A stretch of 49,233 nt of DNA from a virus: positions 1-49,233 of IMG/VR virus record IMGVR_UViG_3300046642_000165. One strand, written 5' to 3'. Shown here in pieces: positions 1 through 49,233 of the stretch (positions are counted from its first letter, which is position 1; every line of letters begins with the position of its first letter). The notes below the pieces were generated by a model. The model had not been told where the DNA came from. It ran no database searches and saw nothing but the letters and a program-made list of their open reading frames with translations. The position numbers and the translations under genes were made by a program.

Positions 1-2
1 AT

Positions 3-497
3 GGCTCCGACATCGCCAGGGTCGCGTCCTACGGTCAGCCGTTGCACGACACCGGCCAGGCGGTTACCGAGAACCAGACCGCCATCATGCCGACGCAGGC
101 GGCGGAAAAGCTCCTGGCCGGCGGCTCCAACATCAGACTGCTGCCCTCGCAGATCGCTTACCGCAACGCCACCGACTACGGCGGCGCGGTGGATCAGTTG
201 ATCCAGCAACGCGCGGCGGGTGAGAACCAGTACGCCGGGCTCCAGTACGGCAACACGACGGGCAGCGCCAACCTGAGACAGTCCGACGCCGACACCCAGG
301 CCGCCAACGCCGCCGCGCAGGCCAAAGCGGACGCCCAATGGCAGCAACAGGTGGCCGGGCTGTACTCCGGGATCGGCCAACTGGGGCTCTACGGCGCCGG
401 GCGCTACGGCCCGGCGATATTGCCGGGTGCGTCGGGTTTGCCGGCGGCGACAACCGCGCCAAAAATCATTGGCGACGGAACCGGGGGGTTCAATTAA
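3..497 (+). CDS. Internal virion protein, gp14 position (5'-truncated)
   Basis: The open frame enters from the left edge in frame 3 and ends at TAA 495-497; the TTG at 42 is internal, not a start. The visible 164 residues are rich in Ala and Gln, with a helical stretch (DADTQAANAAAQAKADAQWQ) followed by a Gly-rich segment (GLYSGIGQLGLYGAG). This resembles the C-terminal half of T7 gp14-type internal virion proteins, which join the DNA-ejection apparatus. It lies directly before two more putative internal virion genes. The 59-codon open frame at the right edge (49055 onward) is probably its N-terminal half, which would give a protein of about 225 residues or slightly more. Family assignment rests on position and composition, not on a diagnostic motif. 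Confidence 0.55.
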   Translation, partial: GSDIARVASYGQPLHDTGQAVTENQTAIMPTQAAEKLLAGGSNIRLLPSQIAYRNATDYGGAVDQLIQQRAAGENQYAGLQYGNTTGSANLRQSDADTQAANAAAQAKADAQWQQQVAGLYSGIGQLGLYGAGRYGPAILPGASGLPAATTAPKIIGDGTGGFN

Positions 498-500
498 GCC

Positions 501-2291
501 ATGCCAGTTTTCGCCACCGGTAATACGGGATGGGACCAGGGCCTGAACAGCCTCGCCGGAAGCCTGTTTCCCGATCCCTCGAAGCAGGCGCAGGCGGGAT
601 ATTACGGCGCCGAGACGGCGAAGACGCTGCTTGATGCCCAGAAACTACGCTACCAGCAAGGCAAGATGGAGGGGCTGGACGCGGATCTGGCGGGTGTGTT
701 TGGCCCACCACAACCCGGCGCGCCGCCACCCATGGCATCGGTCCCGGTCCCGGGACCTGTCCCGGTCCCAGGAGCCGCCCCGGCGGCGCCACCCGTGTCG
801 GGTCCTCCGGTCACGGGCGGCAACCAGAGCGCCCTTCAACCCCCCGGCGGCGGGGTGAAACAAGCGCCCCCGGCGCAAACCAATGGTTCGCCGGCACCAC
901 CCCTTGACCTGTCACGGATCATCACCCACGCCATTCAGGGCGGCGCGCAGCCTGAGCAGATCGCGCACATGGCGGGGGCCATCATCAACGGCATGGTGGC
1001 GAGCGGACGCATCGACCGGGCCACTGGCAATGCCATGATGGCGAGTATGGGCGCCCCCGGCGCCTACGCGGCGGACGTGGACTCCCGAACCCGGATCACC
1101 ACCACGGGTATAACCGAGGCGGGCGCGACCCAGCGCAAGGGGATGGAGCCGCAGCATGTCATCCGGGTCAGCGATGGCGCGGACATGAATGTTCCCCTGG
1201 CGGAGGTGATCGCGCATCCTGGTCTTTACCGGGGCTATGACAGCGCCCGGCTTCAGGCGGGCGACAAGCCCGAGCCCGTCACGGTGAACGGGCAACCCGC
1301 TTACAAACAAACCCGGGATCTGACGCAACCCGGTGTCACACCCCCCAGTGAAAGCACTCCGGTCATGGTGGTGCCTGTTGGCGGTGGTCCGGCCCGGTTG
1401 ATGCTGCCCGCCGATGTGCGGGCCAATCCCGGGGCGTGGCGTCCCGCGCAGAGTTCGGACACCGCCGTCACGGGAACGGTGGGACCGGCTGGTCCGATGA
1501 ACGTGACCGCCGCCGAGACGCTGAACCAACCCGGCGTGACACCGCTGCCCGCCACCACCGACCAGGGCAGCGCGCAGGCCACCGCTTTGCTGATGGACGC
1601 GTTGCGCAAAGGCGATCTCGCGAAAGGTCAGAGCATCATCCGCGCGATGCAGCAGACCCAGAACGCGCAGATACCCAAGCAGGTCATCACGCCGCAGCAA
1701 CAGGAGGACATGGACAAGGCGGACCTGGCGTACTTCGCCAACCTGTATCCCCCGCCGAGCGGCGCGAACCCGCGCACATCGTCGCTCCCCGCCGCGCCAC
1801 AGCCGGATCAACTGGCGTACTTCAACGGGTTGAAGCGTATCCTGACGAACGGTGCTTACAAAAATAACCCAGCCGCCGCCGGTCCCGTGGCCTGGGAACT
1901 GATGCGGGCCAGCGGGATGATCCCCAAGGACGCGACCAAGGATCGGACGGTGGGGATACAACCCTGGGCCGTGCCGGGGTACCAGGGCGAGTTTCCGAAC
2001 ATCACGGGCGGCAAGACGGACGAGCAACGGATCTACATCGGCGATGCGAAGAAACTGCCCCGGGACAAGCAGGGAGGCTTCGACTACTCGATGTTCGAGG
2101 GTTCGGTGGGGAACCCCAGCCTGACCGACACCGGGGCGCCGAGGCCCCAGGCCACGCCACCCGCGTCCGGGACCGGCCTGGGCACGCCCCTGGGATCAGC
2201 GGGTAGCCTGCCGGACGGGCCGTTCACGGCGAAGTCCACGGGTAAAAAATACATCGTCCAGGACGGTCAGCTTTACGCGGCGCCACCCTGA
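501..2291 (+). CDS. Putative internal virion protein (596 aa)
   Basis: Starts at ATG 501, three bases after the previous stop. Residues about 1-70 are helical and Gln/Ala-rich, 70-135 form a Pro/Gly/Val linker (VPVPGPVPVPG), and the rest is a mixed, not very hydrophobic sequence with no catalytic motif I recognise. The end (TAKSTGKKYIVQDGQLYAAPP region) looks like a small beta module. In T7-like gene order this is the slot of gp15, a core protein that is ejected into the cell, so a structural or ejection role is inferred from position only. Its TGA shares the A with the ATG of the next gene, indicating coupled translation. It could also be a tail-needle or core component. Confidence 0.7.
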   Translation: MPVFATGNTGWDQGLNSLAGSLFPDPSKQAQAGYYGAETAKTLLDAQKLRYQQGKMEGLDADLAGVFGPPQPGAPPPMASVPVPGPVPVPGAAPAAPPVSGPPVTGGNQSALQPPGGGVKQAPPAQTNGSPAPPLDLSRIITHAIQGGAQPEQIAHMAGAIINGMVASGRIDRATGNAMMASMGAPGAYAADVDSRTRITTTGITEAGATQRKGMEPQHVIRVSDGADMNVPLAEVIAHPGLYRGYDSARLQAGDKPEPVTVNGQPAYKQTRDLTQPGVTPPSESTPVMVVPVGGGPARLMLPADVRANPGAWRPAQSSDTAVTGTVGPAGPMNVTAAETLNQPGVTPLPATTDQGSAQATALLMDALRKGDLAKGQSIIRAMQQTQNAQIPKQVITPQQQEDMDKADLAYFANLYPPPSGANPRTSSLPAAPQPDQLAYFNGLKRILTNGAYKNNPAAAGPVAWELMRASGMIPKDATKDRTVGIQPWAVPGYQGEFPNITGGKTDEQRIYIGDAKKLPRDKQGGFDYSMFEGSVGNPSLTDTGAPRPQATPPASGTGLGTPLGSAGSLPDGPFTAKSTGKKYIVQDGQLYAAPP

Positions 2292-2857
2292 TGGCCGGCG
2301 ACATAGACAGCCTGATCCGCGCCGCCGCCGAGCGGTACAACCTGGATCACGACATGTTTCGTCGCCAGTTGGTGGCGGAAAGCGGGCTCAACCCGAACGC
2401 GCGCAACCCGTCCGGCGCGTCGGGCATCGCGCAGTTCATGCCGGCCACGGCGCGGGGACTGGGGATCGACCCCATGGACCCCTCGCAGGCGATCCCCGCC
2501 GCCGCGCGGTACATGCGGGAGAACCTGAACCGGTTCGGCGGCGACTACACGCACGCGCTGGCCGCGTACAACTGGGGTCCCGGTAACGTGGCGTCCAAGG
2601 GTATCGCCAGCATGCCCGCCGAGACCCAGAGATACGTCGCGCACATCATGGGCGGGAGCGGCGGCGGTCCCCCCGCGCCCATGCAGGACTCAACGCCCCC
2701 TGGCCCGCCCCCAGGGCCGTTGACGGCGGCGGTGGCACCGGACGGTCCTCCCCTTCCGATGTCGCCGCCGCCACCAGAGTCCAACCCGCTGGGGGCGCCC
2801 ACGTCACTGGCGGATGCGTTCATGCAGGCGGCGCGGCGAGGCCGGGGAGTGGTGTGA
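2291..2857 (+). CDS. Virion-associated lytic transglycosylase (SLT domain)
   Basis: A soluble lytic transglycosylase fold is visible at residues 3-105: LIRAAAERYNL, then the catalytic glutamate E30 in VAESGLNP, the GIAQFMPATARGLGI signature and the AAYNWGPGNV closing motif. SLT enzymes cleave peptidoglycan glycan strands with formation of anhydromuramic acid. The C-terminal 80 residues are a Pro-rich tail with no domain. It has no signal peptide and sits inside the internal-virion block, so local cell-wall opening during DNA ejection is the likely role, as for the transglycosylase domain of T7 gp16. Because no separate endolysin is recognisable in this window, it could also contribute to lysis. 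The start overlaps the previous stop by one base. Confidence 0.9.
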   Translation: MAGDIDSLIRAAAERYNLDHDMFRRQLVAESGLNPNARNPSGASGIAQFMPATARGLGIDPMDPSQAIPAAARYMRENLNRFGGDYTHALAAYNWGPGNVASKGIASMPAETQRYVAHIMGGSGGGPPAPMQDSTPPGPPPGPLTAAVAPDGPPLPMSPPPPESNPLGAPTSLADAFMQAARRGRGVV

Positions 2858-3358
2858 ATGTCAGGCAATCAAACCGATCCGCTCGACATGACGGATCAGT
2901 ACAACACACCGCTTACACCAGAGGGCGAAGCCCAGTATCAGCAGTGGCTGGCGCAGCAGTCCCAGGCGGCGGGACGTGACATGTCCCGGGACACCGACTA
3001 TGACATGCGCGGCGCTTTTCTTGGTGGCGCTGGTCGAGCCGGCAACGGTCACTATCCCGATACTTACAAGAAACCCAACCATCCGAGCTTTTCGGATCAG
3101 AGCCAGTATCACGGCGCCGATGGGCACCTGGGCGGCGCGTGGTCCCAGGCGCCAAATGGCGCGTGGCGGTTCGCCCCTGGACCCACCAACCTCCAGATGC
3201 ACGGTCCCGCCGGGCTACAGAACTATTTCCAGCGAGGGGACCCGAACGTGATCCTGGACCTGCCGCCCGCGCCGGCCCCGACGCCCGCCCCAGCAACGCC
3301 AGTCGCACCCCTGTCGATGCTGGATTACGTCCGACAGTCCATGGCGCGGTCCAGCTAG
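2858..3358 (+). CDS. Conserved phage structural protein of unknown function
   Basis: 166 residues, starting on the base after the previous stop. Residues about 45-85 hold the pattern DYDMRGAF...GHYPDTYKKPNHPSFSDQS, a block I recognise as recurring in hypothetical proteins of many tailed phages, usually near internal virion or tail genes; its function is not known to me. The C-terminal third is a Pro/Ala linker ending in SMLDYVRQSMARSS. That last motif resembles the N-termini of the small proteins at 37263 and 37450. Placement between the transglycosylase and the polyvalent protein suggests it is part of the ejected or core protein set. Confidence 0.75.
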   Translation: MSGNQTDPLDMTDQYNTPLTPEGEAQYQQWLAQQSQAAGRDMSRDTDYDMRGAFLGGAGRAGNGHYPDTYKKPNHPSFSDQSQYHGADGHLGGAWSQAPNGAWRFAPGPTNLQMHGPAGLQNYFQRGDPNVILDLPPAPAPTPAPATPVAPLSMLDYVRQSMARSS

Positions 3359-6300
3359 ATGCCGCCCGATGGGATGCCTGATCTTCGTGACCTCGTCCCC
3401 ACGCGATCCGAGGACCCGGCGCGATCCGAGGCAATGCCGAACCTCCAGGACCTCGTGCCGACACCAGCACCGCCCCAGGCGCGCACCGAGGTGATGCCTG
3501 ATCTCCGGGACCTCGTACCCACGCCGCCGGCCCAGGCCACGCCGTCCCCGGCGATAACCACGCCAGCGGGGCCAGCCGCGCCCCCGGGACCCTGGATGCT
3601 GGGTGAGACCGGGACGCCGGATGATACCAACCCACTGGACGCGCCGCCGTCCACGGGGCCGCACGGGTTCGGCGTCAGCCTGGTCGAAGGCATCGTGGAT
3701 ACCATGTCGCAAGGACGCCAGCTTGCCCGGGGCGAGGCGTTTTCCGACGAGAACATTCCACCGCCCGTGGAGCGCACGTTGCTGGGTAAAGCGGCCTACG
3801 CGCTGGCTCCCGGGGCGGTCACCGCGTCCGGTATCGCCGTGGGCGCGGCGGGTGGCGCCGCCGGGGGCACCGCCGTCGGAGGACCGGCGGGCGGTGTCGC
3901 GGGCGGCATCGCCGGGGGCATCGCCGGGGGTGGCGCGCTGGGCTTCGCGCAGTCTTTGATCCCGTCCTACCAGGACGCCCGCAGACGCGGTCTGAGCCAT
4001 GACGACGCGGTGAACGAAGCCTACAAACTGGCGGCGGCGAGCGGCGTACTGACAGGTGCCACGGCGCCGCTGTTCGCCTGGGCGCCGTTCAGGAGTTGGG
4101 TCGGTAACCTGCTGTTGCATACGACGGTGACGGGTCCCGCCATCGGCGCCACCGAGCGCGGCCTGATCAACCCGGCGATCACCGGTCAGCCGGCGCCGAG
4201 CGCCGAGGAAATGGCGTCGGGGTTGCTCTCCGATATCGTCATGGGCGGCATGTTCACCGCCGGCATGCACGGCGGTCCCGCGCTGGCCCGGCGGTTCATG
4301 CCCGATGGCAGGCCGATCCTGGACGTGGGTGTTCCCGAGACACCGCCCGGGCAAGGCTTGCTGACCAGTACTCCTGGCGTCGCGCCCGCGCCCGAGCCGC
4401 CCCCGCCAGGGTCCTACGGGCGCGAACTGTTCACCGCGCCCACCGAGACGGCGCCCCCCGTCGTCACGCCTGTCAGCGGCGGTGTGCCACCAACCATGCC
4501 GCCACCGACAGAACCAGCGACGCCACCGACAGGACCAGCGACAGAGCAACCACCCATCCCACTTCAACCTCCAGCCAGGACAGAACCTGATGTTAGCACA
4601 GTCCAGCCCCGCCCAGGTGAACCCGTCGAGCCCGTCACTCTCGCTGCCCCTGCTGTTCCCGAACCGCCCCCCGACCAGACGATCCAACCCGCCCCCGGTG
4701 AAACCGCCCGTCCTGGTTTGGAGCCGACCGCCGGTCCAGCTGGAACTGTTCCCGTGGATGAAACCCAACCCGGCGGGCAACAACCAGTTGAGCCGGGCAT
4801 CGCTCCCGGCGTGGTTCGACCCGAGCCAGCTGCTCCTGCCTCAGAGCCTCAAACCTCTCGCATAGAGCCTGGAACCGAACTGCCTGTCCCGGGACCAGTT
4901 GAACCTGTCCCGGGACCACGGCCAGCGGAGCCGGCACCCCCGGCGGAACCGACCGAGCCATCGATCCGGGGGAGCACACCGAGGGAAACCTTCGACGCGT
5001 TAACCCGGTTCAACGCACCCGACGAAGCCTATCGCGACATGCTTTCCACCGGCACCAAGGAGCCCCTCAAAGCGGGCGAAACGTGGCGCGACCGGGCGGA
5101 ACGCTACGTCAAAAGCCTGGAAGAACCCACACCCACGGCCCCCCGTGTCGTCAAAGGTGGGCCTGGGTGGGACCCCAACAAGAACCCCGTCGCCCCCGGC
5201 GGTCCACTCGCCGAGCCCCCGCCCTCCAGTGAACCGCCGCCAGCGTGGCGCGCGAAGAACCGGGACATCCCTGACACGCTCTATCGTGGCTCCGGGCGCG
5301 AGGACCAAACAGGCGTCTACAATCCCGCCGGGGGCACGCCGATCCCGATCCTGGGACCGGGGCGCTATCACGCGTTCACCGAGGAACGCGCCAAAAAGTA
5401 TGGCCCCAACATCGAGATCACGCCCAACGATCTGCGTAACCCGCTCATAATCAGATCCGACGAACAGTGGAAAGCCCTGACCAAGGAAGCCGGCTGGGCG
5501 TTCCCCAACCCGTTCGGACTGAGCAAGGAGGTCATCACCCGAAACACCCAGGCCATGCGAGACCTCGTCGAGGCCAAGGGCCACGACGGTGTCATCGTTC
5601 ACTGGGACGACAGCACTCACCTGGACGTGGACAGTCAGGGCCGAGGCATAAAGTTACTGCGCAACGTGTTTCGCGACCCCCAGGCGGTGGACTACCGAGG
5701 CACGGGCACCGCCGAGGATACCCTGGCGAAACGCGGTTTCGGGGGCCAGACCCGAACCCCGAAAGCGCCGGGAACACCCGACCCGCTACCCAAACGCGTC
5801 GGCGCCGCCCCCCGCGTGGCGCCCGAACCCGTACCCGAACCGGGCCGCGCGCCCACCCTGGAGGATTATAATTACTCACGCGATGTGAGCATGCACCGGC
5901 AGGCGTTCCACGACGCGCTGGCCGGGACCGGCGAGGACCCCAGGACCGCCGCCAACAAGCCCATGCCGGAGCAAATCGCCCTGCTCAGTAAAGCGGTCAA
6001 GGATAAATACGGTTTCACCGACGTAACGGTACGACCCGGGGCCGAACCCCGGATCGTGCGCGACCAACTCCTGAACATGCACCAGAACATGCAGAACATG
6101 GCGCACGCGCTGGGCTGGGCGCCCGAGGTGATGTCGCTGGACAGACTGGTCAACCTGGACCTCGTGCCGCGCCAGTTCGATGGCGGGCACTGGATGGGAC
6201 GCTACCAGTGGGGCGGTAACACCAAAACCATCCAGATTTCCGGCGGGTCGAACAGTTTCGCGCACGAGTTATGGCACGGGATCGATAATTATCTCAGCGA

Positions 6301-9300
6301 CGTACTGAACAAGAACCCCAACAAGCAGGCGCTTTTCACACGGTCCGCCCGAGCCGGCGAACTGGACCCCGCCCAGGACCCGGTGCAGGCGGCGTTCGCG
6401 CATGTGCTGAACACCATGAGCCATGGATCGGGCGAGATTTTGTTACGCCGGCTCATACTGGAACAGACCGCCAAACAGGTGAACAAGGCCGGCCAGCCCA
6501 CGAAGCGGGCGGTGGACGCGCGTGCCATGCTGGACCGGCTCAACGCCGCCGCCACGGGTGGCCTGCGTATCCCGGACAGCGACTTCGTGAAGCAGGCGAA
6601 AGGACTGCCACAACCGCGCTACCACGCCAGCGTGGAGGAACTGTTCGCCCGCATGGCCGAGGCGTACACCGCGTACAAGATGGTTCAGGCCGGCGTCCCG
6701 GACACGGCGGGCGTGGCGAAATCCGATCAGGCGTACCAGGACGAAACGATCCGCTACCTGCGCGAGGCTTACCCCGACCCAGGCGACCGGCTGCGGCAGT
6801 TCGCCGCCATGGATAACCTGGTCTACGAGATGCAACGCGCGGCGGTGCTCAACCATGGCCACGCGCCGGCCCAGAGAGCGTCCACGGCGCGCACCCTGGC
6901 GATGTGGCATGACCGCCCCCCGGATATCGGTCCCGGCTTCATGGCCGCGCTGCGCGCCGACATGGCGGCGTTGCGCCCGGACCGGCTGCTGAACAGCGAT
7001 CACGACCAGATCGTGTTCCCAAAAGACCGCGAACCGCCGCCGCCCACCTGGAACACCAGGACCGGCGTGGCCCGGCCCAAGAACGCGGGCGAACGCATGG
7101 GCGACGCGGCGGGAGGCTGGTTCCTCTCGGTGATGGGCAACCTGGAACGCTGGCGGAAGCAACTTCCCCCGGGCGCGCGGCCCTACCTGACCCAGATCCT
7201 GGATCGGGTCGGGGTCTCCCACGAGGGCCGCTTGCAGCCCATGACGTTCGAGGAACGCTACCGGCATCCTTCGCGCAAGAAATCCGCCGAACTGAGCGAT
7301 GCGTTCCGCGACAGCGGCCTGGTCAACAGAGTGGGGAGAATATACACAAGTAAAGCCGACGACGAAATGATCTGGCACACCCTGACCACGGGTGAGCACA
7401 CGTATCCCACGAACCACCTGGACCCGAACGGTCCCCGGGTGCCGATCCCCGGCAAGATCCTCGACTTCGCGGAAAAAGCCCGGCCCATCCTGGACGCCAT
7501 GCACAAGATGGCGGACGACGCCGGGCTGAAAGTGGGTCACGCGTCGGAGGGCGGCGGCTACGCGCCGCGCACCTATGACGATCACAAGATCCTGGGTCAC
7601 GAGGGCGAGTATCGCCGCGACATGACCGAGGTCGTGAAGATCATCTTCAACAACGATATCGACGCGGTCCCGGACGCGGAGCAGCCAGCCCGGTTGCACC
7701 AGTGGTGGCGCGGCGTGGGCGAGGCGGTGCGCGACGATCCCATGCTGGACCCGAAAATCCGCGACGCGATGGAGACACTGGGTAAAAACCTGACACGCAT
7801 CAAGAACATCGAAGCCGAACTGGCGGCGGGTCCCGGCGGTCCCGGGGTCAACCCCACCACGCACGATCCGGTGAAACTCAACGCCGACCGGCTGACCCTC
7901 ATCGATGAAAACCAACAGATTTTCGGTGCGTTCCGTAATCGGGTCCGGGACCATTACGCGCCCATCGAAGCGAAGAACCGTTTCGATCGGATCGCCAAAG
8001 GCGACATATCGAACTGGGAGACCTTCGGCCCGAAGTCGCAGTTCCTGAAGGGCCGGACCCTGCCGCCGGAAGCGGATCGCATCCTGCGGAACTGGATGAT
8101 CCAGAAGCCGAGGGAGGGTTTGCTCAACTACATTCACGGCATGAGTCAGAAGGTCGCCTACCACGAGATATTCGGTGAAACCGGTGGGGAAATCGAGAAG
8201 CTGATCCAGCACATGGTGGACGCGGGCGCGCACCGCACCATCACCGACGAGATCAGCCGGGCGGTGGAACTGCTCACCGGGCGGGCGCTGCGCGACGTGG
8301 ACAACGCCACCAACACGATCACCAACACGGTCGCGGCGCTGGGCACCATGATGCTGCTGCCCGGGGCGTCGATCACCGCGCTGGGCGAGCCCGCCGCGAC
8401 GTTGATCAACGGCGGCAACATGCGGCAACTGGTCCGCACCTACACCAACCTGGTCGGGCAGATCCTGCGCACCGCCAAGGGCGCCGAGCGGATGGCGGCG
8501 GTGCGCTATATCGGCGGCGTCATCGACAGCATGCAGAGCAGCGCCGCCGCCAACCGGTTTCAGGACTACTCGGGAACCCCGCGCATCGCCAGCCTGGTGA
8601 ACGGTTTCATGGAACTGGCCATGGGCAAGATGATCCGGCACCTGCGCGCGGCGGGGCTGGACGCCGGGTCCCGTCACCTGATGCCCTTGCTGCTGAAATA
8701 CGCGACCGAACCGGCCAAGGGCGACTACGAACTGAACCGCCAGGACGACGCTCAACGCATGCTCCGGGAGTGGGGTGTCCCGGACAGGCGCATGGCCGAG
8801 CTACGGGATTTCCTGGACCAGGCCGGGGGACCGCCAACACCAGCCCAGATCGCCGCCGCCGGTCGCGTGGGCGAACTCTACGAGTTCGCCGCCAACCGGA
8901 TGCTGGATCGCTTCAACCAGGACCCGTCACCCGCCGAGAAACCCGTGGGCGGCATGAAAAACCCGGTCCTGCGCATGATGTTCGGGCTGACCTCGTTCAT
9001 CTACACGTTCTTCCGCCACACCATGATCCCCTGGCTCGAAAAGGCCGGGCACGCCCGCCAGCGCCAGTTCGACCGGTCCACCGAAGCAGGAGACAGGTTC
9101 CCGAACATGCAAGCCGAGGCGGCGCGGTTCGCGTCCTGGACCGGGGCGCTGACCGGCATGGCGGTGTTCCTGGCCGGGACCGCGCTGCTCTACTCGGTGC
9201 GGACCTTCTTCCTGAGCCATCAGGTCTGGCAAAAGCATGCCGAGGCCGGCGACCTGCTCCCCTGGCTGATCAGCGGCGCGATCTCCCAGTCGGGCATCGC

Positions 9301-9997
9301 CGGTCCCCCCGATATCATCCTCCAGGGTCTGGTCGGACTGCGCTACCGCGCCGATGTCGCCTCGTTCACCCAGGGCGCCTACCCGGCGGCGATCACGCGT
9401 GGGCTCTCCGACATCGCCAAGATGTTCGCCGCCGTGTTCGGCAAGACCCCCGGCACCAACACCGATGTCTATAACGGGCTCTACGCGCTGATCCAGATGA
9501 TCGCCAAGCCCGGCATGCTGGCGAGCCTCACATGGTTGGCGCAGCACGTCCCGGAGGGCGGTCCGCTGGCGGCGCTGATCACCGCCGCGTCGGTTGTCGG
9601 CACGTCTTCCACCGTCACACGGGGCGCCACCACGATGCTGGCCGGCGAGCGGGGCACCGCTCTGCCCGATAAGCCCGCCGCCGGGCCGAGGGCGGGAGCG
9701 ATCCAGTTGCCGTCAGGCCATCCGACATCAGTACACCCGGCCCGGTCCGGCGCCGGGGCGATCCAGTTACCCGGACCGCGTACCGACAAAGCCGGCACGG
9801 GGGCCAGCGCGAGCGGCGGCATGACCAGCATCGCCGCCGGGGCGCTCGATGATGTCGCGGTGCCCTTGCTCAGGGTGATGCCGCCATGGGGCACCGCCGC
9901 CGCCGTGGGGGTGAGCGCCGTCACGGCGTTCGGCGCCATTCTCAAACAGGCGCACGAGTACAAGACCCAGGGCGTTCCACCGGAGAAAGCGCGCTGA
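3359..9997 (+). CDS. Giant polyvalent internal virion protein (2212 aa) with ART-like and zincin-like domains
   Basis: Starts immediately after the previous stop. Visible architecture: three MP[DN]L[RQ]DLVPT repeats at residues 6, 26 and 46; a Gly/Ala-rich hydrophobic stretch near 155-200; a long Pro/Glu/Thr linker near 330-560; an ADP-ribosyltransferase-like region near 635-780 (TLYRGSGRE, GRYHAFTEERAKKYG, KGHDGVIVHWDD); a zincin-like segment with HELWH at 969-973 in a SNSFAHELWHGIDNYL context; then about 1,000 mostly helical residues with membrane segments near 1925-1950 and after. ART and zincin modules of this type are known in phage and conjugative 'polyvalent' proteins delivered with DNA. 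It occupies the gp16 slot, so ejection into the host with the genome is inferred. The C-terminal 200 residues are low-complexity and Gly/Ala-rich. Confidence 0.85.
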   Translation: MPPDGMPDLRDLVPTRSEDPARSEAMPNLQDLVPTPAPPQARTEVMPDLRDLVPTPPAQATPSPAITTPAGPAAPPGPWMLGETGTPDDTNPLDAPPSTGPHGFGVSLVEGIVDTMSQGRQLARGEAFSDENIPPPVERTLLGKAAYALAPGAVTASGIAVGAAGGAAGGTAVGGPAGGVAGGIAGGIAGGGALGFAQSLIPSYQDARRRGLSHDDAVNEAYKLAAASGVLTGATAPLFAWAPFRSWVGNLLLHTTVTGPAIGATERGLINPAITGQPAPSAEEMASGLLSDIVMGGMFTAGMHGGPALARRFMPDGRPILDVGVPETPPGQGLLTSTPGVAPAPEPPPPGSYGRELFTAPTETAPPVVTPVSGGVPPTMPPPTEPATPPTGPATEQPPIPLQPPARTEPDVSTVQPRPGEPVEPVTLAAPAVPEPPPDQTIQPAPGETARPGLEPTAGPAGTVPVDETQPGGQQPVEPGIAPGVVRPEPAAPASEPQTSRIEPGTELPVPGPVEPVPGPRPAEPAPPAEPTEPSIRGSTPRETFDALTRFNAPDEAYRDMLSTGTKEPLKAGETWRDRAERYVKSLEEPTPTAPRVVKGGPGWDPNKNPVAPGGPLAEPPPSSEPPPAWRAKNRDIPDTLYRGSGREDQTGVYNPAGGTPIPILGPGRYHAFTEERAKKYGPNIEITPNDLRNPLIIRSDEQWKALTKEAGWAFPNPFGLSKEVITRNTQAMRDLVEAKGHDGVIVHWDDSTHLDVDSQGRGIKLLRNVFRDPQAVDYRGTGTAEDTLAKRGFGGQTRTPKAPGTPDPLPKRVGAAPRVAPEPVPEPGRAPTLEDYNYSRDVSMHRQAFHDALAGTGEDPRTAANKPMPEQIALLSKAVKDKYGFTDVTVRPGAEPRIVRDQLLNMHQNMQNMAHALGWAPEVMSLDRLVNLDLVPRQFDGGHWMGRYQWGGNTKTIQISGGSNSFAHELWHGIDNYLSDVLNKNPNKQALFTRSARAGELDPAQDPVQAAFAHVLNTMSHGSGEILLRRLILEQTAKQVNKAGQPTKRAVDARAMLDRLNAAATGGLRIPDSDFVKQAKGLPQPRYHASVEELFARMAEAYTAYKMVQAGVPDTAGVAKSDQAYQDETIRYLREAYPDPGDRLRQFAAMDNLVYEMQRAAVLNHGHAPAQRASTARTLAMWHDRPPDIGPGFMAALRADMAALRPDRLLNSDHDQIVFPKDREPPPPTWNTRTGVARPKNAGERMGDAAGGWFLSVMGNLERWRKQLPPGARPYLTQILDRVGVSHEGRLQPMTFEERYRHPSRKKSAELSDAFRDSGLVNRVGRIYTSKADDEMIWHTLTTGEHTYPTNHLDPNGPRVPIPGKILDFAEKARPILDAMHKMADDAGLKVGHASEGGGYAPRTYDDHKILGHEGEYRRDMTEVVKIIFNNDIDAVPDAEQPARLHQWWRGVGEAVRDDPMLDPKIRDAMETLGKNLTRIKNIEAELAAGPGGPGVNPTTHDPVKLNADRLTLIDENQQIFGAFRNRVRDHYAPIEAKNRFDRIAKGDISNWETFGPKSQFLKGRTLPPEADRILRNWMIQKPREGLLNYIHGMSQKVAYHEIFGETGGEIEKLIQHMVDAGAHRTITDEISRAVELLTGRALRDVDNATNTITNTVAALGTMMLLPGASITALGEPAATLINGGNMRQLVRTYTNLVGQILRTAKGAERMAAVRYIGGVIDSMQSSAAANRFQDYSGTPRIASLVNGFMELAMGKMIRHLRAAGLDAGSRHLMPLLLKYATEPAKGDYELNRQDDAQRMLREWGVPDRRMAELRDFLDQAGGPPTPAQIAAAGRVGELYEFAANRMLDRFNQDPSPAEKPVGGMKNPVLRMMFGLTSFIYTFFRHTMIPWLEKAGHARQRQFDRSTEAGDRFPNMQAEAARFASWTGALTGMAVFLAGTALLYSVRTFFLSHQVWQKHAEAGDLLPWLISGAISQSGIAGPPDIILQGLVGLRYRADVASFTQGAYPAAITRGLSDIAKMFAAVFGKTPGTNTDVYNGLYALIQMIAKPGMLASLTWLAQHVPEGGPLAALITAASVVGTSSTVTRGATTMLAGERGTALPDKPAAGPRAGAIQLPSGHPTSVHPARSGAGAIQLPGPRTDKAGTGASASGGMTSIAAGALDDVAVPLLRVMPPWGTAAAVGVSAVTAFGAILKQAHEYKTQGVPPEKAR

Positions 9998-10032
9998 ACC
10001 GCTGTCGGGTGTTGCGTTCTCGAAAAACAGAT

Positions 10033-10074
10033 CGTAACGATAAAACCGTGTCTTATCAACGGTAATGCGTTACG
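10033..10074. terminator. Bipartite stem-loop after the polyvalent-protein gene
   Basis: Outer arms CGTAACG (10033-10039) and CGTTACG (10068-10074) and inner arms ACCGT (10045-10049) and ACGGT (10059-10063) are perfect complements, separated by short unpaired stretches. It lies 35 bp past the stop of the 2,212-residue protein. There is no clear U-tract, so factor-independent termination is uncertain. Confidence 0.4.
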
Positions 10075-10084
10075 TATGTGTCAC

Positions 10085-10338
10085 AGTGCCAAAATCCGGC
10101 ACAAAACACCGTGGGGTGTCGTCACAAAACACCATATGGTTCAACAGCTTACGGCCATAATGTTGGTTATCGTGACAGAATGCAAAGATTTGCGACTAAG
10201 CAACAAAGCCAACATGTTGGTTTGTTGGTTTTCCTGGAAATCCCTGATGTATCCTGGCCTTTTCGGTGTGTTGCGTAAAGCGTGTAGCTATGGTCAAGGG
10301 GGTGTATCAGGTGGTGTTTTGTGCCGGATTTCGGCACT
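10085..10338. repeat. 254-bp element bounded by 26-bp inverted repeats
   Basis: The arm at 10085-10110 (AGTGCCAAAATCCGGCAC then AAAACACC) matches the reverse complement of 10313-10338 at 25 of 26 positions. Each arm contains its own small dyad (GTGCC/GGCAC), and the arm's inner part CACAAAACACC recurs at 10123-10133. I see no target-site duplication flanking the arms and no transposase inside. Confidence 0.75.
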
Positions 10339-10426
10339 AAATTTAAGTTTGTATCGCGAAAATCCAATGGCCACGGGCCTCGCCGGGCCGAGTGCCGAAG
10401 TCAGTGCTGAAAAATATTGTTGGGTT

Positions 10427-12391
10427 TCAGGCGTCTTTCCGGTAGCGCCGGCCAATGGTCGCGGCGGCGGCGACGGGCAGTCCCGGCGCCCAGGAAGGGC
10501 ACCGGTTCATCGCTCGTGACAGCCACGCTTTGGCGTCCTCGGCGCGATCCTCGGGGACCTCGGCTATGAGTTCGTCATGCACCGTCGCGATCAGGGGAGG
10601 CCCGGCGCGATGCACCCGGATGATCGCCTCGCACATCACGTCGCGGGCGATGGCCTGGACCAGATTTTCCACGAGCTTGCCGGGCCAGGACCGCACCCAG
10701 GCCCAGCGCCCCTGTTCGACGCCCCGGTAGACGAACTCCAGGTGACCGTGCTCGGGGTGCCGGCGGACCTGGGGCTCGCGGTAGACCAAAGCCCGTCCGC
10801 TCGGCAGGGTGATATCCAGGCTCTGGGACCGATGGCTGAAAGTCATGCCCCGGAAAGTCACGGCTGATCCCACCGGACCCGAAGCCACGGCCAACGCGAT
10901 CTTGTGCGCTTCCCACCACAGTCGCACCACGCGATGGTTCAGACCGCGCCAGCCGGCGACGGCGTCCTCGGCCTCGCCCTCGGTGAGGCTCACGCCGAAG
11001 CCCCGCGCGGTGTCGCGGAACCGCCTCGGTCCCATGCCGAACCCCGTCGCCAGGACCAGGACCTTGCCAAACTGGCGGTTGTCGGAGCCCAGCGACTTCG
11101 CCGTGTAGGTGTAGACATCCTCGTCCCGGCGGAACAACTCGACCACGTCATCCTGCCCGGCCAGCCAGACCAGTACCCGGGCCTCGATCTGGGATAAATC
11201 ACAAGATACCAGCATATGCCCTGGCGCCGCCTCGATGACGGATCTGAGCATCGAGGCGAGACAGCCCATGGGTGAGTCCTCGAACAGTAAATCCAGATCC
11301 TCGACCCCGGCCCCGGCGTTGACCACGTCCACCGCGCCATGCACGTCCTTGATCGTACCCCTCGGGAAGTTCTGCCATTGCACGCCCCGGCCCGCCCAGC
11401 GGCCCGTCCTGTTCGCACCGTAATACTGGAACCCGCCCCGGACCCGGTCGTCAGCCGAGACCCGGTTGGCGATGGTGACGAGCTTGGCGGTGCTGCTGCG
11501 AGACACGTCCTGGCGGCAGCGCAGGACGGCCTGGACGTGGCGGGGGAGCCCGGGACGGGTCAGCATGGCTTCGACCGCCTCGCGCCCCAGGGTGGGTCTC
11601 GGGGGCTTGCCATGGCCCGGGTCCAGCATGGGCACGGCGATCTGGTTCTCTTCCAGCCACGCCACGAGTTTGCCCACCTGAGCGCCGGACGTGATCCGGC
11701 CATTGGTGAGCCGGTTCAGGCGCGCGTTGATGCGCAGCTTCTCGGCGCCGGACAGGGTGCGCATGCGCTCCACCAGGGGGAGATCCACCCGTACGCCGCG
11801 TTGATTGATGTGGTGATCGGCGATGAAGATCTCGTACTCGCGGGGGCTCAACTCCGGGACCGCCCGGTCAAGCTCGCGTTCCGCCGCCACGTCCTGGGCG
11901 CAGTACGACACCAGGGCCGCGAACCGCGTCGGGTCGGTCTCGTGCCACCACGTCAAGGGATGCAGGCTCCGGGGCCTCGCGAAGCGCAACATCATATCCC
12001 GGGCGGAACTGTCTTTCTGGATGCTCAGCCCCAGCGCGTGGCCTGCCAGTTCGAGGGAAGCGGGCAGGCCGGCGACCAAAGCGCGGGCCATGGTGCAGGA
12101 CCATTGCTGGAGATAGATCGGCGGGAACCCCAGCGGGACCAGTTTCGCCGCCCAGATATTCAGTTCGAACAAGTAATTATGCGCGACTACCGCGCACATG
12201 GAGACAATCGCCGCGCGCAGATCGTCGGGACAGGAACCGCCGGTCCAGGTCTGTATCGGTCCCTGGTCAAGGGCGTAACAAAGCACGGTGACCCGGGTGC
12301 TCGGGTCGCTCGCATACCGATGCACGCCCACGACCCGTAGATCGGTCTCGGACGCGGTTTCCAGGTCAATAACCACTCGGGTCCCGGACAT
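10427..12391 (-). CDS. Family A DNA polymerase with 3'-5' exonuclease
   Basis: 654 residues. The N-terminal half carries DnaQ-type exonuclease motifs: DLET at 9-12, AHNYLFELNI (about 70-80) and YCAQDV. The polymerase half has motif A SCDLSQIEARVLVWLAG (Asp near 397), a motif B-like helix RQFGKVLVLATGFGMG (about 440) and motif C ATVHDEL (about 602-608). These provide the two metal-binding acidic residues and the dNTP-binding helix, so it should be active replicative polymerase with proofreading. Compared with E. coli Pol I, positions 762 and 766 of the O-helix read Leu and Phe rather than Phe and Tyr. It is the last gene of the minus-strand replication operon and starts 3 bp after the stop of the alpha-CTD-like gene. 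Confidence 0.95.
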   Translation of the reverse strand: MSGTRVVIDLETASETDLRVVGVHRYASDPSTRVTVLCYALDQGPIQTWTGGSCPDDLRAAIVSMCAVVAHNYLFELNIWAAKLVPLGFPPIYLQQWSCTMARALVAGLPASLELAGHALGLSIQKDSSARDMMLRFARPRSLHPLTWWHETDPTRFAALVSYCAQDVAAERELDRAVPELSPREYEIFIADHHINQRGVRVDLPLVERMRTLSGAEKLRINARLNRLTNGRITSGAQVGKLVAWLEENQIAVPMLDPGHGKPPRPTLGREAVEAMLTRPGLPRHVQAVLRCRQDVSRSSTAKLVTIANRVSADDRVRGGFQYYGANRTGRWAGRGVQWQNFPRGTIKDVHGAVDVVNAGAGVEDLDLLFEDSPMGCLASMLRSVIEAAPGHMLVSCDLSQIEARVLVWLAGQDDVVELFRRDEDVYTYTAKSLGSDNRQFGKVLVLATGFGMGPRRFRDTARGFGVSLTEGEAEDAVAGWRGLNHRVVRLWWEAHKIALAVASGPVGSAVTFRGMTFSHRSQSLDITLPSGRALVYREPQVRRHPEHGHLEFVYRGVEQGRWAWVRSWPGKLVENLVQAIARDVMCEAIIRVHRAGPPLIATVHDELIAEVPEDRAEDAKAWLSRAMNRCPSWAPGLPVAAAATIGRRYRKDA

Positions 12392-12394
12392 GAC

Positions 12395-12835
12395 TCAGTC
12401 CAGACTTCGTAATCGCCGCGCGGTGTCTGAAAGGGTATCGATGATCGAGTTGATTTCGTTCATGCGTGGCGAGCCTGGTACCCCACTCTCGGCGGACCTC
12501 AGTCTCCGCGTGATATGATCAAGCTGAACCGCTTCTTTCTCCAGGTAATCTTTGTCGAGGTCCCCCACCAGCGCGAGCCCATGCTCGGTCAGGAAAGTTT
12601 TCAGTTCCACGAGTGAGACCTTACCGAAGTTAGGTATCCGCAACAACTCAGCGGAGGACCATGCCGTGATCTCTCGCCAGGTCCGGGCGGTTTTTGGGTT
12701 CGGGGGGTCCCAATCCGCATAGTATTCGAGATGCGACAACGTATTACGGGTCCGCGTGGTCAGCGTCCCAATGGGGTTAAGCATTCCGTTGGTGTCACGC
12801 CAGCTAATTGGCGCATCAGGGTCAAGCTGTTTCAT
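12395..12835 (-). CDS. RNA polymerase alpha-CTD-like protein
   Basis: 146 residues. Residues 20-90 read like the C-terminal domain of bacterial RNA polymerase alpha: LTTRTRNTL, then ELLRIPNFGKVSLVELKTFL and EHGLAL. Against E. coli alpha, R28, N31, N69, G71, S74 and E77 correspond to the DNA-contact residues R265, N268, N294, G296, S299 and E302; the K298 position is Val73. About 20 extra residues, rich in Trp, Pro and Asp, lie between the first helix and the helix-hairpin-helix. The last 50 residues are helical and charged. There is no assembly (NTD) domain. A DNA- or sigma/activator-binding role during infection is inferred; a plain helix-hairpin-helix replication accessory is the alternative. 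ATGA overlap with the upstream gene. Confidence 0.75.
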   Translation of the reverse strand: MKQLDPDAPISWRDTNGMLNPIGTLTTRTRNTLSHLEYYADWDPPNPKTARTWREITAWSSAELLRIPNFGKVSLVELKTFLTEHGLALVGDLDKDYLEKEAVQLDHITRRLRSAESGVPGSPRMNEINSIIDTLSDTARRLRSLD

Positions 12836-13095
12836 GCCGGCGGTTCCACGGTACGCGGCGGGATGGACGGCTCACCGGTCCAGGCGGCACGCAGCTGCTC
12901 GACCAGTCGGCACTCGTTCCATAAGTGAAATACAGGTCCCTGACCCAGGATCTTCATGGCGTCGGGTAAGGACGTGTCCCAGGGAGGGGCACCCTCCCGG
13001 AGCGACGCCCGCAGCCCGTGGTGCGCCACCAGCAGGTCATCGATGGCGCGGGCCAGCCTGGGCAGATCGGTGATGATGATCGGGTTCATACTCAT
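12832..13095 (-). CDS. Hypothetical protein (87 aa)
   Basis: The chosen start, ATG 13095 (MSMNPIIITDLPRLARAIDD), overlaps the stop of the 25-residue membrane microprotein as ATGA; the frame extends further upstream, but that part is Arg-rich out-of-frame translation of the neighbour. The protein is small, helical and mildly acidic (PDAMKILGQGPVFHLWNECRLVEQ) with no motif I recognise. It is translationally linked on both sides within the replication operon, so an accessory role in replication or takeover is possible, but nothing specific can be said. Confidence 0.65.
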   Translation of the reverse strand: MSMNPIIITDLPRLARAIDDLLVAHHGLRASLREGAPPWDTSLPDAMKILGQGPVFHLWNECRLVEQLRAAWTGEPSIPPRTVEPPA

Positions 13096-13169
13096 ACCGT
13101 GAGCCCCAGCCAGAGCAATGTCATGGCCAGTATCACCAGGGCGACGACGCCCATGAGGATCTCGTGCAT
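13092..13169 (-). CDS. 25-residue single-pass membrane microprotein
   Basis: ATG at 13169 overlaps the TGA of the ssDNA-binding protein gene as TGATG, and its own TGA at 13094-13092 overlaps the next gene's ATG as ATGA. The translation is MHEILMGVVALVILAMTLLW followed by LGLTV: a four-residue polar head and about twenty hydrophobic residues, enough for one membrane span. Coupling to both neighbours without any gap argues for real translation. Function unknown; candidates are a small membrane-targeting, superinfection-exclusion or holin-like peptide. Confidence 0.55.
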   Translation of the reverse strand: MHEILMGVVALVILAMTLLWLGLTV

Positions 13170-13747
13170 CAGAACGGCGCCTCGTCTTCATCGTCCTCGT
13201 CGTAGCCGCCCTCGCCCGCGCCGTACGGGTCGAACTCGTCCTTCGCTTTCTTGCGGTCATCCAGGCGGGGACCGTCAACTCTGCAAATCTGCACGTTGTT
13301 GAGGTTGAAGTTCACGCCCTTGTTGCCGGACACGTCGTACGCGAAGGGCCGGACCGTGGCGCGGGCCATCTGCCCCGGCCACACGTCGCCCGGGACCGTG
13401 ATGTCCTGGAGCCGGGCGTCCACCACGCCGGGGCGATCCTTGCTCCAGGGCTGAATGTATATGCCCCCGACCATTTCCTCGTAGCCCTTGGTTTTCTTGG
13501 CCTGGGTGCGGCGGAAGGGTGAACGTATGGACGCCACGAAGTCCTTGTCCCGGGACTTGCCGGCGCCCCACATGTCGTCGATGGCGGCACCCACGGCCTT
13601 CCTGAGTTCGAGAAACGCGGGGTCCTTCTGCGCCGCCTGATCAAACAAGAGCGCGCAGCTGAAGCGTGGATCGGCGCCCGGCGCCGCCGGGCGAGCCACG
13701 AAAAGATGCGGATACGAAAGCAAGGCGATGGGCGTGCGTACAGCCAT
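13169..13747 (-). CDS. DUF2815-type single-stranded DNA-binding protein
   Basis: 192 residues from ATG 13747, which has GGAG eight bases upstream; a GTG nine bases earlier is possible but lacks a ribosome site. The sequence follows the DUF2815 pattern: SYPHLFVARPA, RFSCALLFDQ, IYIQPWSKDRPGVVD and FAYDVSGNKGVNFNLNNVQ, ending in a strongly acidic tail (DEDDEDEAPF), as in many SSBs where the tail recruits partners. Family members are found next to phage polymerases and DUF2800 nucleases and are thought to coat ssDNA during replication and recombination. Its neighbours here are exactly those. Confidence 0.85.
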   Translation of the reverse strand: MAVRTPIALLSYPHLFVARPAAPGADPRFSCALLFDQAAQKDPAFLELRKAVGAAIDDMWGAGKSRDKDFVASIRSPFRRTQAKKTKGYEEMVGGIYIQPWSKDRPGVVDARLQDITVPGDVWPGQMARATVRPFAYDVSGNKGVNFNLNNVQICRVDGPRLDDRKKAKDEFDPYGAGEGGYDEDDEDEAPF

Positions 13748-13824
13748 GGTGGTCACTCCATTCAGGGTTCCAGATCGGAGAAGCCGGGGGAAACGGAGAA
13801 GCGGAGAAGATGGTTACTCGTCGC

Positions 13825-14034
13825 TCAGCGGATGCCCTCGATGCTCACGCGTTCAGCGACTTCATGTTTCAACCGTGTATGCGCTTCGAGTCGGATAGCT
13901 TCCGCGATCAGTTCATCCAGCATGTCGATCACGGTGTCGGTGCCCCACGCGTCAACCGGCAGATGAAGGCGCTCACGGTACTTCCGCCGTCCACACAGCC
14001 AGATCGTGAGGTTGCTCAGTTCCTCACTCAACAT
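13825..14034 (-). CDS. Hypothetical protein (69 aa)
   Basis: ATG 14034 is preceded by a strong ribosome site (GAGGAGGT), which decides the start although the frame is open further upstream. The gene begins inside the last 11 bases of the DUF2800 gene. The product is helical and charged (MLSEELSNLTIWLCGRRKYR, then DMLDELIAEAIRLEAHTRL) with no known motif. A small accessory protein of the replication operon; function not recognised. A 77-bp gap separates it from the ssDNA-binding protein gene. Confidence 0.7.
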   Translation of the reverse strand: MLSEELSNLTIWLCGRRKYRERLHLPVDAWGTDTVIDMLDELIAEAIRLEAHTRLKHEVAERVSIEGIR

Positions 14035-15211
14035 GTCCGACCTCCTCGAAGTCCAGACCTCCGGGGGCGGTGCGGGCCAGTTTGGTCCCGGAGGATTTGC
14101 TCTCGACATAGGGCGTCGCCAGCCGCCACGCATCGGACGATTTACCCACGAGCTTCTCCACCTGCGCGGGGCTGCGCAGTTTTCGCTCCCAGATATCGAA
14201 ACCGGCCAGGAGCGTTTCGATGGCCGACGTATCACTCCACCGCCGGGTGGGACGCGTCGGTACCTCGGCCCAGCCCGGCACCCGCAGGCCCTCCTTGATA
14301 CGCAGCAGGCCAAACCCTTTCATCGCCTCGGCCCAGAGCGTGACTTTCTCGGCCAGGGATAAACGCTCCGAGACCACGTCGGCCTCACTGGTGTCGTCGA
14401 ACTGGGTCCGCGCGGCTTCGCGGGCGGCGTCGAGCAACGCGGGACAGGCGTGCGCCACGGGACAGAACCGGCACCAGGCGCCCGTCACATAGGGCGCGGC
14501 GGGGTCCTCGCAGGCGCGCACCGCCGGGATTAATACTTCGGCCACCCACATCGCCACGTCCAGGGTCGTCAGGTCCTGCGACCTGATCTTTTCCGGGTCC
14601 CGCACGTTCGGCTGCACGACGGTGAGTTTGATGCGCGAGGGCCACATCCCTTGCTCGGCCAGTTCGGCCAGCACGCCCGCCCCGTAATACATGAGTTGCA
14701 TGTTATCGGTGACATTGACCAAAACGCCGGAACCATTTTTGTAGTCAACGATCTCCACGAAGTCCTCGGTGTGGAACTGGACATCACAACGCCCGAACAT
14801 CGTCACGGGCGGCGGTGCCGCGCCAAAGTAACTGTCCAGGAACACGGTCTTCTCAACCCGGGGCGAGACCTTGAGTTCAGCCTGACGGCGCAGGACATAC
14901 TCCAGCATCACCCGCACACCACCCGTCAGGTCCTCGTCCACGGTGATATCGTAGCCATCGACCGAAACCACGATGCCCTCGTTGCGGCGCAGTTCGCTGA
15001 ACGGATCACCCACGTTGCCCATTTCGGTGACGGCCTGTTCGAGCAGTGTATGCGCGACGGTCCCCGTGGCGGCATGAATGGTGGGCGCCTTGTGGCGTTC
15101 CCGCCGGGAGAGGTTGAAGCTACCGGGACAATGCGCCCAGCGGTCCATGCCCGACGCGCCCAGTTCGGAGTGCGCCGGCAGCGGTTCGTCCTCGATGATG
15201 TGCGCGTCCAT
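14024..15211 (-). CDS. DUF2800 RecB/Cas4-like nuclease
   Basis: 395 residues from ATG 15211, two bases after the upstream stop. Family marks are SGMDRWAHCPGSFNLSRR near the N-terminus, GTVAHTLLEQAV, the nuclease core CDVQFHTEDFVEIVDYKNGSG (Asp and Asp-Tyr-Lys) followed by QLMYYGAGVL (the QxxxY element), and a C-terminal cysteine cluster WCRFCPVAHACP that may bind an Fe-S cluster with the Cys near the N-terminus, as in Cas4/AddB nucleases. The expected activity is single-strand end processing in recombination or replication. Its place beside a DUF2815 protein suggests an exonuclease/SSB recombination pair. Confidence 0.85.
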   Translation of the reverse strand: MDAHIIEDEPLPAHSELGASGMDRWAHCPGSFNLSRRERHKAPTIHAATGTVAHTLLEQAVTEMGNVGDPFSELRRNEGIVVSVDGYDITVDEDLTGGVRVMLEYVLRRQAELKVSPRVEKTVFLDSYFGAAPPPVTMFGRCDVQFHTEDFVEIVDYKNGSGVLVNVTDNMQLMYYGAGVLAELAEQGMWPSRIKLTVVQPNVRDPEKIRSQDLTTLDVAMWVAEVLIPAVRACEDPAAPYVTGAWCRFCPVAHACPALLDAAREAARTQFDDTSEADVVSERLSLAEKVTLWAEAMKGFGLLRIKEGLRVPGWAEVPTRPTRRWSDTSAIETLLAGFDIWERKLRSPAQVEKLVGKSSDAWRLATPYVESKSSGTKLARTAPGGLDFEEVGHVE

Positions 15212-15213
15212 GC

Positions 15214-15870
15214 TCAGAGCCCCGGCGGGATCTTGATTTGCAAGGTCCGCGCCAGATCCAGGGACTGCTTCCACAGACCCGGCGCGGCATCCAATGGCAG
15301 ATCGATGAACTTGGATACCTTGTAGGTCTTCTGGAGCGCCTTCACCGCCTCGGCACCGCCGTTGGCGAAACATTGACGTAACAAAACAATACTCCCGTCC
15401 ATGCACTCCTTGGGCGTGCGCACACGCTCCACGGGTTCGGGATCTGGTTTGGACGGTAAGGGCGCGTCTTCGGTGTCATCACCAAAAGGATCGCCCGTAC
15501 CAGGACCAGCGGAGCCAGATCCCAGAAGCGGATCATCGACCTCGGCGCCGTTGGTGGTCCCGGCGGCTTTGGCGTCAGCCTCGGCCTTCTCCCGGGCGGC
15601 ACGGCGTTCGGCGGTGCGGTCCCGGACACGTTTGGGCGGGGCCTGCGTTGTTGATGCCAATGGCTTCGGGGCCACCGGAGCGGGCTCGTCATCCAGTTCC
15701 AGGTCATCCCCGGGATCAGGTCCCGGCTCGGGCGACAGCACGGTGGTGGAAACGCCACGCTTACTCAGTTCAGTCGCGAGATATGAAAACGTGTCCAGCA
15801 CGCGCCCGGCCTCCCCAGGGCGTGTCGGATCGAAGGTCAGACTAATCGTCGCCGTGATACCGTCAGACAT
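15214..15870 (-). CDS. Hypothetical protein with disordered linker (218 aa)
   Basis: Start set at ATG 15870, preceded by GGAGAGAG and overlapping the SNF2 stop by 8 bp. Residues 1-50 look like a small alpha/beta module (TATISLTFDPTRPGEAGRVLD), 60-150 are a Pro/Asp/Ala-rich linker with an Arg-rich helix (RDRTAERRAAREKAEADAKA), and 155-218 form a helical C-terminal domain (GSIVLLRQCFANGGAEAVKA). No catalytic motif is apparent. The position between helicase and nuclease suggests a scaffold or accessory in the same complex. Confidence 0.7.
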   Translation of the reverse strand: MSDGITATISLTFDPTRPGEAGRVLDTFSYLATELSKRGVSTTVLSPEPGPDPGDDLELDDEPAPVAPKPLASTTQAPPKRVRDRTAERRAAREKAEADAKAAGTTNGAEVDDPLLGSGSAGPGTGDPFGDDTEDAPLPSKPDPEPVERVRTPKECMDGSIVLLRQCFANGGAEAVKALQKTYKVSKFIDLPLDAAPGLWKQSLDLARTLQIKIPPGL

Positions 15871-17314
15871 GAACTCTCTCCGTTTTCTCGGTTTCGTATA
15901 TTTCCAGCAGTTCACTGGCTTTTCGTCGGAAAGCCCGCATGATCCGTTGATCCAGCGAGCCCGGCGCGTAGAGGAAACTGGCGATCACCGGGCGGGCCTG
16001 GCCCATGCGCCAGGCGCGGGCGATGACCTGGTCGTTCTCGCCGGGCACCCAGCTGGGCTCGACGATGCCGATGTGGGATGCCGCCGTCAGCGTGATCGCG
16101 GTCCCCGCCGCCTTGATCTGTCCCACGAAGACGCGGGTTTCGGGGTTGTCCTGGAACCGACGCACGGCGTCATCGCGATCCGCCGTGGACGTGGCCCCCG
16201 TTATGGTGACGGGATTGAAGTCCAGCAACAGACCCGCCAGCGTCTCGATCACGTTGGTGTGCCATGCGAAAAGCAGGATTTTATCAACGCCCGTGGATAA
16301 CTTTTCCCTGGCCCACTCGGCGGCGGGAGCGGCTTTGGCCTCGCCCAGTAAACGCCGCAACGTCGCCAGATGGGTCTCGCTGGAACGCAGCGTGTCGGGC
16401 AGGGCTTCCAGCGGGACCAGCATGAGAAGATCGATCTGGTCCCGCTGGGACACATGCCAGGACGGGCCGGCGGTCGAGGACATGACCAGGGGCACGTCCT
16501 CGACCTGTAGCGGGGGTAACTCTTCGAGTACGTCCCGCCGTCTTCGGCGTAACAGGACCGGCGCGAACGCCTTGCGTAAAACGTCCTGGCCCTGAGACCC
16601 ATGAATGCTCCGACCCCAGGTGCCGTCTGTATACCGGGTATATCGTTCCTCGAAGTCCGCCTGGCCCAGGGGCTTGCCCTCGTGGGTGAGCAGATCCGGC
16701 CAGAAGGTTCGGTAGTGCGGGAACAACTCCCCGGCGTGGTTCGGCGTCGGCGAGCCGGTCAGTAACAACACCCGGTCCGCCGTGGACTGGATGCCCCGAT
16801 GGGTGAACCGATCACCATAAATGGCCCGGGTGCGATTGGATGAGCCCTCCTTAAGATAATGCGCCTCGTCCAGGACCAGAAGATCCCAGCGGCGTTCCCG
16901 CAGGGGACCCGCCCAACGCTTCATGGTCGCGCCGTGGCTGAACGTGTCATAACTCAGGATAAGTATGATCTGGTCGTCCAGCAGGCCACCGGGAAACGCG
17001 TTGTGTCCCGGCACCCGGGTGAAGTGCGCCATCTCGGGCCAGAACTTCCTGATCTCCAGGGGCCATGAAACGCGCCCTATGGCCGGCGCGATGATCAGGA
17101 CACGCTTCGCGTCCCGGGCCTTGGCCACCAGGATCGCCATCAAACTCTTACCCAACCCCGGATCGTCGGCCAGCATCGCCGCGCGGTGTCCCGCTCGGGC
17201 GAGCGTGTCAACCTGGGTGTTGTGTTCGGTGTTTGGGGACAACGCGTCCAGGACAAACTTCACACCATCCAGCTGGTAGGGTCGAGGCGCCGGGGCAGGT
17301 CCCTGTTTCGGCAT
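15863..17314 (-). CDS. SNF2-family (SF2) DNA helicase/translocase
   Basis: 483 residues with the usual SF2 set: PYQLDGVKFVL Q-motif region, Walker A GLGKS at 53-57, motif Ia IIAPA, DEAH box at 149-152, motif III LLTGSPTPN, and the C-terminal lobe with KILLFAWHTN, GATSTADRDDAVRRFQ, AAGTAITLTAASHIGIVEPSW and a motif VI AWRMGQARPV. This is an ATP-driven dsDNA translocase. Proteins of this type head phage replication clusters with DUF2815/DUF2800. It lacks an extra nuclease domain. It is the first gene after a candidate promoter at 17376-17403 and is followed by overlapping genes through the DNA polymerase. Confidence 0.92.
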   Translation of the reverse strand: MPKQGPAPAPRPYQLDGVKFVLDALSPNTEHNTQVDTLARAGHRAAMLADDPGLGKSLMAILVAKARDAKRVLIIAPAIGRVSWPLEIRKFWPEMAHFTRVPGHNAFPGGLLDDQIILILSYDTFSHGATMKRWAGPLRERRWDLLVLDEAHYLKEGSSNRTRAIYGDRFTHRGIQSTADRVLLLTGSPTPNHAGELFPHYRTFWPDLLTHEGKPLGQADFEERYTRYTDGTWGRSIHGSQGQDVLRKAFAPVLLRRRRRDVLEELPPLQVEDVPLVMSSTAGPSWHVSQRDQIDLLMLVPLEALPDTLRSSETHLATLRRLLGEAKAAPAAEWAREKLSTGVDKILLFAWHTNVIETLAGLLLDFNPVTITGATSTADRDDAVRRFQDNPETRVFVGQIKAAGTAITLTAASHIGIVEPSWVPGENDQVIARAWRMGQARPVIASFLYAPGSLDQRIMRAFRRKASELLEIYETEKTERVHV

Positions 17315-17375
17315 GGAAAACCTCGATCCTGGAGGGTGAAGCCGGAAGAGCGTGTCGAGCGGGTGTCGTGTCCCA

Positions 17376-17403
17376 ACCTTACGAGTGTTGTGTTTCCTGT
17401 CAA
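17376..17403 (-). promoter_or_regulatory. Candidate promoter for the replication operon
   Basis: On the minus strand TTGACA (17403-17398) and TAAGGT (17381-17376) are separated by 16 bp. The site overlaps the end of the RuvC-like gene and points at the SNF2 gene, 62 bp away. The spacer contains AAACACAAC (minus strand, within 17385-17395), which resembles half-sites of the operator near 18330, so control by the phage repressor is possible. Confidence 0.5.
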
Positions 17404-17882
17404 GCTACTTGTTGGTCTGAACTCCATTTGAGTCCGCGATACGCGATCAGAGCAGCCTCGGCCCGACCATCGTCGCGGACCCTGGAAAACAATGCCGCGT
17501 CACACGGGAACATCCGCATGGCCATGGCCCGCGCGCCGTGTTTGGCGGCGTCCAGGCCCAACCCACGCTTCCAGGTACCGGGTGTGATCAGATGGACGGG
17601 CACGTCCAGCGCCGCCAGCACACCCAGGACAACACCGTACCCCTGACCAAACGTGAACATGGAGGACACACCCTGTTTGGGCATGGCGTGGACTTTCTCG
17701 ACCCAGGCCATGTCGGGGCGCCATGCCCGGATCAGTTCGGCCAACAACACGGGGACAACCTCACGCCGTGTCCCGGTCCCCGACTTCGCCACCGGCATGT
17801 CCCGGACCTGAAGCAGGTCCAGACTGCTCTCGATCATCGCGAAAGCCCCGTCCAGGCCAGGGTCAACGCCCAGCACCCGCAC
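17400..17882 (-). CDS. RuvC-like Holliday-junction resolvase
   Basis: 160 residues from a GTG start three bases after the Cro-like gene. RNase H-fold residues are D7 in GVDPGLDGAFA, E62 in VEKVHAMP and D137/D138 in RDDGRAEAALIA, with KQGVSSMFTFGQGYG and TPGTWKRGLGL between them. This matches phage RuvC-like crossover-junction nucleases that resolve branched replication intermediates before packaging. It is the second gene of the leftward transcript, directly behind the Cro-like regulator, so it should be early-expressed. Confidence 0.9.
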   Translation of the reverse strand: MRVLGVDPGLDGAFAMIESSLDLLQVRDMPVAKSGTGTRREVVPVLLAELIRAWRPDMAWVEKVHAMPKQGVSSMFTFGQGYGVVLGVLAALDVPVHLITPGTWKRGLGLDAAKHGARAMAMRMFPCDAALFSRVRDDGRAEAALIAYRGLKWSSDQQVA

Positions 17883-17885
17883 CGG

Positions 17886-18194
17886 TCAGACCGCCGCCAC
17901 GCCGGACACGCGCCACGGTGGGTTCGCCACGACACCGAAAGGGTCCCCCTCGTCCACCAACAACTCGCCCAGCGCGAAACCCTGTTGGGTCATCACATGG
18001 ATGACCGGGACAACCCACGCGGATGACACGGTCTTACGTTGTCTCCACATCTGCACCTGGGCATAAGACAACGCCTCGGTTGGTTCGTTGCGGCGCAACA
18101 AATCCAACAAAGCGGTTGGCCCGCCCACGGCGTCGAACACGTAAGCCACGTCCAGAGTAAGCATTTCAACAACTTCCCCGGTCAGTGTCGGCAT
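17886..18194 (-). CDS. Cro-like transcriptional regulator
   Basis: About 102 residues. The HTH is readable as VFDAVGGPTALLDLLRRN, then LSYAQVQMWRQRKTVSSAWV and VIHVMTQQG, a layout typical of short Cro/YdaS-type phage regulators. Two starts are plausible: ATG 18194 (AGGCGA upstream) and ATG 18164 (GGGGAAG upstream); both keep the whole HTH. It is transcribed away from the CI-like gene, across a shared operator region, and leads into the RuvC-like and replication genes, as expected for an early lytic repressor of the repressor. Confidence 0.75.
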   Translation of the reverse strand: MPTLTGEVVEMLTLDVAYVFDAVGGPTALLDLLRRNEPTEALSYAQVQMWRQRKTVSSAWVVPVIHVMTQQGFALGELLVDEGDPFGVVANPPWRVSGVAAV

Positions 18195-18313
18195 AATGTC
18201 GCCTAACAGACACATACATGTAGGGGAACACAACCGCTCCGTCCACCCTGTTTCGGCGTAACAACCCAACAAAAATCAGACCGGTCGGGGTATCCTGTCC
18301 GCGTTTTGGCGTT

Positions 18314-18358
18314 GACAACACAACGCCCATGTTGTTTTGTCCCGTGGACAAAACGACA
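18314..18358. promoter_or_regulatory. Three-half-site operator between Cro- and CI-like genes
   Basis: Half-sites: GACAACACAAC (18314-18324, plus), GACAAAACAAC (18341-18331, minus) and GACAAAACGAC (18347-18357, plus). The second pair makes a perfect GTTTTGTCC-CGT-GGACAAAAC dyad at 18334-18354; the first pair is an 11-bp dyad with one mismatch and a 6-bp spacer. A TTGACA (18312-18317, plus) lies across the first half-site, so binding would be expected to affect the CI-like gene's own promoter. Confidence 0.65.
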
Positions 18359-18438
18359 GGGGCCGAGCGCGACTCGGGCCATGTCCAATGTCCGTGACCC
18401 ACCCCGCTGCTCCGGCTCCCCCGAAAGGACCACGCCCC

Positions 18439-18999
18439 ATGGCCGCCACCAGTCTTCATAATCCACCGTCTCCCCCGCCCGAAACGCCGCCGCTGCCGGA
18501 ACTGGAAAGGTTCCGCGACAACCTGATCAAGGCCATGGCGGCGAAACGCATGTCGGGGTCCGACGTGACCCGCGCCGTGTGGGGTTCCAAGACCGACGCG
18601 CGGGGCCGTGTCGTGGCCCGCAACCGGGACCGCATGACCCACTACCTCGCCGGCACGAGCTACCCAAGGCCCGAGACGCTGGCCAGGCTGGCCGAGGTCC
18701 TCGACCTGGACCCGAAGGACCTGGAGCGCGATGCCCTGGGCGTCCTGCCCAACGGAGTGACGAGCCTGCCCGTGTACCGCGCCGCCCACGCGGCGCCGGG
18801 GCCACGGCACGACACGCCCGCCTTTCAGTTCCGCCTGAACAAACGGGGCCGCGTGCTGTTCAGCTACTCGGTCGAGGTCGATACCGAGACAGCGGTGCGC
18901 CTGATGGACGCGATCCGCGCGGTGGACCCGACGCTGGAAGGCGACATCCCCGGCAACGGCAACGGCGATGGTGACGACGACGACATGCCGGAAGACTGA
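18439..18999 (+). CDS. CI-like repressor, XRE HTH
   Basis: 186 residues from ATG 18439, chosen because AAAGGA lies 10 bp upstream; ATG 18388 and a TTG inside the operator are alternatives. Residues about 20-95 contain an XRE-type HTH: FRDNLIKAMAAKRMSGSDVT, an Arg/Asn-rich insert, then RMTHYLAGTSYPRPETLARL and AEVLDLDP. A second segment (FQFRLNKRGRVLFSYSVEVD) looks like a beta dimerisation element; there is no LexA-type Ser/Lys protease motif, so RecA-stimulated self-cleavage is not indicated. The tail is strongly acidic (GDDDDMPED). It probably maintains lysogeny through the adjacent operator. Confidence 0.8.
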   Translation: MAATSLHNPPSPPPETPPLPELERFRDNLIKAMAAKRMSGSDVTRAVWGSKTDARGRVVARNRDRMTHYLAGTSYPRPETLARLAEVLDLDPKDLERDALGVLPNGVTSLPVYRAAHAAPGPRHDTPAFQFRLNKRGRVLFSYSVEVDTETAVRLMDAIRAVDPTLEGDIPGNGNGDGDDDDMPED

Positions 19000-19004
19000 C
19001 GCCG

Positions 19005-19403
19005 TTGGCCACCGAACTGCTTACGCAACGCGAAGCCGCCGCGTTATTACGCTGCGGCATTTCCAAAATACAGGCGCTGCGCCGCTCCGGCGCGCTGCCA
19101 TACCTGCCGGGACGCCCGGTGCTCATACGTGAACAGGATGTCGAAACGTGGCTATCAGAACACATCATATCAGCAAGCCGACACGCAGCCCCCGCCGCCC
19201 CGGCGAAAGCCCCGACACGTGGACGGTTCGCAACGCGTATCTCTGGCAAAAACCAACGGGACGCTGGGTCATCCGCTACACCGACATCGTGCCCGGCGCC
19301 GAAGGCGGTCCCGCCGATCACCGCACCAGCGAACAAGCCTGCTACACCACCGACCGAGGCGAGGCCGAGGATAATTTCACGGTCTGGAAAGCAAACCGGC
19401 TGA
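19005..19403 (+). CDS. Excisionase-like MerR/HTH_17 protein
   Basis: TTG start five bases after the repressor stop. Residues 1-55 (LLTQREAAALLRCGISKIQA, then LRRSGALPYLPGRPVLIREQ, DVETWLSEH) are a winged-helix HTH of the excisionase/MerR class. The remaining 77 residues are Pro/Ala/Arg-rich and lie in a different frame from the integrase that overlaps them for 256 bp. The HTH part is convincing; whether the full tail is used is unclear. Roles could be recombination directionality factor or a regulator of int. No ATG is available upstream. Confidence 0.65.
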   Translation: MATELLTQREAAALLRCGISKIQALRRSGALPYLPGRPVLIREQDVETWLSEHIISASRHAAPAAPAKAPTRGRFATRISGKNQRDAGSSATPTSCPAPKAVPPITAPANKPATPPTEARPRIISRSGKQTG

Positions 19404-20332
19404 CGCCCAGGCAAACCCGCGCGAGCGCGCCGATCACGTTCGAGCGGCTGGCGCGCGACTACGTGGCGACGACCGGGACCCAGCGCCTGACGAAGGCCCA
19501 GGACCACACCGTGGGTAAACTCATCCAGACCCTGGGGCATCACCCGGCGGATCGCGTGACCGAGCAGGTCCTGGCCGGCATGCACCGGGACATCCTCGCC
19601 CAGGGATGGTCGCAGGGCACCGCGCGGCGGCACCTGAGCGTGGTGCTCACCGTGCTCAACTGGGGTGCCAGGAACAAACTCATCTCACGCGACGCCGTGC
19701 CCTTCTACCAGATGCCCCCGGTGACGGCGCCCCGGAACTACACGCTGACAGCCGAGGAAGACGCCCGGGTGTTCGACCTCGCGGCGGACTGGCTGGCGCG
19801 AAACGACGAAGTGAGCCGGCGCGTCGGGCTGTTCGTATGTCTGGCACTGGACAGCGGGCAGCGCCGGGACGCGATCCTGGAACTGGTCTGGGAGCGGATC
19901 GACCTCACGCCGGGGAGCGAGTTCATGGATTTCGTGAACCCAACGTATCAACCAAAGAACAAACGCCGCTGCGGGGATGTTTTCATCACGGAACGGTTGC
20001 TCGGCGTGCTCAAACAGGAAGCGTTCCGCGCCCCCAGGCACCAGGGCAAAGCCACGGGAGCCTTGTTCCCGAGCCATCGCCTGATGGACGGCTTCGACCG
20101 GTTCAAACGCGAGGCGAAGTTACCCAGGCTGACACCGCATGTGTTCCGGCATACGTTCGCGACGTTAAGGATCAAGGCGGGCTGGACGATATCGGACGTG
20201 GCGCATGTCCTGGCCGACAACCCGATGACGGTGAACCGGGTCTACACCCACAACGCCGGCCATAGCGTGCGCGACAACGCGCGCCGCATCGAGGCCCTGC
20301 GAAACAACCCCGCCAGCCACCGCGCGGCGTGA
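19148..20332 (+). CDS. int: Tyrosine recombinase integrase
   Basis: 394 residues from GTG 19148 with AGGA about nine bases upstream. Residues 1-75 form an arm-binding-like region (AYLWQKPTGRWVIRYTD), 95-185 the core-binding SAM-like domain (FERLARDYVATTGTQRLTKA), and 200-380 the catalytic domain with R239/R240 in LDSGQRRDAILEL, H331-x-x-R334 in PHVFRHTFATL, and Y366 in RVYTHN. It should carry out site-specific integration and excision of the phage. I found no tRNA-like core or obvious attP near it. The gene starts inside the HTH gene and its stop overlaps a GTG of the next frame. Confidence 0.93.
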   Translation: MAIRTHHISKPTRSPRRPGESPDTWTVRNAYLWQKPTGRWVIRYTDIVPGAEGGPADHRTSEQACYTTDRGEAEDNFTVWKANRLTPRQTRASAPITFERLARDYVATTGTQRLTKAQDHTVGKLIQTLGHHPADRVTEQVLAGMHRDILAQGWSQGTARRHLSVVLTVLNWGARNKLISRDAVPFYQMPPVTAPRNYTLTAEEDARVFDLAADWLARNDEVSRRVGLFVCLALDSGQRRDAILELVWERIDLTPGSEFMDFVNPTYQPKNKRRCGDVFITERLLGVLKQEAFRAPRHQGKATGALFPSHRLMDGFDRFKREAKLPRLTPHVFRHTFATLRIKAGWTISDVAHVLADNPMTVNRVYTHNAGHSVRDNARRIEALRNNPASHRAA

Positions 20333-20349
20333 ACCCGGAGTATCAGATC

Positions 20350-20565
20350 ATGCGTAACACCATTCTTAAAACCATCGCCGCCGTCATCGTGGCGCCCGTG
20401 CTCGCCCTGCTGATCGCGTTCATCCTCACCAGCCTGGAAGGGGAATACCGTGTCAAAACGCGCGAGGAGATGATCGGCTGGCTCGCCACGGCGGTATTGT
20501 ACTGGCTGTTCTTCACCGGGCGGCTCGCCTGGGTGTTCCGCCGCGTCGGGCAACGGGAGGGCTGA
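20350..20565 (+). CDS. Small two-span membrane protein
   Basis: 71 residues from ATG 20350, with GGAG nine bases upstream; a GTG at 20329 overlapping the int stop is the alternative. Hydrophobic segments TIAAVIVAPVLALLIAFIL and IGWLATAVLYWLFF flank a charged loop (EGEYRVKTREEM), giving two membrane spans. It directly follows the integrase, where temperate phages often carry superinfection-exclusion or other lysogenic membrane proteins, but no family is recognised. Confidence 0.65.
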   Translation: MRNTILKTIAAVIVAPVLALLIAFILTSLEGEYRVKTREEMIGWLATAVLYWLFFTGRLAWVFRRVGQREG

Positions 20566-20568
20566 ACC

Positions 20569-20799
20569 ATGGACGATGCCGAGCTGATCCGCCGCTTCGA
20601 CGCGCTTACCGCGTTGATGACCACCCAGACCGCGATGATGAACAACCAGCATGAGCGCCTCATCGAGCGCCTCAACGGTCTGGCCCGCGACTTCCAGAAC
20701 ACCAAGGGTTTCCTGATCGAGGACGCGCTGGTACTGGGCCGGCGCATCTCCAACATCGAGAACCGGCTGGACGATGACGACACCGCGCACCCTGAATGA
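20569..20799 (+). CDS. Small coiled-coil protein
   Basis: 76 residues, with CGGGAGG upstream of ATG 20569. The sequence is almost wholly helical with heptad-like spacing (LIRRFDALTALMTTQTAMMN, HERLIERLNGLARDF) and an acidic C-terminus (DDDDTAHPE). No motif is recognised. It is probably co-transcribed with the preceding membrane protein, three bases away, and the two may work together. Confidence 0.65.
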   Translation: MDDAELIRRFDALTALMTTQTAMMNNQHERLIERLNGLARDFQNTKGFLIEDALVLGRRISNIENRLDDDDTAHPE

Positions 20800-20848
20800 T
20801 CCGCCCTGGGGTCCCACACCCCTCCCGCCGGGCGTGAGTAGACGCAGA

Positions 20849-20878
20849 AACGCCCGGCGATTGACACCGCCGGGCGTT
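20849..20878 (+). terminator. Terminator hairpin after the integrase cluster
   Basis: AACGCCCGGCG (20849-20859) and CGCCGGGCGTT (20868-20878) form a perfect 11-bp stem with an 8-base loop. No U-run follows (AAGTCCC), so it may be weak or factor-assisted. It lies 50 bp after the last gene of the lysogeny cluster. A further copy of CGCCGGGCGT just upstream (about 20827) could pair alternatively with the left arm. Confidence 0.6.
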
Positions 20879-20992
20879 AAGTCCCGACGCACACCCCTGC
20901 GCGGCGGAAATACGGTCCTGCAACCCCAGGCATACGCCCGGAAAGCGAAGCGAACTTAGGATCTGACCGCGCGCCGCGCAAGCACGATGTTA

Positions 20993-21011
20993 TTTTCGCA
21001 TTGTCGCTTTT
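20993..21011. repeat. Single iteron-like copy upstream of primase gene
   Basis: TTTTCGCATTGTCGCTTTT matches the repeats found at 23804-23878 on the other side of the primase-helicase gene. It lies in the 333-bp gap 20800-21132, which otherwise holds two hairpins and no gene. Confidence 0.7.
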
Positions 21012-21048
21012 ACCGGCTTGACCCCTGGCACGGGGAGTCGGAGGGTGC

Positions 21049-21082
21049 GTGTCCCGCGCGACCAGCACGTAGCGCGGGACAC
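21049..21082 (+). promoter_or_regulatory. Leader hairpin upstream of primase gene
   Basis: GTGTCCCGCGC (21049-21059) and GCGCGGGACAC (21072-21082) make a perfect 11-bp stem with a 12-base loop, 50 bp upstream of the primase start. There is no U-tract. It could be a terminator, an attenuator or an mRNA leader structure. Confidence 0.5.
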
Positions 21083-21132
21083 TGAAACCTTCTGATCCCG
21101 ACAGAAAGGAGCGCCCTTCGGCGTTTATCCCA

Positions 21133-23565
21133 ATGCCCCAAAACACGCCCTTCGTCAACGCCAACTTCTGGTCCCGCGTCGAGGTTTGCTCAGTCCCGGT
21201 CCTGGGACAGGACGACAAATACCGAGCTTACTGGAACACCCGCCCGGCCAGCGAGTGCCTGCACACGCTCAACCCGGACTGGAATAATTACTTCTGCGTG
21301 TCGCTCATGGACACGCCCGGCGTCCGGCGCAAGGCGAACTTCGTGGCGCTGCATGTCCTGGTGGTGGACGATGTCGGCCCCAAGGTCGATCCCGATAAAG
21401 CCCGGACACTGCTGGGCGAGCCCAGCTATCAACTGGAGACCTCGCCAGGCAACCAGCAATGGGGCTACATCCTCGACCCGCCGATCACCGATATCACGCG
21501 CGCCGAGGCGCTAATAAACAACACCATCAAGGCGTTGGTGGGCGACGCCCCGGACCCCGGCATGGCCGGCGTCACGCGGCTGATGCGCCTGCCGATGGGA
21601 AGCAACACCAAGTACACACCCGCTTTCAGGTGCCGCATGGTCGCAGCGAAGATGGACACACACGATCCGGCGGATCTGGAGCGGAACCTGCCCGTCCAGG
21701 GCAACACCGGGGTTCAGATCTCCGAGCCCGAACCCTTCGACCCGTTCCAGGCCGGGGCCGCGCCTGTCCCGGGACCAGGACCGGCGCCAGGACCGAACCG
21801 CCGGGCCGTGGACCCCACGCTCGGGGCGATGCGCAAGCTGGGGCTGGTCCTGGGCAACGAGCGCAAAGCCTCCCAGGGCACGGGCTGGGACGTGCGCTGC
21901 CCCTGGGTACATGAACACACACCCAGCACCGCCCAGGACACGGGCACGATGTATTTCCGGGGTGGTGGCTTCAAATGCTGGCACGGGCACTGCCAGGACC
22001 GGAAACCCGAGGACGTGCGCGCCCGGGTCAACCAGCTGCTCAGCGACGAGACCGGGGGGCTGTTCAGTATCGATGACTTCGATCCCTCGAAGTTCGACGC
22101 GGTGGACCCGGACACGGTGCCGCCGAGCCCTTTGGCGCCCGAGCCGGACGAGGTCCGGCGGTTCTGGGAGGAAACCGTCTACCACGCCACCGAGGACCGG
22201 TTCCTGACGCTCAGGACTGACACCGCCAGCTTCAATGACAAGGCGTTCGACACGGAATGGATCGGCGTGCTGCGGGACCACCTGCCGTTGAACGCCAAGG
22301 ACAGGCCCATCTCGCCCAGTCAGTGGTACCGCAACGCCGACCGCAAGCAGATCGTGGACGGACGAACGTGGTGGCCGGCGCGGTCCCGGCTGTTCGCCAG
22401 CGCCGAGCATGACAAGCAAGCCCGGTATCTCAACACATGGCGGGCGATACACCGTCCATTGGAGAGCGCGACCATGACCCTCCCAATCCCATCGGTTGGC
22501 GGTATCGGAGCCTGGTATCGCTTACAGCAGTTACTGTTTGGCGCGCGCACGGGCGCGCCCGAGTACGACGCCAACATGGAACACTGGCTGGATTATCAGA
22601 CCATGATCGTGGCGGCGGTGGGCGTGAAACCCGGGCACAACCCGCTTTTCATCGCCCCACAGGGTACGGGAAAAGAAATCATCCTGCGGCCCATCATCGA
22701 TGTCCTGGGACCGGACCGCTACCGGGAGATCGACCAGGACACGCTCAAGGGGGGTTTCACCGACTGGATCATGAACCGGCTCGTGATATTACCCGAGGTT
22801 CATCGGTCCACGCGCTGGAACCAGAACGGCCAGGATGAATACCAACGCATCAAGGCGTTCTGCGACCCGGGCAAACCATTCCTGCCGGTGAACCAGAAAT
22901 ACCGGGGGATCATTCAGGCGGCGAACGTCTTCGTGCTGGTGATGTCGTCCAACGAGGACAAGCCCCTGGCCGTGCCGCCGGACGACCGACGGATCTGGGT
23001 GGTCAGAATGCATGGAACCGGCTGGCCCGTGGCACGGTTCCAGGCACTGGCCCGGGCGTTCAGCGAGCCCTCGCCGTGGGGCGCCACCAACAGCCATGCC
23101 ATCGTGGAGTGGCTGATCCGGCGTTACGAAAGCAAACCCGAGGCCGAACGCGCGGCCATGCTGGACCGGTTTACCGGGCATGCGCCGATGACGCGAGACA
23201 AGACGGCCTTGATCGAGCGGTCCCGGAGCGAGGTCGAACTCTGGATATCCGAACTGCTGACCCGGGTCCCCCCAGATCCGCTGGCGCTGCCCGATATCTT
23301 CACGGCGCAGGATGTCATGGAAAAAGTGGAGAACGCCGGGGAGATCGGAGGGTATGGGCTGGCGCGCGGGACCCGGGTTCAGGGCGCCAACGCCGTGGGG
23401 CGGATGCTGCGGCGCGCCGGATGCGCGATGCTGAACCGAGGGCAAAGCACGCCGATGCCGGACGGTATTTCACGGCATTTGTGGGCGAAACCCGGGTTGC
23501 TGACGGCGAGCGCGTGGACGGAGCAAGAACTGATTGACTGGCTTGACGCCAACCGCCGGGTGTGA
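21133..23565 (+). CDS. RepB-like primase with SF3-type helicase
   Basis: 810 residues. N-terminal part: VLVVDDVG around residues 76-83, followed by SYQLETSPGNQQWGYILDPP and GVTRLMRLPMGSN, the pattern of RepB/archaeo-eukaryotic-type primases. A zinc-finger-like segment follows: CPWVHEH near 256 and CWHGHCQDR near 283. The C-terminal part is a P-loop helicase with APQGTGKE near 508-515, LVILPEVHR (Walker B-like), MSSNEDKP and PDDRRIWVV (Arg finger region), as in DUF5906/D5-like helicases. It should prime and unwind phage DNA. A SD-like AAAGGA lies about 20 bp before ATG 21133, too far unless the small hairpin between folds. Repeats on both sides suggest it recognises a nearby origin. Confidence 0.88.
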   Translation: MPQNTPFVNANFWSRVEVCSVPVLGQDDKYRAYWNTRPASECLHTLNPDWNNYFCVSLMDTPGVRRKANFVALHVLVVDDVGPKVDPDKARTLLGEPSYQLETSPGNQQWGYILDPPITDITRAEALINNTIKALVGDAPDPGMAGVTRLMRLPMGSNTKYTPAFRCRMVAAKMDTHDPADLERNLPVQGNTGVQISEPEPFDPFQAGAAPVPGPGPAPGPNRRAVDPTLGAMRKLGLVLGNERKASQGTGWDVRCPWVHEHTPSTAQDTGTMYFRGGGFKCWHGHCQDRKPEDVRARVNQLLSDETGGLFSIDDFDPSKFDAVDPDTVPPSPLAPEPDEVRRFWEETVYHATEDRFLTLRTDTASFNDKAFDTEWIGVLRDHLPLNAKDRPISPSQWYRNADRKQIVDGRTWWPARSRLFASAEHDKQARYLNTWRAIHRPLESATMTLPIPSVGGIGAWYRLQQLLFGARTGAPEYDANMEHWLDYQTMIVAAVGVKPGHNPLFIAPQGTGKEIILRPIIDVLGPDRYREIDQDTLKGGFTDWIMNRLVILPEVHRSTRWNQNGQDEYQRIKAFCDPGKPFLPVNQKYRGIIQAANVFVLVMSSNEDKPLAVPPDDRRIWVVRMHGTGWPVARFQALARAFSEPSPWGATNSHAIVEWLIRRYESKPEAERAAMLDRFTGHAPMTRDKTALIERSRSEVELWISELLTRVPPDPLALPDIFTAQDVMEKVENAGEIGGYGLARGTRVQGANAVGRMLRRAGCAMLNRGQSTPMPDGISRHLWAKPGLLTASAWTEQELIDWLDANRRV

Positions 23566-23626
23566 AATCGTGATGATCCGGTGGGCGGACGCCTCCCGCC
23601 GGATCGCCGCGCGTATCATGCGCTGG

Positions 23627-23803
23627 CACAACAAATCCCGTACCAGTACCAGCATTCCAGGATGAAACGCTACGCGCGCGCGCGTTAAGTATATACTCTT
23701 TATACTCTGCCATAGATAGCATACTCAGTACCATGCGCGCGCGCGCCCGCCCATGTGTGGAAAGGTTTCCTTAAATGCTGGTACTGGTACGGGTTTTGTT
23801 GTG
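23627..23803. repeat. 30-bp inverted repeats flanking a GC/AT/GC core
   Basis: Arm 23627-23656 (begins CACAACAAATCCCGTACC, ends AGCATT) matches the reverse complement of 23774-23803 at 29 of 30 positions. Between the arms lie (CG)6 at 23673-23684, a 50-bp AT-rich segment with two TATACTCT copies (23692-23699, 23701-23708), and (GC)6 at 23735-23746. No convincing gene lies here. The arrangement suits a replication origin or a large cruciform. Confidence 0.75.
23685..23734. other. AT-rich segment between alternating CG tracts (possible unwinding element)
   Basis: About 50 bp of mostly A/T sequence with several TATA/ATAC steps, in a genome that is otherwise GC-rich. It is bounded exactly by two 12-bp alternating CG tracts that could adopt Z-form under negative supercoiling. 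Together with the iterons 70 bp downstream, it is a plausible DNA unwinding element; this is inference. Confidence 0.5.
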
Positions 23804-23878
23804 TTCGCATTGTCGTTTTCGCATTGTCGTTTTCGCATTGTCGCTTTACACGACTACAGTTTTCGCATTGTCGCTTTG
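23804..23878. repeat. Iteron-like array, four copies of TTCGCATTGTCG
   Basis: CGCATTGTCG occurs at 23806, 23820, 23834 and 23864, each preceded by TT and followed by TTT or CTTT. The first three are spaced exactly 14 bp apart, the fourth 30 bp further. A fifth copy is at 20993-21011. The array begins right at the end of the inverted-repeat arm. Short tandem iterons next to a RepB-like primase are typical of initiator binding sites. Confidence 0.75.
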
Positions 23879-23932
23879 CCGGGCCGAGGCGCCCCGGGCG
23901 TGCCCGGGCCGGCGTCATGGACACGGCGCGGT

Positions 23933-24018
23933 CAGATGGGACAGTGCCCAGGGGCGCCCAGGGACAGATGGGACAGTGCCCAGGGGTGTCCCTGGGACAG
24001 ATGGGACAGTGCTCCAGG
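23933..24018. repeat. Three 22-bp direct repeats spaced 32-33 bp
   Basis: CAGATGGGACAGTGCCCAGG begins at 23933 and 23965; a third copy at 23998 differs only near its end (GTGCTCCAGG). Spacing is 32 and 33 bp, close to three helical turns, so bound proteins would sit on one face of the helix. The stretch is not coding in any convincing frame. Confidence 0.75.
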
Positions 24019-24024
24019 CATGGA

Positions 24025-24055
24025 AACGCCGCCAGCTCAGGGAGCCAGCGGCGTT
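24025..24055 (+). terminator. Hairpin downstream of the primase/origin region
   Basis: AACGCCGC (24025-24032) pairs with GCGGCGTT (24048-24055), with an inner GCTC/GAGC stem and a 2x2 internal loop. It lies between convergent genes. There is no U-run, so it may be a weak or bidirectional terminator. Confidence 0.5.
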
Positions 24056-24164
24056 GTCAGGCGCCCGGTATGGTTCAGGGTTGACGCGACGGCGGTACGG
24101 GCGGCGACGTCTTGTTCTCCCGGGTCACACGCTCAGCCATGGCACGGCGCCGCGCCAGGCGCCG

Positions 24165-24197
24165 CGCGACCCTGGCCAGTCGTGGGCCAGGGTCGCG
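24165..24197 (-). terminator. Strong 13-bp hairpin after the CobT-like gene
   Basis: CGCGACCCTGGCC (24165-24177) and GGCCAGGGTCGCG (24185-24197) form a perfect 13-bp stem with a 7-base loop, 33 bp past the CobT-like stop on the minus strand. It is the most stable hairpin in this gap and probably ends the leftward CobS/CobT transcript. No U-tract follows on either strand. Confidence 0.6.
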
Positions 24198-24229
24198 GTT
24201 AATCAACGCGGCGGGCGGGCGGCGTATCG

Positions 24230-26236
24230 TCATGCGACTGACTCCGGCGATGCCTCTTCCAGCATCCGCGCCAGGACCCCGAGACCTACGCGGCCCAGAT
24301 CGTCAAGGCTGGCTACGTTGACGCTGTGGCCGTCCGGGAACGCCTTGACCACTTGCGGCGCGGCCATGCCAAGGGCGACAACCTCCACGCCCCAGGACCG
24401 CGCCACGAAGCAGGCATCGGTGACGCAGCCCGGGCCATAATTGCAATCACCATCGGTGAGCACCATCAAAATATGCCGGTTGGCATCGATGGTGCGCAAC
24501 ACTTCGGCGCAGCCCAGTATCGCCGGGCTCATGGGCGTGGTCACGTACGGTTGAACCGCCATCAGCCGGTGTGCGTTGGCTCGCACCGGTATGCCAAACT
24601 CAATTAATGGCACCAGTTGCGCACCGGCAACGCCCCGCGTGTCGCCGTATGGCGTGTCAATGAACCCGTAGACCGCTACCTTCGCCCCGGCATCCTCCGC
24701 CGCCGTGGCCAGGTGGAACGCCGTCACGCATGCCATGGCGTGGGCTCGCCCCGTCATGCTGGATGACAGGTCGATCAGCACCAGCAACGCGGTATCCATG
24801 CCCGGTGTCTCATGCTTCCGGCTGAACACATCCACGGCACCGGTGCCAAGCCGTGCCATGGCACGGCGATCAAGCCGGCCAGAGGTTTCCCGGTGCGTGA
24901 CCTGGACCCGTTCCGGTGACACGAGCAAACGCGATATCTGGCCATGCAAGACGGCGCGACCCGGTAACGCCGCGTTGAACGCCTGAACGTGTCTGAGCGG
25001 ATCACCAGCAATCGTGCGCGGCATGGCCATGGTCATGTTCTTGTAACCGTGCAGCCCCTGGGAACCGGTTTTCGGCGCGTCCGGTGCCTGGCGCGCCGAT
25101 ATCGTCTCGGTGACATCAGTCAGGGTTTCGCTGGCTTCCGGTGCGTCGTCCAGGCTGTAGGTGTCGTCACCGGTCTCGCCAGCCTCACCAGGGGCGTCCT
25201 GGTCGTCCTGGGCGGGTTCACCAGCCTCACCAGGGGCGTCCTGGTCGTCCTGGGCGGGTTCACCAGCCTCACCAGCCTCACCAGCCTCACCAGCCTCACC
25301 AGGGGCGCCACCAGGGGCGTCCTGGTCGTCCTGGGCGGGTTCACCAACCTCACCAGCCTCACCAGCCTCACCAGCCTCACCAGGGGCGCCACCAGGGGCG
25401 TCCTGGTCGTCCTGGGCGGGTTCACCAGCCTCACCAGGGGCGTCCTGGTCGCCATCGCCATCGCCAGCGGCGCCAGGTGCGTCCTGGTTGTCCTGGTCGT
25501 CCTGGGGTGGCGTGGGTGGCGTGGGTGGCGCGGCGGGCTGGTTAGCGGCGATGATCTGGTTTTCCAGGTCAACCATGCGCAGCGCCAGCCGGTACACGTC
25601 TTGCGTGGAGCGGCATGCTTTGACTTCGGTCAAGGCGACATCCACGAGTCGCGCCACGTCCACATGCAACGCGGCGCGCAAACCCCGGGCGGTCGGAACG
25701 ACATACCGGTTCGCCATACGCCCCAGGACCGCGAGGCAGTACGGTGCATCCGCGATCCTGGCGCCAATGACGCGGCCCGCTTTGGTCGCCTGAACCAAAC
25801 CCTGGTAGTGCAGGTGGTCCATCGTGGCCGAGAGAATGCCGCGCAAAGCCGGAAAGTGTCCCGCGCGCAACTCTTTCGCTTCGATCCTGACATCTTCCAG
25901 GCAGTTCGCCCAATGCCTGACACGACTGCCAGCCTGGACGCAGTGAGACCACCATTGCCAATCGGTATGCAGTACATGCAGGCACTCATGCGCGATGAAA
26001 CCCAGCATCCTATCGGCTTCAAGCCGGGACAGCACGGTGGACGCGGGCAGGGATGGCAGGGACATGCGCACGTTGCCGCGACCATCCATATGCACGCTGG
26101 CCGAAACACCACCGCGTGCGTCAACCGTGACGTGGAGCGGTTTGTTGCTACCCTGGCCGCGCCGCTGCGCCAGGATCTTCCTGGCGGTCTCAGCGGCGGC
26201 ACTGGTTACCTCAAGGTAAAGTGTTGACGTTGCCAT
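24230..26236 (-). CDS. CobT-like VWA protein with N-terminal HExxH
   Basis: 668 residues. Residues 75-95 contain FIAHECLHVLHTDWQWW, an HExxH metal-binding signature (H83, E84, H87). Residues about 235-380 are an acidic, repetitive Gly/Glu/Pro/Gln linker. Residues 480-665 are a von Willebrand A domain with the MIDAS motif DLSSSM at 489-494 and a later LTDGDC. CobT-type VWA proteins act with a MoxR/CobS-type AAA+ ATPase, which is encoded just upstream. The host CobN/CobS/CobT complex inserts cobalt into cobalamin precursors; without CobN a metal-chelatase role here is doubtful, and a MoxR-VWA remodelling pair is equally likely. The linker DNA is internally repetitive. Confidence 0.82.
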   Translation of the reverse strand: MATSTLYLEVTSAAAETARKILAQRRGQGSNKPLHVTVDARGGVSASVHMDGRGNVRMSLPSLPASTVLSRLEADRMLGFIAHECLHVLHTDWQWWSHCVQAGSRVRHWANCLEDVRIEAKELRAGHFPALRGILSATMDHLHYQGLVQATKAGRVIGARIADAPYCLAVLGRMANRYVVPTARGLRAALHVDVARLVDVALTEVKACRSTQDVYRLALRMVDLENQIIAANQPAAPPTPPTPPQDDQDNQDAPGAAGDGDGDQDAPGEAGEPAQDDQDAPGGAPGEAGEAGEAGEVGEPAQDDQDAPGGAPGEAGEAGEAGEAGEPAQDDQDAPGEAGEPAQDDQDAPGEAGETGDDTYSLDDAPEASETLTDVTETISARQAPDAPKTGSQGLHGYKNMTMAMPRTIAGDPLRHVQAFNAALPGRAVLHGQISRLLVSPERVQVTHRETSGRLDRRAMARLGTGAVDVFSRKHETPGMDTALLVLIDLSSSMTGRAHAMACVTAFHLATAAEDAGAKVAVYGFIDTPYGDTRGVAGAQLVPLIEFGIPVRANAHRLMAVQPYVTTPMSPAILGCAEVLRTIDANRHILMVLTDGDCNYGPGCVTDACFVARSWGVEVVALGMAAPQVVKAFPDGHSVNVASLDDLGRVGLGVLARMLEEASPESVA
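25176..25470 (-). repeat. Coding tandem repeats in the CobT-like linker
   Basis: The unit encoding QDDQDAPGEAGEPA recurs five times, and a longer unit of about 81 bp (with three or four extra Gly-Glu-Ala steps) is present twice in nearly identical form. Near-identity at the DNA level points to recent slippage or recombination; the reading frame is preserved. Confidence 0.85.
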
Positions 26237-26238
26237 GA

Positions 26239-27831
26239 TCAGTTCCCCTCCCCGGTGACATCGTCAGGCGAAACAACGTCGAAGTCGTCAGCGGCGGGCG
26301 ATGATGACGGCGCCGGCGCGCCAGGGTTCAACGCGGCGCGAACCGTGTTTTTATCTACCGCCAACAGGCACTGTTGGCGCAGTGCCTCTTGCTCGCCATC
26401 GGGAACACAGTTTTGCACGGCGCAGCGGAACGCGAGATCGGGGTCATGGCCATCGGCCAACAGTCCCGCCCAGGCGAACAACCGGCGCAGTCCAAGGCCC
26501 TCGGTCAATACCTGCTGGTCAGCGGCGGCGCGTGTCGTGGTCGCCGCCTGGACGAGCAGGTCAGCCAGTTCCCGCGTGCAGCCCGGGACATGGGACATGA
26601 GTATGCCGGCTTCCACGTCGGGAGCGTGCCAGCCCAACTTTATGCGCACACCAAAACGATCCAGGGTCGCGGCGTTAAGTGCCTGGGTCCCGTGGTAACC
26701 CGTCCGGGACCCGCCGCCCATACCTGACGTGTTATCGGTGGCCATGAATATCACACCAGGCGCCACACGCACTTTCTGGCCCGTTTCCTGGATGTAAAGA
26801 GACCTGTTCGCGGTCAATACGTTCTGCAACGCGAACAACGCTCCCGGGCGGGCAATGGAAGGCTCGTCAATGCAAATAACCGCGCCAGGGGTTTGAATGG
26901 CGCGCGTCAACTGTCCAGGCTGGAAACTCACACCTTTGCCATCGCGCGCCGGGACCGTCATGCCCACGAGCGTGGCGGCGTCCGTACTGGCATCGCACGA
27001 TATCAAAACGAAAGGCCGGCGCAGCCGTGCCGCGATCTGTTGCGCGAACTCGGTCTTACCAGTGCCTTTGGGACCGAAAAGCATGACGTTATTTCCGCGT
27101 CGCATTTCAGTCAGCGCCACTGAGGTTTCGGCGGGCCAGACGTAACGGTCATTGACGCATGGGGTGTCGGGGTGCGCGCCGTCCCATACCGTCGCGGTTT
27201 CCGAACCCAAGGCGCCGCGCACACCAAATGCTTTGCGCCATGTCACCGTTTGATCAGTCGGCGCGGCCCGAGGTGTCACCGTGTCGCCATCCCGCTCCAC
27301 GGGAACCTCAACCGTGACGGTTTTCGTCACCGTCACAACCTCAGCCGGCTTGCGCGAGGCTATCACCAGGTCGCGCAGTCTCTGGTCCAGAGCAGCGAAA
27401 CCGCCGCCCATGATGTCAGACCGGATTTTGTTAACCTCAGCCGCGATGGCGTCATCATCAGTTGGGACTGGTGCGACGCTTCCCTTGATGTTCGGGCTCA
27501 GGTCAACCGTGCGTCCGTCTGGCGTTACCCAGGTCGTGTCGGGCGGCGTCATCAGGTCGCGCGCTTCGTCCTGGTCGGTATCGTCCTGGTCGGTATCAAC
27601 CATTGGCTGATTTCCCGGGGTGTGCGCGGGATGCAACAGCATTGGATCGATGCCGGCAATGCGCAGCAACCCGCGCAGGTCGGGTTTGGTCAGGTTGTTT
27701 ATCAACCTGCCATTCAGTTCCTGGCGGACCGCGTCGGCATCGGACATGCCGGCGGGATTGGCGGCGAGGAACTCGCGCAACGCGACACGCATCGCGGTGC
27801 GCCAGACGGCGCTAGGGGTAGGGTTAGTCAT
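26239..27831 (-). CDS. MoxR/CobS-type AAA+ ATPase
   Basis: 530 residues. The N-terminal half is a helical domain without known motif plus a linker with Val/Thr-rich beta strands (VTVTKTVTVEVPVERD). The AAA+ core has Walker A GPKGTGKTEF near 253-262, Walker B VICIDEPS near 317-324, a sensor-1-like segment FMATDNTSGMGGGSRTGYHG and an arginine region LDRFGVRIKLG. The family couples ATP hydrolysis to remodelling of partners that carry VWA domains; the CobT-like gene begins two bases after its stop. ATG 27831 has no obvious SD. cobS-like genes occur in several phage groups with unknown benefit. Confidence 0.85.
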   Translation of the reverse strand: MTNPTPSAVWRTAMRVALREFLAANPAGMSDADAVRQELNGRLINNLTKPDLRGLLRIAGIDPMLLHPAHTPGNQPMVDTDQDDTDQDEARDLMTPPDTTWVTPDGRTVDLSPNIKGSVAPVPTDDDAIAAEVNKIRSDIMGGGFAALDQRLRDLVIASRKPAEVVTVTKTVTVEVPVERDGDTVTPRAAPTDQTVTWRKAFGVRGALGSETATVWDGAHPDTPCVNDRYVWPAETSVALTEMRRGNNVMLFGPKGTGKTEFAQQIAARLRRPFVLISCDASTDAATLVGMTVPARDGKGVSFQPGQLTRAIQTPGAVICIDEPSIARPGALFALQNVLTANRSLYIQETGQKVRVAPGVIFMATDNTSGMGGGSRTGYHGTQALNAATLDRFGVRIKLGWHAPDVEAGILMSHVPGCTRELADLLVQAATTTRAAADQQVLTEGLGLRRLFAWAGLLADGHDPDLAFRCAVQNCVPDGEQEALRQQCLLAVDKNTVRAALNPGAPAPSSSPAADDFDVVSPDDVTGEGN

Positions 27832-27970
27832 GGGGTGTTTGCTTTCCAGTGGGGTGTTTCGAAGGGGTGCAGGATCGTCATAGGCAAGGCAAGCAATCCC
27901 CCGTAAGCCGGGACCAAACCAAACGCAACATCAATCTTGTGTTTTCTTCAGGACAGGACACAATCAGGCC

Positions 27971-28390
27971 ATGGAAACAACCGACACGGCGCCGCGATCA
28001 AACCGCATGGGGGGTTGGCGCGGGCAACCCGGCAGCATCGCCACGCTACATAAATACCGCGTGTCGTTCGCTGATCCGAACCTTCGGCGCTGCGTGCGCT
28101 GTTCTCGCGTGGCGACGCGTGGGTTCGCCACGTGTTGGACGCACAGCGGGCAACGGCAGCGGGATACGCCAGGTCGGCGCGCCGGACGCATCATGGAGGC
28201 GATGCACAAGCGGGGTTTACTGCCGGCGGATCTCATGGCCACGGCGCTATGGCGGGACATGGCCAGACTGCCACGGGACACGCGGGAACCGTTGGCGTTG
28301 GCGTTGGTCCTGGCGTGGGACATGCGGGACAGCGAACCGCTGGCATGGTCCCGGGTTTGGCGGGCTGCTTGCGAAGCGGCTCGGACATGA
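27971..28390 (+). CDS. Small zinc-finger-like phage protein
   Basis: 139 residues from ATG 27971. Residues 35-60 contain C-x2-C-x10-C-x2-H (CVRCSRVATRGFATCWTHSG), followed by an Arg-rich helix and a helical C-terminal region rich in Trp (LAWDMRDSEPLAWSRVW). Proteins with a similar Cys/His cluster often precede terminase genes in phages, but function is not established. Its stop overlaps the ATG of the next gene (ATGA). It is the first gene of the rightward late block, 139 bp from the divergent AAA+ gene. Confidence 0.65.
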   Translation: METTDTAPRSNRMGGWRGQPGSIATLHKYRVSFADPNLRRCVRCSRVATRGFATCWTHSGQRQRDTPGRRAGRIMEAMHKRGLLPADLMATALWRDMARLPRDTREPLALALVLAWDMRDSEPLAWSRVWRAACEAART

Positions 28391-28701
28391 CAAAGCGCGG
28401 GACCGCCGGGACACGCGGGACAACGGTTGTCCCGGCCTTGGACACTGGCGCGGGACCGTTGGACAGGCACGGTTCAGTTAGTGTGTCCATCAAACGGCTC
28501 TTGGAAAACCTGGCTTTGGACCCCAATGCCGGAGCGCAATCCAGGGTCGCGGCGGCGAGAACATTGGCCGAAATCAACGGCTTAACGGGGCGTCATCAGC
28601 CCAAGCCTGATAGGACCAATGACATGCCGATAGACGAGCTGAGCCGGGAAGAGCTTGTCCTGGAGCTGGCACGCCTGCGGTCCCGGGTCGCGAGTGCGTG
28701 A
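28387..28701 (+). CDS. Possible small terminase subunit
   Basis: 104 residues, translationally coupled to the upstream gene through ATGA. After a Gly/Thr-rich start, residues 35-70 (SIKRLLENLALDPNAGAQSR, VAAARTLAEINGLTGRHQ) resemble the DNA-binding/oligomerisation helices of several phage small terminases, and the C-terminus (LSREELVLELARLRSRV) is a short coiled coil. It is shorter than typical TerS proteins and far from the large subunit gene (38025), so the assignment is tentative. A regulatory protein is the alternative. Confidence 0.45.
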   Translation: MTKRGTAGTRGTTVVPALDTGAGPLDRHGSVSVSIKRLLENLALDPNAGAQSRVAAARTLAEINGLTGRHQPKPDRTNDMPIDELSREELVLELARLRSRVASA

Positions 28702-28747
28702 ATATCGGCACTCATAGCGCCTAACGCCTTGATATGTATGGGACAAG

Positions 28748-28768
28748 CACGGTTCATGCCGAACCGTG
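28748..28768 (+). other. Perfect 8-bp hairpin after the TerS-like gene
   Basis: CACGGTTC (28748-28755) and GAACCGTG (28761-28768) with a 5-base loop. It precedes the stronger terminator at 28798. A similar GCACGGTTCA occurs inside the gene near 28465. Role unknown. Confidence 0.4.
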
Positions 28769-28797
28769 GCGCGGTCCCGGGCGGCCCCGGCCTCGGG

Positions 28798-28837
28798 GCG
28801 TCCGCCCTCCGGGGGGTCCGCCCGCCGGACGCATTTT
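28798..28837 (+). terminator. Rho-independent terminator before tail fibre gene
   Basis: GCGTCCG (28798-28804) and CGGACGC (28826-28832) enclose a GC-rich inner part and are followed by ATTTT. The 388-bp gap 28702-29089 holds this, the small hairpin before it, and then about 200 bp of more AT-rich DNA (28840-29000) that may carry a late promoter for the tail genes; I could not fix a promoter with confidence. Confidence 0.6.
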
Positions 28838-29089
28838 CCTCTCACTGGTTTAGATACCTCGTTGGTATTACTGAGACTTTCATACTGGAAAGGCAACATT
28901 TGGCGCGCTGAGCGTAGTTTCTGGGTTGACTGTTGTTAATCAATTTGGGTGCCGTGGGCTCATCTCAAAAACCGAGCGTGCCGAGCACTCTCGCAACCTT
29001 GCGTTGAGCGCCCCAAACAACAGGGCTGGTGTTGCGAAAAGAAAGGGTCTACAGGCGAAACACGCACCCAACACGGGGGAACGCAGCGT

Positions 29090-31186
29090 ATGCCCGACTC
29101 CGTCCCCGGCAAACTCGTGGCCTCGGAGCCCGTACCCCCCGTACGGCAGTACTCGTTCACGGATTTCCAGGTAAACAACCCGACCGCACCGCCCCCCGGT
29201 GACAGGCTCGACGCCGAGTTCGACCGGATAAACGCGGCGATTGGCGGTACTCTTGCCTGGACGGAGACCAGCCTGAGCCCGGACGGGACCTTGCGGGCTC
29301 GTGCGCCGAACGCGGCCCCACGGTCCATTTCCGGCCCGGAAAACGCCGCTGATCACGCGGACGGAGCGGCAGCCGTCGCTCAGGCATATGCCGACGTGGG
29401 GATGGCCTGGGCCGAGTACATGCCCGACACCATCCCACCAAATCTCCTGGTTGTTCAGGCGGTTACCGGCGATCACTGGTCCTCCCGCTGGTGGGCGCAC
29501 CGGGCCTCGGAGTACATATATGAACTGGAAGCCCTGTTGCGAGCGGCGCCGCCGCTCGCCGTAGTATATGAGTACACGTACATCGCCGTCGCCGGGCAGA
29601 CGGTTTTCACCGGGGCGGACCGTGACGGCACGGTGCTGGTTTTCACGCCGGGACCGCAGCAAACCCTGGCGGTGTACTCCAATGGTTTGCTGCGCACCCC
29701 GGTGACCGACTACACGGCGACCGCCAATACCGTCACTTTTCTGACCCCCAGGGGGGCGGGCGATGTCGTGCAGATCCAGGTCGAGGGTATCGCCGCCGGC
29801 GGCGGATATCTGCCTTTGACGGGTGGAACCCTGACCGGTCCTCTTGTTCTGAGCGCGGACCCGTTGGTCGCTCTGGGCGCGGCGACACGCCAGTACGTTG
29901 ATAACCATCAACCTTTGGGCGGGCCGTATTTGCCCATCTCCGGGGGTATTCTTACCGGCGACCTGACGACGGGTCAGGTGCTCACGGTGCAAGGCACGAG
30001 CCCGAGCCCCTATCCGCAACTGCGATTGTTCAACAGCGCGAACCCCGTCGATCAGAAGCTGGTCGTGCTGTACTCCGACCCGTCCGGTAGCCTGAACATG
30101 CAGTTCGGCAATGACGTGGGAAGCGCCGCGAGCACGTTCTTCAGCGTCAGCCGGGGCAGTGGTTACGCGGTTTCAGCGGTGAACCTGACCGCGCCGAGCA
30201 TCAACCTGAACGGGACGGCGTGGACCAGCGGCACGCTCACCGGCAACGGGGTGTACTCCAACGCGGGGTTCACGCTCAACGGCACGACGGGTGGCCTGCT
30301 TTACGACGCGAACTACTGTTATCACAGACAGGACAGTTCGAACTGGCAGTGGCGCTACACCCGGTCCAACGGCACGATGGAGTATGTCCGGGGTAGCGAC
30401 GGCGCTTCGTTGTTCGCTATCGATGGGGGCGGGAGCGTCACCGCGCCGGGACGGGCGACCGTCAACAGTATCATGAACGGCACCGGCACCATGTATGTCG
30501 CCGGAGACACCGCGTATTACATGGGCCGGAACGGCGCCGATGGGCACTGGCGCTGGGTCGAGAACAACGTCACCAACATGGAACTGGATGCCGCCGGCAC
30601 CTTGACCCTGAAAACCGAGGTCGTGGCGCCCTACATCACCGCGTCCACGACGGTCCGCGTCGGTGATGGGCAGCAGCAGATGTATCAGCCGCCCGGTGTT
30701 CACCGTTACGCGTTCAACAATGGCTGGACCTGGGACTGGGTGACGGCGACCGGGGATCTGACCTGGTACGCCAACACGGTGGGCGCTTTCATCACGTTCA
30801 TCGCTACCGGCGCTTCGCAGTTTCACGCCGTTAACTGGCTGGGGCCGTGGCAAGGCCAGCCGTACATCACGGTTTCGGATGAACGCACCAAACGCGATAT
30901 CGAACCCTCGACGGTGGGGCTCGCGGAGGTCCTGAAGATCGCGCCGATCCGGTTTCACAGGCCAGGCAAGGCGCGTGTTGAGATCGGCTTTTCGGCCCAG
31001 CAACTCGCGGCGGTCCTGCCCGAGGCGGTCGTGCCGGTGGGCACGCCCGAGCAAGAGGGTCCCGGATCGCTGGCAAGCGACGATCCCATGCTGGGGATCA
31101 CCAGCGAGACCGTTGTCGCCGCCCTGGTCAACGCGGTGCGAACCCTGAGCGCGCGGATCGAAGTGCTGGAAGGAACCCGGGCATGA
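29090..31186 (+). CDS. Tail fibre with C-terminal S74 self-cleaving chaperone
   Basis: 698 residues from ATG 29090, with GGGGGA nine bases upstream; the open frame continues upstream without support. The N-terminus (VRQYSFTDFQVNNPTAPPPG, DRLDAEFDRINAAIGGTLAW) is a virion-anchoring segment common to podovirus tail fibres. Two PLTGGTLTGPL-type motifs follow (YLPLTGGTLTGPL, YLPISGGILTGDL), then a beta-rich shaft. The end is a peptidase S74 intramolecular chaperone: SDERTKRDI with S596/D597, then FSAQQLAAVLPEAV. S74 domains assist trimer folding and cut themselves off, here releasing about 103 residues. It binds a host receptor; the target is unknown. Confidence 0.88.
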   Translation: MPDSVPGKLVASEPVPPVRQYSFTDFQVNNPTAPPPGDRLDAEFDRINAAIGGTLAWTETSLSPDGTLRARAPNAAPRSISGPENAADHADGAAAVAQAYADVGMAWAEYMPDTIPPNLLVVQAVTGDHWSSRWWAHRASEYIYELEALLRAAPPLAVVYEYTYIAVAGQTVFTGADRDGTVLVFTPGPQQTLAVYSNGLLRTPVTDYTATANTVTFLTPRGAGDVVQIQVEGIAAGGGYLPLTGGTLTGPLVLSADPLVALGAATRQYVDNHQPLGGPYLPISGGILTGDLTTGQVLTVQGTSPSPYPQLRLFNSANPVDQKLVVLYSDPSGSLNMQFGNDVGSAASTFFSVSRGSGYAVSAVNLTAPSINLNGTAWTSGTLTGNGVYSNAGFTLNGTTGGLLYDANYCYHRQDSSNWQWRYTRSNGTMEYVRGSDGASLFAIDGGGSVTAPGRATVNSIMNGTGTMYVAGDTAYYMGRNGADGHWRWVENNVTNMELDAAGTLTLKTEVVAPYITASTTVRVGDGQQQMYQPPGVHRYAFNNGWTWDWVTATGDLTWYANTVGAFITFIATGASQFHAVNWLGPWQGQPYITVSDERTKRDIEPSTVGLAEVLKIAPIRFHRPGKARVEIGFSAQQLAAVLPEAVVPVGTPEQEGPGSLASDDPMLGITSETVVAALVNAVRTLSARIEVLEGTRA

Positions 31187-33435
31187 GTGTGGCGCCGCCC
31201 GCTAAGTCTCTGCTACCCCAGCAGTTTTACTGGGATACGTCGGTCGCCCCTGGGCGTGTGTGGGCGGGCGTGCCGCTCACCGAGGACCCGACCGGTCTGG
31301 ATTTGGTGCTGGATACCGGCAGGGCGGGGGCGATGATCGGCACGGCGGCACCCGGAAACGTTCCGGGTCCGTTATGGTGGGACTCAAACAGCGGACAGTT
31401 ATTCATACAATACAATGACGGTAGCTCCACACAATGGGTGTCCGCGAACAGCATCGACGCGAGCACGCTTGAGGGGAGTTTCCTGCCGATCACGGGCGGG
31501 ACGGTGACGGGGCCTCTCAACTACACGGCGACCGGCGGAACGGTGTCGCGTTCAGCGCAGGATCGCGCGGCGGATGTGGCCAACGGGCTGGATTATGGCG
31601 CGGACCCGACTGGTGTCGCGGACAGTTCAACCGCGATCAACGCGGCGGCGGCGGTCCTCGCATCTGGGCCGGATGGTAAGCATAAGTCGGTGTATCTTCC
31701 CGCCGGTATTTACCGCGTTAACCATCAGATCACCCTGACCGGCAGTCAGGCGTTGTTCGGTGATAGTCGCGGCTCATCCAGGCTTTACGTGGATCAGGCG
31801 TTCTCACCGACCGATACGTCAGTGATCTTGTGCCGCGCGGCGTTTCAGGACGCGGGTCCGGTTATTCACGATCTCGGCATCACGTTCGCACAGCCGTTGA
31901 GCCAGACATCGCGCGCCAACTTCAAGACATTGGCGGCGGGTGGCACGTCCGGTGCTGGGGGGACCGGTATCAGGTATCCGTGGGCAATCGCCGCTGGCGA
32001 CAGCAGTTTCCGTATTCAGATCAGCCGCGTGCGGATCAGTCGCGCGTGGGACGGCATCACCAGCAATAATTTCAATGCGGTGTTCTGGCTCGATGATGTC
32101 GAGATGTCGGCGTTCGACTGTGGCCTGTCGCTGGGCGAAGGCCCGACTGGCATTCAGGACTTTTGCCATATCAACGCCTACCACTTCTGGAACTTTGATT
32201 TCGCCGACAGTGATCCGCTGTTCAGTGTTTTCGCTGACGGCAACACCATCGCCATGCGTGTCGGTCGCGTGGATGGCCTGGACATCAAAGGGTTTACGTC
32301 ATTGATGGGGCGGTTGGTGGTCACACCGGACAGTGCTGGGGCCACCAGCATTCACATCGCGAACTGCATGCTGGATACCGATCAGGCGACCATCGACATC
32401 AACGGCGACATGCTACAGTTCCAGATCAGCAATATGTATGGCGTGGCGGGAACCGGGCGGTTGCGTCCTCTGGTTTCGGTGAACGCCGCGTGCAACCTGA
32501 ACATCACCAACTACTACTCGCATTCCACTTCGAACTTCTCCGAGTTCCTGTTGACCAACGACAATGCCATCGTCGGCATCACCAACTTTCGGGCTATGTT
32601 CTATACCACAAATATACCATGGGCCGAGGTAAGACAGGGCTTTCTCAGGATAACGAACGGATACCTGTTCACTCCGGCTCGCACGGTCGCCGCCATCGCG
32701 GAGACGGTGAACGGCAGGCTGGTCGTGGATAACATCACGGTAACCGCTTCCGGTGGTGCCACGACCGGGCCGTTGATTTCGATGGTAACCGCCAACGCGC
32801 AAAGCAGTATCGGAAGGCTCGCGTTGGACCCCGCCGCCGCGTGGACGTTCACGATACCGGCGGGTGTGACACAGCAGTTTTACAGTCCTCAGACGCAGTT
32901 CTTTGGCGCGGTGTTTGGGAAGTCCCTGATCCAGGCCGGTGTGGCTACCGGGGGTAGTCAGGGCACCGTTGCCATCACGGGCGCGGCGGGAGAACAGAAA
33001 GCATTGATGTATCAACGCGGGGCCAACCCTGGCTGGGGCATCATGGCGCAGGGCGCGAGCGATGATCTCAACATCGCGCGCTGGGATAACGCGGGAACAT
33101 TTCTTGGTAACGCGTTATCCATCAACCGGGCTGCGGGCACGACCACGTTCGGCAGTGGGATCAGTTTTGGTTCAACCACCGTGACCGGCGTCGATCTGTC
33201 TCGCCATGTTTCGCTGTATGATGGTTACGCCGGGTTCAATGTCACGTCGGGCGCGATGAACTTCGTCATAACCGGAACGGTGCCGCTCTCCGTCATCGGG
33301 TCGGCGGCGGGCCTCGCGATGCCATTGCTGCGGACTTCCACCAGTTTCGCCAACGACGCGGCGGCGGCGACCGGTGGCGTGCCGGTTGGCGGTATCTACC
33401 GCAATGCCTCACAGGTCATGGTGCGCGTGACATGA
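31183..33435 (+). CDS. Tailspike, pectate-lyase-like beta-helix (copy 1)
   Basis: 750 residues, ATGA overlap with the fibre gene. The N-terminal 105 residues contain PGPLWWDSNSGQLFIQYNDG and end in FLPITGGTVTGPLNY; from 130 on, LDYGADPTGVADSSTAINAA and KSVYLPAGIYRVNHQITL mark the start of a right-handed beta-helix of the pectate lyase superfamily. Such spikes often bind or cleave surface polysaccharides. The C-terminal module ends NDAAAATGGVPVGGIYRNAS, a common tailspike terminus. A closely similar protein is encoded at 33632. No catalytic residues can be assigned by eye. Confidence 0.85.
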   Translation: MSVAPPAKSLLPQQFYWDTSVAPGRVWAGVPLTEDPTGLDLVLDTGRAGAMIGTAAPGNVPGPLWWDSNSGQLFIQYNDGSSTQWVSANSIDASTLEGSFLPITGGTVTGPLNYTATGGTVSRSAQDRAADVANGLDYGADPTGVADSSTAINAAAAVLASGPDGKHKSVYLPAGIYRVNHQITLTGSQALFGDSRGSSRLYVDQAFSPTDTSVILCRAAFQDAGPVIHDLGITFAQPLSQTSRANFKTLAAGGTSGAGGTGIRYPWAIAAGDSSFRIQISRVRISRAWDGITSNNFNAVFWLDDVEMSAFDCGLSLGEGPTGIQDFCHINAYHFWNFDFADSDPLFSVFADGNTIAMRVGRVDGLDIKGFTSLMGRLVVTPDSAGATSIHIANCMLDTDQATIDINGDMLQFQISNMYGVAGTGRLRPLVSVNAACNLNITNYYSHSTSNFSEFLLTNDNAIVGITNFRAMFYTTNIPWAEVRQGFLRITNGYLFTPARTVAAIAETVNGRLVVDNITVTASGGATTGPLISMVTANAQSSIGRLALDPAAAWTFTIPAGVTQQFYSPQTQFFGAVFGKSLIQAGVATGGSQGTVAITGAAGEQKALMYQRGANPGWGIMAQGASDDLNIARWDNAGTFLGNALSINRAAGTTTFGSGISFGSTTVTGVDLSRHVSLYDGYAGFNVTSGAMNFVITGTVPLSVIGSAAGLAMPLLRTSTSFANDAAAATGGVPVGGIYRNASQVMVRVT

Positions 33436-33629
33436 ACCCCACTGACCGCATACCCGTGATCCTCGACGCGCAAACATGGGAAACCGTGCTGCGTGTGATC
33501 GCCCAGGCCCCGGTTCCCTACGCCGTTGTCGCGCCTCTGATCGCGTCGATCCAGCAACAATGCGCCAACCACACCGTGGCGGACGATCCACAACCGATGG
33601 TGCCGCGCGTTGTGATGAAGGAGGCATAG
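33432..33629 (+). CDS. Small protein between tailspike genes
   Basis: 65 residues, ATGA overlap with the preceding tailspike stop. Sequence begins MNPTDRIPVILDAQTWETVL and continues with helices (VIAQAPVPYAVVAPLIASIQ). Similar short proteins follow tail fibre genes in other phages, but I know no function. It could be an assembly chaperone or simply an accessory gene. AAGGAGG at its end serves as ribosome site for the next tailspike. Confidence 0.65.
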   Translation: MNPTDRIPVILDAQTWETVLRVIAQAPVPYAVVAPLIASIQQQCANHTVADDPQPMVPRVVMKEA

Positions 33630-33631
33630 CA

Positions 33632-35731
33632 ATGCCGCTAGACTTTCCTAATACGCCTACCGATGGCCAGATATTCAATGCTGCTGGCGTAAGCTGGATG
33701 TGGGATGGCACCAAGTGGACATCCGTGTTGAGCGCGGGTGGGCCGTTTTTGCCATTGGCTGGCGGCGACATGACCGGGCCGCTCAACTATGTCGCGACCA
33801 GTGGCACGACGAAACGGTCGGCGCAGGATCGTAGTGCTGACGTTGCTAATGCGCTGGACTTCGGTGCCGATCCAACCGGGGTGGCCGACAGTTCAGCGGC
33901 GATAAACGCGGCGGCGGCGGTCGTGGGACCGAATGGACGTTACAAGACAGTTTATTTGCCGATAGGCACGTATCGGGTCAATCGTCAGATCACCTTGACG
34001 CAATCGCAGGGTTTGGTCGGTGACGCGCGCGGCTCATCAATCCTTTATGTGGATCAGGCGTTTTCACCGACTGATACGTCGGTGATCCTGGTCAGGGCGG
34101 CGTTTCGGGACGCGGGACCGGTGTTACGTGATTTTGGCATCACGTTCGCGCAGCCACAGGATCAGACCTCGCGTGCTAACTTCAAAACACTGGCCGCTGG
34201 CGGAACATCCGGCCCTGGTGGAACCGGTGTTAAATATCCGTGGGCTATCGCCGCCGGAGACGACAGCTTCCGCACACAGATCATGCGGGTGCGGATCGGT
34301 GGTGCGTGGGACGGCATCACCAGCAACGGGCACAACGCGGTGTTCTGGCTCGATGACATCGAGATGGGCGCGCTGGATTGCGGCGTGTCGCTGGGCGAAG
34401 GCGCGAGCGGCGGTATCCTCGATTTCTGTCACAGCAGCGGATACCATTTCTGGGCGTTTGATATCAGCGGCGCGCTGCTCAACAATGTATTTTACGATGG
34501 GCAGACGACGGCGTTGCGTGTCGGTCGCGTGGATGGTCTCGACATACGGGACTTTTCATCTTTTTGCGGGCGTCTGATCGTCACGGCGGAGAGCGCGGGT
34601 AATACGTCCATCCATATCGTCAACTGCATGATGGACACGGATCAGGCCACGATTGAGATAAATGGCGCGATGTCGCACATGCACATCGCTAATATCCTGG
34701 GCTCGGCCAACACCAACAGGCCACGCCCGTTCATTTCCGTGAACGCCACTTGCCGCCTGCACATCAACAATTATTACTCACACTCGTCCTCCAACTTTCC
34801 TGAGTTTCTGCTGACCGACTACGGCGCTGATGTGACGCTCGATAACTTCAACGCTATCTTTTATCCCAACGATATCCGCTGGGCGGAGGTCCAGCGCGGT
34901 GTACTGCGGATCGTGAACGGCGGTTTGTTCCTGCAAGGCCCACGCACGGTCTCCGCTATAGCTGAGACGGTGAACGGTAATCTGATCATCGACAATGTGG
35001 CCATCTCGGCGACAACCCAGGCGGGTCCGTTGATTTCAGTCACGTCCGTGGGCGCCTGGACAATGATTGGTTGTCTTCAGTTGCAAGCCGGTCATGCCTG
35101 GACGTTCGCGCTACCCGCCGGGCTGACCCAGACATTTTATAGTCCAGCCGTGACGCTCTCTGGCGCGGTTGCCGCTGGCTCGCTGTTCTCCAATGGTGTG
35201 GTGCAGGCGGGTAAACCCGGTAGTCCAGGGACCGTCGCCATTGGTGGCGCGGCGGGCGAACAAAAAGCATTGCACTTCATGCGCGGGGCCAACAATGGAT
35301 GGAGTTGGATGGCGCAGGGTGCCACTGATGACCTTAACCTCGCGCGGTGGAATGACAGCGGTGTGTTTCAGGGTAACGCGGTCAGCATCGCCCGCTCAAC
35401 TGGTGTGCTCACGTTCGGTGGCGGGGTGGCATTCACGGGTGCTTTGGGTGCTTCCGTTACTGATCTCAGTAAACACATTCAACTCTACCAAGGTTCGGAC
35501 GTTGGTTTCAGCGTAACGCCGTCGAGGATCAACTATGTTGTGTCAGTGAACGCGGTACATGCGTTTGTCGTTGGTGGGAACGACCAGTTCAGTGTGTCCA
35601 ATCTCGCGATCATGATGCAACAGGTGCGAGGCATGGCGAGCTACGCCAACGACGGCGCGGCGGCGACTGGTGGTGTGGCGGTAGGCCAACTCTACCGCAA
35701 CGGCAGCGCCGTCATGGTGCGTGTCGCATGA
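33632..35731 (+). CDS. Tailspike, pectate-lyase-like beta-helix (copy 2)
   Basis: 699 residues; start fixed at ATG 33632 by AAGGAGG seven bases upstream (the frame is open further upstream). The N-terminus differs from copy 1 (PNTPTDGQIFNAAGVSWMWD), a short adaptor seen in many tail proteins, followed by FLPLAGGDMTGPLNY. From there it parallels copy 1 over its whole length: LDFGADPTGVADSSAAINAA, GSSILYVDQAFSPTDTSVIL, NFKTLAAGGTSG, WDGITSN, VGRVDGLDI and the terminal ATGGVAVGQLYRNGSAVMVR. It is evidently a paralogue by duplication. Different loops suggest a different glycan specificity or allelic diversification. Confidence 0.85.
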   Translation: MPLDFPNTPTDGQIFNAAGVSWMWDGTKWTSVLSAGGPFLPLAGGDMTGPLNYVATSGTTKRSAQDRSADVANALDFGADPTGVADSSAAINAAAAVVGPNGRYKTVYLPIGTYRVNRQITLTQSQGLVGDARGSSILYVDQAFSPTDTSVILVRAAFRDAGPVLRDFGITFAQPQDQTSRANFKTLAAGGTSGPGGTGVKYPWAIAAGDDSFRTQIMRVRIGGAWDGITSNGHNAVFWLDDIEMGALDCGVSLGEGASGGILDFCHSSGYHFWAFDISGALLNNVFYDGQTTALRVGRVDGLDIRDFSSFCGRLIVTAESAGNTSIHIVNCMMDTDQATIEINGAMSHMHIANILGSANTNRPRPFISVNATCRLHINNYYSHSSSNFPEFLLTDYGADVTLDNFNAIFYPNDIRWAEVQRGVLRIVNGGLFLQGPRTVSAIAETVNGNLIIDNVAISATTQAGPLISVTSVGAWTMIGCLQLQAGHAWTFALPAGLTQTFYSPAVTLSGAVAAGSLFSNGVVQAGKPGSPGTVAIGGAAGEQKALHFMRGANNGWSWMAQGATDDLNLARWNDSGVFQGNAVSIARSTGVLTFGGGVAFTGALGASVTDLSKHIQLYQGSDVGFSVTPSRINYVVSVNAVHAFVVGGNDQFSVSNLAIMMQQVRGMASYANDGAAATGGVAVGQLYRNGSAVMVRVA

Positions 35732-35823
35732 GAACCAGAACCCAACACTACTGCCCGGCATGCAAGCGGTTCGTGCTCACGTGTGATCACTGGATCGTGG
35801 CGCCAACGCGGTTGGCCCAATGA
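35728..35823 (+). CDS. 31-residue Cys-rich microprotein
   Basis: ATG 35728 overlaps the tailspike stop (ATGA), and its TGA (35821-35823) directly abuts the ATG of the next gene. The product MRTRTQHYCPACKRFVLTCD goes on HWIVAPTRLAQ and holds C-x2-C, then C-x-H, a minimal zinc-knuckle pattern. Exact end-to-end packing is the main support. Function unknown. Confidence 0.5.
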   Translation: MRTRTQHYCPACKRFVLTCDHWIVAPTRLAQ

Positions 35824-36093
35824 ATGCCCATCTGGCTCAAAGCCCTCGCCACGCTGGCGCCCATCCTTCTCGGCGCGCTGGTCAGCATCGCCTGGAGCAA
35901 CTCGCATGCCCTGTCCGTGCTGGCGATCAACGTGGAACACCTCCGCGTGGATCTGGAACGCACGCGCGCATCGCTGGAACCGGGGAGGACGATCATGCTG
36001 CGGCTTGATACCAACGAGAAACAGTTGGACCACCTCCGCGAACTGGTCGAGGCGCGGCTGGTGTGCCCGCCGTCACCGGTCAGGGAGCGATGA
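35824..36093 (+). CDS. Single-pass membrane protein with coiled coil (lysis accessory?)
   Basis: 89 residues. Residues 5-28 (LKALATLAPILLGALVSIAW) form an N-terminal membrane span, followed by a helical, charged coiled-coil region (LSVLAINVEHLRVDLERTRA, LDTNEKQLDHLRELVEARL) and a short Pro-rich end. The topology resembles inner-membrane spanins or the T7 gp18.5-type protein, and the next gene is holin-like, so a role in lysis is inferred. No outer-membrane lipoprotein partner is seen. Its stop overlaps the next ATG. Confidence 0.6.
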   Translation: MPIWLKALATLAPILLGALVSIAWSNSHALSVLAINVEHLRVDLERTRASLEPGRTIMLRLDTNEKQLDHLRELVEARLVCPPSPVRER

Positions 36094-36332
36094 ACATGTG
36101 TTTCAGCGCCGCGTGGTTCGTTAATCTGCTGATCTGGTTGATCGTGCTCTGTGCCGTCGTGGCGATCTTTCGGCTCGTGTTGCCCACGGTGCTGGGCTGG
36201 CTCGGTGTCGCCGGAACCCTGGTGATGCAGGTCCTGAACATCATATTGATTGCCTTCGTGCTGATCGTTCTTGTCTGGTTTTGTTACGATCTGTTGACGT
36301 GCGCGGGCGGCACCAGTCTGCGCGTTCGATGA
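36090..36332 (+). CDS. Small hydrophobic protein, holin candidate
   Basis: 80 residues from ATG 36090 (CAGGGA upstream; ATG 36096 also possible). Two or three hydrophobic stretches: AAWFVNLLIWLIVLCAVVAI, LVLPTVLGWLGVAGTLVM and LNIILIAFVLIVLVWFCYDL, with a short positively charged C-terminus (LRVR). Size and topology fit class I or II holins, which open the inner membrane for lysis. No family motif is present, and no endolysin gene is adjacent, so this is a candidate only. Confidence 0.5.
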   Translation: MNMCFSAAWFVNLLIWLIVLCAVVAIFRLVLPTVLGWLGVAGTLVMQVLNIILIAFVLIVLVWFCYDLLTCAGGTSLRVR

Positions 36333-36348
36333 AAGGGAGACCTGAGCC

Positions 36349-36891
36349 ATGTCCGAGACCCCGGTGAACAACCCGGCATATGAAGTTCCTCCAGGGCACG
36401 CCGACGCACCGCCGCCGGTCCCCAGGGAAGCCACCCCAGATCCCCAGACCCAGGAGTACCTGGACGGCTTCACCAAAGCCCCCGATCCGCGCGATCCGCC
36501 AACCAGCGAACTCACGCCCGGGGAGCTTTTTCCACCCACGACGAACGTGGGTGGCGAGGCCCCCGGCGCCACGGCTCCGCCCGTGAACGTGGACGTGCCG
36601 GTCGTGACGCAGGACGGTGCCGTGCTGAACTGCACCATGGGTAACTGGGAGGGCACGCCCGATACCTACGCCTATCAATGGAAAGGCGGCGGCGTTGACG
36701 TGGGCGACGGCACGGCGGTCCATGCGTTGACCGGCGCCGACACGGGTGTGGATTTCAACTGCGTGGTGACCGCCACGAACGCCGCCGGGTCCACCGTGGC
36801 GCCATCCTCGAACACGGTGACCGTCACCGATCCCGCCGGGGATGCCGTTCGCGAGACCAGTCATCGTCGGGGCCGGGATAACCACCGATGA
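36349..36891 (+). CDS. Ig-like domain protein
   Basis: 180 residues, AAAGGGA before ATG 36349. The first 80 residues are Pro-rich and disordered. Residues 85-165 form an Ig-like beta-sandwich: LNCTMGNWEGTPDTYAYQWK, GADTGVDFNCVVTATNAAGS and APSSNTVTV, with the paired Cys (NCTM, FNCVV) and core Trp of the fold. Such domains decorate phage capsids and tails and can bind carbohydrates weakly. It lies between the putative lysis genes and the terminase. ATGA overlap to the next gene. Confidence 0.75.
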   Translation: MSETPVNNPAYEVPPGHADAPPPVPREATPDPQTQEYLDGFTKAPDPRDPPTSELTPGELFPPTTNVGGEAPGATAPPVNVDVPVVTQDGAVLNCTMGNWEGTPDTYAYQWKGGGVDVGDGTAVHALTGADTGVDFNCVVTATNAAGSTVAPSSNTVTVTDPAGDAVRETSHRRGRDNHR

Positions 36892-37259
36892 GCCTTTCCC
36901 CGGCGCCGCACCCGCCATCGGTGTTCCGCTACCTGAAGCAGGCATGGCGGGAGTTTCTGCTTACGGGTGGCGGCTACACGCTCACGATCAACGCCCCGGC
37001 GGGGCAGGCGGCGGCGAACCCGCTCACCGTATCGGGAACCGTAAGCGCCGATCCGAGCGTGCCGCTCCCCATACCGGTGACCGTGACGCTCACCCAGGCC
37101 AGCGTCGTCAAGGCCACCCAGATCGTCGGCGCCAACGTCACCACGGGCGCCTGGAGCGTGACTTTCCCGGGCGCCACGCTGGCGGCGGGATCGGCCACGG
37201 CGTCGGCGGATACCGATTATGGCGCGCCCATCAACTCCAGCGCGTTCACGATGACCTGA
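36888..37259 (+). CDS. Beta-sandwich protein (possible surface decoration)
   Basis: 123 residues. After a short N-terminal helix (SVFRYLKQAWREFLLTGGGY) the rest is Thr/Val/Ala-rich with alternating strands (TLTINAPAGQAAANPLTVSG, IPVTVTLTQASVVKATQI, TTGAWSVTFPGATLAAGSAT), as in bacterial Ig-like or fibronectin-type modules. Coupled to the Ig-like gene before it, so the two may form one decoration set. Function is inferred from fold-like pattern only. Confidence 0.65.
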   Translation: MSLSPAPHPPSVFRYLKQAWREFLLTGGGYTLTINAPAGQAAANPLTVSGTVSADPSVPLPIPVTVTLTQASVVKATQIVGANVTTGAWSVTFPGATLAAGSATASADTDYGAPINSSAFTMT

Positions 37260-37262
37260 GCC

Positions 37263-37445
37263 ATGGCAAGCACCGAAAACCAGAACATGCAGGCTTACGT
37301 CAGGGGCCAGATGACCGCGCGCAGGAAGGCCGCGATGAAGCGGGCCCTGGCGAAAGACACGGCGATGGAAGCCCAGCCCGGCGCCGCGCCGGAAGGCTCG
37401 CCGGGGGATACGGCCCGGGACGCCAAACTCGGTATCAAGGACTGA
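37263..37445 (+). CDS. Small protein with MxxYVxxxM N-terminus
   Basis: 60 residues. The start MASTENQNMQAYVRGQM leads into a basic helix (TARRKAAMKRALAKDTAM) and an Ala/Pro/Gly tail. The N-terminal MQAYVRGQM resembles MLAYVKGRM in the next gene and MLDYVRQSM at the end of the protein at 2858. Function unknown; the shared peptide may be a docking signal. Confidence 0.6.
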   Translation: MASTENQNMQAYVRGQMTARRKAAMKRALAKDTAMEAQPGAAPEGSPGDTARDAKLGIKD

Positions 37446-37449
37446 AACC

Positions 37450-38028
37450 ATGGCCGATCAGCAGGACATGCTGGCCTACGTGAAAGGCCGGATGGCCGGG
37501 ACCGAGGCACCGCCAGCTCCGGTCGAGGACCCGATGAAATCCTATGTCGTGGCGCAGGGCGCCAGGGGCGCTTTGGTGCCGCCTACCACGATGATGGACA
37601 GTCCTCAGTATCTCGTTCTCCCCGACCCGGGAGATGAGCCCGTGGCCCGGGGTGTCGGCCCGAACGCGGTGGAGACCACGAAACTGCCACACCTTCAGCG
37701 ACAGGCTGACCTGATGCGTCAGATGGAAGAGACGCGGGCCGCGATGAGCAAAGCCGAGGGGACGCCCGCTTTCCAGCCGTTATACGACAAGTTCATGGCG
37801 CTCTACGATGCGCACCGGCAGGCATACAAAGCAGGCCCGGTGGGGAACCTCATCAGGAAAGAAGACCAGATCGAGGCCGGCGCGAAAGCTAACGCGGCTG
37901 ACATCCAGGAGGGCGCCGATGCTCGCCGGGCGGCGCCGCGTCAGTCTTTGCCGCCGCCCGCTCCCGGCGGGGTGCCGCTCGACGCGCCGCCCACCATGCC
38001 GGTCGTGCCTTCGGTGCCGATGTCGTGA
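37450..38028 (+). CDS. Hypothetical protein preceding terminase (192 aa)
   Basis: Starts MADQQDMLAYVKGRMAGTEA and has a central helical, charged region (LPHLQRQADLMRQMEETRAA, FQPLYDKFMALYDAHRQAYK) followed by a Pro-rich end. The last base of the gene overlaps the GTG of the large terminase (GTGA). Position just before TerL is the usual slot for a small terminase, and the central helices could fit, but there is no recognisable HTH; structural or packaging accessory are both possible. Confidence 0.65.
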   Translation: MADQQDMLAYVKGRMAGTEAPPAPVEDPMKSYVVAQGARGALVPPTTMMDSPQYLVLPDPGDEPVARGVGPNAVETTKLPHLQRQADLMRQMEETRAAMSKAEGTPAFQPLYDKFMALYDAHRQAYKAGPVGNLIRKEDQIEAGAKANAADIQEGADARRAAPRQSLPPPAPGGVPLDAPPTMPVVPSVPMS

Positions 38029-39593
38029 CACCGGACGAGCAACGCTATGAGATGGTCCTCAAGCGGCTGATCGCCGTCAAAGACGCGCGCGACGATCTCC
38101 TGGCGTTCACCCGCCTGATGATGCCGGTCCCGGGTTACACTTCGGACCCGGATTTCAGCCGTTACGATGCTCAAAGGTTCCACCGGATCATGTGCGTGGG
38201 ACTGGAGGAACTGGAGAAAGGCACGATAAAACGCCTGATCATCAGTCTCCCACCACGACACGGTAAGACCGAACTGGCGAGCAAGAAGTTTCCCGCGTGG
38301 TTCGTGGGCAGGAACCCGGCGAAAAGCTTGATATTTGGCACATATAACGAGAAGTTCGGCCAGGACATAGGTCGCGCGGTCCGGGACACAATGCTGACGC
38401 CGGCCTTCGCCCAGGTGTTCCCCGACGTGGTGCTCAAACAGGACAGCCTCGCGTCGGACAGGCTTCAGACGAAGCAAGGCGGCATCATGGCGTTCGTGGG
38501 TCGAGGGGGAACCACCACGGGACGCGGCGGCGACGTGCTGATCATCGATGATCCACTCAAGGACCGTCACGAGGCTGACTCACCCACCATCCGGGACACG
38601 CTGTGGACGTGGTTCACCCAGGTCATCGCGTCCCGTCTCATGGACGAAACGGGCCGGATTTTGCTCATCCAGACCAGATGGCATCAGGATGATCTCGTTG
38701 GGCGCCTCACCGACCCAACCAATAGTTACTATGATCCCGAGGAAGCCGCCGAGTGGCGCATCATCGACATGCCGGCGCTGGCGGTGGACGCGCACAAGGA
38801 CCCCCTCAAGCGCGCCGAGGGTGATCCGCTGTGGCCGAACCGGTTTGGACGGAACTTCCTCCTGGGTTTGCAAAGGCGTGACGCGCGAGGCTTCAGCGCA
38901 CTCTACCAGGGCAGGCCCAGCCCAGCCGGGGGCACCTTCTTTTCGTCCAAATGGATACAAACCTACCGTCCCGCCGAGTTACCCACCAACCTGCGCATCT
39001 ACGCCGCGTCCGATCACGCCGTCAGCATGAAGCAGGACAGCGACAAGACCTGCCTGATGTGCGTCGGCGTGGACGAGGACGATAATATCTGGATACTGGC
39101 TGATCTCTTGTGGCGGCAGATGACGGCGGAACAGGCGGTCGAGGCCATGCTGCGCATGATGCGGGCGCATAAACCCGTCTTTTGGTGGGCGGAACGCAGC
39201 ATGATCTCCAAGAGCATCGGTCCCTTCCTCAGGAAGCGCATGCTGGAGACCAAAACCTTCTGTTCGATCATCGAAATGCAGCCGATAGCTGACAAGCAGA
39301 CCCGCGCGCAGTCCATTCAGGGCCGCATGAGCATGGGCAAGGTGCGCTTTCCCGAGCGAGCGCCCTGGTGGCCCATGGCCAGGGACCAGATGCTGAAGTT
39401 CCCCTACGACGCGCACGATGATTTCGTGGATACGCTGAGCTACGTGGGCCTGGGGCTTACCCTTCAGATAGGCGCGGGCCGTACCCGCATCAAAACCGAC
39501 GACAACGCCGAGGGCACGTTCGGCTGGCTGAAGAATGAACGCGATATGGCCGAGCGGTCCGTGCGTCAGGGCTTCGGCGCGGGAGGCTGGTGA
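38025..39593 (+). CDS. terL: Large terminase subunit
   Basis: 522 residues from GTG 38025. ATPase motor: Walker A SLPPRHGKTE near 74-82, Walker B DVLIIDDPLKDRHE near 170, and a coupling segment LLIQTRWHQDDLVGRL. Nuclease: AASDHAVSMKQDSDKTCLMC near 325 (metal-binding Asp), then ILADLLWRQM and the C-terminal DAHDDFVDTLSY. It cuts concatemeric DNA and pumps it into proheads. The DNA-end type (cos, pac or terminal repeats) cannot be told. It is coupled to the portal gene downstream by a TGATG overlap. Confidence 0.95.
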   Translation: MTPDEQRYEMVLKRLIAVKDARDDLLAFTRLMMPVPGYTSDPDFSRYDAQRFHRIMCVGLEELEKGTIKRLIISLPPRHGKTELASKKFPAWFVGRNPAKSLIFGTYNEKFGQDIGRAVRDTMLTPAFAQVFPDVVLKQDSLASDRLQTKQGGIMAFVGRGGTTTGRGGDVLIIDDPLKDRHEADSPTIRDTLWTWFTQVIASRLMDETGRILLIQTRWHQDDLVGRLTDPTNSYYDPEEAAEWRIIDMPALAVDAHKDPLKRAEGDPLWPNRFGRNFLLGLQRRDARGFSALYQGRPSPAGGTFFSSKWIQTYRPAELPTNLRIYAASDHAVSMKQDSDKTCLMCVGVDEDDNIWILADLLWRQMTAEQAVEAMLRMMRAHKPVFWWAERSMISKSIGPFLRKRMLETKTFCSIIEMQPIADKQTRAQSIQGRMSMGKVRFPERAPWWPMARDQMLKFPYDAHDDFVDTLSYVGLGLTLQIGAGRTRIKTDDNAEGTFGWLKNERDMAERSVRQGFGAGGW

Positions 39594-41992
39594 TGTCCGG
39601 GAGCGGTTTTCCCCCTAACCCAGGCCCTCCTGGTATGATGCCGCCGGTCCCCGCGCCGGCTCTCCCCGGCGCCGGCATGATGGGCGCCCCGCCCATGGGG
39701 ATGCCAGGTCCCGGGACCTTTCAGGGCGGTCCCGAGATGCTCACGCCGCCCATCACCGACACCAACCCGGACGCCAAACTCATCTCGCGAGATCCCCCGG
39801 AGCCCGAAGAGGCGCGCCGGGCGCTGGTCGAACGCTGGCAGAAGCGTGTGCGCGAGGCGCGCACCCACTGGAAACCCAGCTTCGACCGCATGCGGTCCAA
39901 CATGAACTTCGTCAATGGAGACCAGTGGGAGACCGAGACCCGCCGCAGGCGCCGCAGGCGCCGCGACGGTGAGCGGGATGAACGCTATGTCGCCAACATC
40001 GCTCTCAGACACGTCCTGAAGCGCACCGCTGAACTCTATCCGAACAACCCCACGGTGAAAGCCAAACGCCGTGAGAAGATCATGGCGAAAACCTGGGACG
40101 GCTCCGAGCAGGCATTGCAACAGGCCGAGCAGGCGCTTCAGTTCAGTGCCCAGTCCGGCATGCCGCCGCCGCCCAACATCGCCGCCGTGCTTCAGGACGC
40201 CGCCCTGGTCAAGCAATACGACCAGTTGATGGATCGTTTGGCGAAGACGCTGGAAATCCTCTACGGCTACAACGTCGAGGAACAGGTTCACTCGTTCAAG
40301 ACCATGATGAAGATGACCGTCCGGCGGTCGATCATCACGAGCGTGGGCTACGTGAAGCTGGGCTTCCAGCGCGCCATGAAGATGTCTCCCGCCATCGAGG
40401 CGCGGATCGCCGACATGTCCGAGCGCCTCGCCAACATCGAGCGGTTGTCGCAGGACCTCGCGGACGGCGAGATCGAACATGACAGCGCCGACGCCGAGAG
40501 CCTGAAGCTGGCCATCCGGGGGCTCACCCAGGAAGGTCAGCTTATCGTCCGCGAGGGGTTGGCGTTCGACTACCCGGACAGCACGGCGATCATCCCGGAC
40601 AAGAAATGCCGCACGCTCAGGGGCTTCCTGGGCAGCGACTGGGTGGCCCAGCAATACATCCTGACGCCCGACGAGATCCAGGAAGTCTATGGGATCGACG
40701 TGGGCAAGGGCTATACGGCGTACGACGGTGACGGTAACTCCACTGAAACGATGCCGGTCCGGCACTATGAGGCCGGCGGTCGGGACGAGAACGACCCGGC
40801 TGATGGAGATGCCTGCGTCTGGGAGATCTATCACCGGAAAGACGGTCTCGTTTACGTGGTTTGTGACGGTTACAAGGACTTCCTCCAGGAGCCGAGCCCG
40901 CCGGACGCCGAGATCGAACGCTTCTACCCCTGGTTCGCTTTCGTATTGAACGAGGGCTACGACGAGACCGTGTTGTTTCCCCAGAGTGACATTGACTTGC
41001 TGCGGGATATGCAGCTTGAACTGAACCGCGCCAGACAGGGACTTCGCGAACACCGCCGCGCCAACCGGCCCAAGACCGTGGTCGCGGCGGGCATTCTGGA
41101 AGAGGTGGACAAGGAGAAGCTGAAAACGCATCCCGCCAACGCCGTGCTGGAGTTGAATGCTCTCGCTCCGGGGCAGAAGATCGATGATGTGCTTCAGGTG
41201 GTGAAGAACCCGCCCATCGACCCGGCGGTCTACGATACGGCGCCCACCTACGAGGACCTGTTACGGGTCCTGGGCTCCGATCAGGCCGATCAGGGGACCA
41301 CGAGCGGCGCGACGGCGACGGAAGTATCCGTGGCGCAGTTCGCCCAGCACACCGACACCAGTTCGATCATTGATGACATGAACGATCTGCTCACCGATCT
41401 GGCGCGTGCCGGGGGTGAGTTGCTCTTGCTCAACGTATCCGCCCAGGTTGTCCAGGAGATCGTCGGCCCCGGCGCCGTGTGGCCCGAGATCGACCGTGAG
41501 ACCGTGGCCAAGAACGTCTACCTGGAGGTCGAGGCGACCGCCGACAACGGTCCCGACAAGCAGCAGGACATCCAGAACATGACGCAGCTGCTGCCCATTT
41601 TGCAGCGCATCCCCGGCATCTCGCCAGAGTGGATGGCGCGGCAGCTGATCGCGCGCATGGGCGCGGATATAGATCTCACCGATGCCTTCGCGGAGGGCGT
41701 GCCCTCCATCGAGGCGTTGAACCAGTTGATGGCGCAGCCGCCCGGTGTTCCTGGTGAGCCCGGTCCCGACAGTGCCGGCAAAGGACCACCCAGGCCCGGG
41801 GCGCCCGATGAAGATCCCAACGCCCAGGGACCCGTGGGCATGACCAACGCCACGGGCGGTCCCGGGACAGCGGGACCGCTGGGTCCCAGAGTGCCGCCGA
41901 TGCAGGTGTTCGGCGTGAACGGCAATCGTCCCGGGACCGGCGGCGCCATGCCAAGGATGCGGGCTTCGTCCCAGGGCATGCCCACTCCATGA
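39593..41992 (+). CDS. Portal protein
   Basis: 799 residues from ATG 39593 (GTG 39590 is the alternative). The first 55 residues are Pro/Gly/Met-rich. From 65: EEARRALVERWQKRVREART, FDRMRSNMNFVNGDQWETE, an Arg-rich stretch of eight residues, then YVANIALRHVLKRTAELYPN. Later regions DIDLLRDMQLELNRARQGLR and DQGTTSGATATEVSVAQFAQ are typical of P22/podovirus-type portals. The dodecameric portal is the packaging channel and head-tail joint. The C-terminal 100 residues are a Pro/Gly-rich tail. Long for the class (T7 536, P22 725 residues). Confidence 0.9.
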   Translation: MSGSGFPPNPGPPGMMPPVPAPALPGAGMMGAPPMGMPGPGTFQGGPEMLTPPITDTNPDAKLISRDPPEPEEARRALVERWQKRVREARTHWKPSFDRMRSNMNFVNGDQWETETRRRRRRRRDGERDERYVANIALRHVLKRTAELYPNNPTVKAKRREKIMAKTWDGSEQALQQAEQALQFSAQSGMPPPPNIAAVLQDAALVKQYDQLMDRLAKTLEILYGYNVEEQVHSFKTMMKMTVRRSIITSVGYVKLGFQRAMKMSPAIEARIADMSERLANIERLSQDLADGEIEHDSADAESLKLAIRGLTQEGQLIVREGLAFDYPDSTAIIPDKKCRTLRGFLGSDWVAQQYILTPDEIQEVYGIDVGKGYTAYDGDGNSTETMPVRHYEAGGRDENDPADGDACVWEIYHRKDGLVYVVCDGYKDFLQEPSPPDAEIERFYPWFAFVLNEGYDETVLFPQSDIDLLRDMQLELNRARQGLREHRRANRPKTVVAAGILEEVDKEKLKTHPANAVLELNALAPGQKIDDVLQVVKNPPIDPAVYDTAPTYEDLLRVLGSDQADQGTTSGATATEVSVAQFAQHTDTSSIIDDMNDLLTDLARAGGELLLLNVSAQVVQEIVGPGAVWPEIDRETVAKNVYLEVEATADNGPDKQQDIQNMTQLLPILQRIPGISPEWMARQLIARMGADIDLTDAFAEGVPSIEALNQLMAQPPGVPGEPGPDSAGKGPPRPGAPDEDPNAQGPVGMTNATGGPGTAGPLGPRVPPMQVFGVNGNRPGTGGAMPRMRASSQGMPTP

Positions 41993-42171
41993 GCGTGATC
42001 CACGCCATCGCGCACCTGTTCGGCTGGAACACCGGGCGCGTCGTGTCGGTGTACGACCGGCAACAAAACCTCTGGATGGCGTTCCGGTGCGCGACCTGCG
42101 GCCGCGTTAGCCACAAGGCGCTGAACTCGTTCTGTCACCCCGAGCCGTCAGATGAGGACTTCAGGGAATGA
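41989..42171 (+). CDS. Small Cys-rich protein after portal
   Basis: 60 residues, ATGA overlap with the portal gene. Contains FRCATCGRVSHKALNSFCHP: C-x2-C followed by a further Cys-His pair, a possible one-zinc ribbon. The N-terminus MSVIHAIAHLFGWNTGRVVS is otherwise unremarkable. Function unknown; small zinc-ribbon genes are common in phage structural blocks. Confidence 0.6.
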   Translation: MSVIHAIAHLFGWNTGRVVSVYDRQQNLWMAFRCATCGRVSHKALNSFCHPEPSDEDFRE

Positions 42172-42216
42172 CACTCGCGCCGGAGCGCACATGACCCGCG
42201 AACCCGCGCCCACCCC

Positions 42217-42399
42217 ATGAGTGAAACCGTGGAAACCTGGGAAGCCATCAGCCCGTTCAACCGCCTGGATCGCATCCGCGTGCCGGGCGGCTGGATCTAC
42301 CGCACGACGCACACCAACGCGGTGGCGCTGTGTTTCGTGCCTCTCGTGCCGGAAGATCCCGTGCTCAGGACCGGCACACCCGACATTGCATCTCGCTGA
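42217..42399 (+). CDS. Small hypothetical protein, overlapped antisense
   Basis: 60 residues: MSETVETWEAISPFNRLDRI, then RVPGGWIYRTTHTNAVALCF and a short tail. This reads as a compact beta protein (a 'PGGWIYRTT' hairpin recurs in small phage proteins). Its last 35 bases overlap the 3' end of the minus-strand PAPS-reductase-like gene. Moderate support only. Confidence 0.55.
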   Translation: MSETVETWEAISPFNRLDRIRVPGGWIYRTTHTNAVALCFVPLVPEDPVLRTGTPDIASR

Positions 42400-43081
42400 G
42401 CCGCTCTCGTGTATCACGGGGTATCCAGCCGGCCTCGAACTTCGCGCGGAGGACCTTCAACGCGGCGGGCTGAGAGTCCCGTTGGGGTGAGCGGAACGTG
42501 TGCCCGGTCTGGGCTTCCCAGGCTTCGCCCTCCAGATACGCCGGCAGGTTGTCGCGCCAGAGCCGGAACCAGTCGATCAGTCTCTGGAAGAAGCACCACA
42601 TGCAGTCAGTGCGCGGTGGAATGGTGATGCTCCGGGCTTCGTTGAACGCGATCACGTCCGCGAGGCTCATCCCCGCCTCACGGAGTGGAAAACGCATCTC
42701 GACATCGGGCACGTTCTGGTAGTCGCCGCCCTCACGGGCGTCCTCGTCGGCGCGCAGGCCCACGTAGAAGACGGCGGGGGCTGATTTCATCAGGAACGCG
42801 GCGAAGGGTTCGATTTTCAGTTGCCGTGTACACCAGCGTTGCCGCCAGTTCGGCAGCGCGTTGTAGTGCCGCATTAACCCCTCAAGGCCCCCGGGCAGCA
42901 TGATGGGCTGGATCGGGCCGATGCGGTCCCGCAGCTGACGCATGTGCGCGAACCACTCGGGCGGTTCGTTGCCTGTCGGCGTGCAAACCCACTGAAATGG
43001 GATGTCTGGATGCGTTTCCCGCAGTAGCACGGCCATGGCCACGCTGTCTTTTCCGCCGGATATGGCGCCGATGTGTCGCAT
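42365..43081 (-). CDS. PAPS-reductase-like ATP pyrophosphatase (antisense moron)
   Basis: 238 residues from ATG 43081. The adenylating P-loop ISGGKDSVAM (SGGKDS 8-13) opens the HUP fold; RWCTRQLKIEP (C84) and VFYVGLRADEDAREGGDY follow as in phage PAPS-reductase-family proteins. Cys160/Cys163 (DCMWC) and Cys233/Cys236 (QCRVC) could ligate an Fe-S cluster, which PAPS reductases proper do not need in that form but DndC/tRNA-thiolation-type enzymes do. It is the only minus-strand gene inside the late block, with its own intergenic region, so separate regulation is likely. No SD is visible before ATG. Substrate unknown: sulfate assimilation, nucleotide or DNA modification are possibilities. Confidence 0.82.
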   Translation of the reverse strand: MRHIGAISGGKDSVAMAVLLRETHPDIPFQWVCTPTGNEPPEWFAHMRQLRDRIGPIQPIMLPGGLEGLMRHYNALPNWRQRWCTRQLKIEPFAAFLMKSAPAVFYVGLRADEDAREGGDYQNVPDVEMRFPLREAGMSLADVIAFNEARSITIPPRTDCMWCFFQRLIDWFRLWRDNLPAYLEGEAWEAQTGHTFRSPQRDSQPAALKVLRAKFEAGWIPRDTRERLSEMQCRVCRS

Positions 43082-43223
43082 GTGAAGGACCAGGGGTGTT
43101 TGGTGTTCAGCATGCTCCGTGTTGGTTTTGTCGGTCAACCCTCTGGACAACCAAACGAAACACGGCCCATAAGCGATCCTGGTTTCAGCCCAGCACCTTC
43201 GGTGAAGCAAGCAGGACAACTCG

Positions 43224-44315
43224 GTGGCCGAAGACGACACCAACACGACACTGAGCGACGACTTCGCGGACCCGTCACCCGCGCCTGAAACCACGACCGA
43301 GACGCCGCCCTCGTCAGGCAACCAGACCAGCGACACGCAAGACGCGCCCTCGTCAGGCGACACCCCACTGTCTGACCGGCAAGGACTGCTCGAAGCCGTC
43401 CGCGCGGTGGTCAAAACCCAGGAAACGCCCGCGCTACCCACTGAAGGCGCCGCGACACAAGGTGAGACACCAGACACGGCTGGGACCGCCCCGGGAGAAA
43501 CCGGGGACCCAAAACCGGATGTCACGCCACCACCACCAGCCGCTGACCCGACCGCCGATGAACTCCGCAAGCTACGCCCGGAGACACGACGGCGGTTCGA
43601 ACAGTTGCTGGCCCAACGCGATGAAGCCCGCGTCGCTCTGAACACGTTGCAGCCCGAGATCGAGCAGCACCGCCAGCTTCAGGGTTATCTCAAGCAACAC
43701 CAGCTTGCCCCCGACGACGTGAATATGCTGCTGGGGGTGGGCGCCGCGCTGCGGCGAGGCGACTACCAGGCTTTTCTCAACGGCGTCACGCCCTACGTGC
43801 AGGCCGCTCAGGAAGCCATCGGTCTGCGTCTCGCGCCGGACATGCAGCGCCAGGTGGACGAAGGGCTCATCACCGAGGAAACCGCGCGCGAGGTCACGCG
43901 CATCCGTTTCCGGGCCAACCAGTCCGAGGAACGGCTGCGCGAGGAAACCACCTCCCGCGCCCAGGAAGACCAGGGCCGCGCGCTCGAAGCCGTGCGCATG
44001 GCCGTGACCAACTGGGAAAACGACATCCGAACGAGGGACCCCGACTACTCCCTGAAAGCCAATGCTGTCCGGCGTTTCAGTCAGGCACTGCTGCAAGAGA
44101 AGGGCGCGCCGACCACGCCCGATCAGGCGGTGGCGCTGGTGACGGAAGCGTACCGCGAAGCGACCGGCGAGTTCGCGCGGCTGCGACCAGCCCCGCGACC
44201 GACACGGCCCGCTCCGTCCGGCATCAACGGCACATCGCACGGCGCGATGCCCGAGCCGACCTCCATGAAGGACGCTGTCCTGCTGGCGATGTCGAACATG
44301 AGGCGCGCGTCGTGA
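43224..44315 (+). CDS. Capsid scaffolding protein
   Basis: 363 residues from GTG 43224 (AGGA upstream). The first 110 residues are acidic, Pro/Thr-rich and disordered with a SSGxxxxDTQDAPSSGD repeat; 115-310 are helical (ELRKLRPETRRRFEQLLAQR, EERLREETTSRAQEDQGRAL); the end is basic-helical (SMKDAVLLAMSNMRRAS), as in scaffolds whose C-terminus binds coat protein. Position between portal and major capsid is the usual one. It is expected to direct prohead assembly and leave before maturation. Confidence 0.8.
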   Translation: MAEDDTNTTLSDDFADPSPAPETTTETPPSSGNQTSDTQDAPSSGDTPLSDRQGLLEAVRAVVKTQETPALPTEGAATQGETPDTAGTAPGETGDPKPDVTPPPPAADPTADELRKLRPETRRRFEQLLAQRDEARVALNTLQPEIEQHRQLQGYLKQHQLAPDDVNMLLGVGAALRRGDYQAFLNGVTPYVQAAQEAIGLRLAPDMQRQVDEGLITEETAREVTRIRFRANQSEERLREETTSRAQEDQGRALEAVRMAVTNWENDIRTRDPDYSLKANAVRRFSQALLQEKGAPTTPDQAVALVTEAYREATGEFARLRPAPRPTRPAPSGINGTSHGAMPEPTSMKDAVLLAMSNMRRAS

Positions 44316-44334
44316 TGGTCAGGAACCTCACAAG

Positions 44335-45417
44335 ATGGCTTTCACAGCCGGAGAACTCGCCAACATAGCCAACGCCGCTCTGGATTTTTACTACAACAAG
44401 GGAGACACCTTCAAACAGTCGATCCAGGCCAAGCCCCTGCTCAAGTGGGCTGAGTCCAGTTCCAAGAGTTTCCCCGGCGGCAAGGGGAATATCTCGCTCG
44501 CCGTCAAGGGCGACTACGGCGCGGGCGGCACCAACGATCACGTCGTGGGTTACACGCATAACGACACGGTGAACTTCTACACGCCGGCCAATATCAAGCG
44601 GGCGAACTATCCGTGGCGCGAGCACCACATCGGTCTCACGCTGACGCACACTGAACTCAAGATCGACGGGATCAGCATCACCGACGACGCCGGCAACGGT
44701 TCGGACATGAGCAATCATTCCGACCGCGAAGTGACCGTGCTGGTGAACCTGCTTCAGGACAAGCTGGAGGACTTTGGCGAACAGTATGCGCGTAACATGA
44801 ACACCTTGCTGTGGGGCGACGGGACCGCCGACCCCAAGGCGCTGGCCGGCATGCAGAGCATCATCCTGGACAGCCCGGCGGTTGGCACCACGGGGGGTCT
44901 GGCGAGGACCAACACATGGTGGCGCAACCGCGCGGCGACCACCGCTTTCGGCACCGCCGGGGGCAGGGGGCCGATCACGTCAAGCCCGACCAACGGCGGC
45001 GCTTTGATCGAGTTTCTGCAACAGGAGTACCGCCAGCTTATCCGTTACGGCGGCAGACCGAGCAAGGCACTCGCCGGCAGCGCGTTCATCTCGGCGATGG
45101 AAATCGAGTTCCGCGCCAACGGCAACTACAGCATGACGGGTTTCACCGGCACGCAGGACGGTTCCATGGGGCAGCTTAAATTACCCGGCGGGACCATGAT
45201 CGAGTACGACCCGACGCTCGATGATCTCGGCTTCACCAAACGGCTCTACTGGTGGGACCCGAGGCACATCTACCTGATGAAAATGGACGGCGAGTGGGAT
45301 CATCGTTTCACCCCCGCGCGGCCTTACAACACGTTCGTCATGTATAAAAGCCTCACCCATACCGGCCAGATGTGCGCGCAGCAACTCAATGGTTCGGGGG
45401 TTTACGATATCGCGTGA
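44335..45417 (+). CDS. Major capsid protein
   Basis: 360 residues, AGGA about ten bases before ATG 44335. It follows scaffold and portal and is followed by a strong terminator hairpin. The sequence is a mixed alpha/beta protein with NISLAVKGDYGAGGTNDHVV, FYTPANIKRANYPWREHHIG, HTELKIDGISI and a C-terminal WDPRHIYLMKMDGEWDHRFT, close in style to HK97-fold coat proteins of podoviruses in which the E-loop and P-domain are similarly arranged. No transmembrane or signal features. Assignment is by context plus pattern and is strong. Confidence 0.88.
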   Translation: MAFTAGELANIANAALDFYYNKGDTFKQSIQAKPLLKWAESSSKSFPGGKGNISLAVKGDYGAGGTNDHVVGYTHNDTVNFYTPANIKRANYPWREHHIGLTLTHTELKIDGISITDDAGNGSDMSNHSDREVTVLVNLLQDKLEDFGEQYARNMNTLLWGDGTADPKALAGMQSIILDSPAVGTTGGLARTNTWWRNRAATTAFGTAGGRGPITSSPTNGGALIEFLQQEYRQLIRYGGRPSKALAGSAFISAMEIEFRANGNYSMTGFTGTQDGSMGQLKLPGGTMIEYDPTLDDLGFTKRLYWWDPRHIYLMKMDGEWDHRFTPARPYNTFVMYKSLTHTGQMCAQQLNGSGVYDIA

Positions 45418-45425
45418 CTTTCGCA

Positions 45426-45459
45426 ACCGCCGGGACATGTCCGTCCCGGCGGTGTTTCT
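45426..45459 (+). terminator. Terminator/attenuator after major capsid gene
   Basis: ACCGCCGGGAC (45426-45436) and GTCCCGGCGGT (45443-45453) form a perfect 11-bp stem with a 6-base loop, followed by GTTTCTC. Genes continue on the same strand, so it probably lets some polymerase through, giving more capsid than tail mRNA. Confidence 0.7.
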
Positions 45460-45481
45460 CGTGGGACAGGAGGATGCCCCA

Positions 45482-45703
45482 ATGCTGCACGCTTCGACCT
45501 TTGAATACCTGAAGCCGACTGACGATCAGATGCGAACCATGGCTCAGGCGCGCTCCGCTTTCGCGGAACTTACTGTTGAACTCGACAACATCATACCGGA
45601 TGGCCCGGATAAGACCTACATGCTGCGTCAACTCAGGGACTGCGCCATGTGGGCGAACATCGCGATCACGCGCAACCCGGACGGCTCCCCGAGGACAGAC
45701 TGA
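45482..45703 (+). CDS. Acb2/Tad1-like cyclic-nucleotide sponge (DUF7681-like)
   Basis: 73 residues; start at ATG 45482, preceded by CAGGAGGA, excluding an upstream in-frame start. The sequence is FEYLKPTDDQMRTMAQARSA, then a helix, PDGPDKTYMLRQLRDCAMWA and NIAITRNPDGSPR. This follows the pattern I associate with Acb2/Tad1-type hairpin proteins: Y-x-x-PT-x-x-Q, a first helix, S/DKT-x-x-LR-x-L and MWAN-x-AI. Such proteins form oligomers that bind cyclic oligonucleotides made by CBASS or Thoeris systems and so block host abortive infection. It sits between capsid and tail genes, which is unusual timing for an early inhibitor. Ligand-contact residues cannot be confirmed by eye. Confidence 0.65.
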   Translation: MLHASTFEYLKPTDDQMRTMAQARSAFAELTVELDNIIPDGPDKTYMLRQLRDCAMWANIAITRNPDGSPRTD

Positions 45704-45704
45704 C

Positions 45705-46403
45705 ATGAACTTTCAGCTTTTGCGATGCTCCATCGCGCTCGCAGCCGATCCCGAACAGGTGGTGGTCCGCCACCGGGGAAGACCCATCGTCTTCCCGGAA
45801 CTGATTGTCCTCCAGCATCTGCATGGCGAGGAAGCGATCCTTGATATCCATGTCGTGGGTGAGTGGGATGCCACCCAGGCCGAGGTCCTGGAAAGACTAA
45901 GGCTCATTTATGGGGACAAGGCGGTCACCGAGGTGTTCCCGGGGGCGCGGCCCAGACTGCCCGTGGGGGACGGCACGCTACCCATGTGTGTCGAGCCGAT
46001 CCATGTCCCGGGACCGACCCGGCCCGATAGCCCCGATCCACTCCTGAAACCCCTGGATATGTTCACCATGCCGGCCTCGATGCCGCGCGTGGTGAATACA
46101 TACAAGGACGAGCCGCCGCCGCCCGACGTATCGCTTGATCAGATCGCGGGACACGACGCCGATGAACTGGGTGACGATCCTCTGGGGTTGGTTGACGTGG
46201 TTACGGCGGCGGTCAAACCCGAGATGCCGGACGCCGCCTCGTTCCGCGCCCGGGACAATATCCGGGGCGAGGGCACCAGCGCGCCAAGGACGGCGGACCA
46301 CCTGCCGGACGTGGCGGGCGGCGCCATGCGACGCGAGAGCGAGGGTAACCTCGCGGCGCGCACCGCGCGGGCGGCGCGGGTAGGCGCTTCCAGCAATGGG
46401 TAA
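45705..46403 (+). CDS. Hypothetical virion-block protein (232 aa)
   Basis: ATG 45705, one base after the previous stop, with GAGGAC upstream; an earlier in-frame start lies inside the previous gene and is rejected. Residues 1-65 are a small alpha/beta domain (VVRHRGRPIVFPELIVLQHL, EEAILDIHVVGEWDATQAEV), then a Pro/Asp-rich linker and an Ala/Arg-rich helical end. In similar phages a protein of this form lies between capsid and tail tubular A. Head decoration or connector accessory are possible. Overlaps the next gene by 8 bp. Confidence 0.65.
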   Translation: MNFQLLRCSIALAADPEQVVVRHRGRPIVFPELIVLQHLHGEEAILDIHVVGEWDATQAEVLERLRLIYGDKAVTEVFPGARPRLPVGDGTLPMCVEPIHVPGPTRPDSPDPLLKPLDMFTMPASMPRVVNTYKDEPPPPDVSLDQIAGHDADELGDDPLGLVDVVTAAVKPEMPDAASFRARDNIRGEGTSAPRTADHLPDVAGGAMRRESEGNLAARTARAARVGASSNG

Positions 46404-47139
46404 ACAACTGCGCGACATGTTGACCGATTTGCGCGCCGAACTCGGGCACAGCACCAACGTCGCGCACGGCATCAATGACCGGGACACGTTGTTATACTAT
46501 CTCAACCGCACCCAACTTGATCTGTACCGGGACTACGACTGGCCGCAACTGATCATCGACCGTGACACCGAAATGGTTCAGGGCCAGCGATACTATCAAT
46601 ACCCCGTCGATCTGGGCTTCGAGGATATCTCGAAGCTCTGGCTCATATCAAACTCCAACATGTGGATTTCCAACGTCACCTACGGCATCGGTCCCCGCGA
46701 GATGCGGCTCTACGACAGCGAGGCCGGCGACCAGTCCTGGCCCCCACGCCGCTGGATGCACAACGCTGACTCGGGGATGTTCGAGGTCTGGCCGATCCCC
46801 GACGCCACCACCACCATGCACGAGGGCCTGCTCAGGATGCGCGGGACCAAAACCGTGCAACCCATGATCAACGACAGCGATCAGGCGACCCTGCCGGACC
46901 ACCTGATCGTGATCTTCTGCGCCGCTGAGATCCTGGCCCGGGACGAGGCCAAGGACGCCCAACTGAAGATGACCAAGGCGAACGAGATCATGCGCCGGCA
47001 CCGTGTGCGCCAGTTCAGTCATAAGCGCGAGCCTTTCGTGATGGGCGGCGGCGGCGGGGATGCCAGGGCGCCGATGGGCGAGTTCGATACCGGCGTGGTG
47101 GGCCTGGATTACATTCCGCCAGGGTATCAGTCGGGCTGA
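46396..47139 (+). CDS. Tail tubular protein A (gp11-like)
   Basis: 247 residues. RDTLLYYLNRTQLDLYRDYD, WPQLIIDRDTEMVQGQRYYQ, GFEDISKLWLISN and ALPDH-type LPDHLIVIFCAAEILARDEA follow the pattern of T7 gp11/gp4-like tail tubular or head-tail adaptor proteins, whose ring bridges portal and tail nozzle. Length is close to T7 gp11 (196) plus a C-terminal Gly-rich extension. It directly precedes the tail tubular B gene, as in T7. Confidence 0.8.
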   Translation: MGKQLRDMLTDLRAELGHSTNVAHGINDRDTLLYYLNRTQLDLYRDYDWPQLIIDRDTEMVQGQRYYQYPVDLGFEDISKLWLISNSNMWISNVTYGIGPREMRLYDSEAGDQSWPPRRWMHNADSGMFEVWPIPDATTTMHEGLLRMRGTKTVQPMINDSDQATLPDHLIVIFCAAEILARDEAKDAQLKMTKANEIMRRHRVRQFSHKREPFVMGGGGGDARAPMGEFDTGVVGLDYIPPGYQSG

Positions 47140-47143
47140 TGAT

Positions 47144-48574
47144 GTGAGTAAAGTATTCAGTATTCAGGACTTTAAGGAGGGTTTGGATGTACGCAAGTCA
47201 CCGCTGACGGCGCCCGGCGGTTCGTTGCGTATCCTGGACAACTGTGTGATCACTCAGGGCGGCGAGATCGAGAAACGCATGGCGTTCGTTCAGGTCGCCA
47301 CGCTGCCTTCGCAGGCGGATTATCTGTTCGGTCAGGGCGATAACCTGCATGCGTTCGGCGTCGGTCTCGGCGCCATCGACTCCGGGACCAGCCCCGTTCC
47401 GATCATCCCGCACTCGCTGGAGGACCCCGGCGGTCCGGGACCCGTCGATCTCACCGACGTGGACGCGTTCGACACCGGGTCCACCGGGTTCTACGTGTGC
47501 GGTTTCAGAGCCGATGGCGACCCGATCAACTGGTGGAACAACGTCATCGTGCGCGACGCCGTGGGTGGCGCCCCCATCGCGAGCGCGGGGGCCTACGCCC
47601 GGACCCACAAAACCAAGATGTACCGGCTTACCACCACCTATCTGGAGTTTTCCGGGGTGAACGATCCCTCGGTCAACGATCCGGCCAGTACGGTCCATCC
47701 CGGTGCCGGGTTCATCAACCTCGCGGCGCATGACGCCGATGGTGAGGGGCTACAGGGCATGGAGGTGTTCTATGACAAGATGGCGGTGCTCGCCCGCCTG
47801 TTGACGCAGCTTTGGCGCCTGGACCCGGACCCGACCCAGGACGTGCTGGAACAAACACTCAGGATCGGCACGCTGGCGCCGCACAGCGTGGTGCAGTTCG
47901 GCACCGGAGATGTCCTGTTCCTGTCGGACTCAGGCGTGCGCAGCCTCAAGTCCCAGACCGTCACCACCACGGCGGCGGTGTCCGACGTGGGATCGGCGGT
48001 TGATCCATTGCTCATCCAGCTGATCCGCACCGCGCTGGACAAGGCGCTCGACGCCCAGGCCGTGGTGCAGCCGATCACCGGGCGCTACTGGCTGGCCTGC
48101 GGCGACGAGGTCTTCGTGCTGAGTTATTTCCCGGCGGGCAACATCACCGCCTGGAGCCACTTCGTCCTGGACTTCTGGGTGAGCCAGTGGGCGGTCGTGC
48201 ATAACCGGGTCTACGCCCGAAGCAGCGACAACAAGGTTTACCTCTACGGTGGCGTCGATGGCGCGACCTACGACAGTTGCAAGGTCACCGTGCGCACGCC
48301 GCACATGGACATCGAGGGACCGACCACGCGCAAGCGCATCCAGAGCGTGGACGTGATGTGCCAGGGCGCCTGGAGCGTCGCCATGGGCATGCTGCCCAAC
48401 AACACCGAAGCCTTCGAACTGGTGGCGAACATCCAGGATAATACCTTCGGGCTTCAGAGCATTCCCTTCGCCGGTTACGGCACGCATGTGGGTGTTCACA
48501 TGGAGCACCAGGCACCGGGTCCCGCGTTGCTGGCCTCGATCCACCTGAACACGGCTGAAGCGAGCGTGAAATGA
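47144..48574 (+). CDS. Tail tubular protein B (gp12-like nozzle)
   Basis: 476 residues from GTG 47144 (the frame is open further upstream, into the gp11-like gene). Starts MSKVFSIQDFKEGLDVRKSP, then LTAPGGSLRILDNCVITQGG and EIEKRMAFVQ, which is the usual opening of T7 gp12-like proteins, followed by beta-propeller-like blades (YWLACGDEVFVLSYFPAGNI, FVLDFWVSQWAVVHNRVYAR). It is shorter than T7 gp12 (794). It forms the distal tail tube and carries fibres. No good SD precedes the GTG. Confidence 0.8.
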   Translation: MSKVFSIQDFKEGLDVRKSPLTAPGGSLRILDNCVITQGGEIEKRMAFVQVATLPSQADYLFGQGDNLHAFGVGLGAIDSGTSPVPIIPHSLEDPGGPGPVDLTDVDAFDTGSTGFYVCGFRADGDPINWWNNVIVRDAVGGAPIASAGAYARTHKTKMYRLTTTYLEFSGVNDPSVNDPASTVHPGAGFINLAAHDADGEGLQGMEVFYDKMAVLARLLTQLWRLDPDPTQDVLEQTLRIGTLAPHSVVQFGTGDVLFLSDSGVRSLKSQTVTTTAAVSDVGSAVDPLLIQLIRTALDKALDAQAVVQPITGRYWLACGDEVFVLSYFPAGNITAWSHFVLDFWVSQWAVVHNRVYARSSDNKVYLYGGVDGATYDSCKVTVRTPHMDIEGPTTRKRIQSVDVMCQGAWSVAMGMLPNNTEAFELVANIQDNTFGLQSIPFAGYGTHVGVHMEHQAPGPALLASIHLNTAEASVK

Positions 48575-49176
48575 CCGGCCCCGTGGTCACGCGCGAGCCC
48601 GTCACGCGGGCGGTGGTGGCACATATCCTCGCCAACCTGCGCGAGCATGACCGTCGCGAGATCCTGGCGTTGCGCTGGGACGACGACCTGGAGCGGCTGG
48701 CCGACGAGGTCATGGCACTGGCGTGCAACGATTTATGGCAATCCTTCTGGGTCGATGGCGAGCCGGTGGCGCTGATCGGCGCCACGCTGATCCGCCCCGG
48801 CGTGGTCATGATCTGCGGTTTCGGCACCAAACGCTGGAACCGGGTGATCCGACCGCTGAGCCGTTACGTGCTGGAAGAAATGCGGCCCGCCATCCTGCGC
48901 ACCGAGGTGCATCGCGCCGAGGCTTACGCGATGGCCGCGAACACCCAGAACATACGCTGGATCAGGGGACTGTTCGGCGGCGAGATCGAGGGCGTGCTGC
49001 GAGGCTACGGGCGTGACGGCGAGGACTTCGTCGTCCTGGGATGGAGACGCGACAATGTGTGGACCGAAGGGCGGCGGTCAGCCGTTCAAACCGACGCAGG
49101 TGTACCACCCGACGGCGGGACCGGACGCGGGCAAGGAGATCGTCGGCGATCCCGGCATCCCGCAGGAGTTCATTGA
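48571..49176 (+). CDS. GNAT-like protein in the gp13 slot
   Basis: 201 residues, ATGA overlap with tail tubular B. The core to about residue 165 (REILALRWDDDLERLADEVM, SFWVDGEPVALIGATLIRP, VMICGFGTKRWNRVIRPLSR, RTEVHRAEAYAMAANTQNIR) has an N-acetyltransferase-like layout and occurs beside tail genes in many podoviruses. The final 37 residues are Gly/Arg-rich and overlap the next gene for 122 bp, so they may not be constrained. Acetyl-CoA-binding loop (Q/RxxGxG/A) is not clearly preserved; a structural use of the fold is possible. Confidence 0.7.
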   Translation: MTGPVVTREPVTRAVVAHILANLREHDRREILALRWDDDLERLADEVMALACNDLWQSFWVDGEPVALIGATLIRPGVVMICGFGTKRWNRVIRPLSRYVLEEMRPAILRTEVHRAEAYAMAANTQNIRWIRGLFGGEIEGVLRGYGRDGEDFVVLGWRRDNVWTEGRRSAVQTDAGVPPDGGTGRGQGDRRRSRHPAGVH

Positions 49177-49233
49177 TCGTGGCATCTATGACACCCAGGG
49201 TTACCAGAACCAGTTGCAACGCGACATTTCCGA
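49055..49233 (+). CDS. Internal virion protein, gp14 position (3'-truncated)
   Basis: Open from ATG 49055 to the window edge: MCGPKGGGQPFKPTQVYHPT, then AGPDAGKEIVGDPGIPQEFI and further. It begins inside the GNAT-like gene. In order it is the protein following gp13, so the fragment at 3-497 is probably its remainder across the window ends. If so, the two ends are not simply adjacent: the frames agree only if the missing sequence is 2 bases (mod 3) or the ends overlap by one. Confidence 0.6.
   Translation, partial: MCGPKGGGQPFKPTQVYHPTAGPDAGKEIVGDPGIPQEFIDRGIYDTQGYQNQLQRDIS

Follow-up and report, generated by a model that had tools for sequence, protein, structure and literature searches.

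A candidate replication origin behind a phage primase-helicase gene, with inverted-repeat arms that co-vary with the helicase half of the protein

Analyzing a virus record of 49,233 bp (the window, meaning the whole stretch of DNA analyzed), we found directly behind its primase-helicase gene a non-coding segment that is probably the phage's bidirectional (theta) replication origin, in which the two arms of a long inverted repeat (IR) would be read by the C-terminal half of the primase-helicase (Table 1). We read the segment as an origin because its layout is conserved in relatives, because the IR co-varies with the helicase half of the protein and because GC skew turns nearby, and these same three lines give good support to the initial annotation, which had placed an origin beside a primase/SF3 helicase. 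The best reading is an origin candidate of a known kind whose parts are newly combined, namely a pRN1/SaPI-like arrangement with an added iteron cassette. Origins have rarely been mapped in phages with fused primase-helicases, and the layout offers a rule for finding them: a long IR with an AT-rich core immediately after the stop codon.

Table 1. Features of the candidate origin region and its surroundings, in window coordinates.
Feature	Coordinates	Strand	Basis or remark
Solitary perfect iteron TTTTCGCATTGTCGCTTT	20993..21010	+	139 bp before primase start, 7 bp before -35-like box
Primase-helicase gene, 810 aa	21133..23565	+	Domain searches, models, comparison
Left IR arm	23627..23662	+	IR search, genome-wide ranking
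(GTACCA)2G tandem unit within left arm	23640..23652	+	Shuffle P 0.02
(CG)6 tract, pairable with 23735-23746	23673..23684	+	Sequence, folding
AT-rich core, 68% AT, candidate unwinding element	23685..23734	+	Composition; AT-richer cores in relatives
(GC)6 tract	23735..23746	+	Sequence, folding
Right IR arm; unit CTGGTACTGGTAC at 23778-23790	23768..23803	+	IR search
Four iterons TKTTCGCATTGTCG	23802..23873	+	Repeat search; comparison with relatives
Three GGGACAGATGGGACAGTG repeats, 22-30 bp, spacing 32-33	23930..24024	+	Absent from relatives
GC hairpin CGCGACCCTGGCC/GGCCAGGGTCGCG	24165..24197	.	By eye; similar hairpin in several relatives

Every element described by the initial annotation (an IR matching at 29 of 30 positions, (CG)6, a 50-bp AT-rich core, (GC)6, four iterons and three 22-bp repeats) is present as it stated. 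Over their full length the IR arms are complementary at 33 of 36 positions (29/30 in the outer 30 bp) across a spacer of 105 bp, giving a score of 28.5 against a maximum of 10 among 30 dinucleotide shuffles, and making this the top IR with a 20-150 bp spacer in the window (runner-up, 12); DNA folding of the IR strand yielded z = -10.5. The same IR sequence is found in a second contig (G001/L004, 99.98% identical), so the segment is not a one-off assembly error. Between the arms, the 50-bp core is AT-rich in a genome of ~65% GC, and the tracts on its two sides are mutually complementary and could lengthen the hairpin, a feature the first reading had overlooked. An Rfam search of the segment returned zero matches, and searching viral contigs with 17-mers from the arms returned 54 stretches, with both arms together only in the near-identical sister contig and the others looking like chance single matches.

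To place this layout among relatives, we combined a protein search, which found nine (L005-L012 and L014, 48-65% identity in the best segment), with a profile search that added three distant ones (L119, L121 and L122, 29-44% identity). All twelve carry, in the first non-coding stretch after the primase-helicase stop, an IR whose core is richer in AT than the genome and whose spacer measures 50-125 bp, the IR being weak in three or four of them. The initial annotation had tied its proposal to the repeats persisting in close relatives that keep the primase, and there the layout survived. Folding was strong (z about -4 to -15) in 10 of 13 phages including the window phage, with L007, L012 and L119 at z -1.6 to -2.8, and the IR was the genome's top scorer in 6 of 10 records, third in L012 and L005 and outside the best six in L008 and L007, such that in these last four it is poor and not, or barely, the record's best. 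Every contig that extends far enough (that of L119 stops at the arm) has direct repeats behind the right arm, and they fall into three groups: TTTCGCATTGTCGCTTT iterons in the window phage, L005-L010 and L014 (group A), CGCGGTTGGGCTTT in L011/L012 (group B) and CGCCGTGAG(TTT) in L121/L122 (group C). In the known phages phiM5, Vibrio 1.185.O, BPP-1 and MW202496, simple IR searching found no strong IR within 300 bp after the gene, and thus did not recover the stem-loop that the pRN1 paper (PMC4234260) names for BPP-1. As a separate observation, a frameshift near residue 393 interrupts the L014 primase-helicase in L120 (~5185), a record of the same region as L014; this is either a sequencing error or a real split gene.

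Two elements of the earlier proposal did not carry over to the relatives. The (CG)6 tracts had been thought to act as Z-forming boundaries, and as a conserved part we rejected them: CG on both sides, as (CG)6, is confined to the window phage, and one-sided CG runs of at least 6 bases were scored in the window phage, L006, L014, L119 and L011 (weak) and are absent from other cores. The GGACAGATGGGACAGTGCCCAGG-type repeats starting at 23930, 23962 and 23995, also counted as part of the origin, are not common to relatives and are probably not a working part of it.

The encoded protein is predicted to combine a RepB-like/AEP-type primase half (~aa 1-320), an SF3/VapE/DUF5906 helicase (~aa 491-640) and a winged-helix-like C-terminal domain (aa 721-810). 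Domain searches detected the VapE/DUF5906 helicase in 9/9 members and RepB_primase in one, at E 0.048. The full-length AlphaFold model was poor (pLDDT 53), and the C-terminal 171 aa gave a good-confidence model (pLDDT 82) with helices and short strands in winged-helix-like order; Foldseek with this model returned non-significant matches alone, several of them winged-helix proteins, and the C-terminal end is, by prediction, a probable winged helix.

Comparing arms between close relatives revealed that pairing is largely kept as letters change. Between L006 and L014, 7 of 27 pairs changed and all seven were compensated, and the same held for 6/6 of the changed pairs (out of 19) between L009 and L010; the L009/L007 comparison gave four broken pairs, and L005/L008 two compensated changes and one broken. 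Across the phages, IR similarity followed identity of aa 321-810 (Mantel r 0.86, and 0.84 with the N-terminal half removed; P 0.0002), and its partial correlation with aa 1-320 after removal of the C-terminal half was r -0.21. Many arms also contain short tandem units: units of 5-9 bp were significant (P 0.02 or less) in 6 of 12 phages, namely (GTACCA)2 in the window phage, (TCAGCAG)2 in L006, (CTCAGCA)2 in L014, (CACGG)2 in L005, GTAACGG three times in L121 and (TGTAGCAC)3 in L122, and not significant in the remaining six, which include L007, L009, L010, L011 and L119.

Natural chimeras help to tell apart the DNA elements that accompany each half of the initiator. The window protein is nearest to group A (70-97% in windows 211-330) up to residue ~320 and to L011/L012 from there on, and its C-terminal 90 aa are 57% identical to L011 versus 31-38% to group A; judged by sequence similarity, then, it is a natural chimera of a primase half from the TTTCGCATTGTCG-iteron group (A) and a helicase half nearest L011. 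Its arm matches only that of L011 (GTACCAG-TACCA versus GTACCAGATACCA, P 0.001-0.004 before correction for twelve comparisons), yet its iterons are those of group A. In L014, a primase half 98-100% identical to L010 is joined to a C-terminus 74% identical to L006 and the arms are L006-like, and L005 pairs an L010-like primase half (94%) and an L008-like helicase (95%) with an L008-like IR that has the same 60-bp spacer. Such cases do show, at the level of sequence, the arms and the C-terminal half exchanged together, and it appears that an initiator and its start site are passed on as a matched pair. Physical linkage alone could produce this co-variation, because the arms neighbor the C-terminal codons.

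That arm sequences diverge completely while pairing is kept also fits a form of the same origin in which the signal is shape, an extruded hairpin or cruciform whose letters drift as long as pairing holds, as has been proposed for pRN1, where many stem changes are tolerated and one was rescued by restored symmetry (PMC4234260). We regard this as possible, if on the doubtful side, given that short tandem units in many arms, the way the arms track the C-terminal half even in the window chimera, and the imperfect stems of L005, L007, L008 and L012 all agree better with sequence-specific sites.

Alongside the IR, the iterons start at 23802, 23816, 23830 and 23860 (spacing 14, 14 and 30), and the window holds five matches against 0.23 expected. 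The array consists of direct repeats of constant sequence in a single orientation beside an AT-rich stretch, as is characteristic of iteron-plasmid origins, and the spacings (14, 27-30, 38-41) preserve no reading frame, so that open reading frames called across the segment are not coding candidates. The fifth copy, overlooked by the initial annotation, precedes the primase promoter, just 5' of a TTGACC -35-like box at 21018-21023, and every phage of this iteron group has such a solitary iteron 139-169 bp ahead of the primase start, in L008 in degenerate form; this placement suggests autoregulation. Two relatives (L007 and L009) have, downstream of the IR, an extra copy immediately before the ribosome-binding site of a small gene, and long tandem runs that are unrelated between phages occur just past the iterons (GGGCCA in L008, ~390-470 bp after the match end, and GGCTGTCGAGCCCCT in L121). 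The copies before the -35-like box and before the ribosome-binding site would both be expected if the iterons served a phage regulator as operators, or formed a partition/incompatibility site, and had nothing to do with the adjoining origin; we think this unlikely, since the array always abuts the IR, and does so in three unrelated iteron groups (A, B and C).

Lying just past the stop codon, the IR would also fold as RNA, and one could read it as a transcription element that either terminates the primase mRNA or forms an RNA hairpin where this mRNA ends. This is very improbable, as its loops are 50-105 nt long without a T run, a terminator scan was negative at the IR, Rfam was empty, and a separate GC hairpin (24165-24197) lies between the converging genes and is likely the terminator there; moreover, a transcription element leaves the AT-rich cores and the adjoining iterons unexplained. 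An inserted MITE-like mobile element of 177 bp, suggested by terminal inverted repeats around a short non-coding body, can practically be set aside, the IR being at the same site in all relatives examined although its arm sequences are unrelated and its spacers (60, 78, 84 and 105 bp) tuned, and no second copy being present in the genome.

Cumulative GC skew, which the initial annotation had proposed as a check, agreed with an origin here in 5 of 6 A-group genomes and not in those of L011 and L012, where the pattern is absent. In the five (window phage, G003, G006, G007 and G011) the detrended minimum precedes the primase stop by 0.7-1.8 kb and is no more than 1.8 kb from the IR, with the maximum roughly opposite (+19.6 to about +25.5 kb); G005 has its minimum 4.8 kb away. 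At fourfold sites, with strand controlled, most comparisons give a small shift of the expected sign, and the window's + strand genes go the wrong way. We consider the skew supportive, not decisive.

The window phage is temperate-looking, its record encoding an integrase (19148-20332), a terminase (38025-39593), a family A DNA polymerase and an SNF2-like helicase. Relative to its relatives ~1.4 kb is missing between the record's end and start, so the record represents a nearly complete circular map. The contigs of six relatives end 1.2-2.5 kb after the primase, and we rejected a genome terminus there in favor of an assembly break, because the break (window ~25.2-25.5 kb) lies inside a gene and two records have end overlaps of 115-127 bp, which are typical of circular assemblies. 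The gene at this break (~25200-25500), common to several relatives, encodes the CobT-like VWA protein, which sits beside a MoxR/CbbQ-type AAA ATPase in a pair (24230-27831, - strand) kept in most relatives, and the two overlaps are k-mer sized. Elsewhere, a small protein resembling the RNA polymerase alpha C-terminal domain (12395-12835, - strand; Pfam E 1e-4) occurs, among relatives, only in the window phage and its twin, with a weak partial match in G014, and a 2212-aa protein (3359-9997) has a weak LPD1 (large polyvalent protein) domain. A tRNA/att site was also considered and dropped, the window containing zero tRNA. Hosts are presumably bacterial; the sole genome match, at 35%, was in an alphaproteobacterial MAG.

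SF3 helicases are known to load themselves as hexamers. For binding, melting, priming and the role of the iterons, we infer the following. Short units repeated within both arms would be recognized by the C-terminal half of the primase-helicase, probably through its winged-helix-like end, and the facing arms would load two hexamers in opposite orientation, flanking the AT-rich core. The hexamers would melt this core, perhaps aided by extrusion of a hairpin or cruciform, after which both strands would receive their first primers from the N-terminal primase domain. The iterons of constant sequence by the right arm, together with the single promoter copy, may form a second site of control, serving as an enhancer, in autoregulation or in copy control, and recognized by another protein, or by another surface, than the arms. 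A more speculative version, which we advance only tentatively and think unlikely as a whole, is an origin with two codes, fast-changing facing arms read by the helicase half and constant iterons read by the primase half or a backbone protein, with recombination near residue 320 swapping helicase half and arms as a cartridge. If true, compatible new replicons could arise in one step, and the window phage would be such a hybrid.

Among known systems, the oriV of RSF1010/IncQ is similar in having iterons, an AT-rich stretch, hairpin structures and a RepB-like primase, but it uses separate RepA, RepB' and RepC, small ssi hairpins and a strand-displacement mode (PMC4234260), whereas here we find one fused protein and one large IR. 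Phage P4 alpha, as far as the account in PMC4234260 extends, likewise unites primase, helicase and winged helix in one protein that binds origin repeats. Its primase, however, belongs to the bacterial Toprim type. Replication of P4 relies on ori1 and on crr, which lies far from it, and is not known to use a hairpin 3' of the gene. Closer are SaPI Rep and SCCmec Cch2, each of which, in the summary given by PMC7581432 (citing Ubeda et al. 2007), uses its C-terminal domain to bind repeats located 3' of the gene encoding it. On that summary they share with our candidate an origin directly downstream of a self-loading helicase gene, and would share short repeats read by a C-terminal domain and two proposed hexamers. 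They differ in that the short units of our candidate are arranged as a long IR with two facing arms, a separate constant iteron family is added, the primase is fused, and a phage, not a satellite or cassette, is the carrier.

In the crenarchaeal plasmid pRN1, a genetically proven origin, an intact ~100-bp stem-loop 3' of the AEP-SF3-wH gene is needed, with sequence free and symmetry required, and a stem-loop origin was proposed also for the Bordetella phages BIP-1/BPP-1 (PMC4234260). Our candidate resembles it in what is predicted to be a protein joining primase, SF3 helicase and C-terminal winged helix, in having a stem-loop of ~100 bp directly 3' of the gene, and in keeping structure rather than sequence (poorly in L007, L012 and L119), with low conservation confined to the stem-loop. 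It differs in that pRN1 has been described without iterons, whereas here one iteron stands ahead of the gene and an array of them behind the stem-loop, and in that the arms here often carry tandem short units and the hosts are presumed bacterial. The initial annotation's statement that no described origin has this layout thus needs narrowing, since the pRN1 stem-loop (PMC4234260) and, as far as PMC7581432 describes them, the SaPI repeats 3' of rep are similar, and it is the combination with iterons that is new. With a dozen related phages at hand, the pRN1 proposal that a 3' stem-loop is the origin in bacteriophages too becomes directly testable.
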